A DNA stretch of 64,000 bases from Bacteroidota bacterium (GTDB lineage: Bacteria; Bacteroidota; Bacteroidia; Bacteroidales; JACABE01): assembly GCA_026391675.1 (NCBI GenBank), contig JAPLDQ010000020.1:62001-126000 (forward strand), in the 5' to 3' direction. The translations under genes and the position numbers were made by a program. The notes beneath the pieces are model-generated. The model saw only the letters and a list, made by a program, of their open reading frames with translations. It searched no databases and was not told where the DNA came from. Shown here one piece after another: positions 1 to 64,000 of this stretch. Numbering within the stretch: position 1 is the stretch's first letter; the number at the start of each line of letters is the position of its first letter.

Positions 1-723
1 ACTGTCGATACCATAAACTTCACGCAATTGTTCTTTCTTAACAAAGCCACCCAGTTTATTGCGATAATTTGCAATTCTGCGTGCAAAAGCAGGACCGATA
101 CCTTTTATTTCCTGTAAATCGTTGGTGTCAGCAGAATTTAATTCTGCAGTAAATACTGCTTTTTGTTTGTTTTCGTATTTAACAGAAGTATTGCTATTTG
201 TACGGTTATCAGGAATTGAGATAAAAGGCTCAAGAATATTATATTCTTCGCTGCTGATACAATACATTTTTTTGAAATCTTCTTTTTTGTAAAATTTTCC
301 GCCTTTATTGCGGAAATTGAGCAAAGTTTTAATTTGCTTATCACTTAATCCCATTTCTTTCATTTCGTCTGTTTGTATGGTGTTGGGATTAAACTCAAAT
401 GGTTTTAAATTGATTGCAGCAAAGGATTTATCACTATTGTTAAAATCGAATTTCTGATTATCTGAATAAGATTTATTATGCTCAGCTTTTCCTGCTGAAT
501 CGGAATAACTTTCAAATGCAGTAATCTCTTTGCTGAATTTATCAATATTAAGATGTTGATTCTTTGTTAAATAAGGAAAAATAAACATCCGGATAATCAA
601 TAATAACAACATCAGGCTAAACAATACAATAATACCTCTTCTCTCTCTTTTAGTGAAAGAAAAGTAGTATTTCAGCTGATGTATTAGTTTTTTCAATAAA
701 TATAACTTTAGTTCTTTCAACAA
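1..723 (-). CDS. Helix-hairpin-helix (ComEA-like) membrane-anchored protein, partial
   Basis: The reading frame is open from a TTG at 723 to the left window edge, so the C-terminus is missing. In-frame stop TAA lies upstream at 759-757 and no ATG occurs before the membrane segment, so TTG is the best start (720 is also TTG). After about 25 basic residues there is one hydrophobic segment (GIIVLFSLMLLLLIIRMFIF), then a linker, then two helix-hairpin-helix units. The first follows FEFNPN and contains MGLSDKQIKTLLNFRNKGG; the second contains ELNSADTNDLQEIKGIGPAF and ARRIANYRNKLGGF. This layout is common in Bacteroidota proteins annotated as helix-hairpin-helix domain proteins. HhH units bind DNA non-specifically in ComEA, but for this membrane form a DNA-uptake role is only inferred. 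It is divergent from the permease at 835. Confidence 0.8.
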   Translation of the reverse strand, partial: MLKELKLYLLKKLIHQLKYYFSFTKRERRGIIVLFSLMLLLLIIRMFIFPYLTKNQHLNIDKFSKEITAFESYSDSAGKAEHNKSYSDNQKFDFNNSDKSFAAINLKPFEFNPNTIQTDEMKEMGLSDKQIKTLLNFRNKGGKFYKKEDFKKMYCISSEEYNILEPFISIPDNRTNSNTSVKYENKQKAVFTAELNSADTNDLQEIKGIGPAFARRIANYRNKLGGFVKKEQLREVYGIDS

Positions 724-801
724 AAATGCGAAAAAATCCTGAAAAACAAGCGATTTTTAGATTTTTCTCTAAAATATTTTATTTCAACATTAAAAATAAA
801 A

Positions 802-809
802 TATCTTTG
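802..809 (+). promoter_or_regulatory. Promoter -7 box TATCTTTG for the permease
   Basis: TATCTTTG fits the Bacteroidota -7 consensus TAnnTTTG. Transcription would begin near 815-817. That leaves about 20 nt before ATG 835 but only about 7 before ATG 823, so 835 is the preferred translation start. Confidence 0.6.
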
Positions 810-834
810 TATGCAATAATCAATGCTTTTTGTT

Positions 835-2295
835 ATGGAAAAAACGATTACTGATTCATCTCATTTTAAGAAATCATTTGGATTATATGGAGCTATAGCT
901 ATTGTTGCCGGTTCCATGATAGGCTCCGGTATTTTTATTGTCAGTGCTGATATTTCCAGAAACCTTGGTTCACCCTTTTATTTATTGCTGACATGGTTAA
1001 TTACCGGTTTTATTACTTTAATTGCAGCATTAAGCTATGGTGAACTGGCTGCTATGATGCCTAAAGCCGGTGGGCAATACGTTTATCTTACCGAAGCATT
1101 TAATCCGTTTATCGGATTCCTCTACGGATGGACTTTTTTTCTGGTTATACAAACAGGAACTATCGCTGCAGTAGCTGTTGCCTTTGCAAAATATACCGGT
1201 GTAATTTTTCCTTTCTTTAGTGAATCGAATATACTAATGGATTTAGGGTTTATTAAAATTTCAGCCGCTCAGTTACTGGCCATTCTTAGTTTGATTGTAT
1301 TAACCATGATTAATTACAGGGGAATAAAGAATGGGAAAATTATTCAACTGAGTTTTACCATAACAAAGGTAATTGCTATAGCAGGACTTATTATTCTGGG
1401 ATTTATTATTGCATCAGGAAGCAGTTTCTGGTCAGTTAATTTCAGCGATATGTGGACAGTAAAAACTACTGTATTTGAAGGAGGTAAAATTATTTCAATT
1501 AAAGAAATTACAGGTATCGCCATATTGACAACAATAGGCGTGGCAATGGTTGGCAGCGTTTTTTCAAGTGATGCCTGGAACAACGTTACATTTATTGCAG
1601 GAGAAATTAAAAATCCTAACCGGAATATTCCGCTCAGTTTGTTCTGGGGTGTTTTAATTGTAACTATTATATATATATTAGCCAATTTGGTATATATTAA
1701 CTTGCTCCCATTGCAGGGAAGTCCTGATGCTACTGATGTAATCGGCAGAGGTATTCAGTTTGCAACGTCAGACAGGATAGGTGTAGCCGCAGCAACCAGA
1801 ATTTTCGGTAGTTCTGCAGCGTTTGTTATGGCTGTATTGATTATGATATCTACATTTGGTTGTAATAATGGTCTTGTATTATCAGGTGCCAGGGTGTATT
1901 ATGCAATGGGTAACGACGGACTTTTCTTTAAAAAAGTTGCCAAACTGAATAAGTTTTCAGTACCGGGTGTAGCTTTGATTATTCAATGTGTTTGGGCAAG
2001 TTTACTTTGTCTGTCAGGTCGATATAATGACCTGCTCGATTATGTAGTATTTGCTGTTTTATTGTTTTATATCTTAACAATAATTGGCCTTTTTGTTTTG
2101 AGAGTGAAAAAACCGGAAATTCCAAGACCATACAAAGCTTTCGGTTATCCTGTTTTACCTGCTATCTATATTATACTTGCTTTTGCACTTTGCGTTGATT
2201 TGCTTATTTATAAACCCAGTTTTACATGGCCTGGTATGATAATCGTGCTACTTGGCATTCCTGTATATTTTATTATTAAGAAAAAAAAGGCTTAG
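835..2295 (+). CDS. APC-family amino acid permease
   Basis: A 486-residue inner-membrane protein with about 12 hydrophobic segments, typical of the amino acid-polyamine-organocation superfamily. The TM1 signature GSMIGSGIF is at residues 26-34 and is the unwound substrate-binding region of LeuT-fold APC transporters. A conserved stretch GEIKNPNRNIPLSLFWG follows TM6, as in amino-acid/cation symporters and exchangers of this superfamily. The substrate cannot be read from sequence. Start: ATG 835 (MEKTITD) is preferred over ATG 823 (MLFVMEK) because the -7 box at 802-809 leaves almost no leader for 823. It appears to be a single-gene unit, followed by a 135-bp spacer with a new promoter. Confidence 0.9.
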   Translation: MEKTITDSSHFKKSFGLYGAIAIVAGSMIGSGIFIVSADISRNLGSPFYLLLTWLITGFITLIAALSYGELAAMMPKAGGQYVYLTEAFNPFIGFLYGWTFFLVIQTGTIAAVAVAFAKYTGVIFPFFSESNILMDLGFIKISAAQLLAILSLIVLTMINYRGIKNGKIIQLSFTITKVIAIAGLIILGFIIASGSSFWSVNFSDMWTVKTTVFEGGKIISIKEITGIAILTTIGVAMVGSVFSSDAWNNVTFIAGEIKNPNRNIPLSLFWGVLIVTIIYILANLVYINLLPLQGSPDATDVIGRGIQFATSDRIGVAAATRIFGSSAAFVMAVLIMISTFGCNNGLVLSGARVYYAMGNDGLFFKKVAKLNKFSVPGVALIIQCVWASLLCLSGRYNDLLDYVVFAVLLFYILTIIGLFVLRVKKPEIPRPYKAFGYPVLPAIYIILAFALCVDLLIYKPSFTWPGMIIVLLGIPVYFIIKKKKA

Positions 2296-2384
2296 ATAAA
2301 TTAAGAAATAAAACTTTAAAAAAACTAATTCATTAAATTTTTGATTTTTTTTTAGATTTTTACCAAAATACGTTTAGAATTATA

Positions 2385-2392
2385 TATTTTTG
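2385..2392 (+). promoter_or_regulatory. Promoter -7 box TATTTTTG
   Basis: TATTTTTG matches TAnnTTTG and lies 38 bp before ATG 2431, giving a leader of about 32 nt. Confidence 0.5.
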
Positions 2393-2430
2393 CTATTAAT
2401 TCTAACACATAAACTAATAACCTAAAACGA

Positions 2431-2871
2431 ATGGAAAATACTGCAGACAAAAATAACAGTTTCTTTAGGTTCGAAGACCTGAGGATTTACCACAAAGCTA
2501 TTGAATTTGTTGACTGGACTCAGCAAGCTACAAGCTATTTCCCAGAAGATGCTAAAACTACGATTGGAGTTCCTATGTCAAAAGCAGCGCAGGCTATAGT
2601 TGTGAACATAGCAGAAGGATCTGCCCGGAACAAAAGTCAATTTGTTTATTATCTTAAAATGGCAAAAAGTGCAGTGAGAGAAAGTGTAGTTTACACTACC
2701 ATTGCCAAAACAATGCATTTTATTTCAGATGAAACTGAAGAAGAAGGCAGACGTCAGCTGATGGAATTGACCAAGATGATTGGTGCTTTGATTGCATCTT
2801 TGCAAAAAGCACAGTTAGCTTCAGGACAAATGGATGAAAAACCAAGCGAAGAAGTAGATTTTGAAGATTAA
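2431..2871 (+). CDS. Four-helix bundle protein (23S rRNA IVS / S23 family)
   Basis: 146 residues. The N-terminal FRFEDLRIYHKAIEFVDW and central AIVVNIAEGSARN are hallmarks of the four-helix bundle family first described from intervening sequences in 23S rRNA and common as free-standing genes in Bacteroidota. The chain is predicted all-helical, with a 15-20-residue acidic tail (QMDEKPSEEVDFED). Homologues form pentamers or other oligomers of unknown function; no catalytic residues are evident. It is chromosomal and not inside an rRNA gene here. The DUF1015 gene starts 68 bp downstream and could be read through from this promoter, since no terminator is visible between them. Confidence 0.85.
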   Translation: MENTADKNNSFFRFEDLRIYHKAIEFVDWTQQATSYFPEDAKTTIGVPMSKAAQAIVVNIAEGSARNKSQFVYYLKMAKSAVRESVVYTTIAKTMHFISDETEEEGRRQLMELTKMIGALIASLQKAQLASGQMDEKPSEEVDFED

Positions 2872-2939
2872 TACCTAATTCTCTTGCATTGATTTTCTTT
2901 ATATTTAATCATTAATATTTTTTATTAAGTACTATTTTT

Positions 2940-4190
2940 ATGGCTATACTTAAAGCATTTAAAGGATTACGCCCACCCATTGGCATTGCAAAAGAACTTG
3001 CATCAAGGCCTTACGACGTTTTAAACTCTTCAGAAGCACGTGAGGAGGCAAAGGGAAACGATTATTCATTATTACACATTATCAAACCTGAAATTGATTT
3101 GCCTGTTGATCTTGATGAACATGATCAGGCTGTTTACAACAAAGCAAAGGAAAATTTAATGAAGTTTAAAGCCAACAAATGGCTGGTTCCGGATGAAAGT
3201 GCAAAATTGTACATTTACGCACAAACCATGGACGGGCGTACACAATATGGTATTGTCGGATGTGCCGGTGTTGAAGATTACATGAATGGCATCATTAAAA
3301 AACATGAGCTTACACGCAAAGATAAAGAAGAAGACCGTATGAAACATGTTCGAATTACCAATGCCAATATGGAACCTGTTTTCTTTGCCTATCCTGCTGT
3401 TAAAGAAATTGATGATATCGTCAGTAATATTGTTAACAATCAGAAACCTGAATATGATTTTGTTTCAGAAGATGGTTTTGGACATCATTTCTGGGTTATC
3501 AATGATGAAAATACGATTAATAAGATAATTGAATTATTCAAAACAAAAGTTCCATTTACTTATGTAGCTGATGGCCATCATCGTACAGCAGCTGCAGCCC
3601 TGGTTGGAAATGAAAAGAAAAATAATAATCCTCAGCACAACGGTTCTGAGGAATATAATTATTTCCTCGCAGTACATTTCCCTGATAATCAATTAAAAAT
3701 CATTGATTACAATCGTGTTGTTAAGGATTTGAATGGATTAACAGCTGAACAGTTGCTCGAAAAATTAAGTAAGGATTTTATTGTTAAAGATGAAGGTTCA
3801 GCAATCTTTACGCCCACAAAATTACACGAATTCAGTATGTATCTTGAAGGTAAATGGTATTCACTTTTAGCTAAAGATGGTACTTATAATGATAATGATC
3901 CTATCGGAGTATTGGATGTTACCATTTTATCCGGTTTGGTTCTTGATAATATTTTTGGGATTAAAGATTTACGTACAGATAAACGTATTGATTTTGTCGG
4001 TGGGATAAGAGGATTGGGCGAACTGAAACGCAGGGTTGATAATGGCGAAATGAAAGTTGCATTTGCCTTATATGCAGTTTCTATGAAGCAATTGATTGAT
4101 ATTGCTGATTCCGCTAATATCATGCCACCGAAAACCACCTGGTTTGAGCCAAAATTACGCAGTGGACTGGTTGTACATGAATTAATATAA
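2940..4190 (+). CDS. DUF1015 family protein
   Basis: 416 residues, the full length for DUF1015 (COG4198). Diagnostic features are the N-terminal FKGLRPP followed by ASRPYDVLNSSEARE, and the motif YVADGHHRTAAA near residues 207-218, which resembles the GxxHR nucleotide-binding motif of ParB/Srx-fold proteins. In many Bacteroidota this gene sits beside serC and serA, which links the family to serine metabolism by context. That context is absent here, so the link is only indirect. No signal peptide or membrane segment, so it should be cytosolic. A strong hairpin terminator follows 31 bp after the stop. Confidence 0.88.
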   Translation: MAILKAFKGLRPPIGIAKELASRPYDVLNSSEAREEAKGNDYSLLHIIKPEIDLPVDLDEHDQAVYNKAKENLMKFKANKWLVPDESAKLYIYAQTMDGRTQYGIVGCAGVEDYMNGIIKKHELTRKDKEEDRMKHVRITNANMEPVFFAYPAVKEIDDIVSNIVNNQKPEYDFVSEDGFGHHFWVINDENTINKIIELFKTKVPFTYVADGHHRTAAAALVGNEKKNNNPQHNGSEEYNYFLAVHFPDNQLKIIDYNRVVKDLNGLTAEQLLEKLSKDFIVKDEGSAIFTPTKLHEFSMYLEGKWYSLLAKDGTYNDNDPIGVLDVTILSGLVLDNIFGIKDLRTDKRIDFVGGIRGLGELKRRVDNGEMKVAFALYAVSMKQLIDIADSANIMPPKTTWFEPKLRSGLVVHELI

Positions 4191-4221
4191 TCTAATATAA
4201 TCAACCACAACATAATACATT

Positions 4222-4259
4222 AAAAAACGTTTGCATAATTGTATGTAAACGTTTTTTTT
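4222..4259 (+). terminator. Rho-independent terminator after DUF1015
   Basis: Inverted repeat with CGTTTGCATA pairing to TATGTAAACG around an ATTG loop. An A-run on the left and a run of eight T on the right extend the stem and supply the U-tract. The symmetry would allow function on both strands. Confidence 0.85.
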
Positions 4260-4337
4260 ATCGTTTAGATTGCTATAATTCAGTCAATATTTAACTTATT
4301 TAAACACTTATATAAGCAAAAATTTACAAAAATTACG

Positions 4338-4345
4338 TAGGTTTG
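4338..4345 (+). promoter_or_regulatory. Promoter -7 box TAGGTTTG
   Basis: TAGGTTTG fits TAnnTTTG. Expected start of transcription is near 4352, leaving about 14 nt before the GTG start at 4366. It follows directly on a terminator, so it probably drives the permease-glycosyltransferase-ligA unit. Confidence 0.6.
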
Positions 4346-4365
4346 CATAGTAAAAGCGATTAATA

Positions 4366-5793
4366 GTGAAAAAAATTTATCAGTTAATTATTAAATTGTA
4401 TCTGGGACCGTTAGTGATGACTTTCTTCATTGCTTTATTTATACTTTTGATGCAGTTCTTATGGAAATATATTGATGATTTTGTTGGCAAAGGCCTGGAA
4501 TGGTATGTAATTGCACAACTTATGTTTTATGCTTCAGCAACCTTTGTCCCTTTAGCGCTTCCACTTGCCATTCTCCTTTCTTCCTTAATGACTTTTGGGA
4601 ATTTAGGCGAAAAATATGAACTTACAGCTATAAAAGCAGCTGGAATTTCATTGCGTTCTATAATGAAACCCTTAATTGTTTTATCAATTATAATAAGCGG
4701 AATAGCATTTTATTTTTCAAATAATGTAATGCCTTATGCCAATTTAAAATTTAAAACGTTGTTGTTTGATGTGCAATCCAAAAAGCCTGCTGTAAATATT
4801 CAGGAGGGTATGTATTATGATGGAATTGACGGATATATTATTAAAATTGGGAAAAAAGACAGCGACGGTAAAACATTGCATAACATAATGATTTACGATC
4901 ATACCAAAAAGTCAGGGAATTCAAATTTAACCATTGCCAAATCCGGCAAAATGGAGCTTACAGCTGATAATCGTTTTTTGTTTTTTACCCTTTGGGATGG
5001 AAATAATTATGCTGAGGATTTAAGCACTTATGCCAATTTGCAGAAACGTCCAATGGTTCGTATCAGTTTTAAAGAAGAATACCGTAGATTTGACCTCTCT
5101 GCATTTGCTTTTTCTAAAACCAATGAAGACTTATATAAGAATCATTTTCAAATGCTTAATTTGAAGCAACTTACTCAGACTGAAGATACGCTGAAGATTC
5201 AACTGAATGATAAAAAGAAAAAGTTTTACGAAACTTTCATTACCAGATTAAGTTTCTTCTATTATCAATATGATACAATAAATAAGCAAAAAACGGATAG
5301 TTTACCAAAACTTAAAACTGAATTATTGGCAGATTATGAACTTATGGCAAAAAACCAAATTGTAGGTTCTGCAATCCAAATGGCCCGCAGTGCTAAAAAT
5401 GAAGTTGATTTCCTTTCCATTGATTATAAAGATACTGAAGAATATATCCGTCGTTTTGATATTGAATGGCAACGTAAATTTACGTTGTCTTTTGCCTGTC
5501 TGATTTTATTTTTTATTGGAGCTCCATTAGGTGCAATTATTCGTAAAGGCGGCTTTGGATTGCCTGTTGTTATGTCAGTACTTTTCTTTGTAATTTTCCA
5601 TATTATTTCTATGATAGGCGAAAAATCCAGCCGTGAAGGGATTTTAGGTTCTTTTGAAGGTATGTGGTTGTCATCATTAATTTTTTTACCGATAGGAATT
5701 TTGCTTACTATTAAAGCTACAACTGATTCACCACTTTTTGACAGTGATGTCTGGGCTCGATTATTTAAAAAAATATTTAGAAGGAAATCTTAG
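4366..5793 (+). CDS. LptF/LptG family permease (YjgP/YjgQ)
   Basis: 475 residues, GTG start fixed by the promoter 20 bp upstream. Three N-terminal membrane segments (about 12-35, 50-80, 100-120) are followed by a roughly 220-residue soluble periplasmic domain, then three C-terminal segments (about 370-460) containing LIFFIGAPLGAIIRKGGFG. This is the YjgP/YjgQ layout. LptF and LptG pair in the LptB2FG ABC transporter that extracts lipopolysaccharide from the inner membrane; the periplasmic part is expected to be a beta-jellyroll. Which subunit this is cannot be decided from one gene. The region between the last jellyroll strand and TM4 is long and lysine-rich (about 280-370). It is followed 64 bp later by a glycosyltransferase, a fitting envelope context. 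Confidence 0.9.
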   Translation: MKKIYQLIIKLYLGPLVMTFFIALFILLMQFLWKYIDDFVGKGLEWYVIAQLMFYASATFVPLALPLAILLSSLMTFGNLGEKYELTAIKAAGISLRSIMKPLIVLSIIISGIAFYFSNNVMPYANLKFKTLLFDVQSKKPAVNIQEGMYYDGIDGYIIKIGKKDSDGKTLHNIMIYDHTKKSGNSNLTIAKSGKMELTADNRFLFFTLWDGNNYAEDLSTYANLQKRPMVRISFKEEYRRFDLSAFAFSKTNEDLYKNHFQMLNLKQLTQTEDTLKIQLNDKKKKFYETFITRLSFFYYQYDTINKQKTDSLPKLKTELLADYELMAKNQIVGSAIQMARSAKNEVDFLSIDYKDTEEYIRRFDIEWQRKFTLSFACLILFFIGAPLGAIIRKGGFGLPVVMSVLFFVIFHIISMIGEKSSREGILGSFEGMWLSSLIFLPIGILLTIKATTDSPLFDSDVWARLFKKIFRRKS

Positions 5794-5857
5794 AAATCTT
5801 AAGAAATAAGTATAATAAAATTACCAAAAGCAAGGTATCATTAATCAATCAGCAAAT

Positions 5858-7063
5858 ATGAAGATACTGCAAATCTGCAATAAACCACCTTATCCTCCGC
5901 ACGAGGGCGGTTCAATTGCTATGCATGCAGTAACACAAGGTTTAATTGATAAGGGGCATAGTGTAAAAGTATTGGCCATCAATAGCCTTAAGAATAAGAT
6001 TAACTTTGATGCTATGCCTGATTCCTATGTGAAAGCAACAGGTTTTGAAAGCGTTTTTGTTGATTTAAGTATAAAAATAATTCCTGCATTTTTCAATTTA
6101 TTTTCATCTTCTTCCTATCATGTAAAACGTTTTATCTCAACTGATTTAGAAGAAAAGATAATTGAAATATTGCGTGCTGAAAAATTTGATATTATTCAAC
6201 TGGAAACGCTGTATTTAACGCCATATATTTCATGTATACGTTTGTATTCTGAGGCAAAAATTATATTACGGGCTCATAATGTAGAGCATTTAATATGGGA
6301 ACGTATAGCTGAAGAAACAAAAAATCCTTTTAAAAAATTATACCTGAGACATCTGGCAAAAACGCTTAAAAAATATGAAGTTACTACATTGCTGCAATGT
6401 GATGGTATTGCTGCTATTACTTCAATTGATGCAAATCAGTTTTTAAAATTGGGTTATAATAATGCATTGATTGATATTCCTTTTGGCATCAATTTAAACG
6501 ATTACCGATACGAAAATATTAAAAATACTACTTCTTTATTTCATATCGGTTCAATGAACTGGTTGCCAAATGTACATGGTATTCAGTGGTTTTTAGATCA
6601 GGTCTGGATTCCTTACCATAAAGATTTCAATCATCTTAAACTGTATCTTGCAGGCAGAAAAATGCCGCAATCGTTTATTGAATCAGCTTATCCTGATGTA
6701 ATAATAGAAGGAGAAGTGGCAGATGCTAAAACTTTTATGCAATCGAAGTCAGTTATGATTGTACCTTTGTTCTCAGGAAGTGGTATCCGGATTAAAATTA
6801 TTGAAGCAATGGCAATGGGTAAAATTGTAATAGCTACTAAGATAGCAGCAGAAGGAATCAATTATTCACCAAATGAGAATATTATTATTGCCGATACTGC
6901 TAAAGATTTTAAAGCTGCAATTCTTGATATAAATGAAAACAGGGAAAAACAAATATTTATTGGAGCTAATGCACGGCAATTAATAGAAAGAGAATATGAC
7001 AACAATGTTATTATAGATAAATTAATCCAATTTTATCGTGATTTAATAAAAAAGGCTGAATAA
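5858..7063 (+). CDS. Glycosyltransferase, GT4-type (GT-B fold)
   Basis: 401 residues. The N-terminal Rossmann half begins ILQICNKPPYPPHEGGS, with a glycine-rich loop that in GT-B enzymes faces the acceptor and nucleotide-sugar phosphate. The C-terminal half starts at FHIGSMNWLPNVHGI and carries the donor-binding E-x7-E type motif in KIIEAMAMGKIVIATK (about 312-327). No signal peptide; it should act at the cytoplasmic face. The stop codon overlaps the next start by one base (TAATG), so the two glycosyltransferases are translationally coupled. Donor and acceptor cannot be read from sequence. Confidence 0.88.
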   Translation: MKILQICNKPPYPPHEGGSIAMHAVTQGLIDKGHSVKVLAINSLKNKINFDAMPDSYVKATGFESVFVDLSIKIIPAFFNLFSSSSYHVKRFISTDLEEKIIEILRAEKFDIIQLETLYLTPYISCIRLYSEAKIILRAHNVEHLIWERIAEETKNPFKKLYLRHLAKTLKKYEVTTLLQCDGIAAITSIDANQFLKLGYNNALIDIPFGINLNDYRYENIKNTTSLFHIGSMNWLPNVHGIQWFLDQVWIPYHKDFNHLKLYLAGRKMPQSFIESAYPDVIIEGEVADAKTFMQSKSVMIVPLFSGSGIRIKIIEAMAMGKIVIATKIAAEGINYSPNENIIIADTAKDFKAAILDINENREKQIFIGANARQLIEREYDNNVIIDKLIQFYRDLIKKAE

Positions 7064-8229
7064 TGAAATTATTTGTTGTTTTATCCAGAGTTCCTTATCC
7101 ATTGGATAAAGGCGATAAACTGAGAGCTTTTCAGTTTATTCGTTTTTTATCAGAATACCATGATATATATCTTTATTGTCTTAATGAAAATTCTTTGCAT
7201 CCTGATGCACTTAATCAGTTAAAACCCTATTGTAAAGAGATTTATCTTTTTAATTTATCAAAAACAAGCATTTTTATAAATCTTATTAAGGCATTCTTTA
7301 ACGGAAAACCTTTCCAGGTTGGTTATTTCTTTAATTCAAAAGCCAAAAAGCAAATAAATTCACTTATAGAATCAATACAACCTGATCATATTTTTTGTCA
7401 ACTGGCAAGAATGGCTGAATATGTTAAAGATTTTAATATTCCAAAGACACTGGATTATCAGGATGTTTTTTCATATGGAATTAAAAGGAGAATGCAGAAT
7501 GAAACTGTTTATTTGCTTCCTGTATTGAAATCAGAATATAAAAGAATGCTCAGGTACGAAAATGAGATTTTTGGATATTTCAACCATAAACTGATAATTT
7601 CTGAAACTGACCGTGATTTAATTCCACATCCTGATAATAAAGATATACATGTATTGCCAAATGGTGTTGATACATCCTATTATCAGCCCATTGATACAGA
7701 AAAGGAGTTTGATATATTATTTACAGGCAATATGTCATATCCTCCCAATATTGATGCCTGTCAGTTTTTGGTAAATGAAATATTACCATTGGTACACAAA
7801 AGAATACCCGGAGCTAAAGTAATGCTTGCCGGCTCCAGTCCGCATTTTCTGGTTAAGAAACTGGAATCCGATTATGTAGTTGTTACCGGTTGGGTTGATG
7901 ATATGCGGCTTTCTTATGCAAAAGCTAAGGTTTTTATTGCACCTATGCGGATTGGTACCGGATTGCAGAATAAACTTCTTGAAGCAATGGCAATGCAGCT
8001 GCCATGTATTACCACACCACTTGCAAATGATGCTTTAAAAGCAAATGAGGGCTCTGAAATTTTTGTTAATTTATCAGCACAGTGGTTGGCGAAAAATATT
8101 TGCGATTTACTGGAAAATACAGAATTGTCCGATAAAATTGCCCTTAATGGCTATGACTTTGTAATACAGAATTTTAACTGGAAGAAAAATATTAAAGTCT
8201 TACATCAAATTATAAGCAAAACCGAATAA
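7063..8229 (+). CDS. Glycosyltransferase resembling the TIGR03087/EpsH-associated sugar transferase group
   Basis: 388 residues. The opening LSRVPYPLDKGDKLRAFQF is characteristic of the group of GT-B glycosyltransferases annotated as PEP-CTERM/EpsH-system sugar transferases, which also occurs widely outside that system. The donor-binding half has LFTGNMSYPPNIDA (about 222-235) and QNKLLEAMAMQLPCITT (about 301-317). Start ATG overlaps the stop of the previous gene by one nucleotide, and the next gene starts one nucleotide after this stop. Paralogous in layout to the preceding enzyme; together they suggest consecutive sugar additions to one glycan. Confidence 0.85.
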   Translation: MKLFVVLSRVPYPLDKGDKLRAFQFIRFLSEYHDIYLYCLNENSLHPDALNQLKPYCKEIYLFNLSKTSIFINLIKAFFNGKPFQVGYFFNSKAKKQINSLIESIQPDHIFCQLARMAEYVKDFNIPKTLDYQDVFSYGIKRRMQNETVYLLPVLKSEYKRMLRYENEIFGYFNHKLIISETDRDLIPHPDNKDIHVLPNGVDTSYYQPIDTEKEFDILFTGNMSYPPNIDACQFLVNEILPLVHKRIPGAKVMLAGSSPHFLVKKLESDYVVVTGWVDDMRLSYAKAKVFIAPMRIGTGLQNKLLEAMAMQLPCITTPLANDALKANEGSEIFVNLSAQWLAKNICDLLENTELSDKIALNGYDFVIQNFNWKKNIKVLHQIISKTE

Positions 8230-8230
8230 T

Positions 8231-11849
<3,619 letters not shown>

Positions 11850-11853
11850 TTTA

Positions 11854-11861
11854 TAAATTTG
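11854..11861 (+). promoter_or_regulatory. Promoter -7 box TAAATTTG
   Basis: TAAATTTG matches TAnnTTTG just after the ligA stop. It overlaps the upstream in-frame TTG at 11859, which rules that codon out as a start and supports ATG 11895. Confidence 0.6.
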
Positions 11862-11894
11862 CTAAACTTATTAAAAAAAATAAATTTCATTTCT

Positions 11895-13658
11895 ATGAAT
11901 AAAATTATTCTATTTATTACTTTTTTGTTATTTACAAATGTTTCATATAGCCAATGGAGCGAATTGGGTGGTACAAATGCATTATCTGCAAATACTTATA
12001 TTACTTCAATATGCAGCGATTTAGCTGGCAATATTTATGCTGGAGGTGGTTTTGTAAATACCAATAATAAAGCTTATGTTGCAAAATGGAATGGAACTGT
12101 TTGGACTGAATTGGCTGGTTTAAATGGTTTATCTGCTTGTTATTATATCAATTATGTATGCAGTGATGCAGCAGGCAATATTTATGCAACAGGTCAATTC
12201 ATGAATGCTAATGGAAATTATTATGTAGCAAAATGGAATGGTACTGTTTGGACTGAATTGGGTGGTACAAATTCTTTAGCTGCAAATAATCAAATATTCT
12301 CAATGTGTAGTGATGCTTCTGGAAATATATATGCAGCAGGCAATTTTACAAATACTAATGGAAAGTATTATGTTGCCAAATGGAATGGAACAGTTTGGAG
12401 TGAATTAGGAGGTATAAATGCTTTAGCTGCAAATTTCTCAATCTCATCTATTTGTAGCGATGCCTTAGGTAATATATATGCTGTAGGTCAATTCATGAAT
12501 TCAAATGATAATAGATATGTAGCCAAATGGAATGGAACTACTTGGAGTGAATTGGGTGGTGTAAATTCTCTTTCTTCATATGGTTATTTAGCAACACTTT
12601 GCAGTGATGCTGCTGGGAATATTTATACTGCTGGAATATTGAATGCAAGCCAAAGGTGGTCTGTAATAAAATGGAATGGGTTTGTATGGAGTAAATTGGG
12701 TGGTACAAATGCACTATCTGTAATTCCCCCAATATCAACAATTTGCAGTGATGCTGCTGGCAACATTTATGCAGCAGGTCAATTCTATAATATCAGCGGT
12801 AAATATTATGTAGCCAAATGGGATGGATTATTATGGAGTGAATTAGGTGGTACGAATGCATTGTCAGCTGATGCTATGATATGTTCTATATGTAACGATA
12901 CTTCTGGTAATATTTATGCTGCTGGTTATTTTCATAATTCATTATGGAAATGTTATGTAGCTAAATTTAAACAGTGTTTATTCCCAAAAGCAAGTTTATT
13001 TACACAAGCTATGCCAATTTGTAGTGGCGCTAATTTATCAGCATTACCTGCAACATCCATTAATGGAGTCACTGGAACTTGGTCTCCGGCAATAAATAAT
13101 ACACAAACAACTACTTACACATTTATGGCTGATTCAGGTCAATGTGCAATAGATACTTCAATGACAATTGTAGTTAATCCAATTCCAAATGCTCCAACAG
13201 GCAGTTCTTTACAAACTTTAATTACGGGTAGTACTATTGCTGATTTAGTTGTATCAGGAACTGCAATTAAATGGTATTCTACTGCCACCGGAGGTGTTTC
13301 TTTATCAAGTAATACTATTTTAGTAAACGGAACACATTATTATGCATCACAAACTTTAGGAAGTTGTGAAAGTCCAAATAGATTAGAAGTTCTTGTTACA
13401 ATAAATGTTGGTATAGAAGATTTTTATTTTGAAAAATTTTCTTGTTTTCCAAATCCTGTAAATAATATTTTATCAATTTCTAATGGATTTAAAATCAATA
13501 GAATTAAATTGTTTAATGTTTTGGGTCAGCAAGTATTAGAAAGAGAAATCAATAATATTGAAACGAAAATAGATTTAACATCCGTTCCAAAAGGAACTTA
13601 TATTATAGAAATTCTTACTATGCAAGCCATAAAAAGGGTAAAAGTCATAAAAGACTAA
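11895..13658 (+). CDS. T9SS-secreted protein with seven beta-propeller-like repeats and Ig-like domain
   Basis: 587 residues from ATG 11895. A signal peptide (MNKIILFITFLLFTNVSYSQ) is followed by seven repeats of about 45-50 residues, each with a core like ICSDAAGNIYAAG and a linker VAKWNGTVWSELGG. Seven units fit a seven-bladed propeller, though the fold is inferred. After about residue 360 come Ig-like segments (PNAPTGSSLQTLI and IKWYSTATGGVSLSSN). The C-terminal 75 residues are a type A T9SS sorting domain (CFPNPVNNILSIS, LFNVLGQQVLERE, VPKGTYIIEI). It is exported across the outer membrane and probably surface-bound or released. Repeats are nearly identical at DNA level, so copy number may vary. 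Confidence 0.88.
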   Translation: MNKIILFITFLLFTNVSYSQWSELGGTNALSANTYITSICSDLAGNIYAGGGFVNTNNKAYVAKWNGTVWTELAGLNGLSACYYINYVCSDAAGNIYATGQFMNANGNYYVAKWNGTVWTELGGTNSLAANNQIFSMCSDASGNIYAAGNFTNTNGKYYVAKWNGTVWSELGGINALAANFSISSICSDALGNIYAVGQFMNSNDNRYVAKWNGTTWSELGGVNSLSSYGYLATLCSDAAGNIYTAGILNASQRWSVIKWNGFVWSKLGGTNALSVIPPISTICSDAAGNIYAAGQFYNISGKYYVAKWDGLLWSELGGTNALSADAMICSICNDTSGNIYAAGYFHNSLWKCYVAKFKQCLFPKASLFTQAMPICSGANLSALPATSINGVTGTWSPAINNTQTTTYTFMADSGQCAIDTSMTIVVNPIPNAPTGSSLQTLITGSTIADLVVSGTAIKWYSTATGGVSLSSNTILVNGTHYYASQTLGSCESPNRLEVLVTINVGIEDFYFEKFSCFPNPVNNILSISNGFKINRIKLFNVLGQQVLEREINNIETKIDLTSVPKGTYIIEILTMQAIKRVKVIKD

Positions 13659-13687
13659 AAGAATTTAAATAACTATATTTTAAATGA

Positions 13688-14443
13688 TTAAATAATCTCA
13701 AAACTTTGTCTATCCACCCAACCATTGCTGCCATTGGCAATTTTAATCTTTACCCAGTTGTTTAATTCATCAAGAATTTCAACTTTTGTGCCTTCGTGTA
13801 TGACAAATTTATCGGCACCTTTTTCATCAGGTGAACTTTTTACAGTTACAGTTGGTGTAAAAATAATGGCATGGTTGCTTGCATTGATATTATTATATTG
13901 TTTCAAAGCAAAATGCACAGAAAAAACAGTTAAAATTATCATCGAAATACTCAGCCAGAATGTAAATTTCTTTAAACGGTAAGTATGGGATGCAAGATAA
14001 ATAAACAACGAAATAAAGAAAATAAATATGGCAACTATGCAGATAATCGCCCAGTCGTCGTAGGATAAAAGATTGGATAGCATTATCCACCATTTGACAA
14101 AGAATAACTGGGGTACAGTTTCTATTTTATCAATTATTTTGGTATTTGCTATTTTCAGGTTTAAATCAATATCAGCATCAGCCGGATCCAGTTTTTTAGC
14201 TCTTTCATAATTTAATATAGCTAAAGGATAATTATTTAGCCGGTAATAGCAATTACCTAAATTAAAATATAAATCAGCTGATTCCAGTCCATTTTGCAGT
14301 ACTTTATTGTAAAGGGTAATGGCATCGTTGTATTTTTCTTTATTATATGCTTTATTAGCTGCTTCAATGTCAGGATTCACATTGGTAGCAAAAAGCTGTA
14401 GTGCATTAATGAATACTAAAAATATGATCAAAAACTTTTTCAT
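13688..14443 (-). CDS. batE: BatE: TPR and SH3-domain membrane protein
   Basis: 251 residues, last gene of the bat operon. Signal peptide, then TPR units (about 25-95: AYNKEKYNDAITLYNKVLQ, YFNLGNCYYRLNNYPLAILN), two membrane segments (about 130-180) and a C-terminal bacterial SH3-like domain ending NGSNGWVDRQSFEII. This is the BatE architecture. The start is 6 bp after the batD stop. Bat proteins were linked to aerotolerance in Bacteroides fragilis; a scaffold for envelope protein assembly is the usual interpretation. It converges on the T9SS gene ending at 13658 with only 29 bp between. Confidence 0.9.
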   Translation of the reverse strand: MKKFLIIFLVFINALQLFATNVNPDIEAANKAYNKEKYNDAITLYNKVLQNGLESADLYFNLGNCYYRLNNYPLAILNYERAKKLDPADADIDLNLKIANTKIIDKIETVPQLFFVKWWIMLSNLLSYDDWAIICIVAIFIFFISLFIYLASHTYRLKKFTFWLSISMIILTVFSVHFALKQYNNINASNHAIIFTPTVTVKSSPDEKGADKFVIHEGTKVEILDELNNWVKIKIANGSNGWVDRQSFEII

Positions 14444-14449
14444 TTTGTT

Positions 14450-16288
14450 CTATTTTAATTCGTTTTCTGTTTTTGAAATTATTTCTATGGCTTCTTTGTA
14501 AATATTATCCATTGTGAGGGATTCATCACCAGGAGCAAAACGTGCAAATTCGCAATTATGCAGGGTTTTAATAAACTGTGAAGCTAATTCTTCTTTAATA
14601 CCTTTATTATGTAAAGCTTCGTTTACCGAATCCATTGATAATTCAGCCAATGGTATGTTGAATTTATCGCTCATATAACCCCATAAAGCCTGAGAAATTT
14701 CTATATAAAACTTATCTTTTTCCTTGCTACCCAGATACTTGCTGGCTTTCTTCAGTCGTTTTTTAGCAATTTTAGTTGCTTTCCTGTTTTTAAGCAGGGC
14801 TAAATTGCTTCTGAGTTTTAAATGTTTTCTCCTGAATATAATGGCGATGATAAATAAAATAAAGGGGATTAAACATAAAATATAGTAAAGTTCAGATAAA
14901 AAGAAATGAACACCCTTTTTATTAAGGTCCATAGGCTTAGTCTTGATATGCTCAATATCACTGCCTATATATTTAATTTCTTCCTGGTTGACTGAAGTTA
15001 AAGTAGCTGAACTTTGTTTGCCGTCACCTTTTGCCACTTTTAAAGTATATTCGGGCGAAGACAGCGTTATGTATTTACCTTTATTAAGGTCAAAATAAGT
15101 GAAATTTACAGCTTTTATAGTAAATACACCTTCGTTGCGTGGTATAATTAAATAGTCAAAAGTTTTGGTACCTGAAATTCCATTTTCAGATTTATTAATA
15201 TTATCGTTTATTTTAGGGTCATAAACTTCAAAATCAGGGGGGAATTTTACATCCAGTTTATCAATTAGTTTTATATTACCTCTTCCTGAAATGGTAAATT
15301 TTAAATTTACAGCTTCATTGGCTTTGGTTTCAGTTTTGCTGAAATCTGAACGATAGGTGTAATTTCCGACAGCACCGCTAAAGTCAGCAGGTTTGTTTGC
15401 TGCTGGTAATGCTCTTACATTAACTGAAACATTATTGGATTTAATGGTTTTCTTTACATTTTGATAGGAACTGGCAAAAGGATCATCAAAAAAGTCGAAG
15501 ATTGAATTGGTTTTTCTGCGTTGAGAAGGAAGTTGAGCTACCACATCAACTTCTAGGGGTTGAATGTTCAATGTACCGACATCCTGAGGAAACAAAGCTA
15601 CTTTTCTGATTTCAGCAACTATATATTGTTTTCCGTTCAGGTTTTCTTTGTATTGCTTGGGTCTTTCGTTTTCCTTTAATAAATCTTCGGACCAGAATCC
15701 TTTGTTACTGGCTAGTTTATTAATGGAATATTGCGAAACAGCAACTGAAGTATAGAGTTTATAAGTTACTATGATTTGTTCACCCTGTAATGGAGAAGCA
15801 TTACTAACACTTGTTTTAATAAATATATCATTTTCGCTGAGTGAAGAAGGCTGATTATTTTGTTGTTGCCGGTTTTGCTGATTGTTCTGCTGATTTGAAT
15901 TGGGAGTTCCTTTAACTACCTTAACCGTTAATGCATTGCTTTCGTATGTTTTACCACCAATAGTTATCTTTGCAGGACCTATTGTAAAAGTTCCTTCATT
16001 TCCGGCCTGCAGATAATAAGTAAATGAATAGGAAACAGATTGTGTCATATTCCCGTTGATAAACTGCATGCTGGTGCTTGATGACTGATTAGGCCCGGAT
16101 AATACACTAAACCCTTTAAAATTAGGTCCTGAAAAACTACTTCCTGCAGCATTTACTGAAAATGTTACGGCAAATTGCTGTCCACTTCCAACTGTAGAAG
16201 GAGCAGAAGCAGTAAACCTGACATCTTCTGCCTTAGACGTATAAATTAGTCCTGTAATGAGTAGTATGAAAAAAATAATTCTTTTCAT
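14450..16288 (-). CDS. batD: BatD (oxygen-tolerance) protein
   Basis: 612 residues. Signal peptide ending near KAEDVRFTASAP, followed by repeated Ig-like beta domains typical of BatD: GQQFAVTFSVNA, a YTYYLQAGNEGTFTIGPAKI stretch and QPLEVDVVAQ. A Q/N-rich linker is near residue 135-150. One membrane segment (about 465-485, ILCLIPFILFIIAIIF) precedes a basic cytosolic tail of about 120 residues. BatD proteins are periplasmic-facing partners of the VWA proteins BatA and BatB. The gap to batC is 68 bp and contains a short tandem repeat. Confidence 0.92.
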   Translation of the reverse strand: MKRIIFFILLITGLIYTSKAEDVRFTASAPSTVGSGQQFAVTFSVNAAGSSFSGPNFKGFSVLSGPNQSSSTSMQFINGNMTQSVSYSFTYYLQAGNEGTFTIGPAKITIGGKTYESNALTVKVVKGTPNSNQQNNQQNRQQQNNQPSSLSENDIFIKTSVSNASPLQGEQIIVTYKLYTSVAVSQYSINKLASNKGFWSEDLLKENERPKQYKENLNGKQYIVAEIRKVALFPQDVGTLNIQPLEVDVVAQLPSQRRKTNSIFDFFDDPFASSYQNVKKTIKSNNVSVNVRALPAANKPADFSGAVGNYTYRSDFSKTETKANEAVNLKFTISGRGNIKLIDKLDVKFPPDFEVYDPKINDNINKSENGISGTKTFDYLIIPRNEGVFTIKAVNFTYFDLNKGKYITLSSPEYTLKVAKGDGKQSSATLTSVNQEEIKYIGSDIEHIKTKPMDLNKKGVHFFLSELYYILCLIPFILFIIAIIFRRKHLKLRSNLALLKNRKATKIAKKRLKKASKYLGSKEKDKFYIEISQALWGYMSDKFNIPLAELSMDSVNEALHNKGIKEELASQFIKTLHNCEFARFAPGDESLTMDNIYKEAIEIISKTENELK

Positions 16289-16327
16289 TTTATATATTTT
16301 GTTCTTAGTTATTTATTACTGATTCTA

Positions 16328-16353
16328 CTATCTAAAATCTAAAATCTAAATTT
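16328..16353 (-). repeat. Short tandem repeat after the batC stop
   Basis: On the batC sense strand, three copies of a TTTAGATT-type unit (period 8) begin just after the batC stop codon. It is one member of the stop-associated repeats discussed in the findings. Confidence 0.6.
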
Positions 16354-16356
16354 ATT

Positions 16357-17049
16357 TTACCAGTCTTTTTCAATCTTAACTCTTGCATTAACAACTTTTT
16401 GCTTTTTCACCTTATCCATAGTCTTTTTTTCATTATTCTTAAGTGCATCAAGCATTCGTTCAGCTTCTTCTTTCTTTACATCTTTTTGTTGCTGTTGTTG
16501 TTGCTGTTGTTTATTTTCCTTTTTATCCTGATTCTGATCTTGTTTCTGTTTATCCTTATCGTCTTTTTTATCTTTTTTATCTTTATTGTCTTTGTTCTTC
16601 TGGTTTTGCTGTTGTCTTAACATTTGCAATGCATAAGAAAGATTATATTTGGTGTCTATATCCGTTGGGTTATTCTTAAGCGCTTGTTTATAGGCTTCTA
16701 TGCTTTTATCATATTCTTTTTTTTGTAATAAAGAATTTCCCAGATTATGATAAACCTTGGCTTTTATTTTATTGTCTTTTTCCTGTTCCGCAATTGAAGA
16801 ATAAAGTCTGGCGGCTTCATCATAGTTTTTTTGTTTATACATGGTGTTAGCCAGATTATATTTTCCTTTAAAATAATTACTGTCGTTCTGTAATGATTTC
16901 CTGTAATTTACTTCAGCTTCGTTATAATTTTTCTGATTGTATTGTTTATTACCTTCGCGAATAAACTTTTTCTCGTTTTGCGAAAAACCCAGCATTGAAG
17001 TGGCAAAAATAATTAATATCAACAGGAAATACTTCATTTTAAATATCAT
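16357..17049 (-). CDS. batC: BatC: TPR protein with charged low-complexity tail
   Basis: 230 residues. Signal peptide (MKYFLLILIIFATSMLGFSQ), then three TPR motifs between about 30 and 135 (NYNEAEVNYRKSLQNDSNYF, YDEAARLYSSIAEQ, YDKSIEAYKQALKNNPTDID). A very polar K/D/Q-rich segment with an eight-glutamine run follows (about 145-190), then a short conserved end. TPR plus low-complexity tail is typical of BatC. The start ATG overlaps the batB stop (ATGA), indicating coupling; a second in-frame ATG four codons later (17037) would give a more standard signal peptide. The overlapping plus-strand frames in the tail are shadows of its composition. Confidence 0.9.
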   Translation of the reverse strand: MIFKMKYFLLILIIFATSMLGFSQNEKKFIREGNKQYNQKNYNEAEVNYRKSLQNDSNYFKGKYNLANTMYKQKNYDEAARLYSSIAEQEKDNKIKAKVYHNLGNSLLQKKEYDKSIEAYKQALKNNPTDIDTKYNLSYALQMLRQQQNQKNKDNKDKKDKKDDKDKQKQDQNQDKKENKQQQQQQQQKDVKKEEAERMLDALKNNEKKTMDKVKKQKVVNARVKIEKDW

Positions 17050-18095
17050 TTTTTACCAAATAAATTAATATTCCTTAATCTTTTACTTTTCTTATAGAAT
17101 ATTGATAGTTCTAAAAGTAATAATATGAGCGCAACTACTGCAAAATACTGAAATCTGTCTTCGTATTCTGAAAATGATTTGGCTTCATATTCATTTTTAT
17201 CCAATTTTTTTATTTCATCAAAAATAGTTTGTAAACCTGCATTGCTGTTACTTGCTCTTAAATAGGTTCCATTTCCGGTAATTGCAATTTTTTGTAGCAA
17301 TGTTTCATCAAGTTTTGTAACAACAGTATTACCATCCCTGTCTTTTTTATATACTGTAAGTGTACTGCCGTTATAAACAGGTATTGGCGCACCATCTACA
17401 AGACCCATACCAATTGTACTTATTTTTATTCCCTGATCATAAGCTAATTTAGCCTGTTCAATGGCATCGTCCTCATGATTTTCACCATCAGTGATTACAA
17501 TAATGGCTTTATTATTCCTGATATTATCTTTATTCTGGCTTTTATCAAAAGATTCAACAGCCATAGAAATAGCAGAACCAATTGCTGTACCCTGTTCATT
17601 TACATCTGTATTGCTGATGGTTTCAAGAAACATTTTTGCAGCAGCATAGTCGTTGGTAAGGGGTAATTGTACGAAAGCTTTTCCCGCAAAAATAATTATT
17701 CCGATTCTGTCACCTTCCAGTTTCTCAATCATTTTTGAAATGGCTTGTTTGGAGCGGGCCAGACGATTGGGCTGAATATCTTCGGCAAGCATACTATTGG
17801 AAACATCCAGCGCAATAATAATATCGGCTCCTTTACGGTTGGCTTTTTCTACTTTTGAGCCTATCTGAACTCTTATCAGTGTTAATACAATAAATATAAA
17901 AGCAGTTAACAATAAAATGAATTTCCAGACCACACGGGCATTGGAATAATTCTCAGTTAAACGCATAATAAGATTTCTGTCGCCAATTTTACGCAGTAAT
18001 GTTTTTTTCTTTTTTTGCATCATCCAGAAAAGAATGATGAAAAAAGGAACTAAAATAAGTACATACAGAAATGATATATCACCAAATTTTATCAT
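17046..18095 (-). CDS. batB: BatB: VWA-domain membrane protein
   Basis: 349 residues. Two N-terminal membrane segments (about 8-25, 55-75), then a von Willebrand A domain with an intact MIDAS: DVSNSML (DxSxS) near residue 96, the threonine in LTNDYAA and the aspartate in VITDGENHEDD near 205. A C-terminal membrane segment is at about 315-335. The VWA domain therefore lies between membrane anchors, as in BatA. Metal-dependent protein contacts are expected, probably with BatD and the TPR proteins. Paralogue of batA, 8 bp upstream. Confidence 0.93.
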   Translation of the reverse strand: MIKFGDISFLYVLILVPFFIILFWMMQKKKKTLLRKIGDRNLIMRLTENYSNARVVWKFILLLTAFIFIVLTLIRVQIGSKVEKANRKGADIIIALDVSNSMLAEDIQPNRLARSKQAISKMIEKLEGDRIGIIIFAGKAFVQLPLTNDYAAAKMFLETISNTDVNEQGTAIGSAISMAVESFDKSQNKDNIRNNKAIIVITDGENHEDDAIEQAKLAYDQGIKISTIGMGLVDGAPIPVYNGSTLTVYKKDRDGNTVVTKLDETLLQKIAITGNGTYLRASNSNAGLQTIFDEIKKLDKNEYEAKSFSEYEDRFQYFAVVALILLLLELSIFYKKSKRLRNINLFGKK

Positions 18096-18103
18096 AATCT
18101 CAA

Positions 18104-19108
18104 TTATGGAATTGTCTTATAAATTGTATATCTTAGTGTTATTTCTATTATTAATAAAAAAGCAGCTATAATTAAAAAATATAAAAACTCTTCTGATTTC
18201 TTATGAAACTCAGTAACATCAATTTTTGATTTTTCTAATTTGTCTATTTCTTTAAAAATACTATCAAGTTTCGTTTTTGAAGTGGCTCTGTAATAATTGC
18301 CATTTGTAGTCTTAGCTATTTGTTTAAGTAAAGGTTCATCAATTTTTACTTCCATGTTCTGGTATTGAACGCCAAAGGGAGTTTGAAAAGGATAAGGCGC
18401 AAAACCCATAGTCCCAATGCCGATTGTATAAACCCGAACCCCAAATAATTTTGCAATTTCAGCAGCAGAAAGCGGGTCAACAGAACCTCTGTTATTCTCT
18501 CCGTCTGTCATTAAAATAATAACTTTACTGATGGCTTTGCTGTCTTTTATTCTGCTGACAGCAGTGGCTAATCCATCACCAATGGCAGTTCCATCTTCAA
18601 TTAAACCATTTTTTACCTGCAGAAAAAGGCTTTTTAATACACCATGGTCAGATGTCAGGGGGCATTGTGTGTATGCTTCACCGCTGAATACAACTAATCC
18701 CATTCTGTCATTTGGTCTGCCATCAATAAACTGTAAGCCAATTTCACGGGCAGCTTCAATTCTGTTGGGTTTGAAATCTTCTGCAAGCATACTGCTGGAA
18801 AGGTCATAAGCCAATACGATGTCAATTCCTTCAATACTTACATTTTTTCTGCTTAAGCTGGATTGAGGTCTGGCCAAAACAATGATCACTAATGCTATTG
18901 TGAGTATTCTTAATATAAATAATAGGTGATAAAATCTTTGTTTTGCAGTTTTCTTCAACGTGGAAAAAGGGGAGAAGCTTGAAAACTGAATCTCGGCAAA
19001 AGTGCTGAAATTTTTAAAAATATACCAGACTACCAATAACGGAATTATCAGCAAAATATAAAGATATGCCGGATTTGCAAATTCAATATGTTTTAAATAA
19101 TCTAACAT
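18104..19108 (-). CDS. batA: BatA: VWA-domain membrane protein
   Basis: 334 residues. Same layout as BatB: membrane segments at about 15-32 and 58-78, VWA domain with MIDAS motif YDLSSSML near residue 100 and MTDGENNRGS near 200, and a final membrane segment at about 305-325. The pair BatA/BatB is a hallmark of the bat operon. The start follows the preceding stop by about one base. Confidence 0.93.
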   Translation of the reverse strand: MLDYLKHIEFANPAYLYILLIIPLLVVWYIFKNFSTFAEIQFSSFSPFSTLKKTAKQRFYHLLFILRILTIALVIIVLARPQSSLSRKNVSIEGIDIVLAYDLSSSMLAEDFKPNRIEAAREIGLQFIDGRPNDRMGLVVFSGEAYTQCPLTSDHGVLKSLFLQVKNGLIEDGTAIGDGLATAVSRIKDSKAISKVIILMTDGENNRGSVDPLSAAEIAKLFGVRVYTIGIGTMGFAPYPFQTPFGVQYQNMEVKIDEPLLKQIAKTTNGNYYRATSKTKLDSIFKEIDKLEKSKIDVTEFHKKSEEFLYFLIIAAFLLIIEITLRYTIYKTIP

Positions 19109-19109
19109 C

Positions 19110-20093
19110 TTAGTTCTCGTTTAAGTTATCTGTAGTTGCCGGATTAGTATCTTCAATCTTATTTTCAGCATAAGTTGTTTTAACTATATAAATTGCATTT
19201 TGTAAACTCAAATCATGTTGGTCAGGTAAAGGCAATTGTTTTGCAAACTTCACCAGATCAGCTAAAGTGAGTATCTGATATAATCTTTTCTTTAATTCTT
19301 TATTATGATTATGTTGCTCAAAAGCTTCAATAATTTCATCGGAAGTCATCTCAAGTGCCTGTATGTTAAATTGGTACTCGAAATACAAACGAAGGATTTC
19401 TGTTAATTCCGAATGATAATCTTTAATTTTATCATTTTGCCAAAGTTTTTTCTGTCGTAATGCTTCTAAATCCTGTAAAGCTTTTTGATGTGGCGGAATT
19501 TTTGGCCTTGATGGTAAAAATTCGTTTGACTTCTTTTTTCTGTAACGTAAAACCAGTAACAATCCTATGATAAATATGGCAGCTATTCCAATTCCGCTCA
19601 ATAAATAAGGTAAAATTTCTTTAAATGTAACAGGTGCTTCAAGTGGCAGTTTAATATCTTTTATGGCTAAATTGGTATCTACAGCCATTATATTAACAGT
19701 TAAAAACAAAGAGTCAGAAAAAATTGTATTTACATTATTTTCATGCTGTTTTTGATACTGGAATGCAAATGATGGGATTTTGTAATATCCGGTATCGAAA
19801 GATGTAATCAGAACAGTTTGATTGAGTGTAATTTTAGATTTATCTTTATTATAAACGCTGTCAATTTTTGAAACATTTACGATTTCAATTTTGCTTGATA
19901 AAGAATCAATAAATACCGGAAATGCAACTTTATAGTTAACAGGGCATGTAACAGCGAAGTTAAGTTTAATCTGGTCACCTATTAATATAATATTGGTATC
20001 AATTTTTGCAGTAACGCTAATTTCCTGACTGAAACCAGGTAAAGCAATAAAAAATAAAACAATTTGAAATATATATCTGACTAATTTGCTCAT
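19110..20093 (-). CDS. BatD-like/DUF4381-like membrane protein of the bat operon
   Basis: 327 residues. Signal peptide (ends near LPGFSQEISV), then a beta-rich extracytoplasmic domain of about 130 residues that begins like BatD (VTAKIDTNIILIGDQIKLNF). A single membrane segment lies near 163-183 (LLSGIGIAAIFIIGLLLVL), followed by a basic cytosolic domain of about 140 residues (HQKALQDLEALRQKKLWQND, EMTSDEIIEAFEQHNHNKEL). The cytosolic half resembles DUF4381-type proteins often found between DUF58 and batA genes. I infer that it bridges cytosolic MoxR/DUF58 and periplasmic Bat proteins. Gaps to neighbours are 1 and 16 bp. Confidence 0.75.
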   Translation of the reverse strand: MSKLVRYIFQIVLFFIALPGFSQEISVTAKIDTNIILIGDQIKLNFAVTCPVNYKVAFPVFIDSLSSKIEIVNVSKIDSVYNKDKSKITLNQTVLITSFDTGYYKIPSFAFQYQKQHENNVNTIFSDSLFLTVNIMAVDTNLAIKDIKLPLEAPVTFKEILPYLLSGIGIAAIFIIGLLLVLRYRKKKSNEFLPSRPKIPPHQKALQDLEALRQKKLWQNDKIKDYHSELTEILRLYFEYQFNIQALEMTSDEIIEAFEQHNHNKELKKRLYQILTLADLVKFAKQLPLPDQHDLSLQNAIYIVKTTYAENKIEDTNPATTDNLNEN

Positions 20094-20109
20094 TCCTATA
20101 AATTATAAA

Positions 20110-20985
20110 TCAATTTCTGTTTTCTCTCTTTTTGAATAAATTCATTAATGGTTTAACGTAATCCTGATTTGTATTAATCTTAACTTCGTCAGTTCCTGAT
20201 TTAACGAAAACATCGTTTAAATATTTCTCGTGCTGCATCCACCAGGTTTGGAAGTTCTTTCGTACCTGTGTATCAGAAGAATCAACCCAAAGTGTTGTTC
20301 CGTCTTCGGCATTTTTAAGTTTTACCATGCCAATATCAGGTAAATGTGATTCCAATTCATCGTACACTCTAACAGCAACCAAATCATGTTTTTTTGAAGT
20401 AATTTTAATAGCATCTTCAAATCCATTATCCATAAAATCACTGATTAAAAAAGCAGTACATTTCTTTTTAATGACATTTGTAAAATAGCGTAATGCTTCA
20501 GCAATATCGGTTTTATTATTGGTAGGCGTGAAATTAATCAATTCACGGATTATTCTTAATATATGCGAACTTCCTTTTTTTGGAGTGATAAATTTCTCTA
20601 TTTTGTCAGAAAAAAAGATAACCCCGACTTTATCGTTGTTTTGAATAGCTGAAAACGAAAGTACAGCTGCTATTTCAGTAATCAGATCTTCTTTAAACTG
20701 TTTCTGAGTGCCGAATTTATTCGATCCACTGACGTCAATTAAAAGCATTACAGTAAGTTCGCGTTCTTCTTCAAAAATTTTAACATAGGGATGATTCAGG
20801 CGGGCAGTAACATTCCAGTCAATAGAACGAACATCGTCGCCATATTGATATTCTCTAACCTCGCTGAATGTCATACCTTTTCCTTTAAAAGCACTGTGAT
20901 AATGCCCTGAAAAAATATGATTGGTCAAACCGCGGGATTTGATTTCAATTTTCCTTACTTTTTTTAATAGCTCGCTTGTCTCCAT
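20110..20985 (-). CDS. DUF58 domain protein (VWA-like)
   Basis: 291 residues, no membrane segments. The conserved DUF58 signature is complete: RDI-like region YQYGDDVRSIDWNVTARLN (about 47-65), YVKIFEEERELTVMLLIDVSGSNKFG with a DxSxS-type metal site, and a later FLISDFMDNGFEDA. DUF58 proteins have a VWA-like fold and regularly follow moxR. Here the gap from moxR is 117 bp and carries a palindromic repeat plus heptamers, which is unusual in an otherwise compact operon. Confidence 0.92.
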   Translation of the reverse strand: METSELLKKVRKIEIKSRGLTNHIFSGHYHSAFKGKGMTFSEVREYQYGDDVRSIDWNVTARLNHPYVKIFEEERELTVMLLIDVSGSNKFGTQKQFKEDLITEIAAVLSFSAIQNNDKVGVIFFSDKIEKFITPKKGSSHILRIIRELINFTPTNNKTDIAEALRYFTNVIKKKCTAFLISDFMDNGFEDAIKITSKKHDLVAVRVYDELESHLPDIGMVKLKNAEDGTTLWVDSSDTQVRKNFQTWWMQHEKYLNDVFVKSGTDEVKINTNQDYVKPLMNLFKKRENRN

Positions 20986-21021
20986 TATTTTTTAGTTCAT
21001 AAAGTTCATTACGTTTGTTAC

Positions 21022-21063
21022 TTCGACTACGCTCAGTAACCGAGGTGATTGAGCGTAGTCGAA
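21022..21063. repeat. 14-bp palindromic repeat between moxR and DUF58
   Basis: TTCGACTACGCTCA (21022-21035) and its exact complement TGAGCGTAGTCGAA (21050-21063) flank a 14-nt loop. Bases 21044-21066 match 45767-45789 in inverted orientation at 22 of 23 positions, so this is a dispersed repeat. No transposase is adjacent. A hairpin here could lower read-through from moxR into the bat genes. Confidence 0.85.
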
Positions 21064-21102
21064 ATCATAAATCATAACTTATAACTCATAACTCATAACT
21101 TA
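21064..21102 (-). repeat. Heptamer array directly after the moxR stop
   Basis: Five 7-bp units (ATCATAA, ATCATAA, CTTATAA, CTCATAA, CTCATAA on the plus strand) abut the moxR stop. On the moxR sense strand they read as TTATGAG/TTATAAG. Confidence 0.85.
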
Positions 21103-22098
21103 CTATGGTACTTCAACCGTATTTAATATTTCGTTGATAATTTCTTCGGTTGTAATATTTTCAGCTTCTGCTTCATAAGTTAAACCGATACGGTGACGCA
21201 ATACATCATGACAAATAGCTCTTACATCTTCAGGAATTACATAACCTCTTCTCTTAATAAAGGCATAAGCTTTTGAGGCAAGTGCTAAGTTTATACTTGC
21301 ACGTGGTGAAGCACCGTAGCTGATTAGTCCTTTAAATTTGTTTAATTTATAATCAGCAGGGTAACGTGTAGCAAATACGATATCACTGATGTAATTTTCA
21401 ATTTTTTCATCCAGATAAACTTCACGGCAAACAGCTCTTGCTTTTATTATATCTTCAGGTTTTAATACCGGTGAAGTAAATGGGAAATCATTATTCATGT
21501 TTTGACGCATGATAAGCTTTTCTTCTTCTTTTTTAGGATAAGAAATCACAACTTTCAGCATAAAACGGTCAACCTGTGCTTCCGGCAGCGGGTAAGTCCC
21601 TTCCTGTTCTATCGGATTCTGTGTAGCCATAACCAGGAATGGTTCTTCGAGTTTATAAGTATGTTCGCCAATTGTAACCTGTCGTTCCTGCATAGCTTCC
21701 AGTAAAGCACTCTGTACTTTTGCCGGAGCACGGTTAATTTCATCAGCTAAAATAAAGTTTGAGAAGATAGGTCCTTTTCTGACTATAAATTCTTCTTTCT
21801 TCTGGCTATAAATTAATGTACCTGTTAAATCGGCCGGTAACAAATCCGGTGTAAACTGAATTCTGCTGAACTTGGCATGTATGGCATTGGCAAGTGAATT
21901 AATTGCTAATGTTTTAGCTAAACCGGGCACACCTTCCAGTAAAATATGACCGTTTGATAACAATCCTATCAATAAACGTTCAACCATGTGTTTTTGCCCG
22001 ATAATAACTTTTTTCATTTCTATCGTCAGCAAGTCAACAAAAGCACTTTCTCTCTGAATGCGTTCGTTCAATTCATTAATGTCAATTGTTTGTGTCAT
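21103..22098 (-). CDS. moxR: MoxR-family AAA+ ATPase
   Basis: 331 residues. Walker A has the MoxR form EGVPGLAKT (about 55-63), Walker B is ILADEINRAP with sensor 1 region VMATQNPIEQEGTYPLPEAQ and arginine-finger region DRFML. The lid domain follows. MoxR ATPases are chaperone-like and work with VWA proteins encoded nearby, here DUF58, BatA and BatB. First gene of the moxR-bat unit, with its own -7 box 21 bp upstream. Confidence 0.96.
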   Translation of the reverse strand: MTQTIDINELNERIQRESAFVDLLTIEMKKVIIGQKHMVERLLIGLLSNGHILLEGVPGLAKTLAINSLANAIHAKFSRIQFTPDLLPADLTGTLIYSQKKEEFIVRKGPIFSNFILADEINRAPAKVQSALLEAMQERQVTIGEHTYKLEEPFLVMATQNPIEQEGTYPLPEAQVDRFMLKVVISYPKKEEEKLIMRQNMNNDFPFTSPVLKPEDIIKARAVCREVYLDEKIENYISDIVFATRYPADYKLNKFKGLISYGASPRASINLALASKAYAFIKRRGYVIPEDVRAICHDVLRHRIGLTYEAEAENITTEEIINEILNTVEVP

Positions 22099-22118
22099 CG
22101 TTTTTAAAATTTGTAACG

Positions 22119-22126
22119 CAAAAGTA
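22119..22126 (-). promoter_or_regulatory. Promoter -7 box TACTTTTG for moxR-bat
   Basis: On the minus strand TACTTTTG fits TAnnTTTG; the leader to ATG 22098 would be about 14 nt. Confidence 0.6.
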
Positions 22127-22240
22127 ATTGAATCACCCGTTATTACTACATTTTCTTTCGTTAAAAAATGTTAAGCAAGCTGTTAAGAATTCTTAATAGA
22201 AATCTGTAAAATCATTACTGATCAAGCTACATAAAAGAAT

Positions 22241-22274
22241 TAAGCCCTGAAGGATAAAAATCTCTCAGGGCTTA
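22241..22274 (-). terminator. Hairpin terminator after YfhO
   Basis: Perfect 10-bp inverted repeat TAAGCCCTGA / TCAGGGCTTA with a 14-nt loop, 25 bp past the yfhO stop. The U-tract on the minus strand is weak and interrupted. Confidence 0.65.
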
Positions 22275-22298
22275 AATGAAAATATAAATTAATATTAT

Positions 22299-24743
22299 TT
22301 ATTTAACTGCTTCTTTATTCTTTTTATTAAAGGCTAAAACTTCTTTTGTGCATAAACCCAGCAGCATTAACAATAATATAAATGAACTCGCATAACCTAT
22401 TTTTTCGCCGGTATAATAAGATTTTGGTTCGAATTTGAATTCAATTTTATGCTCTCCCTGTGGTATTTTCATTGCCCTGAGTACATAGTTTACACGAATG
22501 TAAGGCTGTTGTTTACCATCAATATATGCATTCCATCCGTTAGCATAATAAATTTCAGAAAATACTGCCAATTCTTCTTTTTTAGCATTGGCCTGATACG
22601 TTAAATGATTAGGCAGATAATTACTTAATAAAATTGTTGAAGTTGAATCCTTACCAGGTTTGTAATCTTTAACATAATCATTAAATCTTTTATCAATGAT
22701 GGCTGTTGTTGCAGGCTCAAAATTGGATAAAGCACTTATTTCAGAATCAGGATTTTCAACAATTTTATAATTTTCAACAAACCATGCATTTCCTAAAGCT
22801 GCAACATTCCGTTGAACCTGAGGTTGTTTGTTTTGATCAGGAACGATGAAATATCTTGTATTTAACATATTCAGCACTTTAACATTGTTTTTGCTGATAT
22901 GCCGTTCAATTAAATCCTGATAACGGCGTATTTTAGCTGCATGATATCCACCAACAGATTTATGGAAATAAGAAGTACTTGCATCAGTAAAAGGATTTAC
23001 AGTGACATTATATACCCTGTAATTCGGATCTTTGTCTTCTAATATCATCATATCAGCATCTGTTGCCTGAAATGGAGTTTCAACATTTTTTTTATTGGTA
23101 AAATTGCTATTGTCAAAATATCTTTTATCCACTGGGAACATGTCAATTATAACCAATAAAATGAATGCAATAATTACAATTTCTTTTTTAATTTTATTTT
23201 CAATGAATGCCCATATTAAACCTGCAGCTAAAACGATAAACAGTAATGAACGCCATGCATCTGTTGTAAATATTGATTTTCTGTCTGAAATAATTGCATT
23301 CATAAGCCATTCAGGATAGGGGAGTTGGGCGTCAGTTGCAGATTTGAAATCAAAAAATGATGAACCAATTAAAGCAAAAAAGAGTGTAATACCACCGCAT
23401 ATATAGAGTGCAATTTTCCCATATTTCAACACATCTGCTTTTTCAGTTTTTTTAGTAATAATCTGGTTTAATGCTAAAATACCCAATAAAGGGATGCATA
23501 ATTCTGCAATTACTAAAATAGAAGCAACAGCTCTGAATTTGGAGTACATTGGGAAATAATCAAAGAAAAATTGGGTCAATGGCATAAAATTTTTGCCCCA
23601 GGCCAGCATAATTGATAATGTTGTTGCAGTTAGTAAAACCCATTTCATAGGTGTTTTAACTATAAACAGCCCGAGCACAAAAAGGAAAACAAAAATTGCA
23701 CCTGCATAAACAGGACCTGATGTAAATGGTTGCGCTCCCCAGTATAAAGGCATCTGGCTTGTTATTTCCTTGATATTCGGGACATTGTTTTGTTTTAAAG
23801 TAGCATATGCTTCTGAACTTTCACCTAATTTTCCACTTGATGAACCGCCTTTAAAATCAGGGATTAATAAGGTAAACGCTTCATCAATTCCATAACTCCA
23901 CTGTGTTGCATAATCAATATCAAGTCCTTTGGTTTTAACTTCAGGATTTGAACTGAGTTCAGAAGTACCTCTGATGGTATCTTTTGAATATTCATAGGTT
24001 GTCCATAAGCTTGTGATATTGGTACCCAATGCTAAGAAAACAGCTATAATTAATACCGCCGAAGCTTTTATAAACATCGTCAGTTGCTTTTCTTTAATTT
24101 TTGTATATAATTCGAATAAGATATAAATCAGAACCAGAATCATGAGGTAGTAGGTCATTTGAACATGATTCATTTTAATATTTATTGAAAGGAAAATGGC
24201 AGTAAGAAAACATCCCCACAAATATTTGCCTCGCATTGTAAGAATAATACCAGCTAATACAGGGGCCATATAACCTATGGTTGCAGCTTTTGTATTATGT
24301 CCGGCTTCAATTATAACAAAGAAATAGGACGAAAAGCCAAACGCAAGTGCCCCGATAATACTTAGCCAGGGATCAACTTTTAATACCAGCAATAAGATGA
24401 AAAATCCCAGAAAATATAAGAAAATAAAATTTGCAGGATTAGGTAATGAAAATAAATTCAAAGCCCTGTCAAAAAATGAAACTACATTATTAGATGGCGT
24501 GAGAATACTTATCATATAAGCCGGCATCCCGCCAAACATCGAATTGGTCCACAATGGTTCTTCTCCCGGATGTGCTTTACGAAAATCCAGAATTTCCTTT
24601 GCCGCACCTGTCCAGCTAACTGTATCTCCCTGTCTTAGCTGTTTTCCTTCCAGCATCGGACTTAAATAGGCAAATGTTACAATTAAAAATATTATTATTG
24701 CTGCTAAATAAGGCAGCATCTGTTTAAAATTGATATTCTTCAT
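22299..24743 (-). CDS. YfhO-family membrane protein
   Basis: 814 residues with about 12-13 hydrophobic segments. The N-terminal YLSPMLEGKQLRQGDT with WTGAAKEILDFRK and LWTNSMFGGMPAYMIS is diagnostic for Bacteroidota YfhO proteins. In Gram-positives YfhO is a GT-C-like membrane protein needed for glycosylation of lipoteichoic acid. The large extracytoplasmic domain (about 560-780) ends in NGWNAYIDGKQQPYIRVNYV, LRAMKIPQGEHKIEF, then a final membrane segment. It probably transfers a sugar to a lipid or polymer outside the membrane; donor and acceptor are unknown. The 16-bp gap to the DUF4834 gene indicates an operon. Confidence 0.88.
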   Translation of the reverse strand: MKNINFKQMLPYLAAIIIFLIVTFAYLSPMLEGKQLRQGDTVSWTGAAKEILDFRKAHPGEEPLWTNSMFGGMPAYMISILTPSNNVVSFFDRALNLFSLPNPANFIFLYFLGFFILLLVLKVDPWLSIIGALAFGFSSYFFVIIEAGHNTKAATIGYMAPVLAGIILTMRGKYLWGCFLTAIFLSINIKMNHVQMTYYLMILVLIYILFELYTKIKEKQLTMFIKASAVLIIAVFLALGTNITSLWTTYEYSKDTIRGTSELSSNPEVKTKGLDIDYATQWSYGIDEAFTLLIPDFKGGSSSGKLGESSEAYATLKQNNVPNIKEITSQMPLYWGAQPFTSGPVYAGAIFVFLFVLGLFIVKTPMKWVLLTATTLSIMLAWGKNFMPLTQFFFDYFPMYSKFRAVASILVIAELCIPLLGILALNQIITKKTEKADVLKYGKIALYICGGITLFFALIGSSFFDFKSATDAQLPYPEWLMNAIISDRKSIFTTDAWRSLLFIVLAAGLIWAFIENKIKKEIVIIAFILLVIIDMFPVDKRYFDNSNFTNKKNVETPFQATDADMMILEDKDPNYRVYNVTVNPFTDASTSYFHKSVGGYHAAKIRRYQDLIERHISKNNVKVLNMLNTRYFIVPDQNKQPQVQRNVAALGNAWFVENYKIVENPDSEISALSNFEPATTAIIDKRFNDYVKDYKPGKDSTSTILLSNYLPNHLTYQANAKKEELAVFSEIYYANGWNAYIDGKQQPYIRVNYVLRAMKIPQGEHKIEFKFEPKSYYTGEKIGYASSFILLLMLLGLCTKEVLAFNKKNKEAVK

Positions 24744-24758
24744 TTGATTTGTTTTTAA

Positions 24759-25010
24759 TTATTTAGATTCAATTTCTTCGTAATCAATATATTCACCAAT
24801 ATTTGTATCTGAATTATTAGTTTTTGACTTTTTATCCGGTACATAATCAACATTGGTTTCACCTTCTTTCCGATTAGTATTAATATCTTGCTGGTAAAAC
24901 CTTTGCTGAAATTTTTTCAAATAATATTTAACTATAAAAGGTAAAAAATATTTTGCGGCTAATCGTAAAACGATATAAATGATGATAAACCAAAAAATAA
25001 ATTCAAGCAT
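24759..25010 (-). CDS. DUF4834-type small membrane protein
   Basis: 83 residues: one membrane segment at about 2-22 (LEFIFWFIIIYIVLRLAAKYFLPF), then a basic helix (YYLKKFQQRFYQQ) and a polar acidic tail ending in DYEEIESK. The family is restricted to Bacteroidota and is regularly upstream of yfhO. No catalytic residues; an accessory role to YfhO is inferred from position only. Confidence 0.8.
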   Translation of the reverse strand: MLEFIFWFIIIYIVLRLAAKYFLPFIVKYYLKKFQQRFYQQDINTNRKEGETNVDYVPDKKSKTNNSDTNIGEYIDYEEIESK

Positions 25011-25034
25011 TATTATTCATTTTTCTTAAGATTG

Positions 25035-25042
25035 CAAACCTA
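25035..25042 (-). promoter_or_regulatory. Promoter -7 box TAGGTTTG for DUF4834-yfhO
   Basis: Minus-strand TAGGTTTG, about 18 nt of leader to ATG 25010. It is back-to-back with the methyltransferase promoter at 25055-25062. Confidence 0.55.
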
Positions 25043-25054
25043 CAAAATTTTTTT

Positions 25055-25062
25055 TAATTTTG
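25055..25062 (+). promoter_or_regulatory. Promoter -7 box TAATTTTG for the methyltransferase
   Basis: TAATTTTG with a TTG 23 bp upstream (-33 element). It overlaps the in-frame TTG at 25060, so translation should start at ATG 25084. Confidence 0.6.
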
Positions 25063-25083
25063 ACGATTCAAAAACAGAACAAT

Positions 25084-25884
25084 ATGGTTTACGATTTTCA
25101 CAATGATGCCGAACGCTACTTTAACTATCAATATCTTCATTCTAAGGAATATATAGTCCCTTTGGTGAATCAGTATCTTGATTTTTCAAAGCAATTGAGA
25201 ATACTGGAAATAGGATCTGCAGAAGCCGGCGTATTAAAAGCATTTACTGAATTAGGTCACCAGTGTGTTGGCGTAGAAATCAGTGAATCAAGGGTTGTGC
25301 TGGCTAAAAGATTTATGAAAACAGAACTGGATGCCGGTTTGATTGATTTTTACGACAGTGATGTTTTTAAGGTAAATGTTGAAGCTTTAGGTGGTAAATT
25401 TGACCTTATTATTTTAAAGGACGTCATTGAACATATACATAACAGAAAAATATTATATGAAAAATTTGCTGAGTTTTTAAAACCGCAAGGCTATGTTTTT
25501 ATAGCTATGCCACCATGGCATATGCCATTTGGTGGTCATCAGCAAATGCTGCATAATAAATTCTATTCCCGCTTACCTTATTTTCATTTATTGCCGATGT
25601 GGTTTACAAAACAATTATTGAAATGGGATAAATATCCGTATATCGATGACTGGACTGATATAAAAGCTACAAGAATAAGTATAAACGGTTTTCACAAAGA
25701 AGTAAAAACCCATGGATTTAGTATAAAAGAAAAAATATATTATTTCATAAATCCGAACTATCAGTTCAAATTTAATTTAAAGCCAAGGAAACAAAACAGC
25801 ATTATTGCTTCATTACCTTACATCAGGGATTTTTTTACAACCACAGCCTATTTTCTGATTGAAACGAAAAAAAACAGTAATTAG
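25084..25884 (+). CDS. Class I SAM-dependent methyltransferase
   Basis: 266 residues from ATG 25084. The Rossmann-fold SAM motif I is ILEIGSAEAGVLKAF (about 37-51), motif II acidic residue in CVGVEISESR (about 58-67), and motif IV region FDLIILKDVIEHI (about 105-117) with the DVIEH form common in type 11/12 methyltransferases. The C-terminal half carries an aromatic segment (MPPWHMPFGGHQQMLHN) and basic residues, suggesting a membrane-near or polysaccharide/lipid substrate. No close neighbour defines the substrate. The stop codon TAG runs directly into a period-8 repeat. Confidence 0.85.
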   Translation: MVYDFHNDAERYFNYQYLHSKEYIVPLVNQYLDFSKQLRILEIGSAEAGVLKAFTELGHQCVGVEISESRVVLAKRFMKTELDAGLIDFYDSDVFKVNVEALGGKFDLIILKDVIEHIHNRKILYEKFAEFLKPQGYVFIAMPPWHMPFGGHQQMLHNKFYSRLPYFHLLPMWFTKQLLKWDKYPYIDDWTDIKATRISINGFHKEVKTHGFSIKEKIYYFINPNYQFKFNLKPRKQNSIIASLPYIRDFFTTTAYFLIETKKNSN

Positions 25885-25954
25885 TTATTGGTTATTAAGT
25901 TGTTAAGTTGTTAAGTTATTAAGTTATTTATTTATTGAGTTATTAAGTATTAAG
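25885..25954 (+). repeat. Period-8 tandem array after the methyltransferase stop
   Basis: Eight units of the form TTRTTAAG from 25892 (TTATTAAG, TTGTTAAG, TTGTTAAG, TTATTAAG, TTATTTAT, TTATTGAG, TTATTAAG, TATTAAG), preceded by TTATTGG right after the stop. Confidence 0.85.
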
Positions 25955-26165
25955 ACCGAAGACCTCAGTAACAGAATTCCATAAGGAAATTATCGTCCTT
26001 AAAATTTGATTTGCTTATCTGTAAGAGTCTAATGTTGTCAGCTCTTTACGCCATGATTTCTTATTTTTAGTAATAAAAGCATTTCATTAAATTGTATTCT
26101 TTATTTTAATGGAATATTTTGCTTATTTTTAAAATAACAAAACAATCAGCCGGTTTGCAGCAAAT
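25955..26165. other. Intergenic spacer without a recognisable gene
   Basis: Middle of the 331-bp gap between the convergent methyltransferase and ndk genes. No reading frame with a plausible start, no strong hairpin and no RNA gene recognised. It is bounded by the octamer arrays on both sides. Confidence 0.6.
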
Positions 26166-26196
26166 AACTTATTAACTTAATAACTTTGAACTAATA
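26166..26196 (-). repeat. Short tandem array after the ndk stop
   Basis: On the ndk sense strand the units TTATTAG, TTCAAAG, TTATTAAG, TTAATAAG follow about 15 bp after the stop. Same unit family as 25885-25954 but in opposite orientation, in keeping with the opposite gene orientation. Confidence 0.7.
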
Positions 26197-26215
26197 ATTC
26201 TTTGTACTCTAAGTA

Positions 26216-26635
26216 CTAAAACCTTTCAGAAGTCGGAAAGAAGAAATTTGCTTCAATAATAGCATTTTCATCAGAATCAGAACCATGAACAGCGTTTTTC
26301 TGAACAGAATACCCATAAAGTTTACGTATGGTACCTTCTGCAGCCTGAGCAGGGTCTGTAGACCCAATTAACTGTCTGTAATCTTCTACAGCATTGTCTT
26401 TTTCAAGAATTGCAGCTACTATTGGACCTGAACTCATAAACTCAACTAAATCATTAAAAAATGGTCTGTCTTTGTGAACTGCATAAAATTTCTCAGCCTG
26501 TGATTTTGAAAGGCGAGTATATTTCATGGCTTTAATTTTGAAATTATGTGTTATGATGATGTCTAAAATTGTTCCGATATTCCCACACTGAACTGCGTAA
26601 GGCTTTATCATTGTAAATGTTATGTTAGCTGCCAT
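26216..26635 (-). CDS. ndk: Nucleoside diphosphate kinase
   Basis: 139 residues, normal NDK length. The N-terminus [20 protein letters not shown] carries the nucleotide-binding lysine (K11 in MIKPYAV). The active-site histidine is H117 in [13 protein letters not shown], and the final FFFPTSERF is conserved. It balances nucleoside triphosphate pools by phosphate transfer through the histidine. Divergent from nrnA with a 118-bp shared upstream region. Confidence 0.97.
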
Positions 26636-26706
26636 TTTTTTAAAAGATTATTTGATTTAGCTTGTAAAAATAATAAAACAAATCAAAATGAGAAGCATTT
26701 TATTAT

Positions 26707-26714
26707 TAATTTTG
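26707..26714 (+). promoter_or_regulatory. Promoter -7 box TAATTTTG for nrnA
   Basis: TAATTTTG fits TAnnTTTG and gives a leader of about 33 nt to the TTG start at 26754. Confidence 0.5.
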
Positions 26715-26753
26715 CAAACTTCTTTTTTATTATAATTAAATCAATAGAATCAC

Positions 26754-27773
26754 TTGAATAAACATTATATATCTTCAATAAAGGAATTACTAAAAGAAAA
26801 AAGGAATATCTTAATCGTTTCACATTCCAATCCTGATGGCGATGCTATTGGTTCATCTCTTGCTTTATATAATTATTTCCTTTTAAAAAAACAGTCGGTA
26901 AATGTTATTGTTCCCAATCAATTTCCTGAATTTTTGGCGTGGATGAAAGGAAGTGAAAAGATTTTGACTTACAATACTCAAAAAAAACTTTGCGAAGAAC
27001 TTATTAACAATGCTGAAATAATATTTTTTCTGGATTTTAATTCACTGAAAAGGCTGGAAAAACTGCAGGATGTCGTAAGAAATGCTAAATCGATAAAAGT
27101 ACTGATTGACCATCATTTACAACCGGAACTGGAAAGTTTTGATTTTGCATTTTCAGAAGTTAAAGTTTCTTCCACATCAGAACTGATATATGATTTTATC
27201 AGTGCCTTGGGAGATGAAAAACTTATTAATGCTGATGTTGCTTCTTGCTTATATGTGGGCATTATGACAGATACCGGTTCATACAGTTATTCCTGTAATT
27301 ACGAAAAAACCTATAAAATTACAGCTTCAATAATTAAAACAGGCGTTGATGCTGAAGAAATTCATCATTTGGTGTATGATACCTTTTCTGAAAACCGTTT
27401 ACGTTTATTAGGCTATTGTTTAAGTGAAAGGCTTACAGTTATTGCTGAACGTTCAACTGCTTATATCGCATTGTCAAAAGCTGAGCTAAAGCGGTTTAAT
27501 TATCAGGTTGGTGATACAGAAGGTGTAGTTAACTATGCCCTTTCCATTAATAAGATTAATTTAGCGGCATTATTTACAGAACGTGATGGTGCAGTTAGAA
27601 TTTCATTCAGATCAAAAGGCGAAGTGGATGTAAATGTTTTTGCCAGAACTTATTTTGAAGGTGGAGGTCATATGCATGCTTCAGGTGCAACATCTTACCT
27701 TTCATTAGCTGATACCATTAAAAAATTTGAGCAAAGTATCAATGATTTTGCTGAAGTCTTAAATAAGGAATAA
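26754..27773 (+). CDS. nrnA: DHH/DHHA1 phosphoesterase (NrnA-like)
   Basis: 339 residues. DHH-domain metal motifs: SHSNPDGDAIGSS (24-36), FLDFNS (92-97) and DHH at 119-121. The DHHA1 substrate-binding motif GGGHMHASGA is at 303-312. This matches bifunctional oligoribonuclease/pAp phosphatase enzymes, which degrade short RNA oligomers and 3'-phosphoadenosine 5'-phosphate. The TTG start is the first usable codon; there is no in-frame ATG before the DHH motif. The next gene starts directly after this stop. Confidence 0.9.
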   Translation: MNKHYISSIKELLKEKRNILIVSHSNPDGDAIGSSLALYNYFLLKKQSVNVIVPNQFPEFLAWMKGSEKILTYNTQKKLCEELINNAEIIFFLDFNSLKRLEKLQDVVRNAKSIKVLIDHHLQPELESFDFAFSEVKVSSTSELIYDFISALGDEKLINADVASCLYVGIMTDTGSYSYSCNYEKTYKITASIIKTGVDAEEIHHLVYDTFSENRLRLLGYCLSERLTVIAERSTAYIALSKAELKRFNYQVGDTEGVVNYALSINKINLAALFTERDGAVRISFRSKGEVDVNVFARTYFEGGGHMHASGATSYLSLADTIKKFEQSINDFAEVLNKE

Positions 27774-28334
27774 ATGAAGTATCTAAGAGCTCAGACATTA
27801 GTTGTTCTTCTGATTTTAATATCAGCTTTGCTTGTTTTTGTTTCCTGTCAACAGCAAGTAAAAACAGCACAAAAAAAACAGATTAGTCAGGATAGTATAA
27901 ATCAGCGGATGATTACTGCCAATATTAAAATGCTCAAAAGTGAAAAAGAACAGATAAACGATTATATCATTCGATATAACTGGAATATGCTTTCAACCGG
28001 ATCAGGTTTATATTATATGATCTACAAACATGGAAGCGGGAAACAGGCAAAATTAAAAACCAAAGTTAAAATCAGTTATAAATCTAATTTACTGAATGGT
28101 GTCAGCCTTTATAGTTCCTCTGTTGATGGTCCTAAAACATTTATTACTGGAAAAGCTGAAGTTGAAAATGGATTGGAAGAAGGAATTTTATTACTAAAAG
28201 TTGGTGATAAAGCAAAATTTATTATACCTTCGCACCTCGCTTTCGGTTTAATGGGAGATCAGAAAAAAATCCCACGAAAGGCCACATTGGTCTATGATGT
28301 CGAATTATTGGAAGTAAACGAAATAATTAAATAA
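27774..28334 (+). CDS. gldI: GldI-like FKBP-type peptidyl-prolyl isomerase lipoprotein
   Basis: 186 residues with a lipoprotein signal (lipobox FVSC, C25). The FKBP-like domain spans about 80-182 (GSGKQAKLKTKVKISYKSN, GLEEGILLLKVGDKAKFIIP, SHLAFG, TLVYDVELLEV). In Flavobacterium, GldI is an FKBP-type lipoprotein required for gliding and T9SS function, and its gene lies near a DHH phosphoesterase gene. The order ndk, nrnA, this gene supports the name by synteny. Several residues that line the FKBP active site are replaced (KISYKS instead of VNYTG), so isomerase activity may be weak or absent. Confidence 0.7.
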   Translation: MKYLRAQTLVVLLILISALLVFVSCQQQVKTAQKKQISQDSINQRMITANIKMLKSEKEQINDYIIRYNWNMLSTGSGLYYMIYKHGSGKQAKLKTKVKISYKSNLLNGVSLYSSSVDGPKTFITGKAEVENGLEEGILLLKVGDKAKFIIPSHLAFGLMGDQKKIPRKATLVYDVELLEVNEIIK

Positions 28335-28365
28335 AAATAAATATTTATTAATAATTAGAATTAAA

Positions 28366-29286
28366 ATGAACAAAAAAAGTCAAATTACAATTTTACTCGT
28401 TGCTATATTGGCAGTGATTATAACTTCATGCGGAAACTCAAAATTTCCTGGTTTTAAAGTAACCAAGAATGGTTTGAATTACAAGTTTCACAATCAAATC
28501 AAAGATGCTAAAAAACCTAATTTAGGTGATATTTTAGTTGTAGAATTAACTGTTAAAAAAGGTGATTCAGTTTTATTTACCAATTCAGGAAATCCACAAC
28601 GTATGTTTATGTACGATACTACTGCATACAAAGGTGATTTAAACGAAGGTTTCTCTATGATGGGTATTGGTGACAGTGTTACATTTGTTATGTTTGCTGA
28701 TTCATTGAAAAAAATTATGATGTTACCTCCAAACATTAAATCAGGTGATGTTTTATATTACAGTATTAAGTTATCTGAAATCGTAACTAAAGCCAGTTTT
28801 GAAAAAGAAAAAGCTGACATGATGGCCAAACAGCAAAAAATGATTGAAGAAGCTAAAGCTAATGAAAGCAAAGTAATGGAAAAATACCTCGCTGACAATA
28901 AAATTAAAGTGAAACCAACTGCAAGCGGTTTATACTTCATTGAAGTTAAAAAAGGAAACGGTGCTAAAGCTGAAAATGGCAAAAAAGTAAAAGTAAATTA
29001 TACCGGTAAATTAACCACTGGTAAAATTTTTGATACCAGCGTTGAAGCTGATGCTAAAAAAGGTGATGTGTATAATCCAAAACGTCCTTATGAACCTATT
29101 GAATTTACTTTAGGTAAAGGTGAAGTAATTCCAGGTTGGGATGAAGCAATAAGCATGATGAAAGTTGGTGGAAAAGCTAAAATTGTAGTTCCTTCTAAAT
29201 TAGCCTATGGCGAAAGAGGAGCTGGTGGCGTTATTCCTCCATGTTCAGTACTTGTTTTTGATGTTGAATTACTCGGTGTAAACTAA
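28366..29286 (+). CDS. FKBP-type peptidyl-prolyl isomerase lipoprotein with two FKBP-like domains
   Basis: 306 residues. Lipoprotein signal with Cys at 22 (ITSC). A divergent FKBP-like domain covers about 30-140 (GDILVVELTVKKGD, MMGIGDSVTFVMFADS). A helical linker follows (MMAKQQKMIEEAKANESKVM), then a canonical FKBP domain at about 180-305 with VNYTGKLTTGKIFDTS, PGWDEAISMMKVGGKAKI and LAYGERGAGGVIPP. The second domain looks catalytically competent. It probably assists folding of exported proteins from the periplasmic side of a membrane. A clear terminator follows. Confidence 0.93.
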   Translation: MNKKSQITILLVAILAVIITSCGNSKFPGFKVTKNGLNYKFHNQIKDAKKPNLGDILVVELTVKKGDSVLFTNSGNPQRMFMYDTTAYKGDLNEGFSMMGIGDSVTFVMFADSLKKIMMLPPNIKSGDVLYYSIKLSEIVTKASFEKEKADMMAKQQKMIEEAKANESKVMEKYLADNKIKVKPTASGLYFIEVKKGNGAKAENGKKVKVNYTGKLTTGKIFDTSVEADAKKGDVYNPKRPYEPIEFTLGKGEVIPGWDEAISMMKVGGKAKIVVPSKLAYGERGAGGVIPPCSVLVFDVELLGVN

Positions 29287-29310
29287 GTATCAAATAAAAT
29301 ATTTGTAATA

Positions 29311-29336
29311 AAAAAGGAGCTTGGCTCCTTTTTTTA
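29311..29336 (+). terminator. Rho-independent terminator after the FKBP gene
   Basis: AAAAAGGAGC and GCTCCTTTTT around a TTG loop, followed by a T-run. Confidence 0.9.
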
Positions 29337-29369
29337 TTATTTAAAATCATGAATTCGATTTTTATGCTA

Positions 29370-29660
29370 TCATAAATGATATTTTACCTTCAAAAGCTTT
29401 GAACGAAATATCAAAATGCTTAAAAAATTAAACAGTGCAACAACACCCAATATAATTGTCATCCTTATCCAGTCTTCTCCGTTTTCCATTCTGATATTCG
29501 CAAGGATTATAATTGTTCTTATCCATTCCAGTCCAAATAGAACAAGGAAAAGCTGAACCATCCTGACTGAGATTTTACTTTTCCAGATCAATAAAAAAGG
29601 AATACAAAGACTAATTATCATAAAGATAAACATACTGCCCCTGAACATATGAGCTGCCAT
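29370..29660 (-). CDS. Small membrane protein, function unknown
   Basis: 96 residues from ATG 29660 (an upstream TTG at 29666 is also in frame). Three hydrophobic segments: FIFMIISLCIPFLLIW, VQLFLVLFGLEWIRTIIIL and MTIILGVVALFNFLSILIF. A conserved-looking loop has RMENGEDWIRM. I do not recognise the family. It lies alone between a convergent terminator and the tRNA unit, with no clear promoter box. Confidence 0.55.
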   Translation of the reverse strand: MAAHMFRGSMFIFMIISLCIPFLLIWKSKISVRMVQLFLVLFGLEWIRTIIILANIRMENGEDWIRMTIILGVVALFNFLSILIFRSKLLKVKYHL

Positions 29661-29792
29661 TAGCAACGAGCAAAGGATAACGGGTGATATTTTTACAACT
29701 GTTTTCAGTTTTCTTTTTTTTTGTAAATATAGTTATTATCAGGATAAATTACTATATTTATTACAATAGCAACAAAATTAAATTGTTTGTAC

Positions 29793-29834
29793 AAAAACAA
29801 AAAAGCATCGATAATCTATTAATTATCAATGCTT
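29793..29834 (-). terminator. Terminator of the tRNA-Ser transcript
   Basis: Plus-strand AAGCATCGATAAT (29803-29815) pairs with ATTATCAATGCTT (29822-29834) over 13 bp with one G-U wobble in the RNA. The U-tract comes from the A-rich stretch at 29793-29804. Confidence 0.85.
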
Positions 29835-29850
29835 CTGTATTTTGTTGGTG

Positions 29851-29935
29851 CGGAGAGTGAGGGATTCGAACCCCCGGAACCTCGCAGTTCAACGGTTTTC
29901 AAGACCGCCGCAATCGACCACTCTGCCAACTCTCC
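29851..29935 (-). tRNA. tRNA-Ser (anticodon UGA)
   Basis: 85-nt class II tRNA. Acceptor stem GGAGAGT (29935-29929) pairs with the 3' ACTCTCC (29858-29852), discriminator G at 29851. The anticodon loop CTTGAAA gives UGA at 29901-29899, decoding UCA and UCN. The T arm GGGGGTTCGAATCCC is canonical, and the variable arm is long, as in tRNA-Ser. CCA is not encoded (the next bases are CACC) and must be added after transcription. Confidence 0.97.
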
Positions 29936-29939
29936 GATG

Positions 29940-29947
29940 CAAAATTA
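29940..29947 (-). promoter_or_regulatory. Promoter -7 box TAATTTTG for tRNA-Ser
   Basis: Minus-strand TAATTTTG ends only 4 bp before the mature tRNA 5' end at 29935, so the primary transcript should have little or no 5' leader. Confidence 0.6.
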
Positions 29948-30022
29948 CATTTTTTTTTAATTCTGGCAATAGGAAATATTAATTTTAGGCTAATAATTGC
30001 ATTTTTTTATTCAGAAAGAAAT

Positions 30023-30060
30023 AAAAAAAAAGACTAACTATTTATAAGTCAGTCTTTTTA
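30023..30060 (-). terminator. Terminator after the DNRLRE protein gene
   Basis: AAAAAGACTAACT and AGTCAGTCTTTTT pair with one mismatch around ATTTATA. The A-run gives the U-tract on the minus strand; it lies 27 bp past the stop at 30087. Confidence 0.8.
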
Positions 30061-30086
30061 ATAATAATTGTAAAAAATTAAAAATC

Positions 30087-31571
30087 TTAATTTTTTATTA
30101 TTTTTAAGTTTTTAGTATGTTTTCCTGCGTTAAATTTTAAGAGGTATATGCCTTTCTCAAATTGATTATCTAAGGTTAACTGATGATTATATGAACCTAT
30201 TGTCTGTTTTCCTAAATCTTCATTTAAAATTCTTTTACCAAGTAAATCAAAGATTTCAATACTTACATTATTGCTTTCAGTTATAACGTAATTCAGATTT
30301 AATTTATCAGAGAAAGGGTTTGGAGTTACTGATATATTAATATCATTTTGCTGAATATTATTTACAGCCGTATTTATATGATAACATATTTCAACTTTAG
30401 GTAATTTCGCTGAATTTGGGCAATCTTTTGAGCCAAACAGCAAGCTTCTGTAATAATTTTCATCCAATAATTTAAACAAAAACCCATAGTTAGAACTGGG
30501 ATTATTGTAAAAATCAATTGCCATATTAGTAATATCAATATTAGTATAATCCATAGTGTCAGAAAGACTAGTTGGTAAAAATACCTGATTTTGAGTAGTT
30601 GTACCGGGTTGATTCGTCCAGTTTACAGTTGATTCGTTCCAGGCTGAAGTCAATTTTAATAATACAGCGGCATTTGAACCACTTTGTGTAGAATGGCCAA
30701 CATTGGCAGCACTGTTATAATGATACAAAGATAATTTTGCACTTGTAATGATAGCATTATTAGGAATTGCAATATCAAATTTTAATAATGAACGAATAAT
30801 CGATAAATTTCCACTATTTGTCCATGCAGTTGCAATAAAATCAGGAGCCACTGAATTTCCAACTGTAGGGGTTATGTTCCAAACAGCTGCATCCTTCCAA
30901 CTACTGTTATTTGTATTGATGGTAATACAAGTATCAATGGCAGTGCTTGTTGTATAAGTAATTACAAGTTTTGGACGTTTTGCATTATTTGTGTTATTAC
31001 TAGAAGAAAAAAGCATGCTTCTGAAATAATTTTCATTATCAAGTAACATCATTAAACCGTAACTGCTTGAAGGATTATTAATGATATCCTTAATTAAGTT
31101 TGTTATATTGATATTTGGATAATCCATTGTGTCATTGGTACTTTGAGGAATAATTACCTGATTTTGAGTGGTTGTAGTTGGTTGATTATTCCAGCATACT
31201 GTATTTTCATTCCAGGTTGATGTTATCCTTCTAAGTAAGCACATATTAGAGCCACTTTGTGTTGAATGCCCTACATTAGCAGTACTGGTATAATGATAAA
31301 GTGATAATGATGCATTTAAAATTGTAGCATTTGCAGGAATTGAAGAAAAATCAAAATCAATCAATGATCTGATAATACTTAGATTTCCACTGTTGGTCCA
31401 AGCTGTTGCTATAAAATCAGGTGCTAATGGATTAGGTGTGGTAGGAGTAATGTTCCATATTAAGGCATCTTTACTGCTGCTTTCATCTGGTTGCAATGTA
31501 ATGGTTGTTTGCGCTTTAATCTGAAATCCAATTAAAAGTACGATGCAAAATAAAGAAAAGACTTTTTTCAT
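30087..31571 (-). CDS. T9SS-secreted protein with duplicated DNRLRE/disaggregatase-type domains
   Basis: 494 residues. Signal peptide (ends FQIKAQ), then two homologous domains of about 185 residues (about 23-207 and 213-397). Shared blocks include APDFIATAWTNSGNLSIIRS, SLYHY and NVGHSTQSGSN, then TQNQV and DTMDY. The pattern (SLIDFDFSSIPANATILNASLSLY, TWNENTVCWNNQP) is that of DNRLRE domains, beta-sandwich modules found on secreted carbohydrate-associated proteins. A type A T9SS sorting domain ends the protein (VTPNPFSDKLNLNYV, FDLLGKRILNE, FEKGIYLLKF). Likely a surface or secreted carbohydrate-binding or structural protein; no catalytic domain is present. Confidence 0.88.
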   Translation of the reverse strand: MKKVFSLFCIVLLIGFQIKAQTTITLQPDESSSKDALIWNITPTTPNPLAPDFIATAWTNSGNLSIIRSLIDFDFSSIPANATILNASLSLYHYTSTANVGHSTQSGSNMCLLRRITSTWNENTVCWNNQPTTTTQNQVIIPQSTNDTMDYPNINITNLIKDIINNPSSSYGLMMLLDNENYFRSMLFSSSNNTNNAKRPKLVITYTTSTAIDTCITINTNNSSWKDAAVWNITPTVGNSVAPDFIATAWTNSGNLSIIRSLLKFDIAIPNNAIITSAKLSLYHYNSAANVGHSTQSGSNAAVLLKLTSAWNESTVNWTNQPGTTTQNQVFLPTSLSDTMDYTNIDITNMAIDFYNNPSSNYGFLFKLLDENYYRSLLFGSKDCPNSAKLPKVEICYHINTAVNNIQQNDINISVTPNPFSDKLNLNYVITESNNVSIEIFDLLGKRILNEDLGKQTIGSYNHQLTLDNQFEKGIYLLKFNAGKHTKNLKIIKN

Positions 31572-31617
31572 AAAATTGATTTTTTGTTTGTTAATAAAAT
31601 AACATTATTTTAAAACA

Positions 31618-31625
31618 CAAAAGTA
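31618..31625 (-). promoter_or_regulatory. Promoter -7 box TACTTTTG
   Basis: Minus-strand TACTTTTG, about 40 nt of leader before ATG 31571. The divergent PIG-L gene has only a near-match (TAATTTTA, 31639-31646). Confidence 0.5.
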
Positions 31626-31674
31626 TAATTTATTTTTTTAATTTTACATTTTATTTAACAATTCTACGAAAAAA

Positions 31675-32307
31675 ATGGAAAATGTAAAAAATGTCCTCAT
31701 TTTAGCTCCTCATACTGATGACGGTGAACTTGGATGTGGTGGTACGATAGTTAAATTGATTGAAGAAAAGAAAAACGTTTTTTGTGCAGCATTTTCAATT
31801 GCAGAAGACTCTGTTCCTGAAGGTTTTGCAAAAGATGTTTTACAATATGAATTTACTAATGCTATGCTTAAGTTAGGATTACCTAAAGAAAATATAATTA
31901 CTTATCGTTTTAAAGTAAGAAATTTTCCAGAATTGCGTCAATCGATACTTGATGAAATTATTAAATTAAGAACAAAAATAGCACCTGAATTGGTTTTCGT
32001 CCCATCAACACATGATATACATCAGGATCATCAGGTAATTACGAATGAAGGATTGCGTGCATTTAAAAAAGTTTCAATTTTAGGATATGAATTACCATGG
32101 AATAATATTGTCTTTGAAACAAGATGTTTTGTGAAATTGGATAAAAGACATATCCAGTTAAAAATAGATGCTTTGAATTGTTATTTAACCCAAAAGCAAA
32201 GAACATATCTAAATGATGAATTTATTTGGAGTCTTGCTAAAACAAGGGGTACACAATTTGAGTATAATTATGCTGAAGCATTTGAAGTAATTAGGTGGAT
32301 AATTTAA
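31675..32307 (+). CDS. PIG-L (LmbE-like) deacetylase family protein
   Basis: 210 residues, no signal peptide. The zinc motif normally AHPDD appears as APHTDDGELGCGG (11-23), with H13 and D16 as likely ligands; the second site is STHDIHQDHQ (111-120), containing H113, H116 and H119. PIG-L enzymes remove N-acetyl from GlcNAc-type substrates. It stands before an LpxD-like acyltransferase, an ACP, an SDR and a KAS III, so I infer that it frees a sugar amine for re-acylation. It is shorter than typical BshB (bacillithiol) proteins and lacks that context. Confidence 0.85.
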   Translation: MENVKNVLILAPHTDDGELGCGGTIVKLIEEKKNVFCAAFSIAEDSVPEGFAKDVLQYEFTNAMLKLGLPKENIITYRFKVRNFPELRQSILDEIIKLRTKIAPELVFVPSTHDIHQDHQVITNEGLRAFKKVSILGYELPWNNIVFETRCFVKLDKRHIQLKIDALNCYLTQKQRTYLNDEFIWSLAKTRGTQFEYNYAEAFEVIRWII

Positions 32308-32385
32308 TTTTTAAAATTCTATTCATTCAATTCGATATAATATTTTAATACCAGATTTAATTTTATAACTAAAATACATGCTAAA

Positions 32386-33315
32386 ATGAACAAGATTAAT
32401 TATCAGATGATAGCAGAATATCTTGATAATCATGATATTATTGGCGATAAAAATGATGTATTATTTGATAATATTAAAAGTGTTTTAGAAGCAGATGAAA
32501 TGTCTTTGGTTTTTATAGGAAATAATAAAAATAATGCAGAAATTTTAATTTCTAAGACAAAAGCAAAAATAATTATTATTGGAAATCAGAATAATATTGA
32601 TTTCCCAAAAGATAAGGTATTTCTTATTGTTGAAAATCCAAAATTAGCTTTTTCTAAAATTGCAAACAGATATTTTATAAAATCCATAGACCATTCTATT
32701 CATCCTTCAGTTGTCATTCACCCGGAAGCAAAAATAGCAAAAAACGTTTATATTGGGCCAAATTGTGTAATCGGACGTGGTGAAATACAGGAAAATACAG
32801 TAATTTTTGGAAATGTATTTATTTACGATAATTTTATTATTGGTAAAAATGTTAAAATTAATGCCGGTACTGTGATTGGTGCTGAAGGTTATGGTTATAG
32901 CAGGGAAAAAGATGGCTCTCCAGTTCTTTTTCCACATATAGGAGGTGTTATTATTGAAGATAATGTTGATATCGGTTCTAATGTTTCTATTGATAGAGGT
33001 GCATTATCAAATACTATCATTAAGAAAGGCGTTAAAATTGATAACTTAGTTCATATTGCTCATAATGTATGCATTGGAGAAAATACTTTCGTAATTGCTA
33101 ATGCTACAATTTGTGGTAGTGTTACTATCGGGAAAAATGTTTGGGTAGGCCCTAATGTTATAATTTCTAATGGTTTGCATATTTGTGATAATGCTCAACT
33201 TTTAATCGGTTCGGTTGTTTTAAATAGTATCGTTACAGAAGAAGAATGTATTGGATATCCTGCATATAAAAAGAATAAATTCTTTAAAAATCAATATAAA
33301 ATAAATAATCTATAA
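32386..33315 (+). CDS. LpxD-like N-acyltransferase (left-handed beta-helix)
   Basis: 309 residues. About 100 N-terminal residues precede hexapeptide repeats from about 104 to 285 (IHPEAKIAKNVYIGPNCVIG onward). LpxD signatures are present: GAEGYGY (166-171 region), SIDRGAL and KIDNLVHIAHNV, with the expected catalytic histidine H226. LpxD transfers (R)-3-hydroxyacyl from ACP to the 2-amino group of UDP-acylated GlcN in lipid A synthesis. This copy is not beside lpxC/fabZ or lpxA, and it adjoins a private ACP and KAS III, so it may be a paralogue acting on another amino sugar. The C-terminal region after the helix is short and lysine-rich. Confidence 0.8.
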   Translation: MNKINYQMIAEYLDNHDIIGDKNDVLFDNIKSVLEADEMSLVFIGNNKNNAEILISKTKAKIIIIGNQNNIDFPKDKVFLIVENPKLAFSKIANRYFIKSIDHSIHPSVVIHPEAKIAKNVYIGPNCVIGRGEIQENTVIFGNVFIYDNFIIGKNVKINAGTVIGAEGYGYSREKDGSPVLFPHIGGVIIEDNVDIGSNVSIDRGALSNTIIKKGVKIDNLVHIAHNVCIGENTFVIANATICGSVTIGKNVWVGPNVIISNGLHICDNAQLLIGSVVLNSIVTEEECIGYPAYKKNKFFKNQYKINNL

Positions 33316-33336
33316 TTCTTTTAAGTATAATATTGC

Positions 33337-33344
33337 TAAATTTG
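33337..33344 (+). promoter_or_regulatory. Promoter -7 box TAAATTTG for the ACP-SDR-KAS III unit
   Basis: TAAATTTG fits TAnnTTTG, with a leader of about 17 nt to ATG 33368. The three acyl genes may therefore be expressed apart from the PIG-L/LpxD-like genes. Confidence 0.5.
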
Positions 33345-33367
33345 TAAAAACTTTAAATATAAATACA

Positions 33368-33595
33368 ATGGAAATAAAAGATTTTATCAATCACTTTGCC
33401 GATCAGTTTGATGAAACTGATAAAAGTGAATTTAATCCTGAAACAGAATTTAAAACATTAGATGAATGGAGTTCTTTAATTGCTTTATCAGTTATTGCTA
33501 TGGTAGATGAAGAATATAGTGTTAAATTAAAAGGAGAGGATATTCGTAACTCAAATACCATCAGTGATTTATATAACGTTATAGCATCAAAGTAA
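33368..33595 (+). CDS. Acyl carrier protein (dedicated)
   Basis: 75 residues, acidic, four-helix ACP pattern. The phosphopantetheine site appears as DEWSSLIAL (32-40), with S36 aligned to the Ser of the usual DSL motif; the preceding residue is Ser rather than Asp. Helix II continues SVIAMVDEEYSVKL and helix IV ISDLYNVIAS. This divergence from housekeeping AcpP (GADSLD) is typical of ACPs that serve specialised clusters. The SDR gene starts 8 bp after the stop. Confidence 0.88.
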   Translation: MEIKDFINHFADQFDETDKSEFNPETEFKTLDEWSSLIALSVIAMVDEEYSVKLKGEDIRNSNTISDLYNVIASK

Positions 33596-33602
33596 TAATA
33601 AA

Positions 33603-34349
33603 ATGTATAATCCATTTTCATTAAAGGACAAAACTATTTTTATTACCGGTGCATCTTCAGGAATTGGGCGTGCTGTTGCAATTGAATGTTCAAAATTAGG
33701 AGCAGATGTAATTATAAGCGGCAGAAATCCTGAAAGGTTACAGGAAACATTTGATGCTCTGGAAGGTCATAATAATAAGCAATTCCTTGCTGAGCTTCAA
33801 AATCACGAAGATGTAAATAGTTTGATAGACCAAATTCCATTACTTGATGGAATAGTTTTTTGTGCAGGATATACAAAAACACTTCCTTTTCAATTTATAA
33901 ATGAAGATGAATTAAATGCAATCATGCGAATTAATTTTATTGCTCCAACCTTAATTGCTCAATCATTACTGAAAAAGAAAAAGATTAAGAATGGTGCTTC
34001 AATAGTATTTATTTCTTCAATATCAGGTATGTATATTTCTTTTTATGGCAATTCCATGTATTCTGCATCTAAAGGTGCGATAAATGGTATGGTAAAAGGA
34101 ATGGCGCTTGATTTAGCCAATAAAAATATTCGCGTAAATACAGTAACACCTGGAATGATTCAGAGCAATATTATTAATACTGGTATTATTACAGAAGAAC
34201 AGATTAATGCAGATATTAAGAAATACCCTTTAAAAAGATATGGTAATCCAAATGAAGTGGCTTATGCCGTAATTTATTTATTATCTGATGCAACTACATG
34301 GATAACGGGTTCTAATCTATTAATTGATGGTGGTTACACCTTAACATAA
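33603..34349 (+). CDS. Short-chain dehydrogenase/reductase, FabG-like (3-oxoacyl-ACP reductase)
   Basis: 248 residues, classical SDR. Cofactor loop TGASSGIG (15-22) followed by SGRNPER, which favours NADPH; catalytic Ser in FISSISGM (about 138) and YSASKGA with Tyr near 153 and Lys near 157. The end GNPNEVAYAVIYLLSDATTW and TGSNLLIDGGYT is the usual FabG-type C-terminus. Between ACP and KAS III genes its probable job is to reduce the 3-oxoacyl-ACP made by the KAS III to 3-hydroxyacyl-ACP. Confidence 0.88.
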   Translation: MYNPFSLKDKTIFITGASSGIGRAVAIECSKLGADVIISGRNPERLQETFDALEGHNNKQFLAELQNHEDVNSLIDQIPLLDGIVFCAGYTKTLPFQFINEDELNAIMRINFIAPTLIAQSLLKKKKIKNGASIVFISSISGMYISFYGNSMYSASKGAINGMVKGMALDLANKNIRVNTVTPGMIQSNIINTGIITEEQINADIKKYPLKRYGNPNEVAYAVIYLLSDATTWITGSNLLIDGGYTLT

Positions 34350-34371
34350 AATTTATTTAATTTTTAATGTA

Positions 34372-35373
34372 ATGGATGCATATATTAAAGCAATATCATA
34401 TTATTTGCCTGATAAGAAGTTAACAAATGAGGACTTAAACGTTGAATTTCCTGAGTGGTCGGTTGAAAAAGTAGCTTCAAAAATTGGTGTTTCTGAAAGA
34501 AGTATAACTGGTGAAAATGAGTTCGCTTCTGATATGGCTATAAATGCCGCTAATAAGCTATTTTTAGAATACAAAATCAATCCGGAAGAAATCGATTTTA
34601 TTATGCTTTGTACGCAAAGTCCTGATTATTTTTTGCCAACAACTGCATGTATTATACAGGATAAGCTTAACATTCCTACAAGTGCCGGTGCAATTGACTT
34701 TAATTTAGGCTGTTCAGGTTTTGTTTATGGTTTATCAATTGCTAAAGGATTGATTTTTGGTGGTATAGCAAAAAATATTCTATTGTTAACTTCAGAAACT
34801 TATTCAAAATTCATGCACCCTAAAGATAAAGGGAACAGAACAATATTTGGAGATGCTGCAGCTGCAACTTTGATTTCAACGAATGGTTTTGCTAAAATTG
34901 AAAATTTTTCATTGGGAACTGATGGAAAAGGGGCTGAGAATTTGATGGTAAAAACAGGTGGAATGAGATTTAGAAGTGCTGTGAATAAAACCTCTATTGA
35001 TGAAAATGAAAATATTATTTCACCAGATCATTTATTTATGAATGGATCTGAAATATTTAACTTTACCTTAGAATTCGTCCCTCTTTTAGTTGAAGATACA
35101 TTGTTGAAAAATAACACCTTAAAGGATGATATAGATTTATTCGTATTTCATCAGGCAAATAAGTATATGCTTAATTTTTTACGAAAGAAAATTAAGATTG
35201 ATGAGGAAAAGTTTTATATTTCTCTGGAAAAGACCGGAAATACTGTATCTTCTACTATCCCAATAGCTTTAAAAGATGCATTGGATAAAAAAATCATTAA
35301 AGAAAATTACAAAGTATTATTAGCCGGTTTCGGTGTGGGCTATTCCTGGGGCGGTAATATCCTGGAATTTTAG
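34372..35373 (+). CDS. 3-oxoacyl-ACP synthase III (FabH-like)
   Basis: 333 residues, thiolase fold. The catalytic triad of KAS III is complete: C114 in LGCSGFVYG, H260 in VFHQAN and N290 in TGNTVSS; the final GFGVGYSWGG is conserved. KAS III condenses an acyl-CoA starter with malonyl-ACP. Together with the adjacent reductase and ACP it could make a short 3-hydroxyacyl group. Housekeeping FabH in Bacteroidota is usually encoded beside rpmF/plsX, which are absent here, so this is probably a paralogue. Confidence 0.9.
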   Translation: MDAYIKAISYYLPDKKLTNEDLNVEFPEWSVEKVASKIGVSERSITGENEFASDMAINAANKLFLEYKINPEEIDFIMLCTQSPDYFLPTTACIIQDKLNIPTSAGAIDFNLGCSGFVYGLSIAKGLIFGGIAKNILLLTSETYSKFMHPKDKGNRTIFGDAAAATLISTNGFAKIENFSLGTDGKGAENLMVKTGGMRFRSAVNKTSIDENENIISPDHLFMNGSEIFNFTLEFVPLLVEDTLLKNNTLKDDIDLFVFHQANKYMLNFLRKKIKIDEEKFYISLEKTGNTVSSTIPIALKDALDKKIIKENYKVLLAGFGVGYSWGGNILEF

Positions 35374-35417
35374 CATTAATAGAATTGACTATTAAGTTGT
35401 ATCTGATTTTTAATCAA

Positions 35418-36725
35418 TCAATTATCCGTAATTAGATTAATTATTTTTGCAAACTTTTCAACTTGATTGTACCTTGAATATTTATTGTATTCTTCTCCGT
35501 ATAAATCAAGATTGTAATTCAATTTCCATTTATCAATAAGCGATTGAAAATATTTGGTAATTCCATCTTCATCTTCATAATCTAATACTTCTCCTGCATT
35601 ACATTCATGTATTAATTTGGCAACATCACCTTTTGTTGGCCCAATACAAATTATCGGCTTTTTAACCGCCAGGTATTCAAATATTTTTGCACTGATCAAA
35701 CCTTCTTTTCTTACTGCCGGATATATGGTGAAGAATACTGCAGTACTTGTTTTTAGTAATTTTATAACTTCATTATGTAATACAAAATTAATTACTTCCA
35801 GGTTATCTGAGATTTCTTCTTTATTAAAAATATCATTAATTTTTTTATCAATTTTCCCAATCATTACTATTTTTATTTTAACCACTGGATTTGCTTTTAT
35901 AACATTGCTAAATGCCTTAATCATGCAATCCAGGTTATAATCAATTGAGAGTGAACCTATATACATTAAAATAAATGTATCCTTTGAGGGAGTAGAGGGA
36001 AGCAAAAAATCTTCATGGTTAAAGCCATTTGGTATGGTTGTAAATTTTTCAGGATTAATATTGCCTGATTTTTCTTTAAACATTTCAATTAAAGTATCGC
36101 TAACAGTAGTAATACTATCAGCATTTTCTATTACTTTTTTTTCTAATTTTTTATCAATAAATTCAGCTAATTTAGTGTGGTATAGTAAATCATAGAAAAA
36201 AATGTCTGTCCAGGGATCTCTGAAGTCTGCAATCCAAGGTAAATTATATTTTTTCTTTAATTTTAATCCGACAAGATGTGTAGAGTTTGGAGGCCCGGTT
36301 GTAATTATCGTATCAATTTTTTCAGTATTAATAATATTGCTGCACTGCCTAAATGCATATTTATTCCACCCAATTCTCGCATCGGGAATAAAAAAATTCC
36401 CCCTTATAAAACGCATTATTTTTTTATAAAAATTTGGATTGGTTTCATTTACAAAACCTGGTTGAGGTATTTCATTCTTTCTGTTAAGCTTTCTGTATAT
36501 TTCCAATGGTTCAAATGAATCTGTTCTGTAGACTCTTATGTCTTTTGGAATTTGATCAATTAATGAATTATCAATTATCGGATATGAAGCTCTTTTTTCA
36601 TCAACAGTTATTACAATCAATTCAATATCAAAATCTTTGAAAAATTTTGACATTTTTAACCAGCGTTGTACTCCTGCACCACCACTTGGCGGCCAGTAAT
36701 AGGTGATAATAAGAACCTTTTTCAT
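35418..36725 (-). CDS. Glycosyltransferase family 4 protein
   Basis: 435 residues. The start VLIITYYWPPSGGAGVQRW is a frequent opening of Bacteroidota GT4 proteins with a glycine-rich acceptor loop. The donor half has LMYIGSLSIDYNLDCMIKAF (about 250-270) and the E-x7-E-like region in ISAKIFEYLAVKKPIICIG (about 345-363). An insertion of about 60 residues between the first two strands (PQPGFVNETNPNFYKKIMRF) is seen in this subgroup. It converges on the KAS III gene and shares a divergent control region with the next glycosyltransferase. Confidence 0.85.
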   Translation of the reverse strand: MKKVLIITYYWPPSGGAGVQRWLKMSKFFKDFDIELIVITVDEKRASYPIIDNSLIDQIPKDIRVYRTDSFEPLEIYRKLNRKNEIPQPGFVNETNPNFYKKIMRFIRGNFFIPDARIGWNKYAFRQCSNIINTEKIDTIITTGPPNSTHLVGLKLKKKYNLPWIADFRDPWTDIFFYDLLYHTKLAEFIDKKLEKKVIENADSITTVSDTLIEMFKEKSGNINPEKFTTIPNGFNHEDFLLPSTPSKDTFILMYIGSLSIDYNLDCMIKAFSNVIKANPVVKIKIVMIGKIDKKINDIFNKEEISDNLEVINFVLHNEVIKLLKTSTAVFFTIYPAVRKEGLISAKIFEYLAVKKPIICIGPTKGDVAKLIHECNAGEVLDYEDEDGITKYFQSLIDKWKLNYNLDLYGEEYNKYSRYNQVEKFAKIINLITDN

Positions 36726-36755
36726 TTAATTGGTTAAAATTGAAATATTAAAATG

Positions 36756-36763
36756 CAAATATA
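36756..36763 (-). promoter_or_regulatory. Promoter -7 box TATATTTG
   Basis: Minus-strand TATATTTG, leader about 24 nt to ATG 36725. Confidence 0.55.
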
Positions 36764-36815
36764 GAAAATATACTAAATCTGTCATAAAATACTTTTATGT
36801 ATACGATAAAAGCCC

Positions 36816-36823
36816 TACATTTG
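36816..36823 (+). promoter_or_regulatory. Promoter -7 box TACATTTG
   Basis: TACATTTG, leader about 14 nt to the TTG start at 36844. Confidence 0.55.
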
Positions 36824-36843
36824 CTTTTTAAAATGAAGTTAAA

Positions 36844-37959
36844 TTGAAAAAAGCTGTTGTTTCTGTAACAAATGATTTAAGTACTGACCAAAGGGTGGAT
36901 AAAGTATGTAAAACCCTTATGAAATGCGGTTTTGAAGTGGAGTTGGTTGGCAGGCAGAGAATCGATAGTCAGGCATTATCAGACAGAAATTACAGTACAA
37001 AACGCTTTCGTTTACTCTTTGAGAAAAATGTTTTTTTTTATGCTGAATTCAACCTGCGATTGTTTTTCTATTTACTGGCAAATAAACAGGATTTACTGAT
37101 TGCCAATGATCTGGATACTCTGCTGCCCAATTATCTGATTAGTAAAATTAAAAGAATTCCCTTGGTTTATGATAGTCATGAATATTTTTGTGGTGTTCCT
37201 GAACTTGAAAGCAATGCCTTTGCACGTAATTTTTGGCTTAAAATTGAGAGATTTATCTTTCCGAAACTGAAACATATTTTTACTGTAAATGATTCTATTG
37301 CAGAGTTATATCGTAATCAATATAATGTTGAACTTAAAGTTGTAAGAAATATTCCTTTACGACAGGAAAATATTAATATTAAAAGCAGAAAGGAATTAAT
37401 GCTGCCTGTTGATAAAAAAATATTATTGCTTCAGGGTGCCGGTATTAATGTAGATAGGGGCGTTGAAGAGCTTATTGAAGCCATGCAATGGGTGGATAAT
37501 GCTGTTTTATTGATAATAGGAGGGGGTGATGTTTTTGATTTACTTAAACAAAAAGCTGAAGCGTTAAGTTTAACTGATAAAATTCGATTTATTAAAAAGC
37601 TTCCTTATGCCGATTTAATGCAATATACAGCAAATGCAGACCTTGGTTTAACCCTTGATAGGGACAGTAATCTGAATTACAGATTCAGCCTGCCCAATAA
37701 ACTATTTGATTATATTCATGCAGGAATAGCAGTACTTTCATCCGATTTGATTGAGATCAGAAAAATAATTGAGCAATATGAGATAGGGGAAATTATTAAA
37801 GATCATCAGCCGGAAACTATTGCCAATCATATTAATAAATTGCTGACTGATGATGAAAAACGACTAAAATACGCAGCAAATACAAAAATTGCAGCTGCTG
37901 AACTTTGCTGGGAAAATGAAGAAAAAGAATTGATGAAAGTATATAAACTTTATTCGTAA
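36844..37959 (+). CDS. Glycosyltransferase (GT4-type)
   Basis: 371 residues; TTG start placed by the promoter box. A nearby ATG at 36833 is out of frame and stops after four codons. The N-terminus has VSVTNDLSTDQRVDKVCKTL, typical of one Bacteroidota glycosyltransferase subgroup, and ANDLDTLLPNYL with YDSHEYF. The donor domain contains LLLQGAGINVDRGVEELIEA, GGGDVFD and the acidic region SLPNKLFDYIHAGIAVLSSD (about 283-302). Probably cotranscribed with the GT2 gene 43 bp downstream; surface polysaccharide synthesis is inferred. Confidence 0.85.
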   Translation: MKKAVVSVTNDLSTDQRVDKVCKTLMKCGFEVELVGRQRIDSQALSDRNYSTKRFRLLFEKNVFFYAEFNLRLFFYLLANKQDLLIANDLDTLLPNYLISKIKRIPLVYDSHEYFCGVPELESNAFARNFWLKIERFIFPKLKHIFTVNDSIAELYRNQYNVELKVVRNIPLRQENINIKSRKELMLPVDKKILLLQGAGINVDRGVEELIEAMQWVDNAVLLIIGGGDVFDLLKQKAEALSLTDKIRFIKKLPYADLMQYTANADLGLTLDRDSNLNYRFSLPNKLFDYIHAGIAVLSSDLIEIRKIIEQYEIGEIIKDHQPETIANHINKLLTDDEKRLKYAANTKIAAAELCWENEEKELMKVYKLYS

Positions 37960-38002
37960 TCCGTTGATTATAAAATTTATAGATTACAGAAAAATTTAAA
38001 TT

Positions 38003-38920
38003 ATGTTATCCATTTGCATACCTGTATATAATTTTGATGTGACTTCATTGGTCAACCGTTTGGCTGTGCAGATTAAAGATCTGGATGTAAAATGCAAAAT
38101 TATTCTGATAGATGATTGTTCTTCTGATGAATTCAATAAGATAAATGCTCCATTTTGTTCGCAACACACATATATTCAACTGGATAAAAATATTGGCCGT
38201 TCAAAAATCAGAAATCTGTTTTTAACGTATTCAGAATCAAAATATTTGCTGTTTCTGGATTGTGATTCATTCATATTTGACGATGGTTTTTTATCAAAAT
38301 ATATTCATTATCTGAAAACAAAAAACTGGGATGTAATCTGCGGAGGCAGGGTTTACGGAACGGATAAACCGGAACGAAGTAAAATATTAAGATGGAAATA
38401 TGGCGTAAACAAGGAAAGTCAGCCATATGAAGTACGCAGGCAATCGCCCAATAAATCCTTTATGACAAATAATTTTTTAATTAAAAGGGAGATATTGCAG
38501 TCATTCAGGTTTGATGAAAATATTCATGATTATGGACATGAGGATACCTTGTTCGGTTATTTGCTGAAGAAAAATAAAATTCAAATCAAACATATTGATA
38601 ATCCTATCCTTAACGGAGATATCGAAGAAAATGCAATTTTCCTTTTAAAAACTGAAAAAGGTATTGCAAATCTTATTTATATACTTGATTATCTTGAGTA
38701 TGATAATGCTTTTATTCAGGATGTTGCCCTGCTTCGGTTTTATTATAGAATTAAAAGCTATCATCTGACAAATCTGTTGTATTACAAATTTGTTATTATA
38801 AAACCATTATTAAAGAGTTTGTTTATAAAAGGCTATGTAAGTCTTTTATTATTCGACTTTTATAAATTAGGAATACTTATCAGTAATTTTAAATGTAAAA
38901 CTAAAAACAACAAAGTTTAA
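38003..38920 (+). CDS. Glycosyltransferase family 2 protein
   Basis: 305 residues, GT-A fold. Opening LSICIPVYNFD, nucleotide-binding acidic residues in ILIDDCSSDE (about 35-44), NIGRSKIRN and the DxD-like LFLDCDSF (about 88-95). A later region DYGHEDTLFGYLL (about 179-191) fits the catalytic-base loop of GT2 enzymes. The last 60 residues are basic and hydrophobic and may bind the membrane. The last four bases (TTAA) are shared with the end of the convergent ATPase gene. Confidence 0.88.
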   Translation: MLSICIPVYNFDVTSLVNRLAVQIKDLDVKCKIILIDDCSSDEFNKINAPFCSQHTYIQLDKNIGRSKIRNLFLTYSESKYLLFLDCDSFIFDDGFLSKYIHYLKTKNWDVICGGRVYGTDKPERSKILRWKYGVNKESQPYEVRRQSPNKSFMTNNFLIKREILQSFRFDENIHDYGHEDTLFGYLLKKNKIQIKHIDNPILNGDIEENAIFLLKTEKGIANLIYILDYLEYDNAFIQDVALLRFYYRIKSYHLTNLLYYKFVIIKPLLKSLFIKGYVSLLLFDFYKLGILISNFKCKTKNNKV

Positions 38921-39591
38921 TTATGTGATAGAACCTTGCCGCCTTCACATCTTAAGGTTCTTGAAGGGAATTTTTCTATCATCATAAAATCATGTGAAGC
39001 CATTAAAACAGCTCTTCCTGCTTTACTTATATCAATCAAAAGATTTATAATTTCTTCAGAAGTTTCAGGATCAAGATTTCCGGTTGGTTCATCTGCCAGT
39101 ATGAGTTCAGGATGATTCAACAAAGCCCTTGCAATGGCAACTCTTTGTTGTTCTCCGCCTGACAACTGATGTGGCATTTTAAAGCCTTTGGTCCCAAGTC
39201 CTACTTTATCCAGTACTTCCTGAATCCTTTCATCCATGGCTTTTTTATCTTTCCATCCTGTAGCTTTCAAAACAAAAACAAGATTTTCTTTAATACTTCT
39301 GTCAATCAGCAGCTGGAAGTCCTGAAATACGATACCTAATTTTCGTCTTAAAAAAGGGATGTCTTTCTTTTTCATCGTTTTTAAATCGTAATCGGCAACA
39401 ATTGCATTCCCCTCCAATACAGGTAAATCGGCATATAATGTTTTTAATAATGATGTTTTACCTGTGCCTGTTTTCCCGATCAGATAAACAAATTCCCCTT
39501 TATCAATCGTAATATTAACATCGGAAAGTATTAAGTTTTCTTTCTGAAAAACTGCAAGATTCTCGAGTTGTATGATAGTATCTAATGCCAT
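38917..39591 (-). CDS. ftsE: FtsE-like ABC transporter ATP-binding protein
   Basis: 224 residues. Walker A GKTGTGKTS (about 38-46), Q-loop VFQDFQLL, signature LSGGEQQRVAIARAL, Walker B LILADEPTGNLD and H-loop SHD, all intact. FtsE with membrane partner FtsX controls septal peptidoglycan hydrolases during division. ftsX is not adjacent, so a related export ATPase (LolD/MacB type) cannot be fully excluded, but size and the first 60 residues fit FtsE of Bacteroidota, where ftsE often stands apart. Confidence 0.82.
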   Translation of the reverse strand: MALDTIIQLENLAVFQKENLILSDVNITIDKGEFVYLIGKTGTGKTSLLKTLYADLPVLEGNAIVADYDLKTMKKKDIPFLRRKLGIVFQDFQLLIDRSIKENLVFVLKATGWKDKKAMDERIQEVLDKVGLGTKGFKMPHQLSGGEQQRVAIARALLNHPELILADEPTGNLDPETSEEIINLLIDISKAGRAVLMASHDFMMIEKFPSRTLRCEGGKVLSHN

Positions 39592-39661
39592 AAAATTATC
39601 TGATTTTTAGTTTGTAAAAGTATAAAAAAACAATAAACAATTACAAACTGATAATGTATAC

Positions 39662-40168
39662 TTATAATGAATTTTTTTTGTAATTTTCAATGATTTTATT
39701 CAGTTCTTCATGATTCAGTGTCCCCAACAATATTTTTTTCTTGTTCTTTAATTCTAGTTGCAGCCCGTTTTTCCCTGAAATTGAATAAGAAATATTATTT
39801 CTGTTCAGTGTTCTTATGCCCCAACCGCCATACTCAGCAATAGGGCGGTATTTTCTGACGTATATCTTATCTATTTCCTCCCATTTTATCAGTCTTTCTT
39901 TGCCATGCATAGGGTAAAACCTGTAATGCACGCCTTCAACATCAATTTTTACAAAGAGTTTGATTTTGTAGAATAAATAAAACAAAAGCACAGGAATCAG
40001 TCCAATGATAATCATAACCCAGTCAGGGGCAGGATTGGTGCCAACAGCCTTTTTGAAAATCAATTGTTCCGTTAAACCATAGAAATATACAATACAGACC
40101 GTAGAAATTAATATCCAAAGCCATTTGTTTGTAACTTTTTGTTCTTCTGAATAATAAATATTTGGCAT
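39662..40168 (-). CDS. Membrane protein with bacterial PH-like domain
   Basis: 168 residues. Two membrane segments (about 13-31 and 49-68: WLWILISTVCIVYFYGL, WVMIIIGLIPVLLFYLFY) are followed by a compact beta-rich domain (YRFYPMHGKERLIKWEEIDK, YGGWGIRTLNRNNISYS, GLQLELKNKKKILLGT). The pattern resembles bacterial PH-like domains of the DUF6141 type, with YGGWGIR as the recognisable core. Function unknown. A box TAACTTTG at 40189-40196 supports ATG 40168. Confidence 0.65.
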   Translation of the reverse strand: MPNIYYSEEQKVTNKWLWILISTVCIVYFYGLTEQLIFKKAVGTNPAPDWVMIIIGLIPVLLFYLFYKIKLFVKIDVEGVHYRFYPMHGKERLIKWEEIDKIYVRKYRPIAEYGGWGIRTLNRNNISYSISGKNGLQLELKNKKKILLGTLNHEELNKIIENYKKNSL

Positions 40169-40188
40169 ATAACATGAAATCTAATGCA

Positions 40189-40196
40189 CAAAGTTA
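40189..40196 (-). promoter_or_regulatory. Promoter -7 box TAACTTTG
   Basis: Minus-strand TAACTTTG, leader about 14 nt to ATG 40168. Confidence 0.5.
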
Positions 40197-40222
40197 ATAA
40201 GTTTTGGATTAATACCGAAAAG

Positions 40223-40270
40223 AAAAATGTAGTAGTCCAATTCACTTCGTTCCTGGACAACAACATTTTT
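40223..40270. repeat. Imperfect 17-bp hairpin between divergent genes
   Basis: AAAAATGTAGTAGTCCA (40223-40239) pairs with TGGACAACAACATTTTT (40254-40270) at 15 of 17 positions around a 14-nt loop. It lies between two outward-facing promoters, where a terminator has no obvious gene to end; it may be a dispersed palindromic element. Confidence 0.65.
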
Positions 40271-40336
40271 CAGGTCGGCATTATACCATTTTCAATTGAC
40301 CTAATATATGCATCAGTTTGGTATAATATAAATATT

Positions 40337-40344
40337 TATCTTTG
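40337..40344 (+). promoter_or_regulatory. Promoter -7 box TATCTTTG
   Basis: TATCTTTG, leader about 22 nt to ATG 40373. Confidence 0.6.
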
Positions 40345-40372
40345 CTCTCTTTTTTACAAAACTTAAGAAGAT

Positions 40373-41644
40373 ATGCAGGCCAATATATTCAGAATTATCC
40401 TTTTAATCTTTTCATTAATAATTTATAAAACATCCAGTGCGCAGTTAGATACCGTAAAATTACTGAAAACTATAATTGAAAAACATACCCTCTACAATAA
40501 CTTATCCATTGAATATATTAAAAATGGGGGCATACAGCATCCAAATGACTGGTATAAGAAGAAAGTTTATCTGGTGAAAGATAAAAAAACAGCAGCCATT
40601 ACCCAAATGAGGGTCGAAACTTCAATTTCTGATCTGAATAAAACAGCTACTATCATGATATTGAATGGCACGCAAAAATTATTTGTTAATCCTGCCAGCA
40701 AAAGAAGTGATCTCTATTCATTTAAATTATTGAAAGAAGATAAGCTGGATGATTTATATCAGAAGCTGGAAACCGAAAACCTTCCCGGATTTATGATAAG
40801 CGAGGGAAATACTGATGCTATGCTCAAGGAAATGATAAATTATATCAGGAATAGCGGAAATGTAAGTATAGCAAAACTTACGGATACTGCTATAAACGGA
40901 ATGGATTGTTTTGGCATAAAAATTACCGATAATGATAAAAATAACGGCTATCTGGCCAATAAAGCCATCAATGAAGAAGAAAAATATGCTGATAAAACTA
41001 TAGAATATACCTATCTCAGAAAATCAGACAGCCTGATTATATTGAGGAAAACGGATTTTTTCTATTCGAATCCATATCAGGTCCGTTCACAGATTGAACA
41101 GGTAAATTCGTATCAGATCAATAATAAAAAGAATGAAAATATTTTATTGTATGCTATTAATACTGATACGCTGAAATCTTATTTTCAAACGAATACACGT
41201 TTTAATGGAGCCGAAAACGAATGTGAATTAGCTGATTTTTCGCTGAGAAAACTGCCTTCCTTCGTTGAAAAAACTACAAGCAATACATCGCTTGACCTGA
41301 GCAAATTACAGTCGAAACTGATATTGCTTGCTTTCTGGAATATCGATTGTGAAGATTGTATCATGCAAATGAATGCCTTAAGCCTGCAGTATGATGAATT
41401 AAAAGCATCCGGACTTGAATTTATAGCCATAAATCCTTCCGATAAACTTTCTAACACAGTACAAACCTATTTATCCAAAAAATCATATAACTTTCCTGTA
41501 GTTTTCTCAGAAATCTTAGGTTATAAATACCTTAGCTCTGAAATGCCAGCTTATATTTTACTGGATAAAGACCTGAAAATTAAAAGGATATTTTTTCAGC
41601 TGAATCAGGAAATTGTTGATAAATTAAAGAAGGAATTGAAATAG
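40373..41644 (+). CDS. Exported protein with C-terminal thioredoxin-like (TlpA/AhpC-TSA) domain
   Basis: 423 residues. Signal peptide (ends near IYKTSSAQ). The first 250 residues contain a beta-rich region with MRVETSISDLNKTATIMIL and KITDNDKNNGYL that I do not assign to a named family. The C-terminal domain (about 285-423) has the thioredoxin fold with LAFWNIDCEDCIMQMNALSL, so CxxC is CEDC at 326-329, and the cis-proline region SEMPAYILLDKD. It should act as an extracytoplasmic thiol-disulfide oxidoreductase. N-terminal fusions of this size are common for TlpA-like proteins in Bacteroidota. Confidence 0.85.
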   Translation: MQANIFRIILLIFSLIIYKTSSAQLDTVKLLKTIIEKHTLYNNLSIEYIKNGGIQHPNDWYKKKVYLVKDKKTAAITQMRVETSISDLNKTATIMILNGTQKLFVNPASKRSDLYSFKLLKEDKLDDLYQKLETENLPGFMISEGNTDAMLKEMINYIRNSGNVSIAKLTDTAINGMDCFGIKITDNDKNNGYLANKAINEEEKYADKTIEYTYLRKSDSLIILRKTDFFYSNPYQVRSQIEQVNSYQINNKKNENILLYAINTDTLKSYFQTNTRFNGAENECELADFSLRKLPSFVEKTTSNTSLDLSKLQSKLILLAFWNIDCEDCIMQMNALSLQYDELKASGLEFIAINPSDKLSNTVQTYLSKKSYNFPVVFSEILGYKYLSSEMPAYILLDKDLKIKRIFFQLNQEIVDKLKKELK

Positions 41645-41879
41645 AATTGGTTATTAAATTATTAACTATTGTGGAAGTTGCATTGTCATTTAGTGAGTCA
41701 GCGAATAATCTACAGAAAACCCTCTAAGGGTTATATGAAAAAGATGATAATTTTAATGTCTTAACTTATATTTTATGAAACGAATCAAATTAATGACCAT
41801 CTTGCTTATATCATTGCATTATACTCATAACTTCTTACAAATTAATGTTTTTTAGTAGTATTTGTATTAATATTAAACG
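41645..41879. repeat. Intergenic spacer with short repeats and a small hairpin
   Basis: The 235-bp gap between convergent genes. GGTTATTAAATTATTAAC follows the thioredoxin-like gene's stop at 41644. A small perfect hairpin AACCCT-CT-AAGGGTT lies at 41718-41732. Plus-strand ACTCATAACTT at 41826-41836 is the heptamer type, in the sense direction of the gene ending at 41880. No gene is seen. Confidence 0.6.
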
Positions 41880-43100
41880 TTATTTCTTTATAAATTTACT
41901 TATCATAGTATTCTTGTCATTCATTATTTTAACAACGTATACACCTGTTGCAAACTGTTCAATATTAATGTCTGTCTTTGATTGCTCTATGTTTTGCTGT
42001 AATATTAACTGCCCTTGTATATCGAAAATTGAAACAATTGTATTTTTAATCTTTTTAAGTTGCTGTAAATTAATGCAAAGATTAGTACTTGCAGGATTAG
42101 GCGAAATTGTAAAGTTAGCAGGAGCATTTGTTTCAGAGATAGCTGTTAATTCAGATAACGGGCGTTTCCAAATTCCTGCACTAATGGTAACACCATTCCA
42201 ATCTGCGGGATGACATGCTCCTGCAAAAACATTCATCCCGCTAAAAGCAAAGCTGGTAATAACAGCATTCATCATACCTGTATCAATTTTAGTCCAGTTT
42301 GAACCATTATTGGTTGATAAATATATTTCGCAACCATAAATAACATTATATGTGCTTACGAAAATATCAGTACCGTTTATTGCAATAGAAATTATTGGAT
42401 AGCCAACAGGCAATCCATTATTAATAGTTATCCAGTTTGCCCCGTTATTTGTTGATAAAAATATTCCATTTGGCCCACCGGCATAAATATTTGATCCACT
42501 CGCGTTAAGAGAATAAATTTGAATATTCGGTAATCCATTATTTGCAGAAGTCCAACTTGTACCGTTATTGCCTGATATAAAAATACCACTTTCAGTTCCT
42601 GCAATAATATTTGTTCCAGATATAGATAAATCAGAAACAAAGGTATTCGTTAATCCGTTATTTACTGCAGACCAGGTTGTTCCATTATTTGATGATAAAA
42701 AAACTCCGTTTCCATAAGATGCTGCAAAAATATTTGTTCCCATAACCGCGATTGAAGTTACAAAAGCATTTGCCGGTATTCCTGTGTTTATTGCTGTCCA
42801 GGTTATTCCGTTATTGGTAGATAAAAAAATACCACTGCTGTCAGTACCGGCAAAGATATTCGATCCACTAATAGCCAGGGAACCAACCGTAGTATTTGAT
42901 GATCCAATATTTACTTTTGTCCATGTTGAACCACTATTATTTGACAAAAAAACTCCGTTATGTGATCCGGCATAAATATTTGTTCCGCTTGCTGCCATTA
43001 CATTTACTACTGAATTATTAGTTGCACTTGTAAGTTGCCATTGTGCATTAACCTCATTAAATGAATATAACACAAAAATTAAGATGTAAAATCTTTTCAT
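41880..43100 (-). CDS. T9SS-secreted protein with Ycf48/BNR-like propeller repeats
   Basis: 406 residues. Signal peptide (MKRFYILIFVLYSFNEVNA), then at least seven repeats of about 40-44 residues with cores such as GSNIFAGTDSSGIFLSTNNG and TWTAINTGIP. Repeated FLSxNNGxxWxxxNNGL resembles Asp-box/BNR and Ycf48-like propeller blades. The type A T9SS sorting domain at the C-terminus has ISPNPASTNLCINL, IFDIQGQLILQQ and FATGVYVVKI. Exported to the surface or medium. No enzyme active site is evident. Confidence 0.88.
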   Translation of the reverse strand: MKRFYILIFVLYSFNEVNAQWQLTSATNNSVVNVMAASGTNIYAGSHNGVFLSNNSGSTWTKVNIGSSNTTVGSLAISGSNIFAGTDSSGIFLSTNNGITWTAINTGIPANAFVTSIAVMGTNIFAASYGNGVFLSSNNGTTWSAVNNGLTNTFVSDLSISGTNIIAGTESGIFISGNNGTSWTSANNGLPNIQIYSLNASGSNIYAGGPNGIFLSTNNGANWITINNGLPVGYPIISIAINGTDIFVSTYNVIYGCEIYLSTNNGSNWTKIDTGMMNAVITSFAFSGMNVFAGACHPADWNGVTISAGIWKRPLSELTAISETNAPANFTISPNPASTNLCINLQQLKKIKNTIVSIFDIQGQLILQQNIEQSKTDINIEQFATGVYVVKIMNDKNTMISKFIKK

Positions 43101-43145
43101 AGTTTAACGTTATAAAATTCTGGATCAATGTTTTATTATCAAAAG

Positions 43146-43153
43146 CAAAGATA
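43146..43153 (-). promoter_or_regulatory. Promoter -7 box TATCTTTG
   Basis: Minus-strand TATCTTTG, leader about 40 nt to ATG 43100. Confidence 0.55.
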
Positions 43154-43275
43154 AGTCAAACAAGTCTTAACAGTTAGATATTTTTAAGAAATAAGTAAAC
43201 ATTTGAATCATTTTTATATAAATAAAAATTGTTTCAAGGAATTTATGCAAAAATGGTCAAAGTAAATTAGAAATG

Positions 43276-43299
43276 AACAACTTATAACTTATAACTCAT
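43276..43299 (-). repeat. Heptamer repeat overlapping the rpe stop codon
   Basis: On the rpe sense strand AGTTATA, AGTTATA, AGTTGTT form consecutive 7-bp units; the second unit supplies the last Leu codon and the TAA stop. Confidence 0.8.
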
Positions 43300-43935
43300 A
43301 CTTCTGATCGCTTCGATTGGATTATTGGAGCTGAATACTGAATTGCCTGCTACCAATACATCAGCACCGGTCTGATACAATTCTGCTGCATTGTTTACAT
43401 CCACGCCACCATCTACTTCAATGAGGCATTTAGGACTGTATTTTTCTGTCATTTCCTTAAGCTGACTAATCTTGCGGTAGGTATTTTCGATAAATTTCTG
43501 TCCGCCAAAGCCTGGATTTACTGACATTAATAATACCAGATCAACATCCATGATAATATTTTCAAGTAAATTTACATTGGTATGGGGATTCAATACCACA
43601 CCGGCCATTATACCCAGCTTTTTAATAGCAGAAATTGAACGGTTCAAGTGTGTACAGGCTTCGTAATGTATTGTAAGTATATCTGCACCGGCATCTTTAA
43701 AAACCTGATAATAACGATCTGGATCAACTATCATCAAATGAACATCCAGGGGTTTTTTTGCCAGTTTTTTTATATGCTTGATAACCGGAGGTCCAAAGGA
43801 TATATTGGGTACAAAAACACCATCCATAACATCTATATGAAACCAGCCGGCCTGGCTTTGATTAAGCATTTCAATGTCTTTTTCCAGACAGGCAAAATTG
43901 GCTGATAAGAGGGAAGGAGCTACAAATTTGTTCAT
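43282..43935 (-). CDS. rpe: Ribulose-phosphate 3-epimerase
   Basis: 217 residues, TIM barrel. Signature SLLSANFACLEKDIEML, metal-binding FHIDVMDGVFVPNISFGPP (His, Asp), DVHLMIVDPDRY, MSVNPGFGGQKFIENT and EVDGGVDVNNA are all present. It interconverts ribulose 5-phosphate and xylulose 5-phosphate in the pentose phosphate pathway. The final residues (SMSYKL) are encoded by a heptamer repeat and probably differ from close relatives. Confidence 0.97.
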   Translation of the reverse strand: MNKFVAPSLLSANFACLEKDIEMLNQSQAGWFHIDVMDGVFVPNISFGPPVIKHIKKLAKKPLDVHLMIVDPDRYYQVFKDAGADILTIHYEACTHLNRSISAIKKLGIMAGVVLNPHTNVNLLENIIMDVDLVLLMSVNPGFGGQKFIENTYRKISQLKEMTEKYSPKCLIEVDGGVDVNNAAELYQTGADVLVAGNSVFSSNNPIEAIRSMSYKL

Positions 43936-43985
43936 AAGAATAATTTCAATTTGTTAAAATCAGGAATATTTAAATAATTGTATTG

Positions 43986-43993
43986 CAAAATTA
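43986..43993 (-). promoter_or_regulatory. Promoter -7 box TAATTTTG for rpe
   Basis: Minus-strand TAATTTTG, leader about 44 nt to ATG 43935. Confidence 0.5.
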
Positions 43994-44046
43994 ACATTAT
44001 TAAGTTTTACTACAGCTAAAAAACACTGGAAATTGAAAAAAAACTA

Positions 44047-44054
44047 TATATTTG
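44047..44054 (+). promoter_or_regulatory. Promoter -7 box TATATTTG for lemA
   Basis: TATATTTG, leader about 10 nt to ATG 44071. Confidence 0.55.
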
Positions 44055-44070
44055 CTTAAAATTAAACTTT

Positions 44071-44637
44071 ATGGATACTTTTATTTATGTGATTATTTCA
44101 GTCTTTTTAATTATTTTAATAGCTATTGTGAGTCTTTACAACAATTTAATTTCAAAACAAAATGAAATTAAAAATGCCTTTGGCACAATAGATGCCATGC
44201 TAAAGAAACGTTACGATTTGATACCCAATCTGGTTGAAACAGTTAAAGCCTATATGAGCCACGAAGAGCATATTTTTCTGGAGGTTACCAGATTACGAAG
44301 CCAGATGAATGAACAGAAATCCAATACTGAAAAACTGGAAACGGATAAAAAAATATCAAAAAATATAAACGGATTATTGATGGCTGTTGAAAACTATCCT
44401 TCATTAAAAGCCAGTCAGAATTTTATTCTTTTACAGGATTCCTGGAATGAATCTGAAGAACAAATTGCAGCATCCCGTAGATTTTATAATTCAGCTGTTA
44501 CTGATTATAATATTGCTATTCAGTCATTCCCTTCAAATATCATAGCCAACTATTTAAAATTAACAGCAGAAAATGTAATCAGTATTTCTGAAGAAGAACG
44601 CAAGAACATAGATGCCAAAAAGCTCTTTAATAATTAG
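44071..44637 (+). CDS. lemA: LemA family protein
   Basis: 188 residues. One N-terminal membrane segment (about 4-24) is followed by the LemA signature YNNLISKQNEIKNAFGTIDA and KRYDLIPNLVETVKAYM, then a helical bundle with ENYPSLKASQNFILLQD and ASRRFYNSAVTDYNIAIQ. LemA proteins are membrane-anchored helical proteins of unclear function. The next gene encodes a DUF3137 protein, a pairing seen often in Bacteroidota and Proteobacteria, so the two probably work together. Confidence 0.93.
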   Translation: MDTFIYVIISVFLIILIAIVSLYNNLISKQNEIKNAFGTIDAMLKKRYDLIPNLVETVKAYMSHEEHIFLEVTRLRSQMNEQKSNTEKLETDKKISKNINGLLMAVENYPSLKASQNFILLQDSWNESEEQIAASRRFYNSAVTDYNIAIQSFPSNIIANYLKLTAENVISISEEERKNIDAKKLFNN

Positions 44638-44737
44638 TTTTTTTTGATGAAATAGCCATAAGGTTTATATTTATACAAAAAGAGAATGTAATAATGGCGT
44701 ATTCCATGTGACCATTTAATAATAAAATTAATAACAC

Positions 44738-45688
44738 ATGAAAACCAAAGAAGAAATCAAAACTTATTTTGATAATGAATTATTGGCTGATTTAAAAAGT
44801 TTTGATGTTAGAAAAAAGAAAGCTAAAAGCAGTGCTTTAATTTTTAGAATACTAAGTAATATCGGGCTTTTATGTTTAATATTCTGCTATTATTATCCAC
44901 CTGTTTTTGTTATTATTGCTTTTTGTTCTCTGGGAATTTATATTTATTTCCATTTAAAGGCCAATGTAATTGTTACTTCTGAAAATATCAGGATTTATAC
45001 TGAATACAAAGGTAGAATTGTAACTGATGTTTTGAACGAAATATTTGATAATGTAAATTATATTCCTTACCAACATATATCACTCACTGCCATTAAGGAA
45101 AGTGATATTTTTGGTGAATTCTTTAACTTTGATGAAGGCGAAGATTATTTTAAATGTGAAATAAAAGATGTGATTTTTCAGTTTTCTGAAATTTCCCTTT
45201 CCGGTGATGTCTCCGTTTTACTTCCTGATTATTATAAGGGAATATTTGCTTTAACAGAATTTAATAAGAAATTTAATACCCAAACTTTAATAATACCCAA
45301 AAGTCATATTACTTTTTATAAGAATAAATATCAGCGAATTGCCGGATTAAGAAAAGGTTTTGCAAAAATTAAACTGGAAGATCCTGTTTTTAATAATGAA
45401 TTCATAGTTTATGGTGAAGACCAGGTTGAATCACGCTATTTACTTACTACTTCTATGATGGAAAATATGCTGAAATTCAAAAATTCTATCAATTCCAGAA
45501 TTGTATTTTCTTTTGCTGAAAACAGGTTGAATTTGTTTATTATTAATACAAAAAATTTATTTGAACCTCCCAAAAGGAAATCCTTTACCGATTTTGAACA
45601 CTTTTATAAAAACATCAGTTATTTTATTCAATTTGCCAGCATTGTTGAAGAATTAAAGTTAAATATTAATATCTGGGGGAAGCACTGA
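44738..45688 (+). CDS. DUF3137 domain protein
   Basis: 316 residues. Two adjacent membrane segments near 36-72 (ILSNIGLLCLIFCYYYPPVF, FVIIAFCSLGIYIYFHL), then a cytosolic region with IPYQHISLTAIKESDIFGEF, the DUF3137 core FNEFDGEDYF-like stretch (FNFDEGEDYFKCEI), and LEDPVFNNEFIVYGEDQVES followed by YLLTTSMMENML. The last part is characteristic of DUF3137. Function unknown; cotranscription with lemA (100-bp gap, no terminator) is likely. Confidence 0.85.
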   Translation: MKTKEEIKTYFDNELLADLKSFDVRKKKAKSSALIFRILSNIGLLCLIFCYYYPPVFVIIAFCSLGIYIYFHLKANVIVTSENIRIYTEYKGRIVTDVLNEIFDNVNYIPYQHISLTAIKESDIFGEFFNFDEGEDYFKCEIKDVIFQFSEISLSGDVSVLLPDYYKGIFALTEFNKKFNTQTLIIPKSHITFYKNKYQRIAGLRKGFAKIKLEDPVFNNEFIVYGEDQVESRYLLTTSMMENMLKFKNSINSRIVFSFAENRLNLFIINTKNLFEPPKRKSFTDFEHFYKNISYFIQFASIVEELKLNINIWGKH

Positions 45689-45703
45689 TTTAGCGATAAC
45701 TTT

Positions 45704-45740
45704 ACCACTTAGGCACTAAGAACGCTAAGTTGCACTAAGG
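45704..45740 (+). repeat. CACTAAG-type repeats after the DUF3137 gene
   Basis: CACTTAG, GCACTAAG, AACGCTAAG and TTGCACTAAG occur in succession 16 bp past the stop codon, in gene sense. Confidence 0.65.
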
Positions 45741-45766
45741 ATTTTGTGATTTGTGAAGGCTGATGT

Positions 45767-45789
45767 GATTTCGACTCCGCTCAATCACC
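45767..45789 (+). repeat. Second copy of the TTCGACTNCGCTCA dispersed repeat
   Basis: 23 bp matching 21044-21066 (inverted) at 22 positions. Here only one arm of the palindrome is present. The 14 bp GATGTGATTTCGAC at 45762-45775 recur at 62865-62878. Confidence 0.8.
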
Positions 45790-45807
45790 CAAAAGCTGGC
45801 CAGTTTT

Positions 45808-45863
45808 CGCTTATCGCTTATCGCTTATCGCTTATCGCTTTACACTTATAACTCATAACTAGT
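45808..45863 (-). repeat. Heptamer array at the end of the dipeptidyl-peptidase III gene
   Basis: Four exact CGCTTAT units (45808-45835) continue as CGCTTTA, CACTTAT, AACTCAT, AACTAGT up to the stop codon at 45861-45859. All have period 7. Confidence 0.9.
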
Positions 45864-47910
45864 TATCAACGCCCAAAAATGAGTATTTCTTACCGTATTC
45901 CATCATCTGTTTGGTATAATCAGCAGGATATTCAACTTTAACATCCACAATTTTGCCATCTTTCAATACAGGAATAAAATCAGGATTCATAAAACCACCA
46001 TAAGGAGCCAGGTTTAATTTAGCATAGCGTTCCTTTACTTCTTTGTGCAGGGCGGCATCTATTTTAACTCCATAGTTTTCGACCAGCAATTTGCCGGCAT
46101 TATAATCGCCTTCTGATTTTATGCGTTGTACTTCGGCCAGCAGTCTGCCGAACAAATTCCTCAGTTTAGCAAAATCATTGATTCTGATATAGGTTTTGTT
46201 GTCCTTCTTAAATTTTTCAATTACATTTTCTTTTTTGCCCTGTTCGTAACACCAGGCTGCAATGAGCTGACGGTTGCGCATGTGTGCCTGTTCAATATTC
46301 TTTCCCAGATCGATGCGGCACAACTGTGTCATTAAGCCATTTCGGATGTAATTGTTATATTCTGTTTTGGCAACATCCATCGAATTGAAGAGTTTAAGGT
46401 CTATCATTTTCTGATCCATCATATAATACAGGGCAAACAGATCAGCACGGGCTTCTTCCAACGAAGAAGCATAGCTTTTTAATGCATCGGGATTGGTATT
46501 TGCCAGTAATTGACCTGAACCATGGCCCAGACATTCATGCAAGTCGGTATGCAGATTGCCTGAAAGCGTTCCGTATTTCTTATTCATTTCAATTTCTTCA
46601 GGAGAAGTGGCAAATTCTTCCATAAAACCATTGCCGATGGCTGCCTGATCGTAAGCATAGGTAATGTTTTCCATGGTTACAGACTTACTGCCATGCTCCT
46701 TGCGTATCCAGTCGGCATTGGGTAAATTGATACCTATAGGTGTAGATGGATAGCAATCACCACCGAGCTGAGCCACAGTAATAACTTTGGCACTTACACC
46801 CTTAACTTCTTTTTTCTTAAAGCGTGGATCAACGGGAGAATGATCTTCGAACCATTGTGCAGCAGCACTGATGGCCTGTGCTCTTTTGGTGGCTTCGATA
46901 TCCTTAAAGTTAACTACTGACTCCCAGGTTGCTTTCAGCCCCAGCGGATCTTCATAAACTTCAATAAAACCATTAACAAAATCTATATGCGATTCCATAT
47001 CGCTTACCCAGGAAACATTATAGGCATCCCAATCTTTAAGATTTCCACTCTTGTAAAACATTATCAGTAAATTGATAGTTTCTTTTTGTTTATCATTTTC
47101 GGCAACATGATATGCTTTTTCTAGCCATAACAGTATCTGTTCAATGGCATTGGAATACAAACCGCCAACTTTATAGATTTTTTCGTGTAATTTCCCGTTT
47201 TCTTTTACAAGTTTTGAGTTTAAACCGTAAGATATAGGTTCCATATCTTCAGGATTCTTCATTTTATTGTAGAAGTCTTCTGCTTCTTTTTCAGTAACTC
47301 CATTATAAAAATTGCTGGCAGAGTTTTGTATCAGGTCTTTTGTTGCATCCTGACTGACTTTTTTAGGATATAAATTCGGGTCAAAAAGGATAGGGGTGAG
47401 CATAGCCGTTAATTGAGCAATAGTTTCCCCTTTGTGTAAAGGGAATTTTGATGCATCTGAATTATTAATCAATTCAGCGAAATAAGCAGAAGTAAATTCA
47501 GGAATAAATTTTTCGGAAGAATAATGATGATGAATTCCATTGGAAAACCAAACCCTTTTGGTGTATACCATGAAATTTTTAAAGTCTTCAGAATTCTTAT
47601 CGCCTTTATATGATTCTACAATAGCTTCGAGGGTTTTACGTATCAGGAGGTTGTATTTAAAGTTCTGGTCCCATAAGATATCGCGGCCGCATTTGGCTGC
47701 CTCACTGAGGTAATAAACCAGTTCTTTTTGTTTTAAACTTAACGAATCCCAATCTGTAACCTGAAAACGCATAATTTTTAAGTCGGCAAACTGATCCACC
47801 TTGTAATTAAAACTATCTTTTACTTCAACATTTTCTTTAACGCTCATTTTGCAGGAATTAAGTATTGTCGCACAAATTATTAATACCAAAATTTTATTAT
47901 TTAGAATCAT
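45859..47910 (-). CDS. Dipeptidyl-peptidase III (peptidase M49) lipoprotein
   Basis: 683 residues. Lipoprotein signal with Cys 20 (LNSC). The M49 zinc motif HExxGH is HECLGH at 458-463 and the second motif is EEARAD about 25 residues later; both are intact. M49 enzymes release dipeptides from short peptides. Other conserved M49 parts are FVNGFIEVYEDPLGLKATWE and FEDHSPVDPRFKKK. The lipid anchor suggests periplasmic or surface digestion of oligopeptides, rather than the cytosolic role of eukaryotic DPP III. Divergent from the P5C dehydrogenase gene, so amino-acid use may be coordinated. Confidence 0.93.
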   Translation of the reverse strand: MILNNKILVLIICATILNSCKMSVKENVEVKDSFNYKVDQFADLKIMRFQVTDWDSLSLKQKELVYYLSEAAKCGRDILWDQNFKYNLLIRKTLEAIVESYKGDKNSEDFKNFMVYTKRVWFSNGIHHHYSSEKFIPEFTSAYFAELINNSDASKFPLHKGETIAQLTAMLTPILFDPNLYPKKVSQDATKDLIQNSASNFYNGVTEKEAEDFYNKMKNPEDMEPISYGLNSKLVKENGKLHEKIYKVGGLYSNAIEQILLWLEKAYHVAENDKQKETINLLIMFYKSGNLKDWDAYNVSWVSDMESHIDFVNGFIEVYEDPLGLKATWESVVNFKDIEATKRAQAISAAAQWFEDHSPVDPRFKKKEVKGVSAKVITVAQLGGDCYPSTPIGINLPNADWIRKEHGSKSVTMENITYAYDQAAIGNGFMEEFATSPEEIEMNKKYGTLSGNLHTDLHECLGHGSGQLLANTNPDALKSYASSLEEARADLFALYYMMDQKMIDLKLFNSMDVAKTEYNNYIRNGLMTQLCRIDLGKNIEQAHMRNRQLIAAWCYEQGKKENVIEKFKKDNKTYIRINDFAKLRNLFGRLLAEVQRIKSEGDYNAGKLLVENYGVKIDAALHKEVKERYAKLNLAPYGGFMNPDFIPVLKDGKIVDVKVEYPADYTKQMMEYGKKYSFLGVDN

Positions 47911-47936
47911 TCTGATTAAATTTATGGTTTTCGAAA

Positions 47937-47944
47937 CAAAAGTA
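47937..47944 (-). promoter_or_regulatory. Promoter -7 box TACTTTTG for the DPP III gene
   Basis: Minus-strand TACTTTTG, leader about 20 nt to ATG 47910. Confidence 0.55.
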
Positions 47945-47974
47945 AATATTTTTATGTTAATCTGTCAAATTTTA

Positions 47975-47982
47975 TAATTTTG
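47975..47982 (+). promoter_or_regulatory. Promoter -7 box TAATTTTG for the P5C dehydrogenase gene
   Basis: TAATTTTG, expected start near 47989, leader about 47 nt. Confidence 0.55.
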
Positions 47983-47984
47983 CT

Positions 47985-48010
47985 ACGAATTGTAAAAATG
48001 TGCAATTCGT
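47985..48010 (+). promoter_or_regulatory. Inverted repeat ACGAATTG/CAATTCGT, possible operator
   Basis: ACGAATTG (47985-47992) and CAATTCGT (48003-48010) are perfect complements 10 nt apart and span the expected transcription start. A third CAATTCG lies just inside the gene (ACAATTCGATT near 48039). They could bind a repressor dimer or form a leader hairpin; no regulator is encoded nearby. Confidence 0.45.
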
Positions 48011-48035
48011 TTAATTTAACATTATTTTTATCTCT

Positions 48036-49664
48036 ATGAACAATTCGATTTATAATTTCAGAGAACCAGTTAATGAACCTATTTTAGATTATTTACAGGG
48101 TAGTGAAGAACGCCGACTCCTTATGAAGGAGATTGAATGGCAAAAAAATGAACAGATTGAAATTCCTTTAATTATTGATGGTAAAGAAATTAAAACCGGA
48201 AAACTAGGTAAGGTAGTAATGCCACATAATCATAAGCATGTATTGGCAACTTATCATCAGGCAACTGAAAAGGAAGTGAATATGGCAATTGAAGCAGCTT
48301 TGAAAGCCAGGGAAGCATGGATGAATATGGCCTGGGAAGAACGTGCTTCTATCATGTTAAAAGCTGCTGAGTTGATTTCGAAAAAATATCGTTATGTTTT
48401 AAATGCAGCGACCATGTTGGGCCAAAGTAAGAATATATTTCAGGCTGAAATTGATGCTGCCTGTGAAATGATAGATTTTTTAAGATTTAATGTTTATTTT
48501 GCTTCATTGATTTATAAAGAGCAACCTTTATCAGAAAGTCATAACCTTAACAGGATAGAATACAGACCGCTGGAAGGCTTTGTTTATACTATTACACCCT
48601 TTAATTTTACTGCTATTGCAGGTAACCTGAATACTTCTGTTGCCCTAATGGGTAATACCACAGTATGGAAACCGGCCACAACTTCCTTACTTTCCAATTA
48701 TTATCTGATGAAGATATTTGAAGAAGCCGGTATGCCTGCAGGAGTAATAAATTTTGTTCCGGGTTCAGGTGCATTAATCAGTAATGTTGTATTATATCAT
48801 AAAGAACTTGCCGGTATACATTTTACAGGTTCAAACAATACCTTTAATCATTTGTGGAAACAGGTTGCAAATAATCTTCCAAATTACAGATCCTATCCAA
48901 AACTTATAGGTGAAACCGGCGGTAAAGATTTTATTTTTGCCCACAGTTCAGCCCGACAATTGGAACTGGCTACTGCCATTATCAGAGGTGCCTATGAATA
49001 TCAGGGCCAGAAATGTTCGGCTGCATCAAGGGCCTATATTCCTGTATCCATCTGGAATAATATACAATCATTGTTATTAAACATGATTTCAAGAGTTAAA
49101 ATGGGGGATGTTGTCGATCCTGAAAATTTTGTAAATGCGGTTATAGATAAGAATTCTTTCGATAATATTATGTCGTATATCGAAAGGGCAAAGAATTCAC
49201 CTGAGGCTGAAATTATAGCCGGTGGAAAAGGAGATGCTTCTTTAGGTTATTTTGTAGAACCTACTATCATTGTTACTTCCAATCCACATTTTTTAACCAT
49301 GGAAGAAGAAATTTTCGGACCGGTTATGACAATATTTCTTTACGAAGACGATAAATTTGATGAAACATTGAAAATTTGTGATGAAACTTCACCCTATGCA
49401 TTAACAGGTTCTATCTTTAGTCATGATAAATATGCATTGATTACAGCATGCAGGGCATTGCGCTATGCTGCGGGTAATTTCTATTATAATGATAAACCAT
49501 CCGGTGCTGTTGTTGGTCAGCAACCATTTGGCGGAGCCAGAGCTTCTGGTACCAATGATAAAGCAGGCAGCCAATTGAATTTGTTGCGTTGGGTCAGTCC
49601 GCGAACGGTTAAAGAAACCCTGATTCCTGCTACAGATTTCCTCTATCCATACATGACTAAATAA
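48036..49664 (+). CDS. pruA: 1-pyrroline-5-carboxylate dehydrogenase (L-glutamate gamma-semialdehyde dehydrogenase)
   Basis: 542 residues, the length of stand-alone P5C dehydrogenases (ALDH4 type). Cofactor region ITPFNFTAIAGNLNTSVALM and VWKPATTSLLSNYYLM, Rossmann FTGSNNTF, catalytic Glu in LIGETGGKDF and catalytic Cys near 327 in YQGQKCSAASR. C-terminal PFGGARASGTNDKAGS is also typical of this group. It oxidises glutamate semialdehyde to glutamate in proline (and arginine/ornithine) breakdown. Proline dehydrogenase is not in the window. It is followed 17 bp later by a second aldehyde dehydrogenase. Confidence 0.95.
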   Translation: MNNSIYNFREPVNEPILDYLQGSEERRLLMKEIEWQKNEQIEIPLIIDGKEIKTGKLGKVVMPHNHKHVLATYHQATEKEVNMAIEAALKAREAWMNMAWEERASIMLKAAELISKKYRYVLNAATMLGQSKNIFQAEIDAACEMIDFLRFNVYFASLIYKEQPLSESHNLNRIEYRPLEGFVYTITPFNFTAIAGNLNTSVALMGNTTVWKPATTSLLSNYYLMKIFEEAGMPAGVINFVPGSGALISNVVLYHKELAGIHFTGSNNTFNHLWKQVANNLPNYRSYPKLIGETGGKDFIFAHSSARQLELATAIIRGAYEYQGQKCSAASRAYIPVSIWNNIQSLLLNMISRVKMGDVVDPENFVNAVIDKNSFDNIMSYIERAKNSPEAEIIAGGKGDASLGYFVEPTIIVTSNPHFLTMEEEIFGPVMTIFLYEDDKFDETLKICDETSPYALTGSIFSHDKYALITACRALRYAAGNFYYNDKPSGAVVGQQPFGGARASGTNDKAGSQLNLLRWVSPRTVKETLIPATDFLYPYMTK

Positions 49665-49681
49665 TCAATAAAAAATATAAA

Positions 49682-51235
49682 ATGAAACACGAAATCAGAA
49701 TCAAAGAGGTTCTTGAAAAACTGGGAATTGCTGAAATTAATAAAGGCGTAAGTACTGGAATTGAATGGATTGATACCAAAGGTGATATTACAGTATCTTT
49801 TTCTCCGATTGATAACAGAGAAATAGCAAAAGTTAAAAATGCTACCATTGAAGATTATGAATATGTAATTAAAAAAGCTGAGGAAGCATTTAAAGTCTGG
49901 AGAAAAGTACCACCACCTGCAAGGGGTGAAGTCGTAAGACAAATCAGTCTTGCCTTGCGTGAAGCCAAAGAAGATTTAGGCTATCTTGTTGCTTTCGAAA
50001 TGGGGAAAATTTATCAGGAAGGTTTGGGCGAAGTTCAGGAAATGATTGATGTATGCGATTTTGCTGTAGGTCAATCCCGTTTGTTGAATGGTTTTACAAT
50101 GCAATCTGAAAGAAGTGAACACAGAATGTATGATCAATACCATCCTTTAGGTATTGTAGGATTAATAACTTCTTTTAATTTCCCCGTTGCAGTTTGGGCA
50201 TGGAATTCTATGCTGGCAGCAATATGTGGTGATGTAGTAATCTGGAAACCAAGTTCAAAAACTCCATTATGTGCTATTGCAACTCAAAAGATAATTTGTA
50301 AGGTTTTAAAAGATAATAATATTCCAGAAGGCGTTTTTAATATGGTAATTGCAAAATCATCAGTACTTGGTGATAATTTTGTTGCAGACAAACGTATTCC
50401 TTTGTTTTCAATAACCGGTTCAACCAGAGTAGGTAAAAGAGCAGGTGCAATTATTGGAGAAAGACTTGGAAAAGCTATTTTAGAACTGGGAGGTAATAAT
50501 GCAGTAATTATTTCTGATTCTTCGGATTTGAATATGGCAGTTGCTTCAACAGTATTTGGTGCAGTCGGAACTTGCGGACAACGCTGTACTTCCACAAGAA
50601 GACTGATAGTTCATGAAAATGTATATGATGAAGTAAAGAAGAATTTACTGAGTGCATATAAAGAAGTACAAAAAAAGATAGGTAATCCGTTACACGAAAA
50701 TACATTAATTGGTCCTTTAATTGATAAATCGGCTGTTGATGCCTTTTTATCGGCTGTAAAACGAGCTGAGGAAGAAGGTGGAAAGCTTCTGATTGGAGGT
50801 ACTATGTATGAGTCAAAAGATGTGGCTTCTGATAATTTTGTTGTACCGGCAATTATTGAAGCTGAAAATCATTACAAAATTGTTCAGGAAGAAACATTTG
50901 CACCTATACTTTATCTTATGAAATATAAAACTCTGGATGAAGCTATTGCGCTAAACAACGGAGTGCCACAAGGTTTATCTTCTTCAATCTTCACTTTAAA
51001 TATGCGTGAATCAGAACATTTTTTATCAAATTCAGGCTCTGATTGTGGTTTAGCTAATGTAAACGGAGGAACATCAGGCGCTGAAATCGGAGGTGCATTT
51101 GGAGGCGAAAAAGATACCGGTATGGGAAGAGAATCAGGTTCAGATTCATGGAAACAATACATGAGAAGACAAACCAATACCATAAATTATAGTATAGATC
51201 TTCCTTTGGCTCAGGGGATAGTATTTGAATTCTGA
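49682..51235 (+). CDS. ALDH7-type aldehyde dehydrogenase (aminoadipate semialdehyde dehydrogenase family)
   Basis: 517 residues. The catalytic Cys is C302 in TCGQRCTSTRR and the Glu lies in ILELGGNNAVI. The family is recognisable from HPLGIVGLITSFNFPVAVWA, the C-terminal GGTSGAEIGGAFGGEKDTG and GRESGSDSWKQYMRRQTNTI. These are diagnostic for ALDH7 (antiquitin), which oxidises alpha-aminoadipate semialdehyde in lysine breakdown. Substrate in this organism is inferred. Cotranscribed with the P5C dehydrogenase gene; both handle amino-acid semialdehydes that form cyclic imines. A strong terminator follows. Confidence 0.9.
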   Translation: MKHEIRIKEVLEKLGIAEINKGVSTGIEWIDTKGDITVSFSPIDNREIAKVKNATIEDYEYVIKKAEEAFKVWRKVPPPARGEVVRQISLALREAKEDLGYLVAFEMGKIYQEGLGEVQEMIDVCDFAVGQSRLLNGFTMQSERSEHRMYDQYHPLGIVGLITSFNFPVAVWAWNSMLAAICGDVVIWKPSSKTPLCAIATQKIICKVLKDNNIPEGVFNMVIAKSSVLGDNFVADKRIPLFSITGSTRVGKRAGAIIGERLGKAILELGGNNAVIISDSSDLNMAVASTVFGAVGTCGQRCTSTRRLIVHENVYDEVKKNLLSAYKEVQKKIGNPLHENTLIGPLIDKSAVDAFLSAVKRAEEEGGKLLIGGTMYESKDVASDNFVVPAIIEAENHYKIVQEETFAPILYLMKYKTLDEAIALNNGVPQGLSSSIFTLNMRESEHFLSNSGSDCGLANVNGGTSGAEIGGAFGGEKDTGMGRESGSDSWKQYMRRQTNTINYSIDLPLAQGIVFEF

Positions 51236-51282
51236 TTTTACAAGCATTTTAACTGCAAAAGACTTTAAATATCAAATTTTTT

Positions 51283-51320
51283 AAAAAGCCTTCCGGGTTT
51301 TTAAACCCGGAAGGCTTTTT
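51283..51320 (+). terminator. Strong Rho-independent terminator after the ALDH pair
   Basis: AAAAAGCCTTCCGGGTTT and AAACCCGGAAGGCTTTTT pair over 18 bp around a TT loop, with flanking T-run. Confidence 0.93.
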
Positions 51321-51385
51321 TATTTATAGCAAAGCTTAATTTTATTTATATCCTTAGTTTTTTTGCTTTTTTAGAGTGAAATGCA

Positions 51386-51656
51386 AACTCCACAGAACGA
51401 ATTACAGATTTATATAATGAGTTTCAACTTTAACTGAACGAGTTATAACTTTTCCGGAACGAAATACAAGAATGCCAAAACGAGTTACAGCTTTTCCAAA
51501 TCGAGTTACAACTTTACCGGAATGAGTTACAACTTTACCAAAATGAATTACAAGAAAACTGGAACGCGTTTTAAATAAAATGAATCACGTTTTAAATAAA
51601 CTGGAAGCTGTTACAAACTAACTGGTTCAAGTTGCAAGTAAAATGCCAGGTATTTC
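51386..51656. repeat. Degenerate 21-bp tandem array, 13 units, non-coding
   Basis: From 51426 the sequence divides into eleven consecutive 21-bp units without any indel; two 20-bp units precede them. Consensus is close to AACTTTACCGGAACGAGTTAC. Units drift: the middle ones (51447-51551) are closest to consensus, the last four change to AAATAAACTGGAA-GTTAC forms. The 21-bp period is seven codons, but all frames I checked contain stops and none has a convincing start. It occupies about half of a 546-bp intergenic gap; I see nothing recognisable in the remainder (51657-51781). Confidence 0.9.
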
Positions 51657-51781
51657 ATTCACAGGCACAAATGAAGTAAATAAATACCCGTAATTTTAAT
51701 ATTTTAGCACTTAGCGTTGGTGATAATTAATTAATACAATAAGTATATAATAATATTAAAATTTTAGGAATAAATTTTATA

Positions 51782-52540
51782 TCAGAAATTGTTACCACAA
51801 TCGAAACAATGATGTTTTTTTCTCAACAGTGGAAAAGGGGCATAAATCAGAAAGGAAAATATCAAAAACAATAAATCCGGTTTATTATCAAGGGCATTAC
51901 CATATCTATGATTATATGAATTACATTCAGGACATTTAATTTTTTCTTCATCCGTTTCTACTGACGAATAATGTATTACAAGATCTCTTTCTATCTGATA
52001 TTCAGCAGATTTTTTACGTAAGGATTTAAAATAAGCTTTGTCAAAATAAAATAATGCATTAATAAAATCCTTCAGAATGAATGGTTTATGTGTATTTATA
52101 TACACCTGATATTCTTTTTCTTCTGCAAGGATTTGTTTAATATCATTTTCATCCAGACTGATAGATTCAGATATTTGTATTAAACTGACTTTATCATTAA
52201 GTAAGTAAGGATTAGTTACCAGCTGTTTTCTTAAATTTAAAACAGTTTGTTCATGTTTAAATTCCTGATTAAAAATATCTTTTAAACTGTAATCCCCTTC
52301 ATTATCAGTCAAAATTCCGTAACTGACATTGTTAATTATTTTAATTGCTTCATCAAACTGAGCATAAGCTATTTTTAATTTTACACCACCTATAGCGACT
52401 GCACGAAAAGGATGTATCCAAACCACATTTTCATCATAGATAAAGCAATTGATGCCTTCAGTAATTAATCTTCCTTTGAGAATATGACAATCTACCGGAA
52501 AGTTTGATGAATAAATAGTTACAAGATTTAAGTTGTTCAC
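51782..52540 (-). CDS. DUF2007-type protein with C-terminal zinc ribbon
   Basis: 252 residues from GTG 52540 (VNNLNLVTIYSS), chosen because DUF2007 proteins begin just before this strand; a TTG at 52573 would add 11 residues. The N-terminal 75 residues (LVTIYSSNFPVDCHILKGRL, EGINCFIYDENVVWIHPF) match DUF2007, a GlnB-like putative signal-transducing domain. A middle helical region (about 80-200) is unassigned. The C-terminus has a CPECNSY...CFDCGNNF zinc ribbon split by a hydrophobic hairpin (LLFLIFSFLIYAPFPLL). Function unknown; the split ribbon with a membrane-like insert is unusual. Confidence 0.7.
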   Translation of the reverse strand: MNNLNLVTIYSSNFPVDCHILKGRLITEGINCFIYDENVVWIHPFRAVAIGGVKLKIAYAQFDEAIKIINNVSYGILTDNEGDYSLKDIFNQEFKHEQTVLNLRKQLVTNPYLLNDKVSLIQISESISLDENDIKQILAEEKEYQVYINTHKPFILKDFINALFYFDKAYFKSLRKKSAEYQIERDLVIHYSSVETDEEKIKCPECNSYNHRYGNALDNKPDLLFLIFSFLIYAPFPLLRKKHHCFDCGNNF

Positions 52541-52693
52541 AATGGCTAATTTTATCAGATTTGAAAGAAGCAATAAATATAGTAATTTGATTTGCTAATG
52601 ATTAATATATCATTTATTTCATTTTATAGCTTTCAAGCAGCTAATTTAGAACTTTCTTTTTTATTCATCCCTTTTAAATCTGATTTTTATGGA

Positions 52694-53416
52694 TTATTTA
52701 TTCCTGTACTGATAGAAAATACCTTTATCAAAAGGAGTCCATAAACAGGCTCTTTGTCCGCAGATTTTCAGTGCTGTATTAGTCCATGTATTGCAGGTTC
52801 TGAATAAGGAGTATTTGCCAACAGCATCATAAAATGCATCATTGGCTCCATACACCATGTCCGTCTTTATATTTATAAATTCACCTTTATCATCTTTAAC
52901 AAAACTTTTTTCGATATATGAATTCAACTGATATAATTCATCTTTGCTTATTTTTATCATTTTAGCATCAGCACTTAAGAAAATGCTTTTGTAATAGGTA
53001 ACATGCATGGCAGCATGTCCTAATGCAAATGCGGCATTAAATGCCGTACTGAATTTTAATTCGGCCCAGGTTGGAGTATCTAAATAGAACCCTTTATCAC
53101 CCCAGCCAAACGAAATATAATTCATTAAAGAATCATTTCCTTTGGTATCAGCGTATCTTATTTTCTTGCTCCAGTCGATAATGTCATATTTAACCGGCAA
53201 TACAATATCAGTATGAACTCCGTTGGTACGTATAAAGATCTCAATATCCCTGTCAGCCTGCATTTTTTCATTAACTGGAATAATTGAAAGAAGAAAGGCG
53301 CAGAGCAAATAAATAATGACTACACCTATGATAGCAGAAATTGAATATAATAAGATTTTCAGGCTTTTTTTAGCGAAATTGAGAAACAATGAGTTTTTAT
53401 TCTTCTTATTCTTCAC
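52694..53416 (-). CDS. TIGR02117/DUF2459 family protein
   Basis: 240 residues. One N-terminal membrane segment (about 18-45), then the conserved NGVHTDIVLPV (about 69-79), ISFGWGDKGFYLDTPTW, MHVTYY and RTCNTWTNTALKICG. These are the defining motifs of the TIGR02117 (DUF2459) family, whose conserved His, Cys and Asn residues hint at a papain-like (NlpC/P60-related) hydrolase, although no activity is established. Extracytoplasmic domain expected. No close partner genes. Confidence 0.85.
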   Translation of the reverse strand: MKNKKNKNSLFLNFAKKSLKILLYSISAIIGVVIIYLLCAFLLSIIPVNEKMQADRDIEIFIRTNGVHTDIVLPVKYDIIDWSKKIRYADTKGNDSLMNYISFGWGDKGFYLDTPTWAELKFSTAFNAAFALGHAAMHVTYYKSIFLSADAKMIKISKDELYQLNSYIEKSFVKDDKGEFINIKTDMVYGANDAFYDAVGKYSLFRTCNTWTNTALKICGQRACLWTPFDKGIFYQYRNK

Positions 53417-53539
53417 GTAATCAGTAGTTTGTTGTTTTTAAAAGTGGGGTTTTCTCATATTGCAGTAATTTGCTTATTCAAAGTATATAATACTCATTAA
53501 GTTAGTTCTGACTGTTTTTTTATCATAATTTCCCTGCAC

Positions 53540-54091
53540 TTAGTTGAAAATGTATTCACCATTGCTATCCTGTTTCAGATTTGAAGGGCTATAATTCGGG
53601 AATAAATAATAGTCGAGAAAAAACGAAAGCCCTACGATTGCTGCAGTAAAAAATATGTTTAATAAAATATCTGTTATATTTACTGACTTCCCGATAGATT
53701 GTACAAAGCCAACGATAGTCATTATACCGCAAAACCTGTATACCGGTGCATTGTATCTTGCAATTTCATAGGCAAAATATCCTGCAAAAAGAGGCACAAT
53801 AAAGACCAGTAAAAGCGTCCATGGAGTTCCGGTTTCGAGTGTCAGGCTAAATACTGACAATACTTTAAGCATAATCACAATTACTAAAATCACAAGCAAG
53901 ATATTGTTATAAATATTGTATTTTGCTTTGTCTTCTTTAGTAGCTGTGGCTGTAATCAATAAAGCCACCGATTTTTTATCGTAATACTGTTCTGTAAGTT
54001 CATAATAAATTTCCTGATCGCTTTTTCCGATTTCTCTGTTTTCTTTTATAAACTTTTGAGTTGCTTTTCTGTCCAGTGATTTTTTACTCAT
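53540..54091 (-). CDS. Four-segment membrane protein, function unknown
   Basis: 183 residues. A basic, helical N-terminal region of about 55 residues (ATQKFIKENREIGKSDQEIY, YELTEQYYDKKSVALLIT) resembles short oligomerisation or SHOCT-like helices. Four hydrophobic segments follow (about 62-80, 90-108, 118-134, 142-160). No family recognised. Confidence 0.6.
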   Translation of the reverse strand: MSKKSLDRKATQKFIKENREIGKSDQEIYYELTEQYYDKKSVALLITATATKEDKAKYNIYNNILLVILVIVIMLKVLSVFSLTLETGTPWTLLLVFIVPLFAGYFAYEIARYNAPVYRFCGIMTIVGFVQSIGKSVNITDILLNIFFTAAIVGLSFFLDYYLFPNYSPSNLKQDSNGEYIFN

Positions 54092-54211
54092 TTTGCTTCC
54101 GTTTGAGATTTGTAATACAGATTTATAGCTTGTTTAATGGCTGAGCGCTATTTTCAGGCTGCTAATTTAGTTTATTTCCTGAATAAAAATAATTATGAAG
54201 GTCAAATTAAA

Positions 54212-54958
54212 TTATAATTTCAGGTCTTTGCCCTTTAAATAGGCAATTTCAAGATATTTTTTTCTGGTTTCGGGACTGACCGATAAAATAGAATGGAAAT
54301 AGATATGGTCAACATTTTCAATGCCCGGGTATTTCAGGCTCCAATCGTCAATAGTCTTTTCCATAGCCATCTTAAATCCCTTTTCCCTGTAAACTTTTTC
54401 GTTAAAGAAAGTAGGTTGAATGATAATTGCTTTTTTAATTTTAAGCAAGGGCATGCGGCCATCAGGATCACCATTCCAGCCTTCTTCATTCAGTTTATAG
54501 GCAAAACCATAGGTTAGTACCCTTTCCATCCATCCTTTGACCAATGCCGGGAAATGCAGCCAGAAAACCTGTGTTATAAATACCAGGACATCACATTCAG
54601 CAACTTTCTTTTGTTGAATTAAAACATCTTTTGGCTTCTGAGCATTAATCAGCTTAATAAGTTCATCGTCGGTCTTGTTTTTTATATACCATTTAGCTAT
54701 CAGCTTTTTTACCGGACCCCCTGCAAGTCCGATGATCATTCCTCTGATGTCCATTTGCTGAAACAAATCTTTTGGTATATCCTTATCCACAAAAAATGAA
54801 TAATCCATATCCTGAAATACCGGATTGAACTTTGTTTTATACAAATCGACTATTTCGTACTGATGTCCGGCTTCTATAATGCCTTTTACAAAATTATCAA
54901 GTATCGCTTTTGTAAATGACATAGGGTTAGGATGTGCATAAATAATTAATACTTTCAT
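54212..54958 (-). CDS. NAD(P)H:quinone oxidoreductase-type flavodoxin-fold protein
   Basis: 248 residues. The FMN/FAD-binding opening VLIIYAHPNPMSFTKAILDN, YEIVDLYKTKFNPVF, and the motif VLVFITQVFWLHFPALVKGW followed by MERVLTYGFAY are typical of NQO1/MdaB/KefF-like enzymes. They reduce quinones by two electrons with NAD(P)H and avoid semiquinones. Soluble. A roughly 50-residue insert before the second motif (GLAGGPVKKLIAKWYIKNK) makes it longer than most of the family. Starts 11 bp after the methyltransferase stop, so the two form a pair. Confidence 0.88.
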   Translation of the reverse strand: MKVLIIYAHPNPMSFTKAILDNFVKGIIEAGHQYEIVDLYKTKFNPVFQDMDYSFFVDKDIPKDLFQQMDIRGMIIGLAGGPVKKLIAKWYIKNKTDDELIKLINAQKPKDVLIQQKKVAECDVLVFITQVFWLHFPALVKGWMERVLTYGFAYKLNEEGWNGDPDGRMPLLKIKKAIIIQPTFFNEKVYREKGFKMAMEKTIDDWSLKYPGIENVDHIYFHSILSVSPETRKKYLEIAYLKGKDLKL

Positions 54959-54969
54959 GTGTTTTTATA

Positions 54970-55539
54970 TTAAAAGGTGAGATATCTTTTTACTCTTTTT
55001 GTATACTGATTGTATGCTTCACCATATTCTGAAAGGAGGAATTCTTCTTCTTTTATCATAATAAAATGATGGATTATCCATGCTCCTGAGAATGCTATAA
55101 TGTTCAGTAAATTCGGATTGAAGAGGCAGGAAGAGAACAGTATGAAAATAAATCCCAGATAAAAAGGATGCCGGCTTATTGAATATATACCCCTGGTCTG
55201 TAATTTGTGATTTTCTGAAGAAGATAAACCGAAAACCAAATCTTTATTCAATTTTATAGTAGAAAGAAATAATATTACGCTTCCAATTATTAAAAAAACA
55301 AGTGCAATTGCATCAATATATACAATAGGGCTGAAGATGCTGCAGACATTTATGTTTAATCCTTTCAACAACAGAAATATCATGTTTATAACTACCAGCA
55401 TTTTTGCCAGAATAAAATAAAAAACAGGAACAGGGGGCTTCCCAATAATTTTTTGCTTATTGATTATTGCCCGGCTAATGATTATTGCAATTAATGCAAT
55501 TAATAAAAACGTGATTATTAATACAATTTTTGAAATCAT
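54970..55539 (-). CDS. Isoprenylcysteine carboxyl methyltransferase (ICMT/PEMT)-like membrane protein
   Basis: 189 residues, about five hydrophobic segments. The C-terminal part has the ICMT/PEMT core: LQTRGIYSISRHPFYLGFIF (about 126-145) and IMIKEEEFLLSEYGEAYNQY (about 163-182) with paired glutamates. Such enzymes methylate lipids or isoprenoid-linked groups with SAM inside the membrane. The substrate is unknown. Upstream of the quinone oxidoreductase gene, which may suggest action on a quinone or its precursors, but this is speculation from adjacency. Confidence 0.8.
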   Translation of the reverse strand: MISKIVLIITFLLIALIAIIISRAIINKQKIIGKPPVPVFYFILAKMLVVINMIFLLLKGLNINVCSIFSPIVYIDAIALVFLIIGSVILFLSTIKLNKDLVFGLSSSENHKLQTRGIYSISRHPFYLGFIFILFSSCLFNPNLLNIIAFSGAWIIHHFIMIKEEEFLLSEYGEAYNQYTKRVKRYLTF

Positions 55540-55711
55540 AGCAGTAAAATTTAATCATGACTAATATATGTGTAATTTACATTTTTATTGATTACAGCTA
55601 AAATTCAGTAAGTTTTTTTCTGGAAGTGGGGAGTGCTAAACTCCAGTGTTTTAAACTGCTAATTTAATTGTTTTTTGATTAACAATCTTATTTTATTGCC
55701 AATTTAACAGC

Positions 55712-56824
55712 TTAGTTTTTTATAATTTTAAATAGTTTTTTAAAATTTTCTCCAATACGCAGTAAATAGATACCAGCGGGCAGATGATTCAAATCAAGTA
55801 CCATGCTTTCTGAGTTAATATATTTACTGATTAATATTTTTCCATTGATGGATATTATTTCACAGGAAAGCCCGGTATATTTTTTGTCAACAATAACATT
55901 GATTTTATTTGCGCATGGATTAGGATAAACAGCAAAAGGAATTTCTTTTTCATTATCATTAATACCAATACTATAGGGCTGACCCACATATATCATTAAA
56001 TAATTATTATTTGCTGTTTTCAACACAGAGGGATCGCCACCCTGAATAGTTGTATTGATATAATTATTCCAAATTCCGCCATTAGGAGATGAGTTATACC
56101 AGATGTATTGACCACTGCCATAAAACCGCAATTCAGAACTGCTTTCTATCATGTAATTGCCTGTCCAGTTATGGGTATTATCTGATGCTATATCCGGAAC
56201 CTTAGTGAAATTAAGTCCATCCGGAGAGATATAATGATAAGCCCCTTGCTGAGGAGCACCCACAGGAGACAGATAGTGCCAGCTGTTATTGAAAAAAATC
56301 ACAGCTGGATCAATTACGCGATTATTGGGTTCATTTACTCTTGCTGATGGCTCGAAATAAAAATTTACGCCATCGGTACTTTTTGCTGAATAAGTATCTA
56401 TAATTGAATCATAGCTACCTGGCATCCCATTGCTGGATGAGAAATAGATGCGCAGACTGTCATTGTTAAAAACGCATAGGGTAGGGTCAAAGGGTCTCTG
56501 GAAATTTACCGGCAAGCCAATTAAATTAATTGGTCCGGGCTGGGTCCAGCTAATTCCATTATCAAAGGATAATTTAGTTGCTACCCTGTCCCATGATGGG
56601 GAAGGATTGGGCAGTCTGAACCATTGAAAAGCAGCAATCAGGGTATCTCCTTTCCATCTTATTACAGAAGGAACACCAGCAGAATCCTGAAAAACAGAGG
56701 GTGTGCTAAAGTTTATTCCATCTGATGACCAGGCAATTTTCAGGGGATTATTCCAGGGATACTGACAAATACCCTGAACAGAAAATAGTATAAAAAATAG
56801 TATTGAAAATATTTTAATTCTCAT
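55712..56824 (-). CDS. T9SS-secreted beta-propeller protein (sialidase/GH43-like)
   Basis: 370 residues. Signal peptide (ends near GICQYPW). The body (about 20-285) has repeated WSSDGINFSTPSVF, LSFDNGISWTQPGPI and STDGVNFYFEP units, and FQRPFDPTLCVFNNDSLRIY with NRVIDPAVIFFNNSWHYLSP. This resembles five-bladed glycosidase-type propellers (GH43/sialidase-like), but I cannot place catalytic residues. Ends in a T9SS type A domain (AVYPNPCANKINVIV, LPAGIYLLRI). Secreted glycan-related role is inferred. Confidence 0.8.
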   Translation of the reverse strand: MRIKIFSILFFILFSVQGICQYPWNNPLKIAWSSDGINFSTPSVFQDSAGVPSVIRWKGDTLIAAFQWFRLPNPSPSWDRVATKLSFDNGISWTQPGPINLIGLPVNFQRPFDPTLCVFNNDSLRIYFSSSNGMPGSYDSIIDTYSAKSTDGVNFYFEPSARVNEPNNRVIDPAVIFFNNSWHYLSPVGAPQQGAYHYISPDGLNFTKVPDIASDNTHNWTGNYMIESSSELRFYGSGQYIWYNSSPNGGIWNNYINTTIQGGDPSVLKTANNNYLMIYVGQPYSIGINDNEKEIPFAVYPNPCANKINVIVDKKYTGLSCEIISINGKILISKYINSESMVLDLNHLPAGIYLLRIGENFKKLFKIIKN

Positions 56825-56990
56825 TTAATGTTTTTTTATAAACCAGCTTCTGAAACTAAATTTGTTGGCAACGTTTTTTTGAGGAGTTTTGAAAAAAGAA
56901 TGTTCGTGCTACCGAAAAAATACTTTCTTGTACAAATTTCAGATTACAGACAAATGCCCATAAAAAGGGAAAAGAACGTTCAACAATATT

Positions 56991-58040
56991 TTAGCGGTTT
57001 TTTTCATTCAGTTTTCTAACTAATTCATTCGTCCATAGTTGAAAACCATTTTTATTCCAATGTGTATCAGAATGATAATATACATTATAATTAGTTTGCT
57101 TAAGAATCGAATATATATCAATCATTTGCATTTTTAGATTTTTATTTGTTTGTATTAATGGAATTAAATTATTGTAATTTTTACATTCAGGTTTTATAAC
57201 ACTAACAGGGTTTGGAATTATAGAAAAATAGACTTCGTCAAATCCATTATTTTTATAAAATTCATATACTTTATTTAACAGATTTACAGTTTTACTAACT
57301 TTGTTATCTGTTATATTATTTTGAAGTGATGATTTAGTAGTTGAATGGAATAAATATTCTGAATTTTCTGAAATAAAAACATCAGAATTTGTTTTGTTGA
57401 AAAAACTGTAATTTATATTTGATCTTAGTTCTTTAAATGTCGTGAATATTCTGGTATCTAAAAGAACAAATTCCAAATTTGTATTCACATTCTTATTAAA
57501 CAAGATTTGTTGTGTCTTTTTTAAGCATGAAATTTTTGATGTATTAATTTGCTCAATATTAACATTTTCAAACTTTACTAAATTTAAAGCAATAGCACTG
57601 TCAAGCTTTTCTAAGCTTCTTTCTACAATTTCAAAAACTATTATATTCGTTTTTGAAGTATCTAACTGAATTGTTGGCGATTGCTTATTTCTCCACCAGG
57701 GATATTCAATATCGTATATAGTATCTATTCCTAATATTTGATTTTTAGATTTTAAGAATGCAGTTCCTAAATAACTATCATGAACTAAACATAAATTAAT
57801 TTTGTTAAAATTCGGGAAACTTTCAATTCGTACTTCGAGACTATCAGAACCAAATAATTCCTTTATTTTAGGGAAATAAGATATTCCAAATAAATCTCCA
57901 TATTTATATTTATCAGAACCAAAAATGGAACTACTTTTATATTTGAATTTTGAAATTTTAGACATATAATCTTCACTAGAACTTACAAAATAGATTATAA
58001 GAAAAAATAAAAGTATGATATAAGAAACTGCCTTTTTCAT
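56991..58040 (-). CDS. AlgJ/AlgX-like SGNH acyltransferase partner of MBOAT
   Basis: 349 residues from ATG 58040, which is 4 bp after the MBOAT stop; an upstream in-frame ATG at 58136 lies inside the MBOAT gene and is rejected. One N-terminal membrane segment (AVSYIILLFFLIIYFVSSS) and an extracytoplasmic domain. The C-terminal YYHSDTHWNKNGFQLW (about 319-334) carries the DTHW motif of AlgJ/AlgX/PatB-type SGNH enzymes. GSDSLEVRIESF and VHDSYLGTAF mark other blocks of the fold. It should transfer O-acetyl groups handed over by the MBOAT protein to an exported polysaccharide. Confidence 0.82.
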   Translation of the reverse strand: MKKAVSYIILLFFLIIYFVSSSEDYMSKISKFKYKSSSIFGSDKYKYGDLFGISYFPKIKELFGSDSLEVRIESFPNFNKINLCLVHDSYLGTAFLKSKNQILGIDTIYDIEYPWWRNKQSPTIQLDTSKTNIIVFEIVERSLEKLDSAIALNLVKFENVNIEQINTSKISCLKKTQQILFNKNVNTNLEFVLLDTRIFTTFKELRSNINYSFFNKTNSDVFISENSEYLFHSTTKSSLQNNITDNKVSKTVNLLNKVYEFYKNNGFDEVYFSIIPNPVSVIKPECKNYNNLIPLIQTNKNLKMQMIDIYSILKQTNYNVYYHSDTHWNKNGFQLWTNELVRKLNEKNR

Positions 58041-58044
58041 ATTC

Positions 58045-59454
58045 TTAGAATTGAAAATAGATAAATTGTTTTTCGTTGAAAACACCGAACAAAAAACAAA
58101 TAAAAAACAGAAAAAATAGTTGTGAATAAAAAGCAAAATTATTTTTTGTCTTAATTACGTTGTAAAACTTTTCTTTAAAAGACAATAATACTATTAAAAG
58201 AACTGAAAACCAAATTTCTGTTGAATTCAAATTAAGTGTAATATTAGAATACGAGCTTAAATTAAAAATTTTAGAAATAACTTTAAATGATTGTTTTATA
58301 TTTTCAGCTCTAAAAAATATCCATGCAAACGTAACTAAAGAAAAAGTAATTGCTATATTTAAATAAATAACAATTACATTTTGATGAAATTTAAAATTTA
58401 TTGATTTTAAAAATTTGTCTTTTAAAATTGCAAATATTAAATAAAGACCATGTAATGCTCCCCAAATTATAAATGTCCAATTTGCACCATGCCAAAGTCC
58501 GCTTATTAGAAAAACAATTAATAAATTAAAATACCAACGTGGTATTGAAACACGATTGCCACCTAATGGTATATATAAATAATCTTTAAACCAAGTTGAA
58601 AGTGAAATATGCCAACGTTTCCAAAATTCAGCAATGGATTTTGAAAAATAAGGTGAACGGAAATTGTCCATTAAACTAAACCCCATAATTTTTGCTGCAC
58701 CAATTGCAATTTCAGAATAGCCCGAAAAATCGCAATAAATTTGAAAAGCGTAAAAAAAAGTCGATATCAATAAGGTTGCTCCGCTTGATGAATTAACATT
58801 GGTATAGCTGTAATCAACCATTGTAGCCAATCTATCCGCTATCACAACTTTTTTGAAAAATCCGAAGGCCATTAACATTAAACCGCTTTTAAATCTTTCA
58901 TAATCAAAATTATGTTTTTCATGAAATTGATGTATAAGATTTTGTGGACGTTCAATAGGACCTGCAACTAATTGAGGATAAAACATTACATATAATGCAT
59001 ATATTCCAAAATTTCGTTCCGCTTTTTGTTTACCGCGATAAACTTCAATTGTGTAACTCATTGCCTGAAAAGTATGAAACGATAAACCAATTGGCAGTAA
59101 AATTGATAAATATGGTAAAGGTGTATTTGCTCCAAAAACATGAAATAAATTATCTAAATTCAAGTTTATAAAATTGTAATATTTGAATATTGCCAAAACA
59201 CCAATGTTTGCTATTAAACTAGCAATTAAAAAAAATCTTCTTTTTTCCCCTTGTGTTATTTCTAACAATATTCCTGCAAAATAATCTATGATGATTGTAA
59301 ATCCCAAAATCAAAATATAAATCGGGACAAATGCCATATAAAAATAGCAACTACTTAACAAAAGTAGTAACCACCTGAATTTATGCGGTAAACGAAAATA
59401 TAAAATAGAAACTATTATGAAAAATACTAAAAATTGTATCGAGTTAAAAAGCAT
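58045..59454 (-). CDS. MBOAT family O-acyltransferase (AlgI/DltB-like)
   Basis: 469 residues, about 11 hydrophobic segments. MBOAT features: FPQLVAGPIERPQNLIHQFH, SIAEFWKRWHISLSTWFKDY, YIPLGGNRVS and GLWHGANWTFIIWGALHG, with the catalytic His at H322. AlgI-type proteins move acetyl groups from cytosolic acetyl-CoA across the membrane for O-acetylation of polysaccharides. The next gene encodes the matching AlgJ-like transferase. No polysaccharide synthase is close by, so the acceptor is unknown. Confidence 0.95.
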   Translation of the reverse strand: MLFNSIQFLVFFIIVSILYFRLPHKFRWLLLLLSSCYFYMAFVPIYILILGFTIIIDYFAGILLEITQGEKRRFFLIASLIANIGVLAIFKYYNFINLNLDNLFHVFGANTPLPYLSILLPIGLSFHTFQAMSYTIEVYRGKQKAERNFGIYALYVMFYPQLVAGPIERPQNLIHQFHEKHNFDYERFKSGLMLMAFGFFKKVVIADRLATMVDYSYTNVNSSSGATLLISTFFYAFQIYCDFSGYSEIAIGAAKIMGFSLMDNFRSPYFSKSIAEFWKRWHISLSTWFKDYLYIPLGGNRVSIPRWYFNLLIVFLISGLWHGANWTFIIWGALHGLYLIFAILKDKFLKSINFKFHQNVIVIYLNIAITFSLVTFAWIFFRAENIKQSFKVISKIFNLSSYSNITLNLNSTEIWFSVLLIVLLSFKEKFYNVIKTKNNFAFYSQLFFLFFICFLFGVFNEKQFIYFQF

Positions 59455-59609
59455 ATTTTGTTGTTAAATTTAGTAAACGCTAACGATTTAGTGTTTTATT
59501 CATCGATTCGACACAAAAATAAATAAAAAACATATTCAACAGCAAATTAGGGAAAAAAAACAGGAAATAAGGAATGATTTGAAAGTTATTTTCTTTTATT
59601 CTGCATTTA

Positions 59610-59639
59610 AACCTGACAAGTTAAAAAACCTGTCAGGTT
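59610..59639. repeat. 9-bp palindromic hairpin after clpB
   Basis: AACCTGACA (59610-59618) and TGTCAGGTT (59631-59639) are exact complements around a 12-nt A-rich loop. It is 20 bp past the clpB stop and could terminate it, although the U-tract is poor. Confidence 0.65.
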
Positions 59640-59658
59640 AGGGCATTGTATATTCGGT

Positions 59659-62262
59659 TTAATTAGCCTTTTTATTGCGGAATATAAACGTATCGTCAAA
59701 CATATCTACTATGATTTCCTGATCGGCTGTTACTTTGCCTGAAAGTATCATTTTGGATAACTCATTGAGGATTTTTCTCTGCATCACCCTTTTGAGCGGA
59801 CGTGCGCCATATTGCGGGTCGTAACCCAGCTCTGTAAGATAATCAATGGCATAATCGGTTGCTTCGATATGGATATTGTTTTTAGCCAATAGTTCGCTTA
59901 ATAAACGGAACTGCAGCAATACGATATCCCTGATTTCATCTTTGGTCAAAGGATTGAACATGATGATTTCATCAATACGGTTGAGGAATTCCGGTCTTAT
60001 GCTGGCTTTCAGCATATCCATGACTTCATATCTTATTTTCAGCAATTCTTTTTCGCGGTTCATGGTATTGATATTCATTATGCCTTCCTGTATCAGGTGA
60101 GAACCAATATTGGAAGTCATAATGATAATACTGTTTTTGAAATCGGCTGTTCTGCCTTTATTATCTGTAAGTCTACCTTCGTCCAGCACCTGCAATAATA
60201 TATTGAAGACATCAGGATGGGCTTTTTCAATTTCGTCAAGCAATACCACAGAATATGGTCTTCTTCTAACAGCTTCTGTAAGTTGTCCGCTTTCTTCGTA
60301 GCCCACATAGCCTGGAGGTGCGCCTATCAGTCGTGAAACGGTATGGCGTTCCTGGTATTCAGACATATCAATCCTTACCATGGAATTTTCATCATTAAAC
60401 AGGAATTCTGCCAGGGCTTTGGCCAGTTCTGTTTTACCAACGCCGGTAGTCCCCAGGAAAATAAATGAACCAATGGGGCGTTTACTGTCCTGTAAGCCCG
60501 CACGGCTGCGGCGTATGGCATCAGCAATGGCTTCAATGGCTTCATCCTGTCCGATTACTCTTTTATGTAATTCACTTTCGAGATTCAGCAGTTTCTCCTT
60601 TTCGCTTTGCAGCATTCTGCTTACCGGAATACCGGTCCAGCGCGAAACCACCTGAGCAATATCTTCACTGTCCACTTCTTCCTTAATCATGGCATTATCC
60701 TGCTGTAGTTCTGATAGCTTTTGTTTAGCCACTACAACATCATTTTCCGCTTCTTTGATTTTACCATATCTTATTTCGGCTACTTTGCCATAATCACCAC
60801 TTCTTTCGGCCTGATCAGCTTCAAATTTGTAGTTCTCTATTTCTTTTACCTTTTGCTGGATTTTTTCCACCATTTCCTTTTCGGCCAGCCATTTTGATTT
60901 CAGGCGGTTTCTGTCTTCATTCAGGTTGGCGATTTCTTCATTTAACTGTGAAAGTTTGGTTTTATCATTCTCACGTTTGATGGCTTCGCGTTCAATTTCC
61001 AGCTGGCGTATCCTGCGTTCCGTTTCATCCAGTTCTTCAGGTACTGAGTTGATTTCCATTCTCAGTTTCGAAGCGGCTTCATCAATAAGATCGATGGCTT
61101 TATCCGGTAAAAAACGATCGGTAATGTAGCGTTGTGATAATTCAACGGCAGCAATAATAGCTTCATCCTTAATTCTTACCTTATGATGCACTTCATAACG
61201 TTCTTTTAAACCACGAAGTATGGAAATGGCATCCAGCACATCAGGTTCATCAATTAAAACTACCTGAAAACGGCGTTCCAGGGCTTTGTCTTTTTCGAAA
61301 TAGCGCTGGTATTCCTTAATAGTAGTGGCACCGATAGCGCGCAATTCGCCACGTGCTAATGCAGGTTTTAGGATGTTGGCAGCATCCATGGCGCCTTCGC
61401 CACTAGCACCGGCACCAATCAGGGTGTGAATCTCGTCGATAAACAATATCACTTCTCCTTCGGCAGCAACGACTTCTTTAATAACACTTTTCAGCCGTTC
61501 TTCAAACTCGCCCTTAAATTTAGCACCGGCAATCAATGAGCCCATATCGAGGGAGAAAATTTGTTTTGATTTTAGATTTTCGGGCACATCACCATTTACG
61601 ATACGATGAGCCAAACCTTCAGCAATGGCAGTTTTTCCAACACCGGCTTCACCGATAAGTATAGGATTGTTCTTGGTTCTGCGGGATAATATCTGCAATA
61701 CCCTTCTGATTTCTTCGTCACGGCCGATAACAGGATCCAGTTTTCCTGAAGCTGCCAGTTGGTTTAGATTGCGTGCATATCTGTTCAGGGCATTATAGGT
61801 ATCTTCGGCAGTCTGGCTGTTGACTGTTGAGCCTTTTCTGAGTTCTTTTATGGCCAGTTTCAGATCTTTCTCATTTACGCCATTATCTTTCAGTAGCTTT
61901 GATGCGGTATCATTAGTGCTTAAAATTCCCAGCAATAAATGTTCGATAGAAACAAATTCATCTCCAAATTCCTTAAGATAATTGTTGGCATTGAGTAAAG
62001 CCTGGTTTACATCATTGGTTAAGTAAGGGTTTCCTCCGCTGACTTTAGGCAGGGATTCAATTATTTTATCAACAGTCTTTATGAAAAAAGGGGTATTAAC
62101 ATTTAGCTTTTTCAGTAAATAAGGAAGCAAACTCTCGTCAACGCTAAGCAGGCCTTTTATGATGTGGATATTTTCAATAGCCTGATTTTGATTAGCCAAT
62201 GCAATTTCCATTGCTTTCTCAATGGCATCCTGCGATTTAATGGTAAAATTATTAAAATTCAT
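59659..62262 (-). CDS. clpB: ATP-dependent chaperone ClpB
   Basis: 867 residues. N-terminal Clp repeats (about 1-145, HLLLGILSTNDTASKLL), first AAA+ domain with Walker A GEAGVGKT at 204-211 and Walker B ILFIDEIHTLIGAG. The ClpB-specific middle coiled coil is at about 400-530. The second AAA+ domain has Walker A GTTGVGKT near 604-611 and Walker B VVLLDEIEKAH. ClpB rescues aggregated proteins with DnaK. Monocistronic; TAAGTTTG box 24 bp upstream. No heat-shock operator that I recognise. Confidence 0.98.
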   Translation of the reverse strand: MNFNNFTIKSQDAIEKAMEIALANQNQAIENIHIIKGLLSVDESLLPYLLKKLNVNTPFFIKTVDKIIESLPKVSGGNPYLTNDVNQALLNANNYLKEFGDEFVSIEHLLLGILSTNDTASKLLKDNGVNEKDLKLAIKELRKGSTVNSQTAEDTYNALNRYARNLNQLAASGKLDPVIGRDEEIRRVLQILSRRTKNNPILIGEAGVGKTAIAEGLAHRIVNGDVPENLKSKQIFSLDMGSLIAGAKFKGEFEERLKSVIKEVVAAEGEVILFIDEIHTLIGAGASGEGAMDAANILKPALARGELRAIGATTIKEYQRYFEKDKALERRFQVVLIDEPDVLDAISILRGLKERYEVHHKVRIKDEAIIAAVELSQRYITDRFLPDKAIDLIDEAASKLRMEINSVPEELDETERRIRQLEIEREAIKRENDKTKLSQLNEEIANLNEDRNRLKSKWLAEKEMVEKIQQKVKEIENYKFEADQAERSGDYGKVAEIRYGKIKEAENDVVVAKQKLSELQQDNAMIKEEVDSEDIAQVVSRWTGIPVSRMLQSEKEKLLNLESELHKRVIGQDEAIEAIADAIRRSRAGLQDSKRPIGSFIFLGTTGVGKTELAKALAEFLFNDENSMVRIDMSEYQERHTVSRLIGAPPGYVGYEESGQLTEAVRRRPYSVVLLDEIEKAHPDVFNILLQVLDEGRLTDNKGRTADFKNSIIIMTSNIGSHLIQEGIMNINTMNREKELLKIRYEVMDMLKASIRPEFLNRIDEIIMFNPLTKDEIRDIVLLQFRLLSELLAKNNIHIEATDYAIDYLTELGYDPQYGARPLKRVMQRKILNELSKMILSGKVTADQEIIVDMFDDTFIFRNKKAN

Positions 62263-62285
62263 AGTGTATTTTTTTATGAACGCTT

Positions 62286-62293
62286 CAAACTTA
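62286..62293 (-). promoter_or_regulatory. Promoter -7 box TAAGTTTG for clpB
   Basis: Minus-strand TAAGTTTG, leader about 17 nt to ATG 62262. Confidence 0.5.
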
Positions 62294-62464
62294 ATACCAA
62301 TAGGAATATTTTTAAAATTTATGGCAAAATGTCAGTGAAAATAAGCGGTTGTGGACAATTTGGCATGATTATATGTTGATTTTTTATGATAAGATAGCAC
62401 ACTGATAACACTAAAACACTGATTTACACAGATTCTTTTTACCTAGTTTTCTTCCTATTTCTTA

Positions 62465-62743
62465 TTAATTAATTATATCAGGATATTCATCTATAATAAT
62501 GGTTTTATAAGGTTTATTTCTATTCTTCTCTAATTTATCGCTGTAAAGCATAGTAATTAAATTGTAATGCACCTCAAGTCGTTGTTTGGGAGTTAGAGAA
62601 AGCCAATAATCATAATTATCATTTTCCTGTTCTGTAATACTAGATATTACAATTTTGTTTTCTTGATTATCAGTAATATACTCAGTACTTGCATCGTTTA
62701 GTACTGATGTTTTATTTAGTTTTTTATATTTTTTTTGTGTCAT
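62465..62743 (-). CDS. Small hypothetical protein
   Basis: 92 residues from ATG 62743; a TTG at 62761 would add six residues but leaves almost no leader after the promoter box at 62777-62784. Very polar N-terminus (TQKKYKKLNKTSVLNDASTE), then a helical stretch YDYWLSLTPKQRLEVHYNLI, then TMLYSDKLEKNR, and an end in IIIDEYPDIIN. The DYWLSLTPKQRLE block resembles short proteins found beside nucleotidyltransferase-type toxin genes, but no partner gene exists here. Function unknown. The base composition is more AT-rich than in its neighbours. Confidence 0.6.
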   Translation of the reverse strand: MTQKKYKKLNKTSVLNDASTEYITDNQENKIVISSITEQENDNYDYWLSLTPKQRLEVHYNLITMLYSDKLEKNRNKPYKTIIIDEYPDIIN

Positions 62744-62776
62744 AAAAAGAATACAATTCAATAATGATCAATATTA

Positions 62777-62784
62777 CAAAAGTA
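62777..62784 (-). promoter_or_regulatory. Promoter -7 box TACTTTTG
   Basis: Minus-strand TACTTTTG, leader about 27 nt to ATG 62743. Confidence 0.5.
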
Positions 62785-62895
62785 GCTAATATTTTAGGTA
62801 ATTTTCTGTTATTTCAATTAATTTTCAGTATTCAATTTTTATACAAAGACCTTACTTATAAAGGGATGTGATTTCGACCAAGTTTCAATCTCCAC

Positions 62896-62957
62896 GAAAA
62901 ACAAACTTCAGCCTTCTAACTTCTAAATTCTACTTTTTTTACTTCGGACTTCCGTCT
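62896..62957 (-). repeat. GAAGNNN heptad repeats after the murB stop
   Basis: On the murB sense strand GAAGACG, GAAGTCC, GAAGTAA start within the TGA stop codon, and GAATTTA, GAAGTTA, GAAGGCT, GAAGTTT follow after an A-run. Period 7 in both groups. Confidence 0.75.
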
Positions 62958-63968
62958 TCACACCAGATTTACTTCCATTTCGAGTTCAACGCCGAACATA
63001 TTAAGCACTGCATGCTGAACAGCTTTTGCAAGTGAGAGAATTTCACTGCCGGTTGCACCGCCTTTATTGATCAGGACCAGGGCTTGTTTATGATGAACGG
63101 CAGCATTTCCCAGTGATTTACCTTTCCATCCGCTTTTCTCTATCAGCCAGCCGGCAGCCAGTTTGTAATTGTTTTCCGATGGAAATGCCCTGATTTTAGG
63201 AAATTCTTTCAGTAATTCTTCATATTTCTCTTTGCTGACCAGGGGGTTTTTAAAGAAACTTCCGGCATTTCCGGTAACAGCAGGGTCGGGGAGTTTGCGA
63301 CGGCGGATATTTTTAATGGCATTGCTGATGGTTGCAAGACCTGGCTCAAGCATCATCATTTCCAATTCCTTTAATATATCTCCATAATGTGTAATTAAAA
63401 CAGGCTTTTTGGCCAATTTAAAACTTACGGATAAAATGATGTATTTGTTTTTGGCCTGTTGTTTGAAAATGCTGTTGCGATAACCAAACTGACAGCTTTC
63501 ATTATCCATTTCAGTAATTTTGCCGTCAGCTATGTTTAAAACTTCTACTTTTTCTATGCATTCCTTAACTTCAACACCATATGCTCCAATATTCTGAACT
63601 GGGCATGTACCGACAGCACCCGGTATCAAAGCCAGGTTCTCAATACCGCTCCAGTTGTTCATAACACAATAATCAACAAAGTTTTCCCAGTTTTCGCCCG
63701 CCTGTACTTTAAGATAGACGAAATCTTCATCAACTGCTGTAATTTCTTTACCTTTGGTGTTGATTTTTAAAACGATACCCTCAAAATCTTTTGTAAATAA
63801 AATATTACTTCCGCCACCCAGCAGCAGAAAAGGATATTCCTTTACATAGGAAGATTGCATAATTTCTTTGATTTCCTCCAGGCTATTTAATTCGGCGAAA
63901 TATTTTGCTTTAACGTCTATACCAAAGGTATTCAGTTTTTTAAGTGAGAAGTTTTCTTTGATTTGCAT
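62958..63968 (-). CDS. murB: UDP-N-acetylenolpyruvoylglucosamine reductase
   Basis: 336 residues from ATG 63968. FAD-binding LLLGGGSNILF (about 48-58), LIPGAVGTCPVQNIGAYGVE, and the catalytic Ser S237 in GNAGSFFKNP. The FGYRNSIFK loop is that of the type I (E. coli-like) MurB, and the terminal ELEMEVNL holds the conserved glutamate. It reduces UDP-GlcNAc-enolpyruvate to UDP-MurNAc in peptidoglycan synthesis. The upstream ATG 63998 is rejected since the -7 box TAGCTTTG (63993-63986) lies between the two and MurB proteins start close to the LNTFGID motif. Confidence 0.96.
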   Translation of the reverse strand: MQIKENFSLKKLNTFGIDVKAKYFAELNSLEEIKEIMQSSYVKEYPFLLLGGGSNILFTKDFEGIVLKINTKGKEITAVDEDFVYLKVQAGENWENFVDYCVMNNWSGIENLALIPGAVGTCPVQNIGAYGVEVKECIEKVEVLNIADGKITEMDNESCQFGYRNSIFKQQAKNKYIILSVSFKLAKKPVLITHYGDILKELEMMMLEPGLATISNAIKNIRRRKLPDPAVTGNAGSFFKNPLVSKEKYEELLKEFPKIRAFPSENNYKLAAGWLIEKSGWKGKSLGNAAVHHKQALVLINKGGATGSEILSLAKAVQHAVLNMFGVELEMEVNLV

Positions 63969-63985
63969 AAAATTGAAATAATCGT

Positions 63986-63993
63986 CAAAGCTA
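63986..63993 (-). promoter_or_regulatory. Promoter -7 box TAGCTTTG for murB
   Basis: Minus-strand TAGCTTTG. Leader to ATG 63968 about 11 nt; decides the murB start. Confidence 0.6.
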
Positions 63994-64000
63994 GGCATTT

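Follow-up and report, generated by a model that had tools for sequence, protein, structure and literature searches.

Five adjacent genes in the window, the 64,000-nucleotide stretch of DNA analysed here, probably encode a dedicated pathway for N-acyl exchange on a surface-glycan amino sugar, and judging from sequence we give this reading a probability of about 0.6. The genes, in the order PIG-L deacetylase, LpxD-like acyltransferase, acyl carrier protein (ACP), FabG-like reductase and KAS III, occupy uninterrupted open reading frames on the plus strand with gaps of 7–78 bp between them (Table 1). An earlier sequence-only reading of this DNA had described five such genes in a row, and the reading frames, the family assignments and, by sequence comparison, intact active-site residues across the whole set all agreed with that description.

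In the proposed pathway the PIG-L protein would de-N-acetylate a GlcNAc-type sugar carried by a nucleotide or a lipid. Starting from acetyl-CoA or a different short primer, KAS III would carry out a condensation with malonyl bound to the private ACP; once the reductase had acted on the 3-oxo group, this ACP would hold a short 3-hydroxyacyl chain, in the simplest case 3-hydroxybutyryl. The freed amine would then receive this acyl group from the LpxD-like enzyme, whose His226 would serve as base, and the acylated product would be used by glycosyltransferases, possibly GTa together with YfhO. We infer the reactions, their order, the chain length, the sugar and its destination from gene content, and the chemistry put forward earlier (deacetylation, building of a 3-hydroxyacyl group, LpxD-like transfer) appears to be the best reading of it. 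The earlier argument that the lack of a dehydratase and an enoyl reductase agrees with a hydroxylated product is weak, because FabZ and FabI from the general pathway might supply these activities in trans.

Table 1. Features of the locus and its surroundings (positions in the window)
Feature	Position	Strand	Evidence and remarks
PIG-L family de-N-acetylase, 210 aa	31675..32307	+	PF02585 54 bits (cut-off 28.2 bits); HxDD and HQDH motifs
LpxD-like left-handed beta-helix N-acyltransferase, 309 aa	32386..33315	+	TIGR01853 260 bits (cut-off 242.5 bits); PF04613; His226
Dedicated acyl carrier protein, 75 aa	33368..33595	+	phosphopantetheine site DEWS-Ser36-L; family beside KAS III
FabG-like 3-oxoacyl-ACP reductase (SDR), 248 aa	33603..34349	+	PF13561 161 bits; NF005559 186 bits
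KAS III (3-oxoacyl-ACP synthase III), 333 aa	34372..35373	+	PF08545/PF08541; NF006829 269 bits (cut-off 249 bits)
Glycosyltransferase GTa (GT4-like)	35418..36725	-	PF00534/PF13439; convergent to the five-gene set
Glycosyltransferase (GT4-like), possibly same pathway	36844..37959	+	PF00534 72 bits
Glycosyltransferase family 2, possibly same pathway	38003..38920	+	PF00535 60 bits
YfhO-family membrane protein	22299..24743	-	PF09586 39.9 bits; about 11 kb from GTa here

Three glycosyltransferase genes had been said to follow the set. All three are present, but the first lies on the minus strand and converges on the set, and the three do not form a single operon with it. A scan of the locus for sigma-70 promoters and terminators gave nothing exceeding shuffled sequences. 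No nucleotide-sugar gene adjoins the five genes, nor is there an aminotransferase among the window genes beside them, where the PIG-L gene stands instead.

Catalytic residues and family membership

The KAS III is complete, as had been claimed, with the catalytic residues C114, H260 and N290 all present; it scored 256 bits against the strict FabH model, under the cut-off of 292 bits, and its nearest solved structure was 3gwa. The reductase carries the SDR catalytic YxxxK. Of the five proteins, only the ACP matched no Pfam or NCBIfam model at 1e-3 (18.1 bits against PF00550, below the cut-off of 20.8 bits) and a PHROGs search gave no match. We take the ACP to be real because its family was found beside KAS III in 73 of 80 related loci and its Ser36 aligns with the phosphopantetheine serine of the genome's own housekeeping ACP. 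Since the genome also holds a separate acp gene, these results bear out the earlier description of a non-housekeeping ACP with a DEWSSL site.

The LpxD-like protein contains both the LpxD N-domain (PF04613, 35.9 bits) and a hexapeptide beta-helix with the catalytic histidine, H226, which aligns with the IAHN motif of Escherichia coli LpxD as the sequence-only reading had supposed. Its best PDB matches were all LpxD; those of its predicted structure had low TM-scores (mean pLDDT of the prediction 71, pTM 0.55), so the pocket is not readable from the model. Compared with true LpxD the long C-terminal helical extension is absent, and little sequence follows the beta-helix. Aligned with the genome's own lipid A LpxD, it has Asn at the position of the E. 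coli uracil-stacking Tyr, and the Phe-Asn-Tyr set of UDP-pocket residues is not retained in the family. Since the family lacks both the C-terminal helices and this Tyr, binding of the donor or the acceptor must differ.

Separation from the housekeeping genes

NCBIfam would label the second gene LpxD (260 against 242.5 bits), and PIG-L weakly resembles the bacillithiol enzyme BshB1; the five genes could thus be thought to belong to housekeeping lipid A synthesis or FAS II, or the deacetylase to be BshB1. Profile searches of the genome found separate fabH, lpxD and acp genes that are better housekeeping matches, among them an LpxD of 355 bits (TIGR01853) at C27; the window protein is not the lipid A copy. 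The earlier reading would have given way in a genome with no other fabH, acpP or lpxD, and it had proposed a KAS III phylogeny against housekeeping copies. In that tree the window KAS III fell in a distinct, dedicated clade (support 100/97) apart from the housekeeping FabH clade (100/100) and from the genome's own FabH. By sequence these separate better copies and the tree refute the lipid A and FAS II assignment. PIG-L reached 51.5 bits against the TIGR04001 cut-off of 182.5, which rejects BshB1, and no BshA above cut-off was found in the genome (best match 86.8 against 273.7 bits). We consider this family of explanations highly improbable. The existence of separate housekeeping genes and the distinct KAS III clade indicate instead that the five genes are dedicated, non-housekeeping copies.

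Conservation of the set and of its parts

Conservation of the five-gene set, which had been proposed as a neighbourhood check, was found in part: the set occurs in other genomes, but in full it is rare, and its sub-modules are widespread. The complete set was present in three genomes of two families, the window genome, G062 and, in another family, G167 (JAHEYR010000203.1), and its gene order differs among them. In the same-genus genome G003 the two anchors, FKBP and FtsE, are on separate contigs and neither has the set next to it, so a single-site insertion could not be demonstrated. Two separate units are widespread: an ACP–reductase–KAS III triplet, whose accompanying acyltransferase varies, and a PIG-L/LpxD-like pair, for which the source of acyl groups varies.

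The triplet is common in polysaccharide loci of Bacteroidota, mostly with other hexapeptide acyltransferases. Among 80 related loci a reductase was found in at least 56, an undercount because reductases that share a few bases with KAS III went uncounted, and LpxD in only 2.

PIG-L orthologues, which keep the HxDD and HQDH motifs in alignment, were found in 31 of 393 genomes of the order and LpxD-like orthologues in 8; six genomes carry both (hypergeometric p 4e-6, genomes being treated as independent), and in all six the two genes are no more than about 3 kb apart. A second, distant lineage (f142) has PIG-L adjoining the LpxD-like gene in 6/6 inspected loci, with an ACP and an AMP-ligase beside the latter in five. 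The pair recurs in other families, often beside the same glycosyltransferase, GTa, and a YfhO membrane protein, homologues of which flank PIG-L in several other genomes. The acyl supply at these loci is KAS III, reductase and ACP, or AMP-ligase and ACP, or none local. Four genomes (G207, G290, G016 and G568) have the pair without local acyl-supply genes, so it is not strictly dependent on a local cassette. At L109 the LpxD-like gene, ACP, reductase and KAS III stand beside aminotransferases, assigned to the DegT type by reading, which replace PIG-L.

These four pairs, and the rarity of LpxD beside the triplet, could also mean that two units lie side by side: the hydroxyacyl group of the triplet would go to another acyltransferase, and PIG-L and the LpxD-like enzyme would work on a different sugar, with acetyl-CoA or a housekeeping acyl-ACP as donor. 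We regard this as unlikely, since the five genes occur together in different orders in two families and in five f142 loci as well as in the window, G062, G167 and L109 the ACP is the immediate neighbour of the LpxD-like gene. Recurrence of the pair with a varied acyl supply supports de-N-acetylation followed by re-N-acylation from an exchangeable ACP-bound donor. Tentatively, at slightly short of even odds, we extend this reading to a conserved step of Bacteroidota surface-glycan synthesis, in which the pair, often beside one glycosyltransferase and YfhO, would put an ACP-bound acyl group in place of a sugar N-acetyl, and exchange of the supply genes would let lineages alter that acyl group. 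If so, outside lipid A the pair would form a counterpart of LpxC/LpxD that is modular in evolution: the deacetylase/acyltransferase core would be kept, and replacing a small gene cassette would swap the acyl donor.

A further alternative is that general FAS II, acting in trans, extends or reduces the acyl group, so that it is longer or further modified and the product is a glycolipid or a lipid-like N-acyl sugar. True LpxD enzymes move long 3-hydroxyacyl chains. A second KAS III occurs in 33 of the 80 related cassettes, which would fit longer products, for example the 3,5-dihydroxyhexanoyl group of Flavobacterium psychrophilum (PMC6519341). The window set, however, has a single KAS III and no elongating KAS, and the equivalent one-KAS III set of Pseudomonas syringae gives 3-hydroxybutyryl on an amino sugar (PMC3927599); we think a longer product quite improbable.

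Comparison with known systems

The module of ACP, KAS III, reductase and acyltransferase is already described. The vioS/vioR precedent cited by the sequence-only reading applies but is incomplete, since the P. syringae viosamine island comprises an acp gene plus vioA, vioB, vioS and vioR, and a vioR mutant loses the modified sugar (PMC3927599). The amine there comes from the aminotransferase VioA, not from a PIG-L, VioB has 213 aa against the 309 aa of the LpxD-like protein, and the target is a flagellin glycan. The wfpC–wfpG genes of F. psychrophilum are an example from Bacteroidota: these O-polysaccharide R1-group genes, predicted to N-acylate UDP-Qui2NAc4N, likewise encode an ACP, 3-ketoacyl-ACP synthases, a reductase and an acyltransferase (PMC6519341). 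They differ in having two ketosynthases, a PglD-type acyltransferase and an aminotransferase route, and in lying inside the O-polysaccharide locus (PMC6519341). The match of the triplet to acp-vioR-vioS and to the wfp R-group genes means that the acyl-making half is already known. As in those modules, KAS III, reductase and private ACP lie together in the window with an N-acyltransferase adjoining; this one is LpxD-like instead of PglD/VioB type, and a sugar aminotransferase is absent from the cluster.

A triplet of this kind joined to a deacetylase and an LpxD-like transferase seems to be a variant not described before, partly conserved across the phylum; no description of a PIG-L and LpxD combination was found in the literature searched, which was mostly open-access. 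If our reading is true, it offers a clear gene signature by which sugars with N-acyl groups other than acetyl could be predicted in the surface glycans of Bacteroidota, and a caution that automatically named LpxD genes may act outside lipid A. The proposed logic resembles that of LpxC/LpxD, with deacetylation followed by N-acylation from 3-hydroxyacyl-ACP and a homologous acyltransferase, but the deacetylase is a PIG-L and not LpxC, and the LpxD-like protein differs from lipid A LpxD as described above.

Parallel logic is found in the Wbp/Vim pathway of Porphyromonas gingivalis, where the N-acetyl group of an LPS sugar, the T9SS linking sugar, is removed and another N-acyl group put on, VimE being a CE4 enzyme and VimA a putative N-acetyltransferase that adds an amino acid (PMC7468200). 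Homology of PIG-L to VimE was rejected on this family assignment, and Wbp/Vim, unlike the window set with its PIG-L, LpxD-like enzyme and private acyl supply, has no ACP or KAS III. In the Pseudomonas LPS core, PSPTO_4989/4990 form a PIG-L/GNAT pair with a glycosyltransferase, the oligosaccharide carries N-alanyl, and the same paper lists the homologues in P. aeruginosa as unknown (PMC8005017). There, as in the window, PIG-L stands beside an N-acyltransferase and a glycosyltransferase, the acyltransferase being a GNAT and not LpxD-like.

The five-gene set and its housekeeping counterparts

The genome that carries the window (G000) is 98% complete, with 4.04 Mb in 48 contigs, the window being C24:62001-126000. 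The row of five plus-strand genes described in the sequence-only reading was borne out by the open reading frames, with PIG-L, LpxD, SDR and KAS III families assigned by Pfam and NCBIfam, and the active-site residues of the enzymes were all intact. Three glycosyltransferase genes do follow the set, but the first lies on the opposite strand. The 75-aa ORF between the LpxD-like and SDR genes had no match in the Pfam or NCBIfam library searches; against PF00550 it scored 18.1 bits, and its Ser36 aligned with the DSL-site serine of the genome's own ACP.

Features in the window and at other loci
Feature	Location	Strand	Remarks
YfhO membrane protein	window 22299-24743	-	
DNRLRE protein	window 30087-31571		T9SS sorting tail
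PIG-L, LpxD-like, ACP, reductase, KAS III	window 31675-35373	+	gaps of 78, 52, 7 and 22 bp, in order
GTa, GT4-like glycosyltransferase	window 35418-36725	-	
DNRLRE homologue	L197 5753-7267		genome G016, different family
Third LpxD-like gene	G000:C23:5849-6727 (L016)		314 aa
Rieske oxygenase-like protein	L111 8165-9250		~361 aa
FrhB-like/acyltransferase fusion	L106 1035-2831		598 aa

The set copies had been proposed to be distinct from the housekeeping ones, and the genome does hold a separate FabH (358 bits, C36; window KAS III 255), LpxD (355 bits, C27; window copy 237-245) and ACP (62 bits, C37). In a tree of 43 KAS III sequences the window copy fell inside a 22-member clade (support 100/97), apart from the genome's own FabH, which clustered with housekeeping FabHs (100/100). 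The copies in the set are therefore not the housekeeping ones. A third LpxD-like gene, neither the lipid A copy nor the window type, has neighbours resembling the genes for EF-P and a signal-recognition GTPase.

Annotation pipelines would name the window LpxD-like protein LpxD, since it scores over the threshold of the NCBIfam model. We do not file it as a lipid A LpxD, since alignment with the true LpxD of G000 showed that the C-terminal helical tail is missing, and the Phe-Asn-Tyr of the uridine pocket, whose roles are those known from LpxD structures, is not retained as a set across the family. The protein may nevertheless work like LpxD; its AlphaFold model, of modest quality, had LpxD as the nearest solved fold.

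The acyl-supply genes form a common module

One scan of GTDB contigs with the KAS III alignment yielded 80 loci (59-69% identity) from Bacteroidales, Flavobacterium, Chryseobacterium, Pedobacter and Chitinophaga, among others. Most had the order ACP-reductase-KAS III, the ACP family of the 75-aa ORF lay <4.5 kb from the KAS III relative in 73, and 33 held a second KAS III. The acyltransferase beside this triplet varied, being PglD/NeuD-like, WcaF-like or, rarely (2/80), LpxD-like. In the congeneric genome G003 the triplet is part of a polysaccharide locus and is accompanied by a WcaF-like acyltransferase; a search of this genome at E <= 1e-25 gave no PIG-L orthologue. The gene content of most of the 80 loci is also found in wfpC-G of F. 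psychrophilum (PMC6519341) and in the viosamine island of P. syringae, where the genes acp, vioR, vioS and vioB are associated with a sugar bearing a 3-hydroxy-1-oxobutyl group and deletion of vioR abolishes the modified viosamine (PMC3927599). The acyl-supply half is thus an already known module, and the triplet is common.

At L111 and equivalent Flavobacterium loci, the ACP/KAS III/reductase cassette includes a protein resembling a Rieske oxygenase, which might oxidize the acyl group further. The L106 protein, adjoining reductase-KAS III, appears to be a fusion of an iron-sulphur FrhB-like domain with a hexapeptide acyltransferase; proteins of similar size occur in several other Bacteroidales loci.

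In the best reading of the window set, all reactions of which we infer, PIG-L would take off an N-acetyl group, a short 3-hydroxyacyl group would be built on the private ACP, and the LpxD-like enzyme would carry it over. Exchange of one N-acyl group for another on an LPS sugar is, as a general scheme, documented in the Wbp/Vim pathway (PMC7468200). The sequence-only interpretation was largely sensible, but half of it concerns a known acyl supply and the five-gene set is rare. The absence of a dehydratase carries little weight, since housekeeping enzymes may supply the activity in trans.

The PIG-L/LpxD-like pair recurs with different acyl-supply genes

Among 393 genomes of the order, 31 had PIG-L orthologues, 8 had LpxD-like orthologues and 6 had both (the window genome, G062, G167, G207, G290 and G016), near each other in all six. 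The overlap has p = 4e-6 with genomes taken as independent, which is optimistic given their relatedness. Conservation of the complete set extended to G062 and G167, two genomes of one genus (the G167 locus and GTDB locus L074 are one contig), and with three genomes only, the set as a whole is rare.

A phylum-wide profile search gave 8 more strong LpxD-like matches, 7 of them in a second, distant family (f142). All six f142 loci examined had PIG-L adjacent and, no more than a few kb away, homologues of GTa and YfhO; in five an ACP and an AMP-binding ligase lay beside the LpxD-like gene (PF00501 for the ligase and PF00550 for the ACP confirmed at L238, sequence resemblance elsewhere; the L240 ACP, overlapped by another ORF, was located in a separate search). 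L239 had no acyl-supply gene at the locus. In these five the ACP is thus retained, with a ligase in place of KAS III and reductase. YfhO, GTa, ligase, ACP, LpxD-like and PIG-L genes form one conserved chromosomal locus in L236-L238, L240 and L241. The neighbour of the G402 match was not PIG-L but a marginal polysaccharide deacetylase (PF01522, 23.6 vs 23.1 bits), and at L109 the genes flanking LpxD-like-ACP-reductase-KAS III read as DegT aminotransferases. Around the LpxD-like gene, these loci repeatedly carry both an amine-making enzyme and a source of acyl-ACP, but which ones varies from locus to locus. This wider pattern, a PIG-L/LpxD-like core with an exchangeable acyl supply, is what the analysis adds to the earlier reading.

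The order in G016 is YfhO, GTa, PIG-L, LpxD-like, DNRLRE protein, the last 52% identical to its window counterpart. The window shares these DNRLRE and GTa neighbours, and there the triplet lies between LpxD-like and GTa. YfhO and GTa homologues were both nearby in about half of the 25 PIG-L loci examined (L074 and L194 being one contig). Outside the window, GTa, YfhO and WbqC were assigned by BLAST to single references, with Pfam checks in one case for WbqC and two for YfhO. None of the 25 loci had both an LpxD-like and a WbqC gene; each had one of them or lacked both, as if the two were alternative PIG-L partners. PIG-L genes without an LpxD-like neighbour (L155, L200, L203, L205-L208) often adjoin a WbqC-like gene (PF08889).
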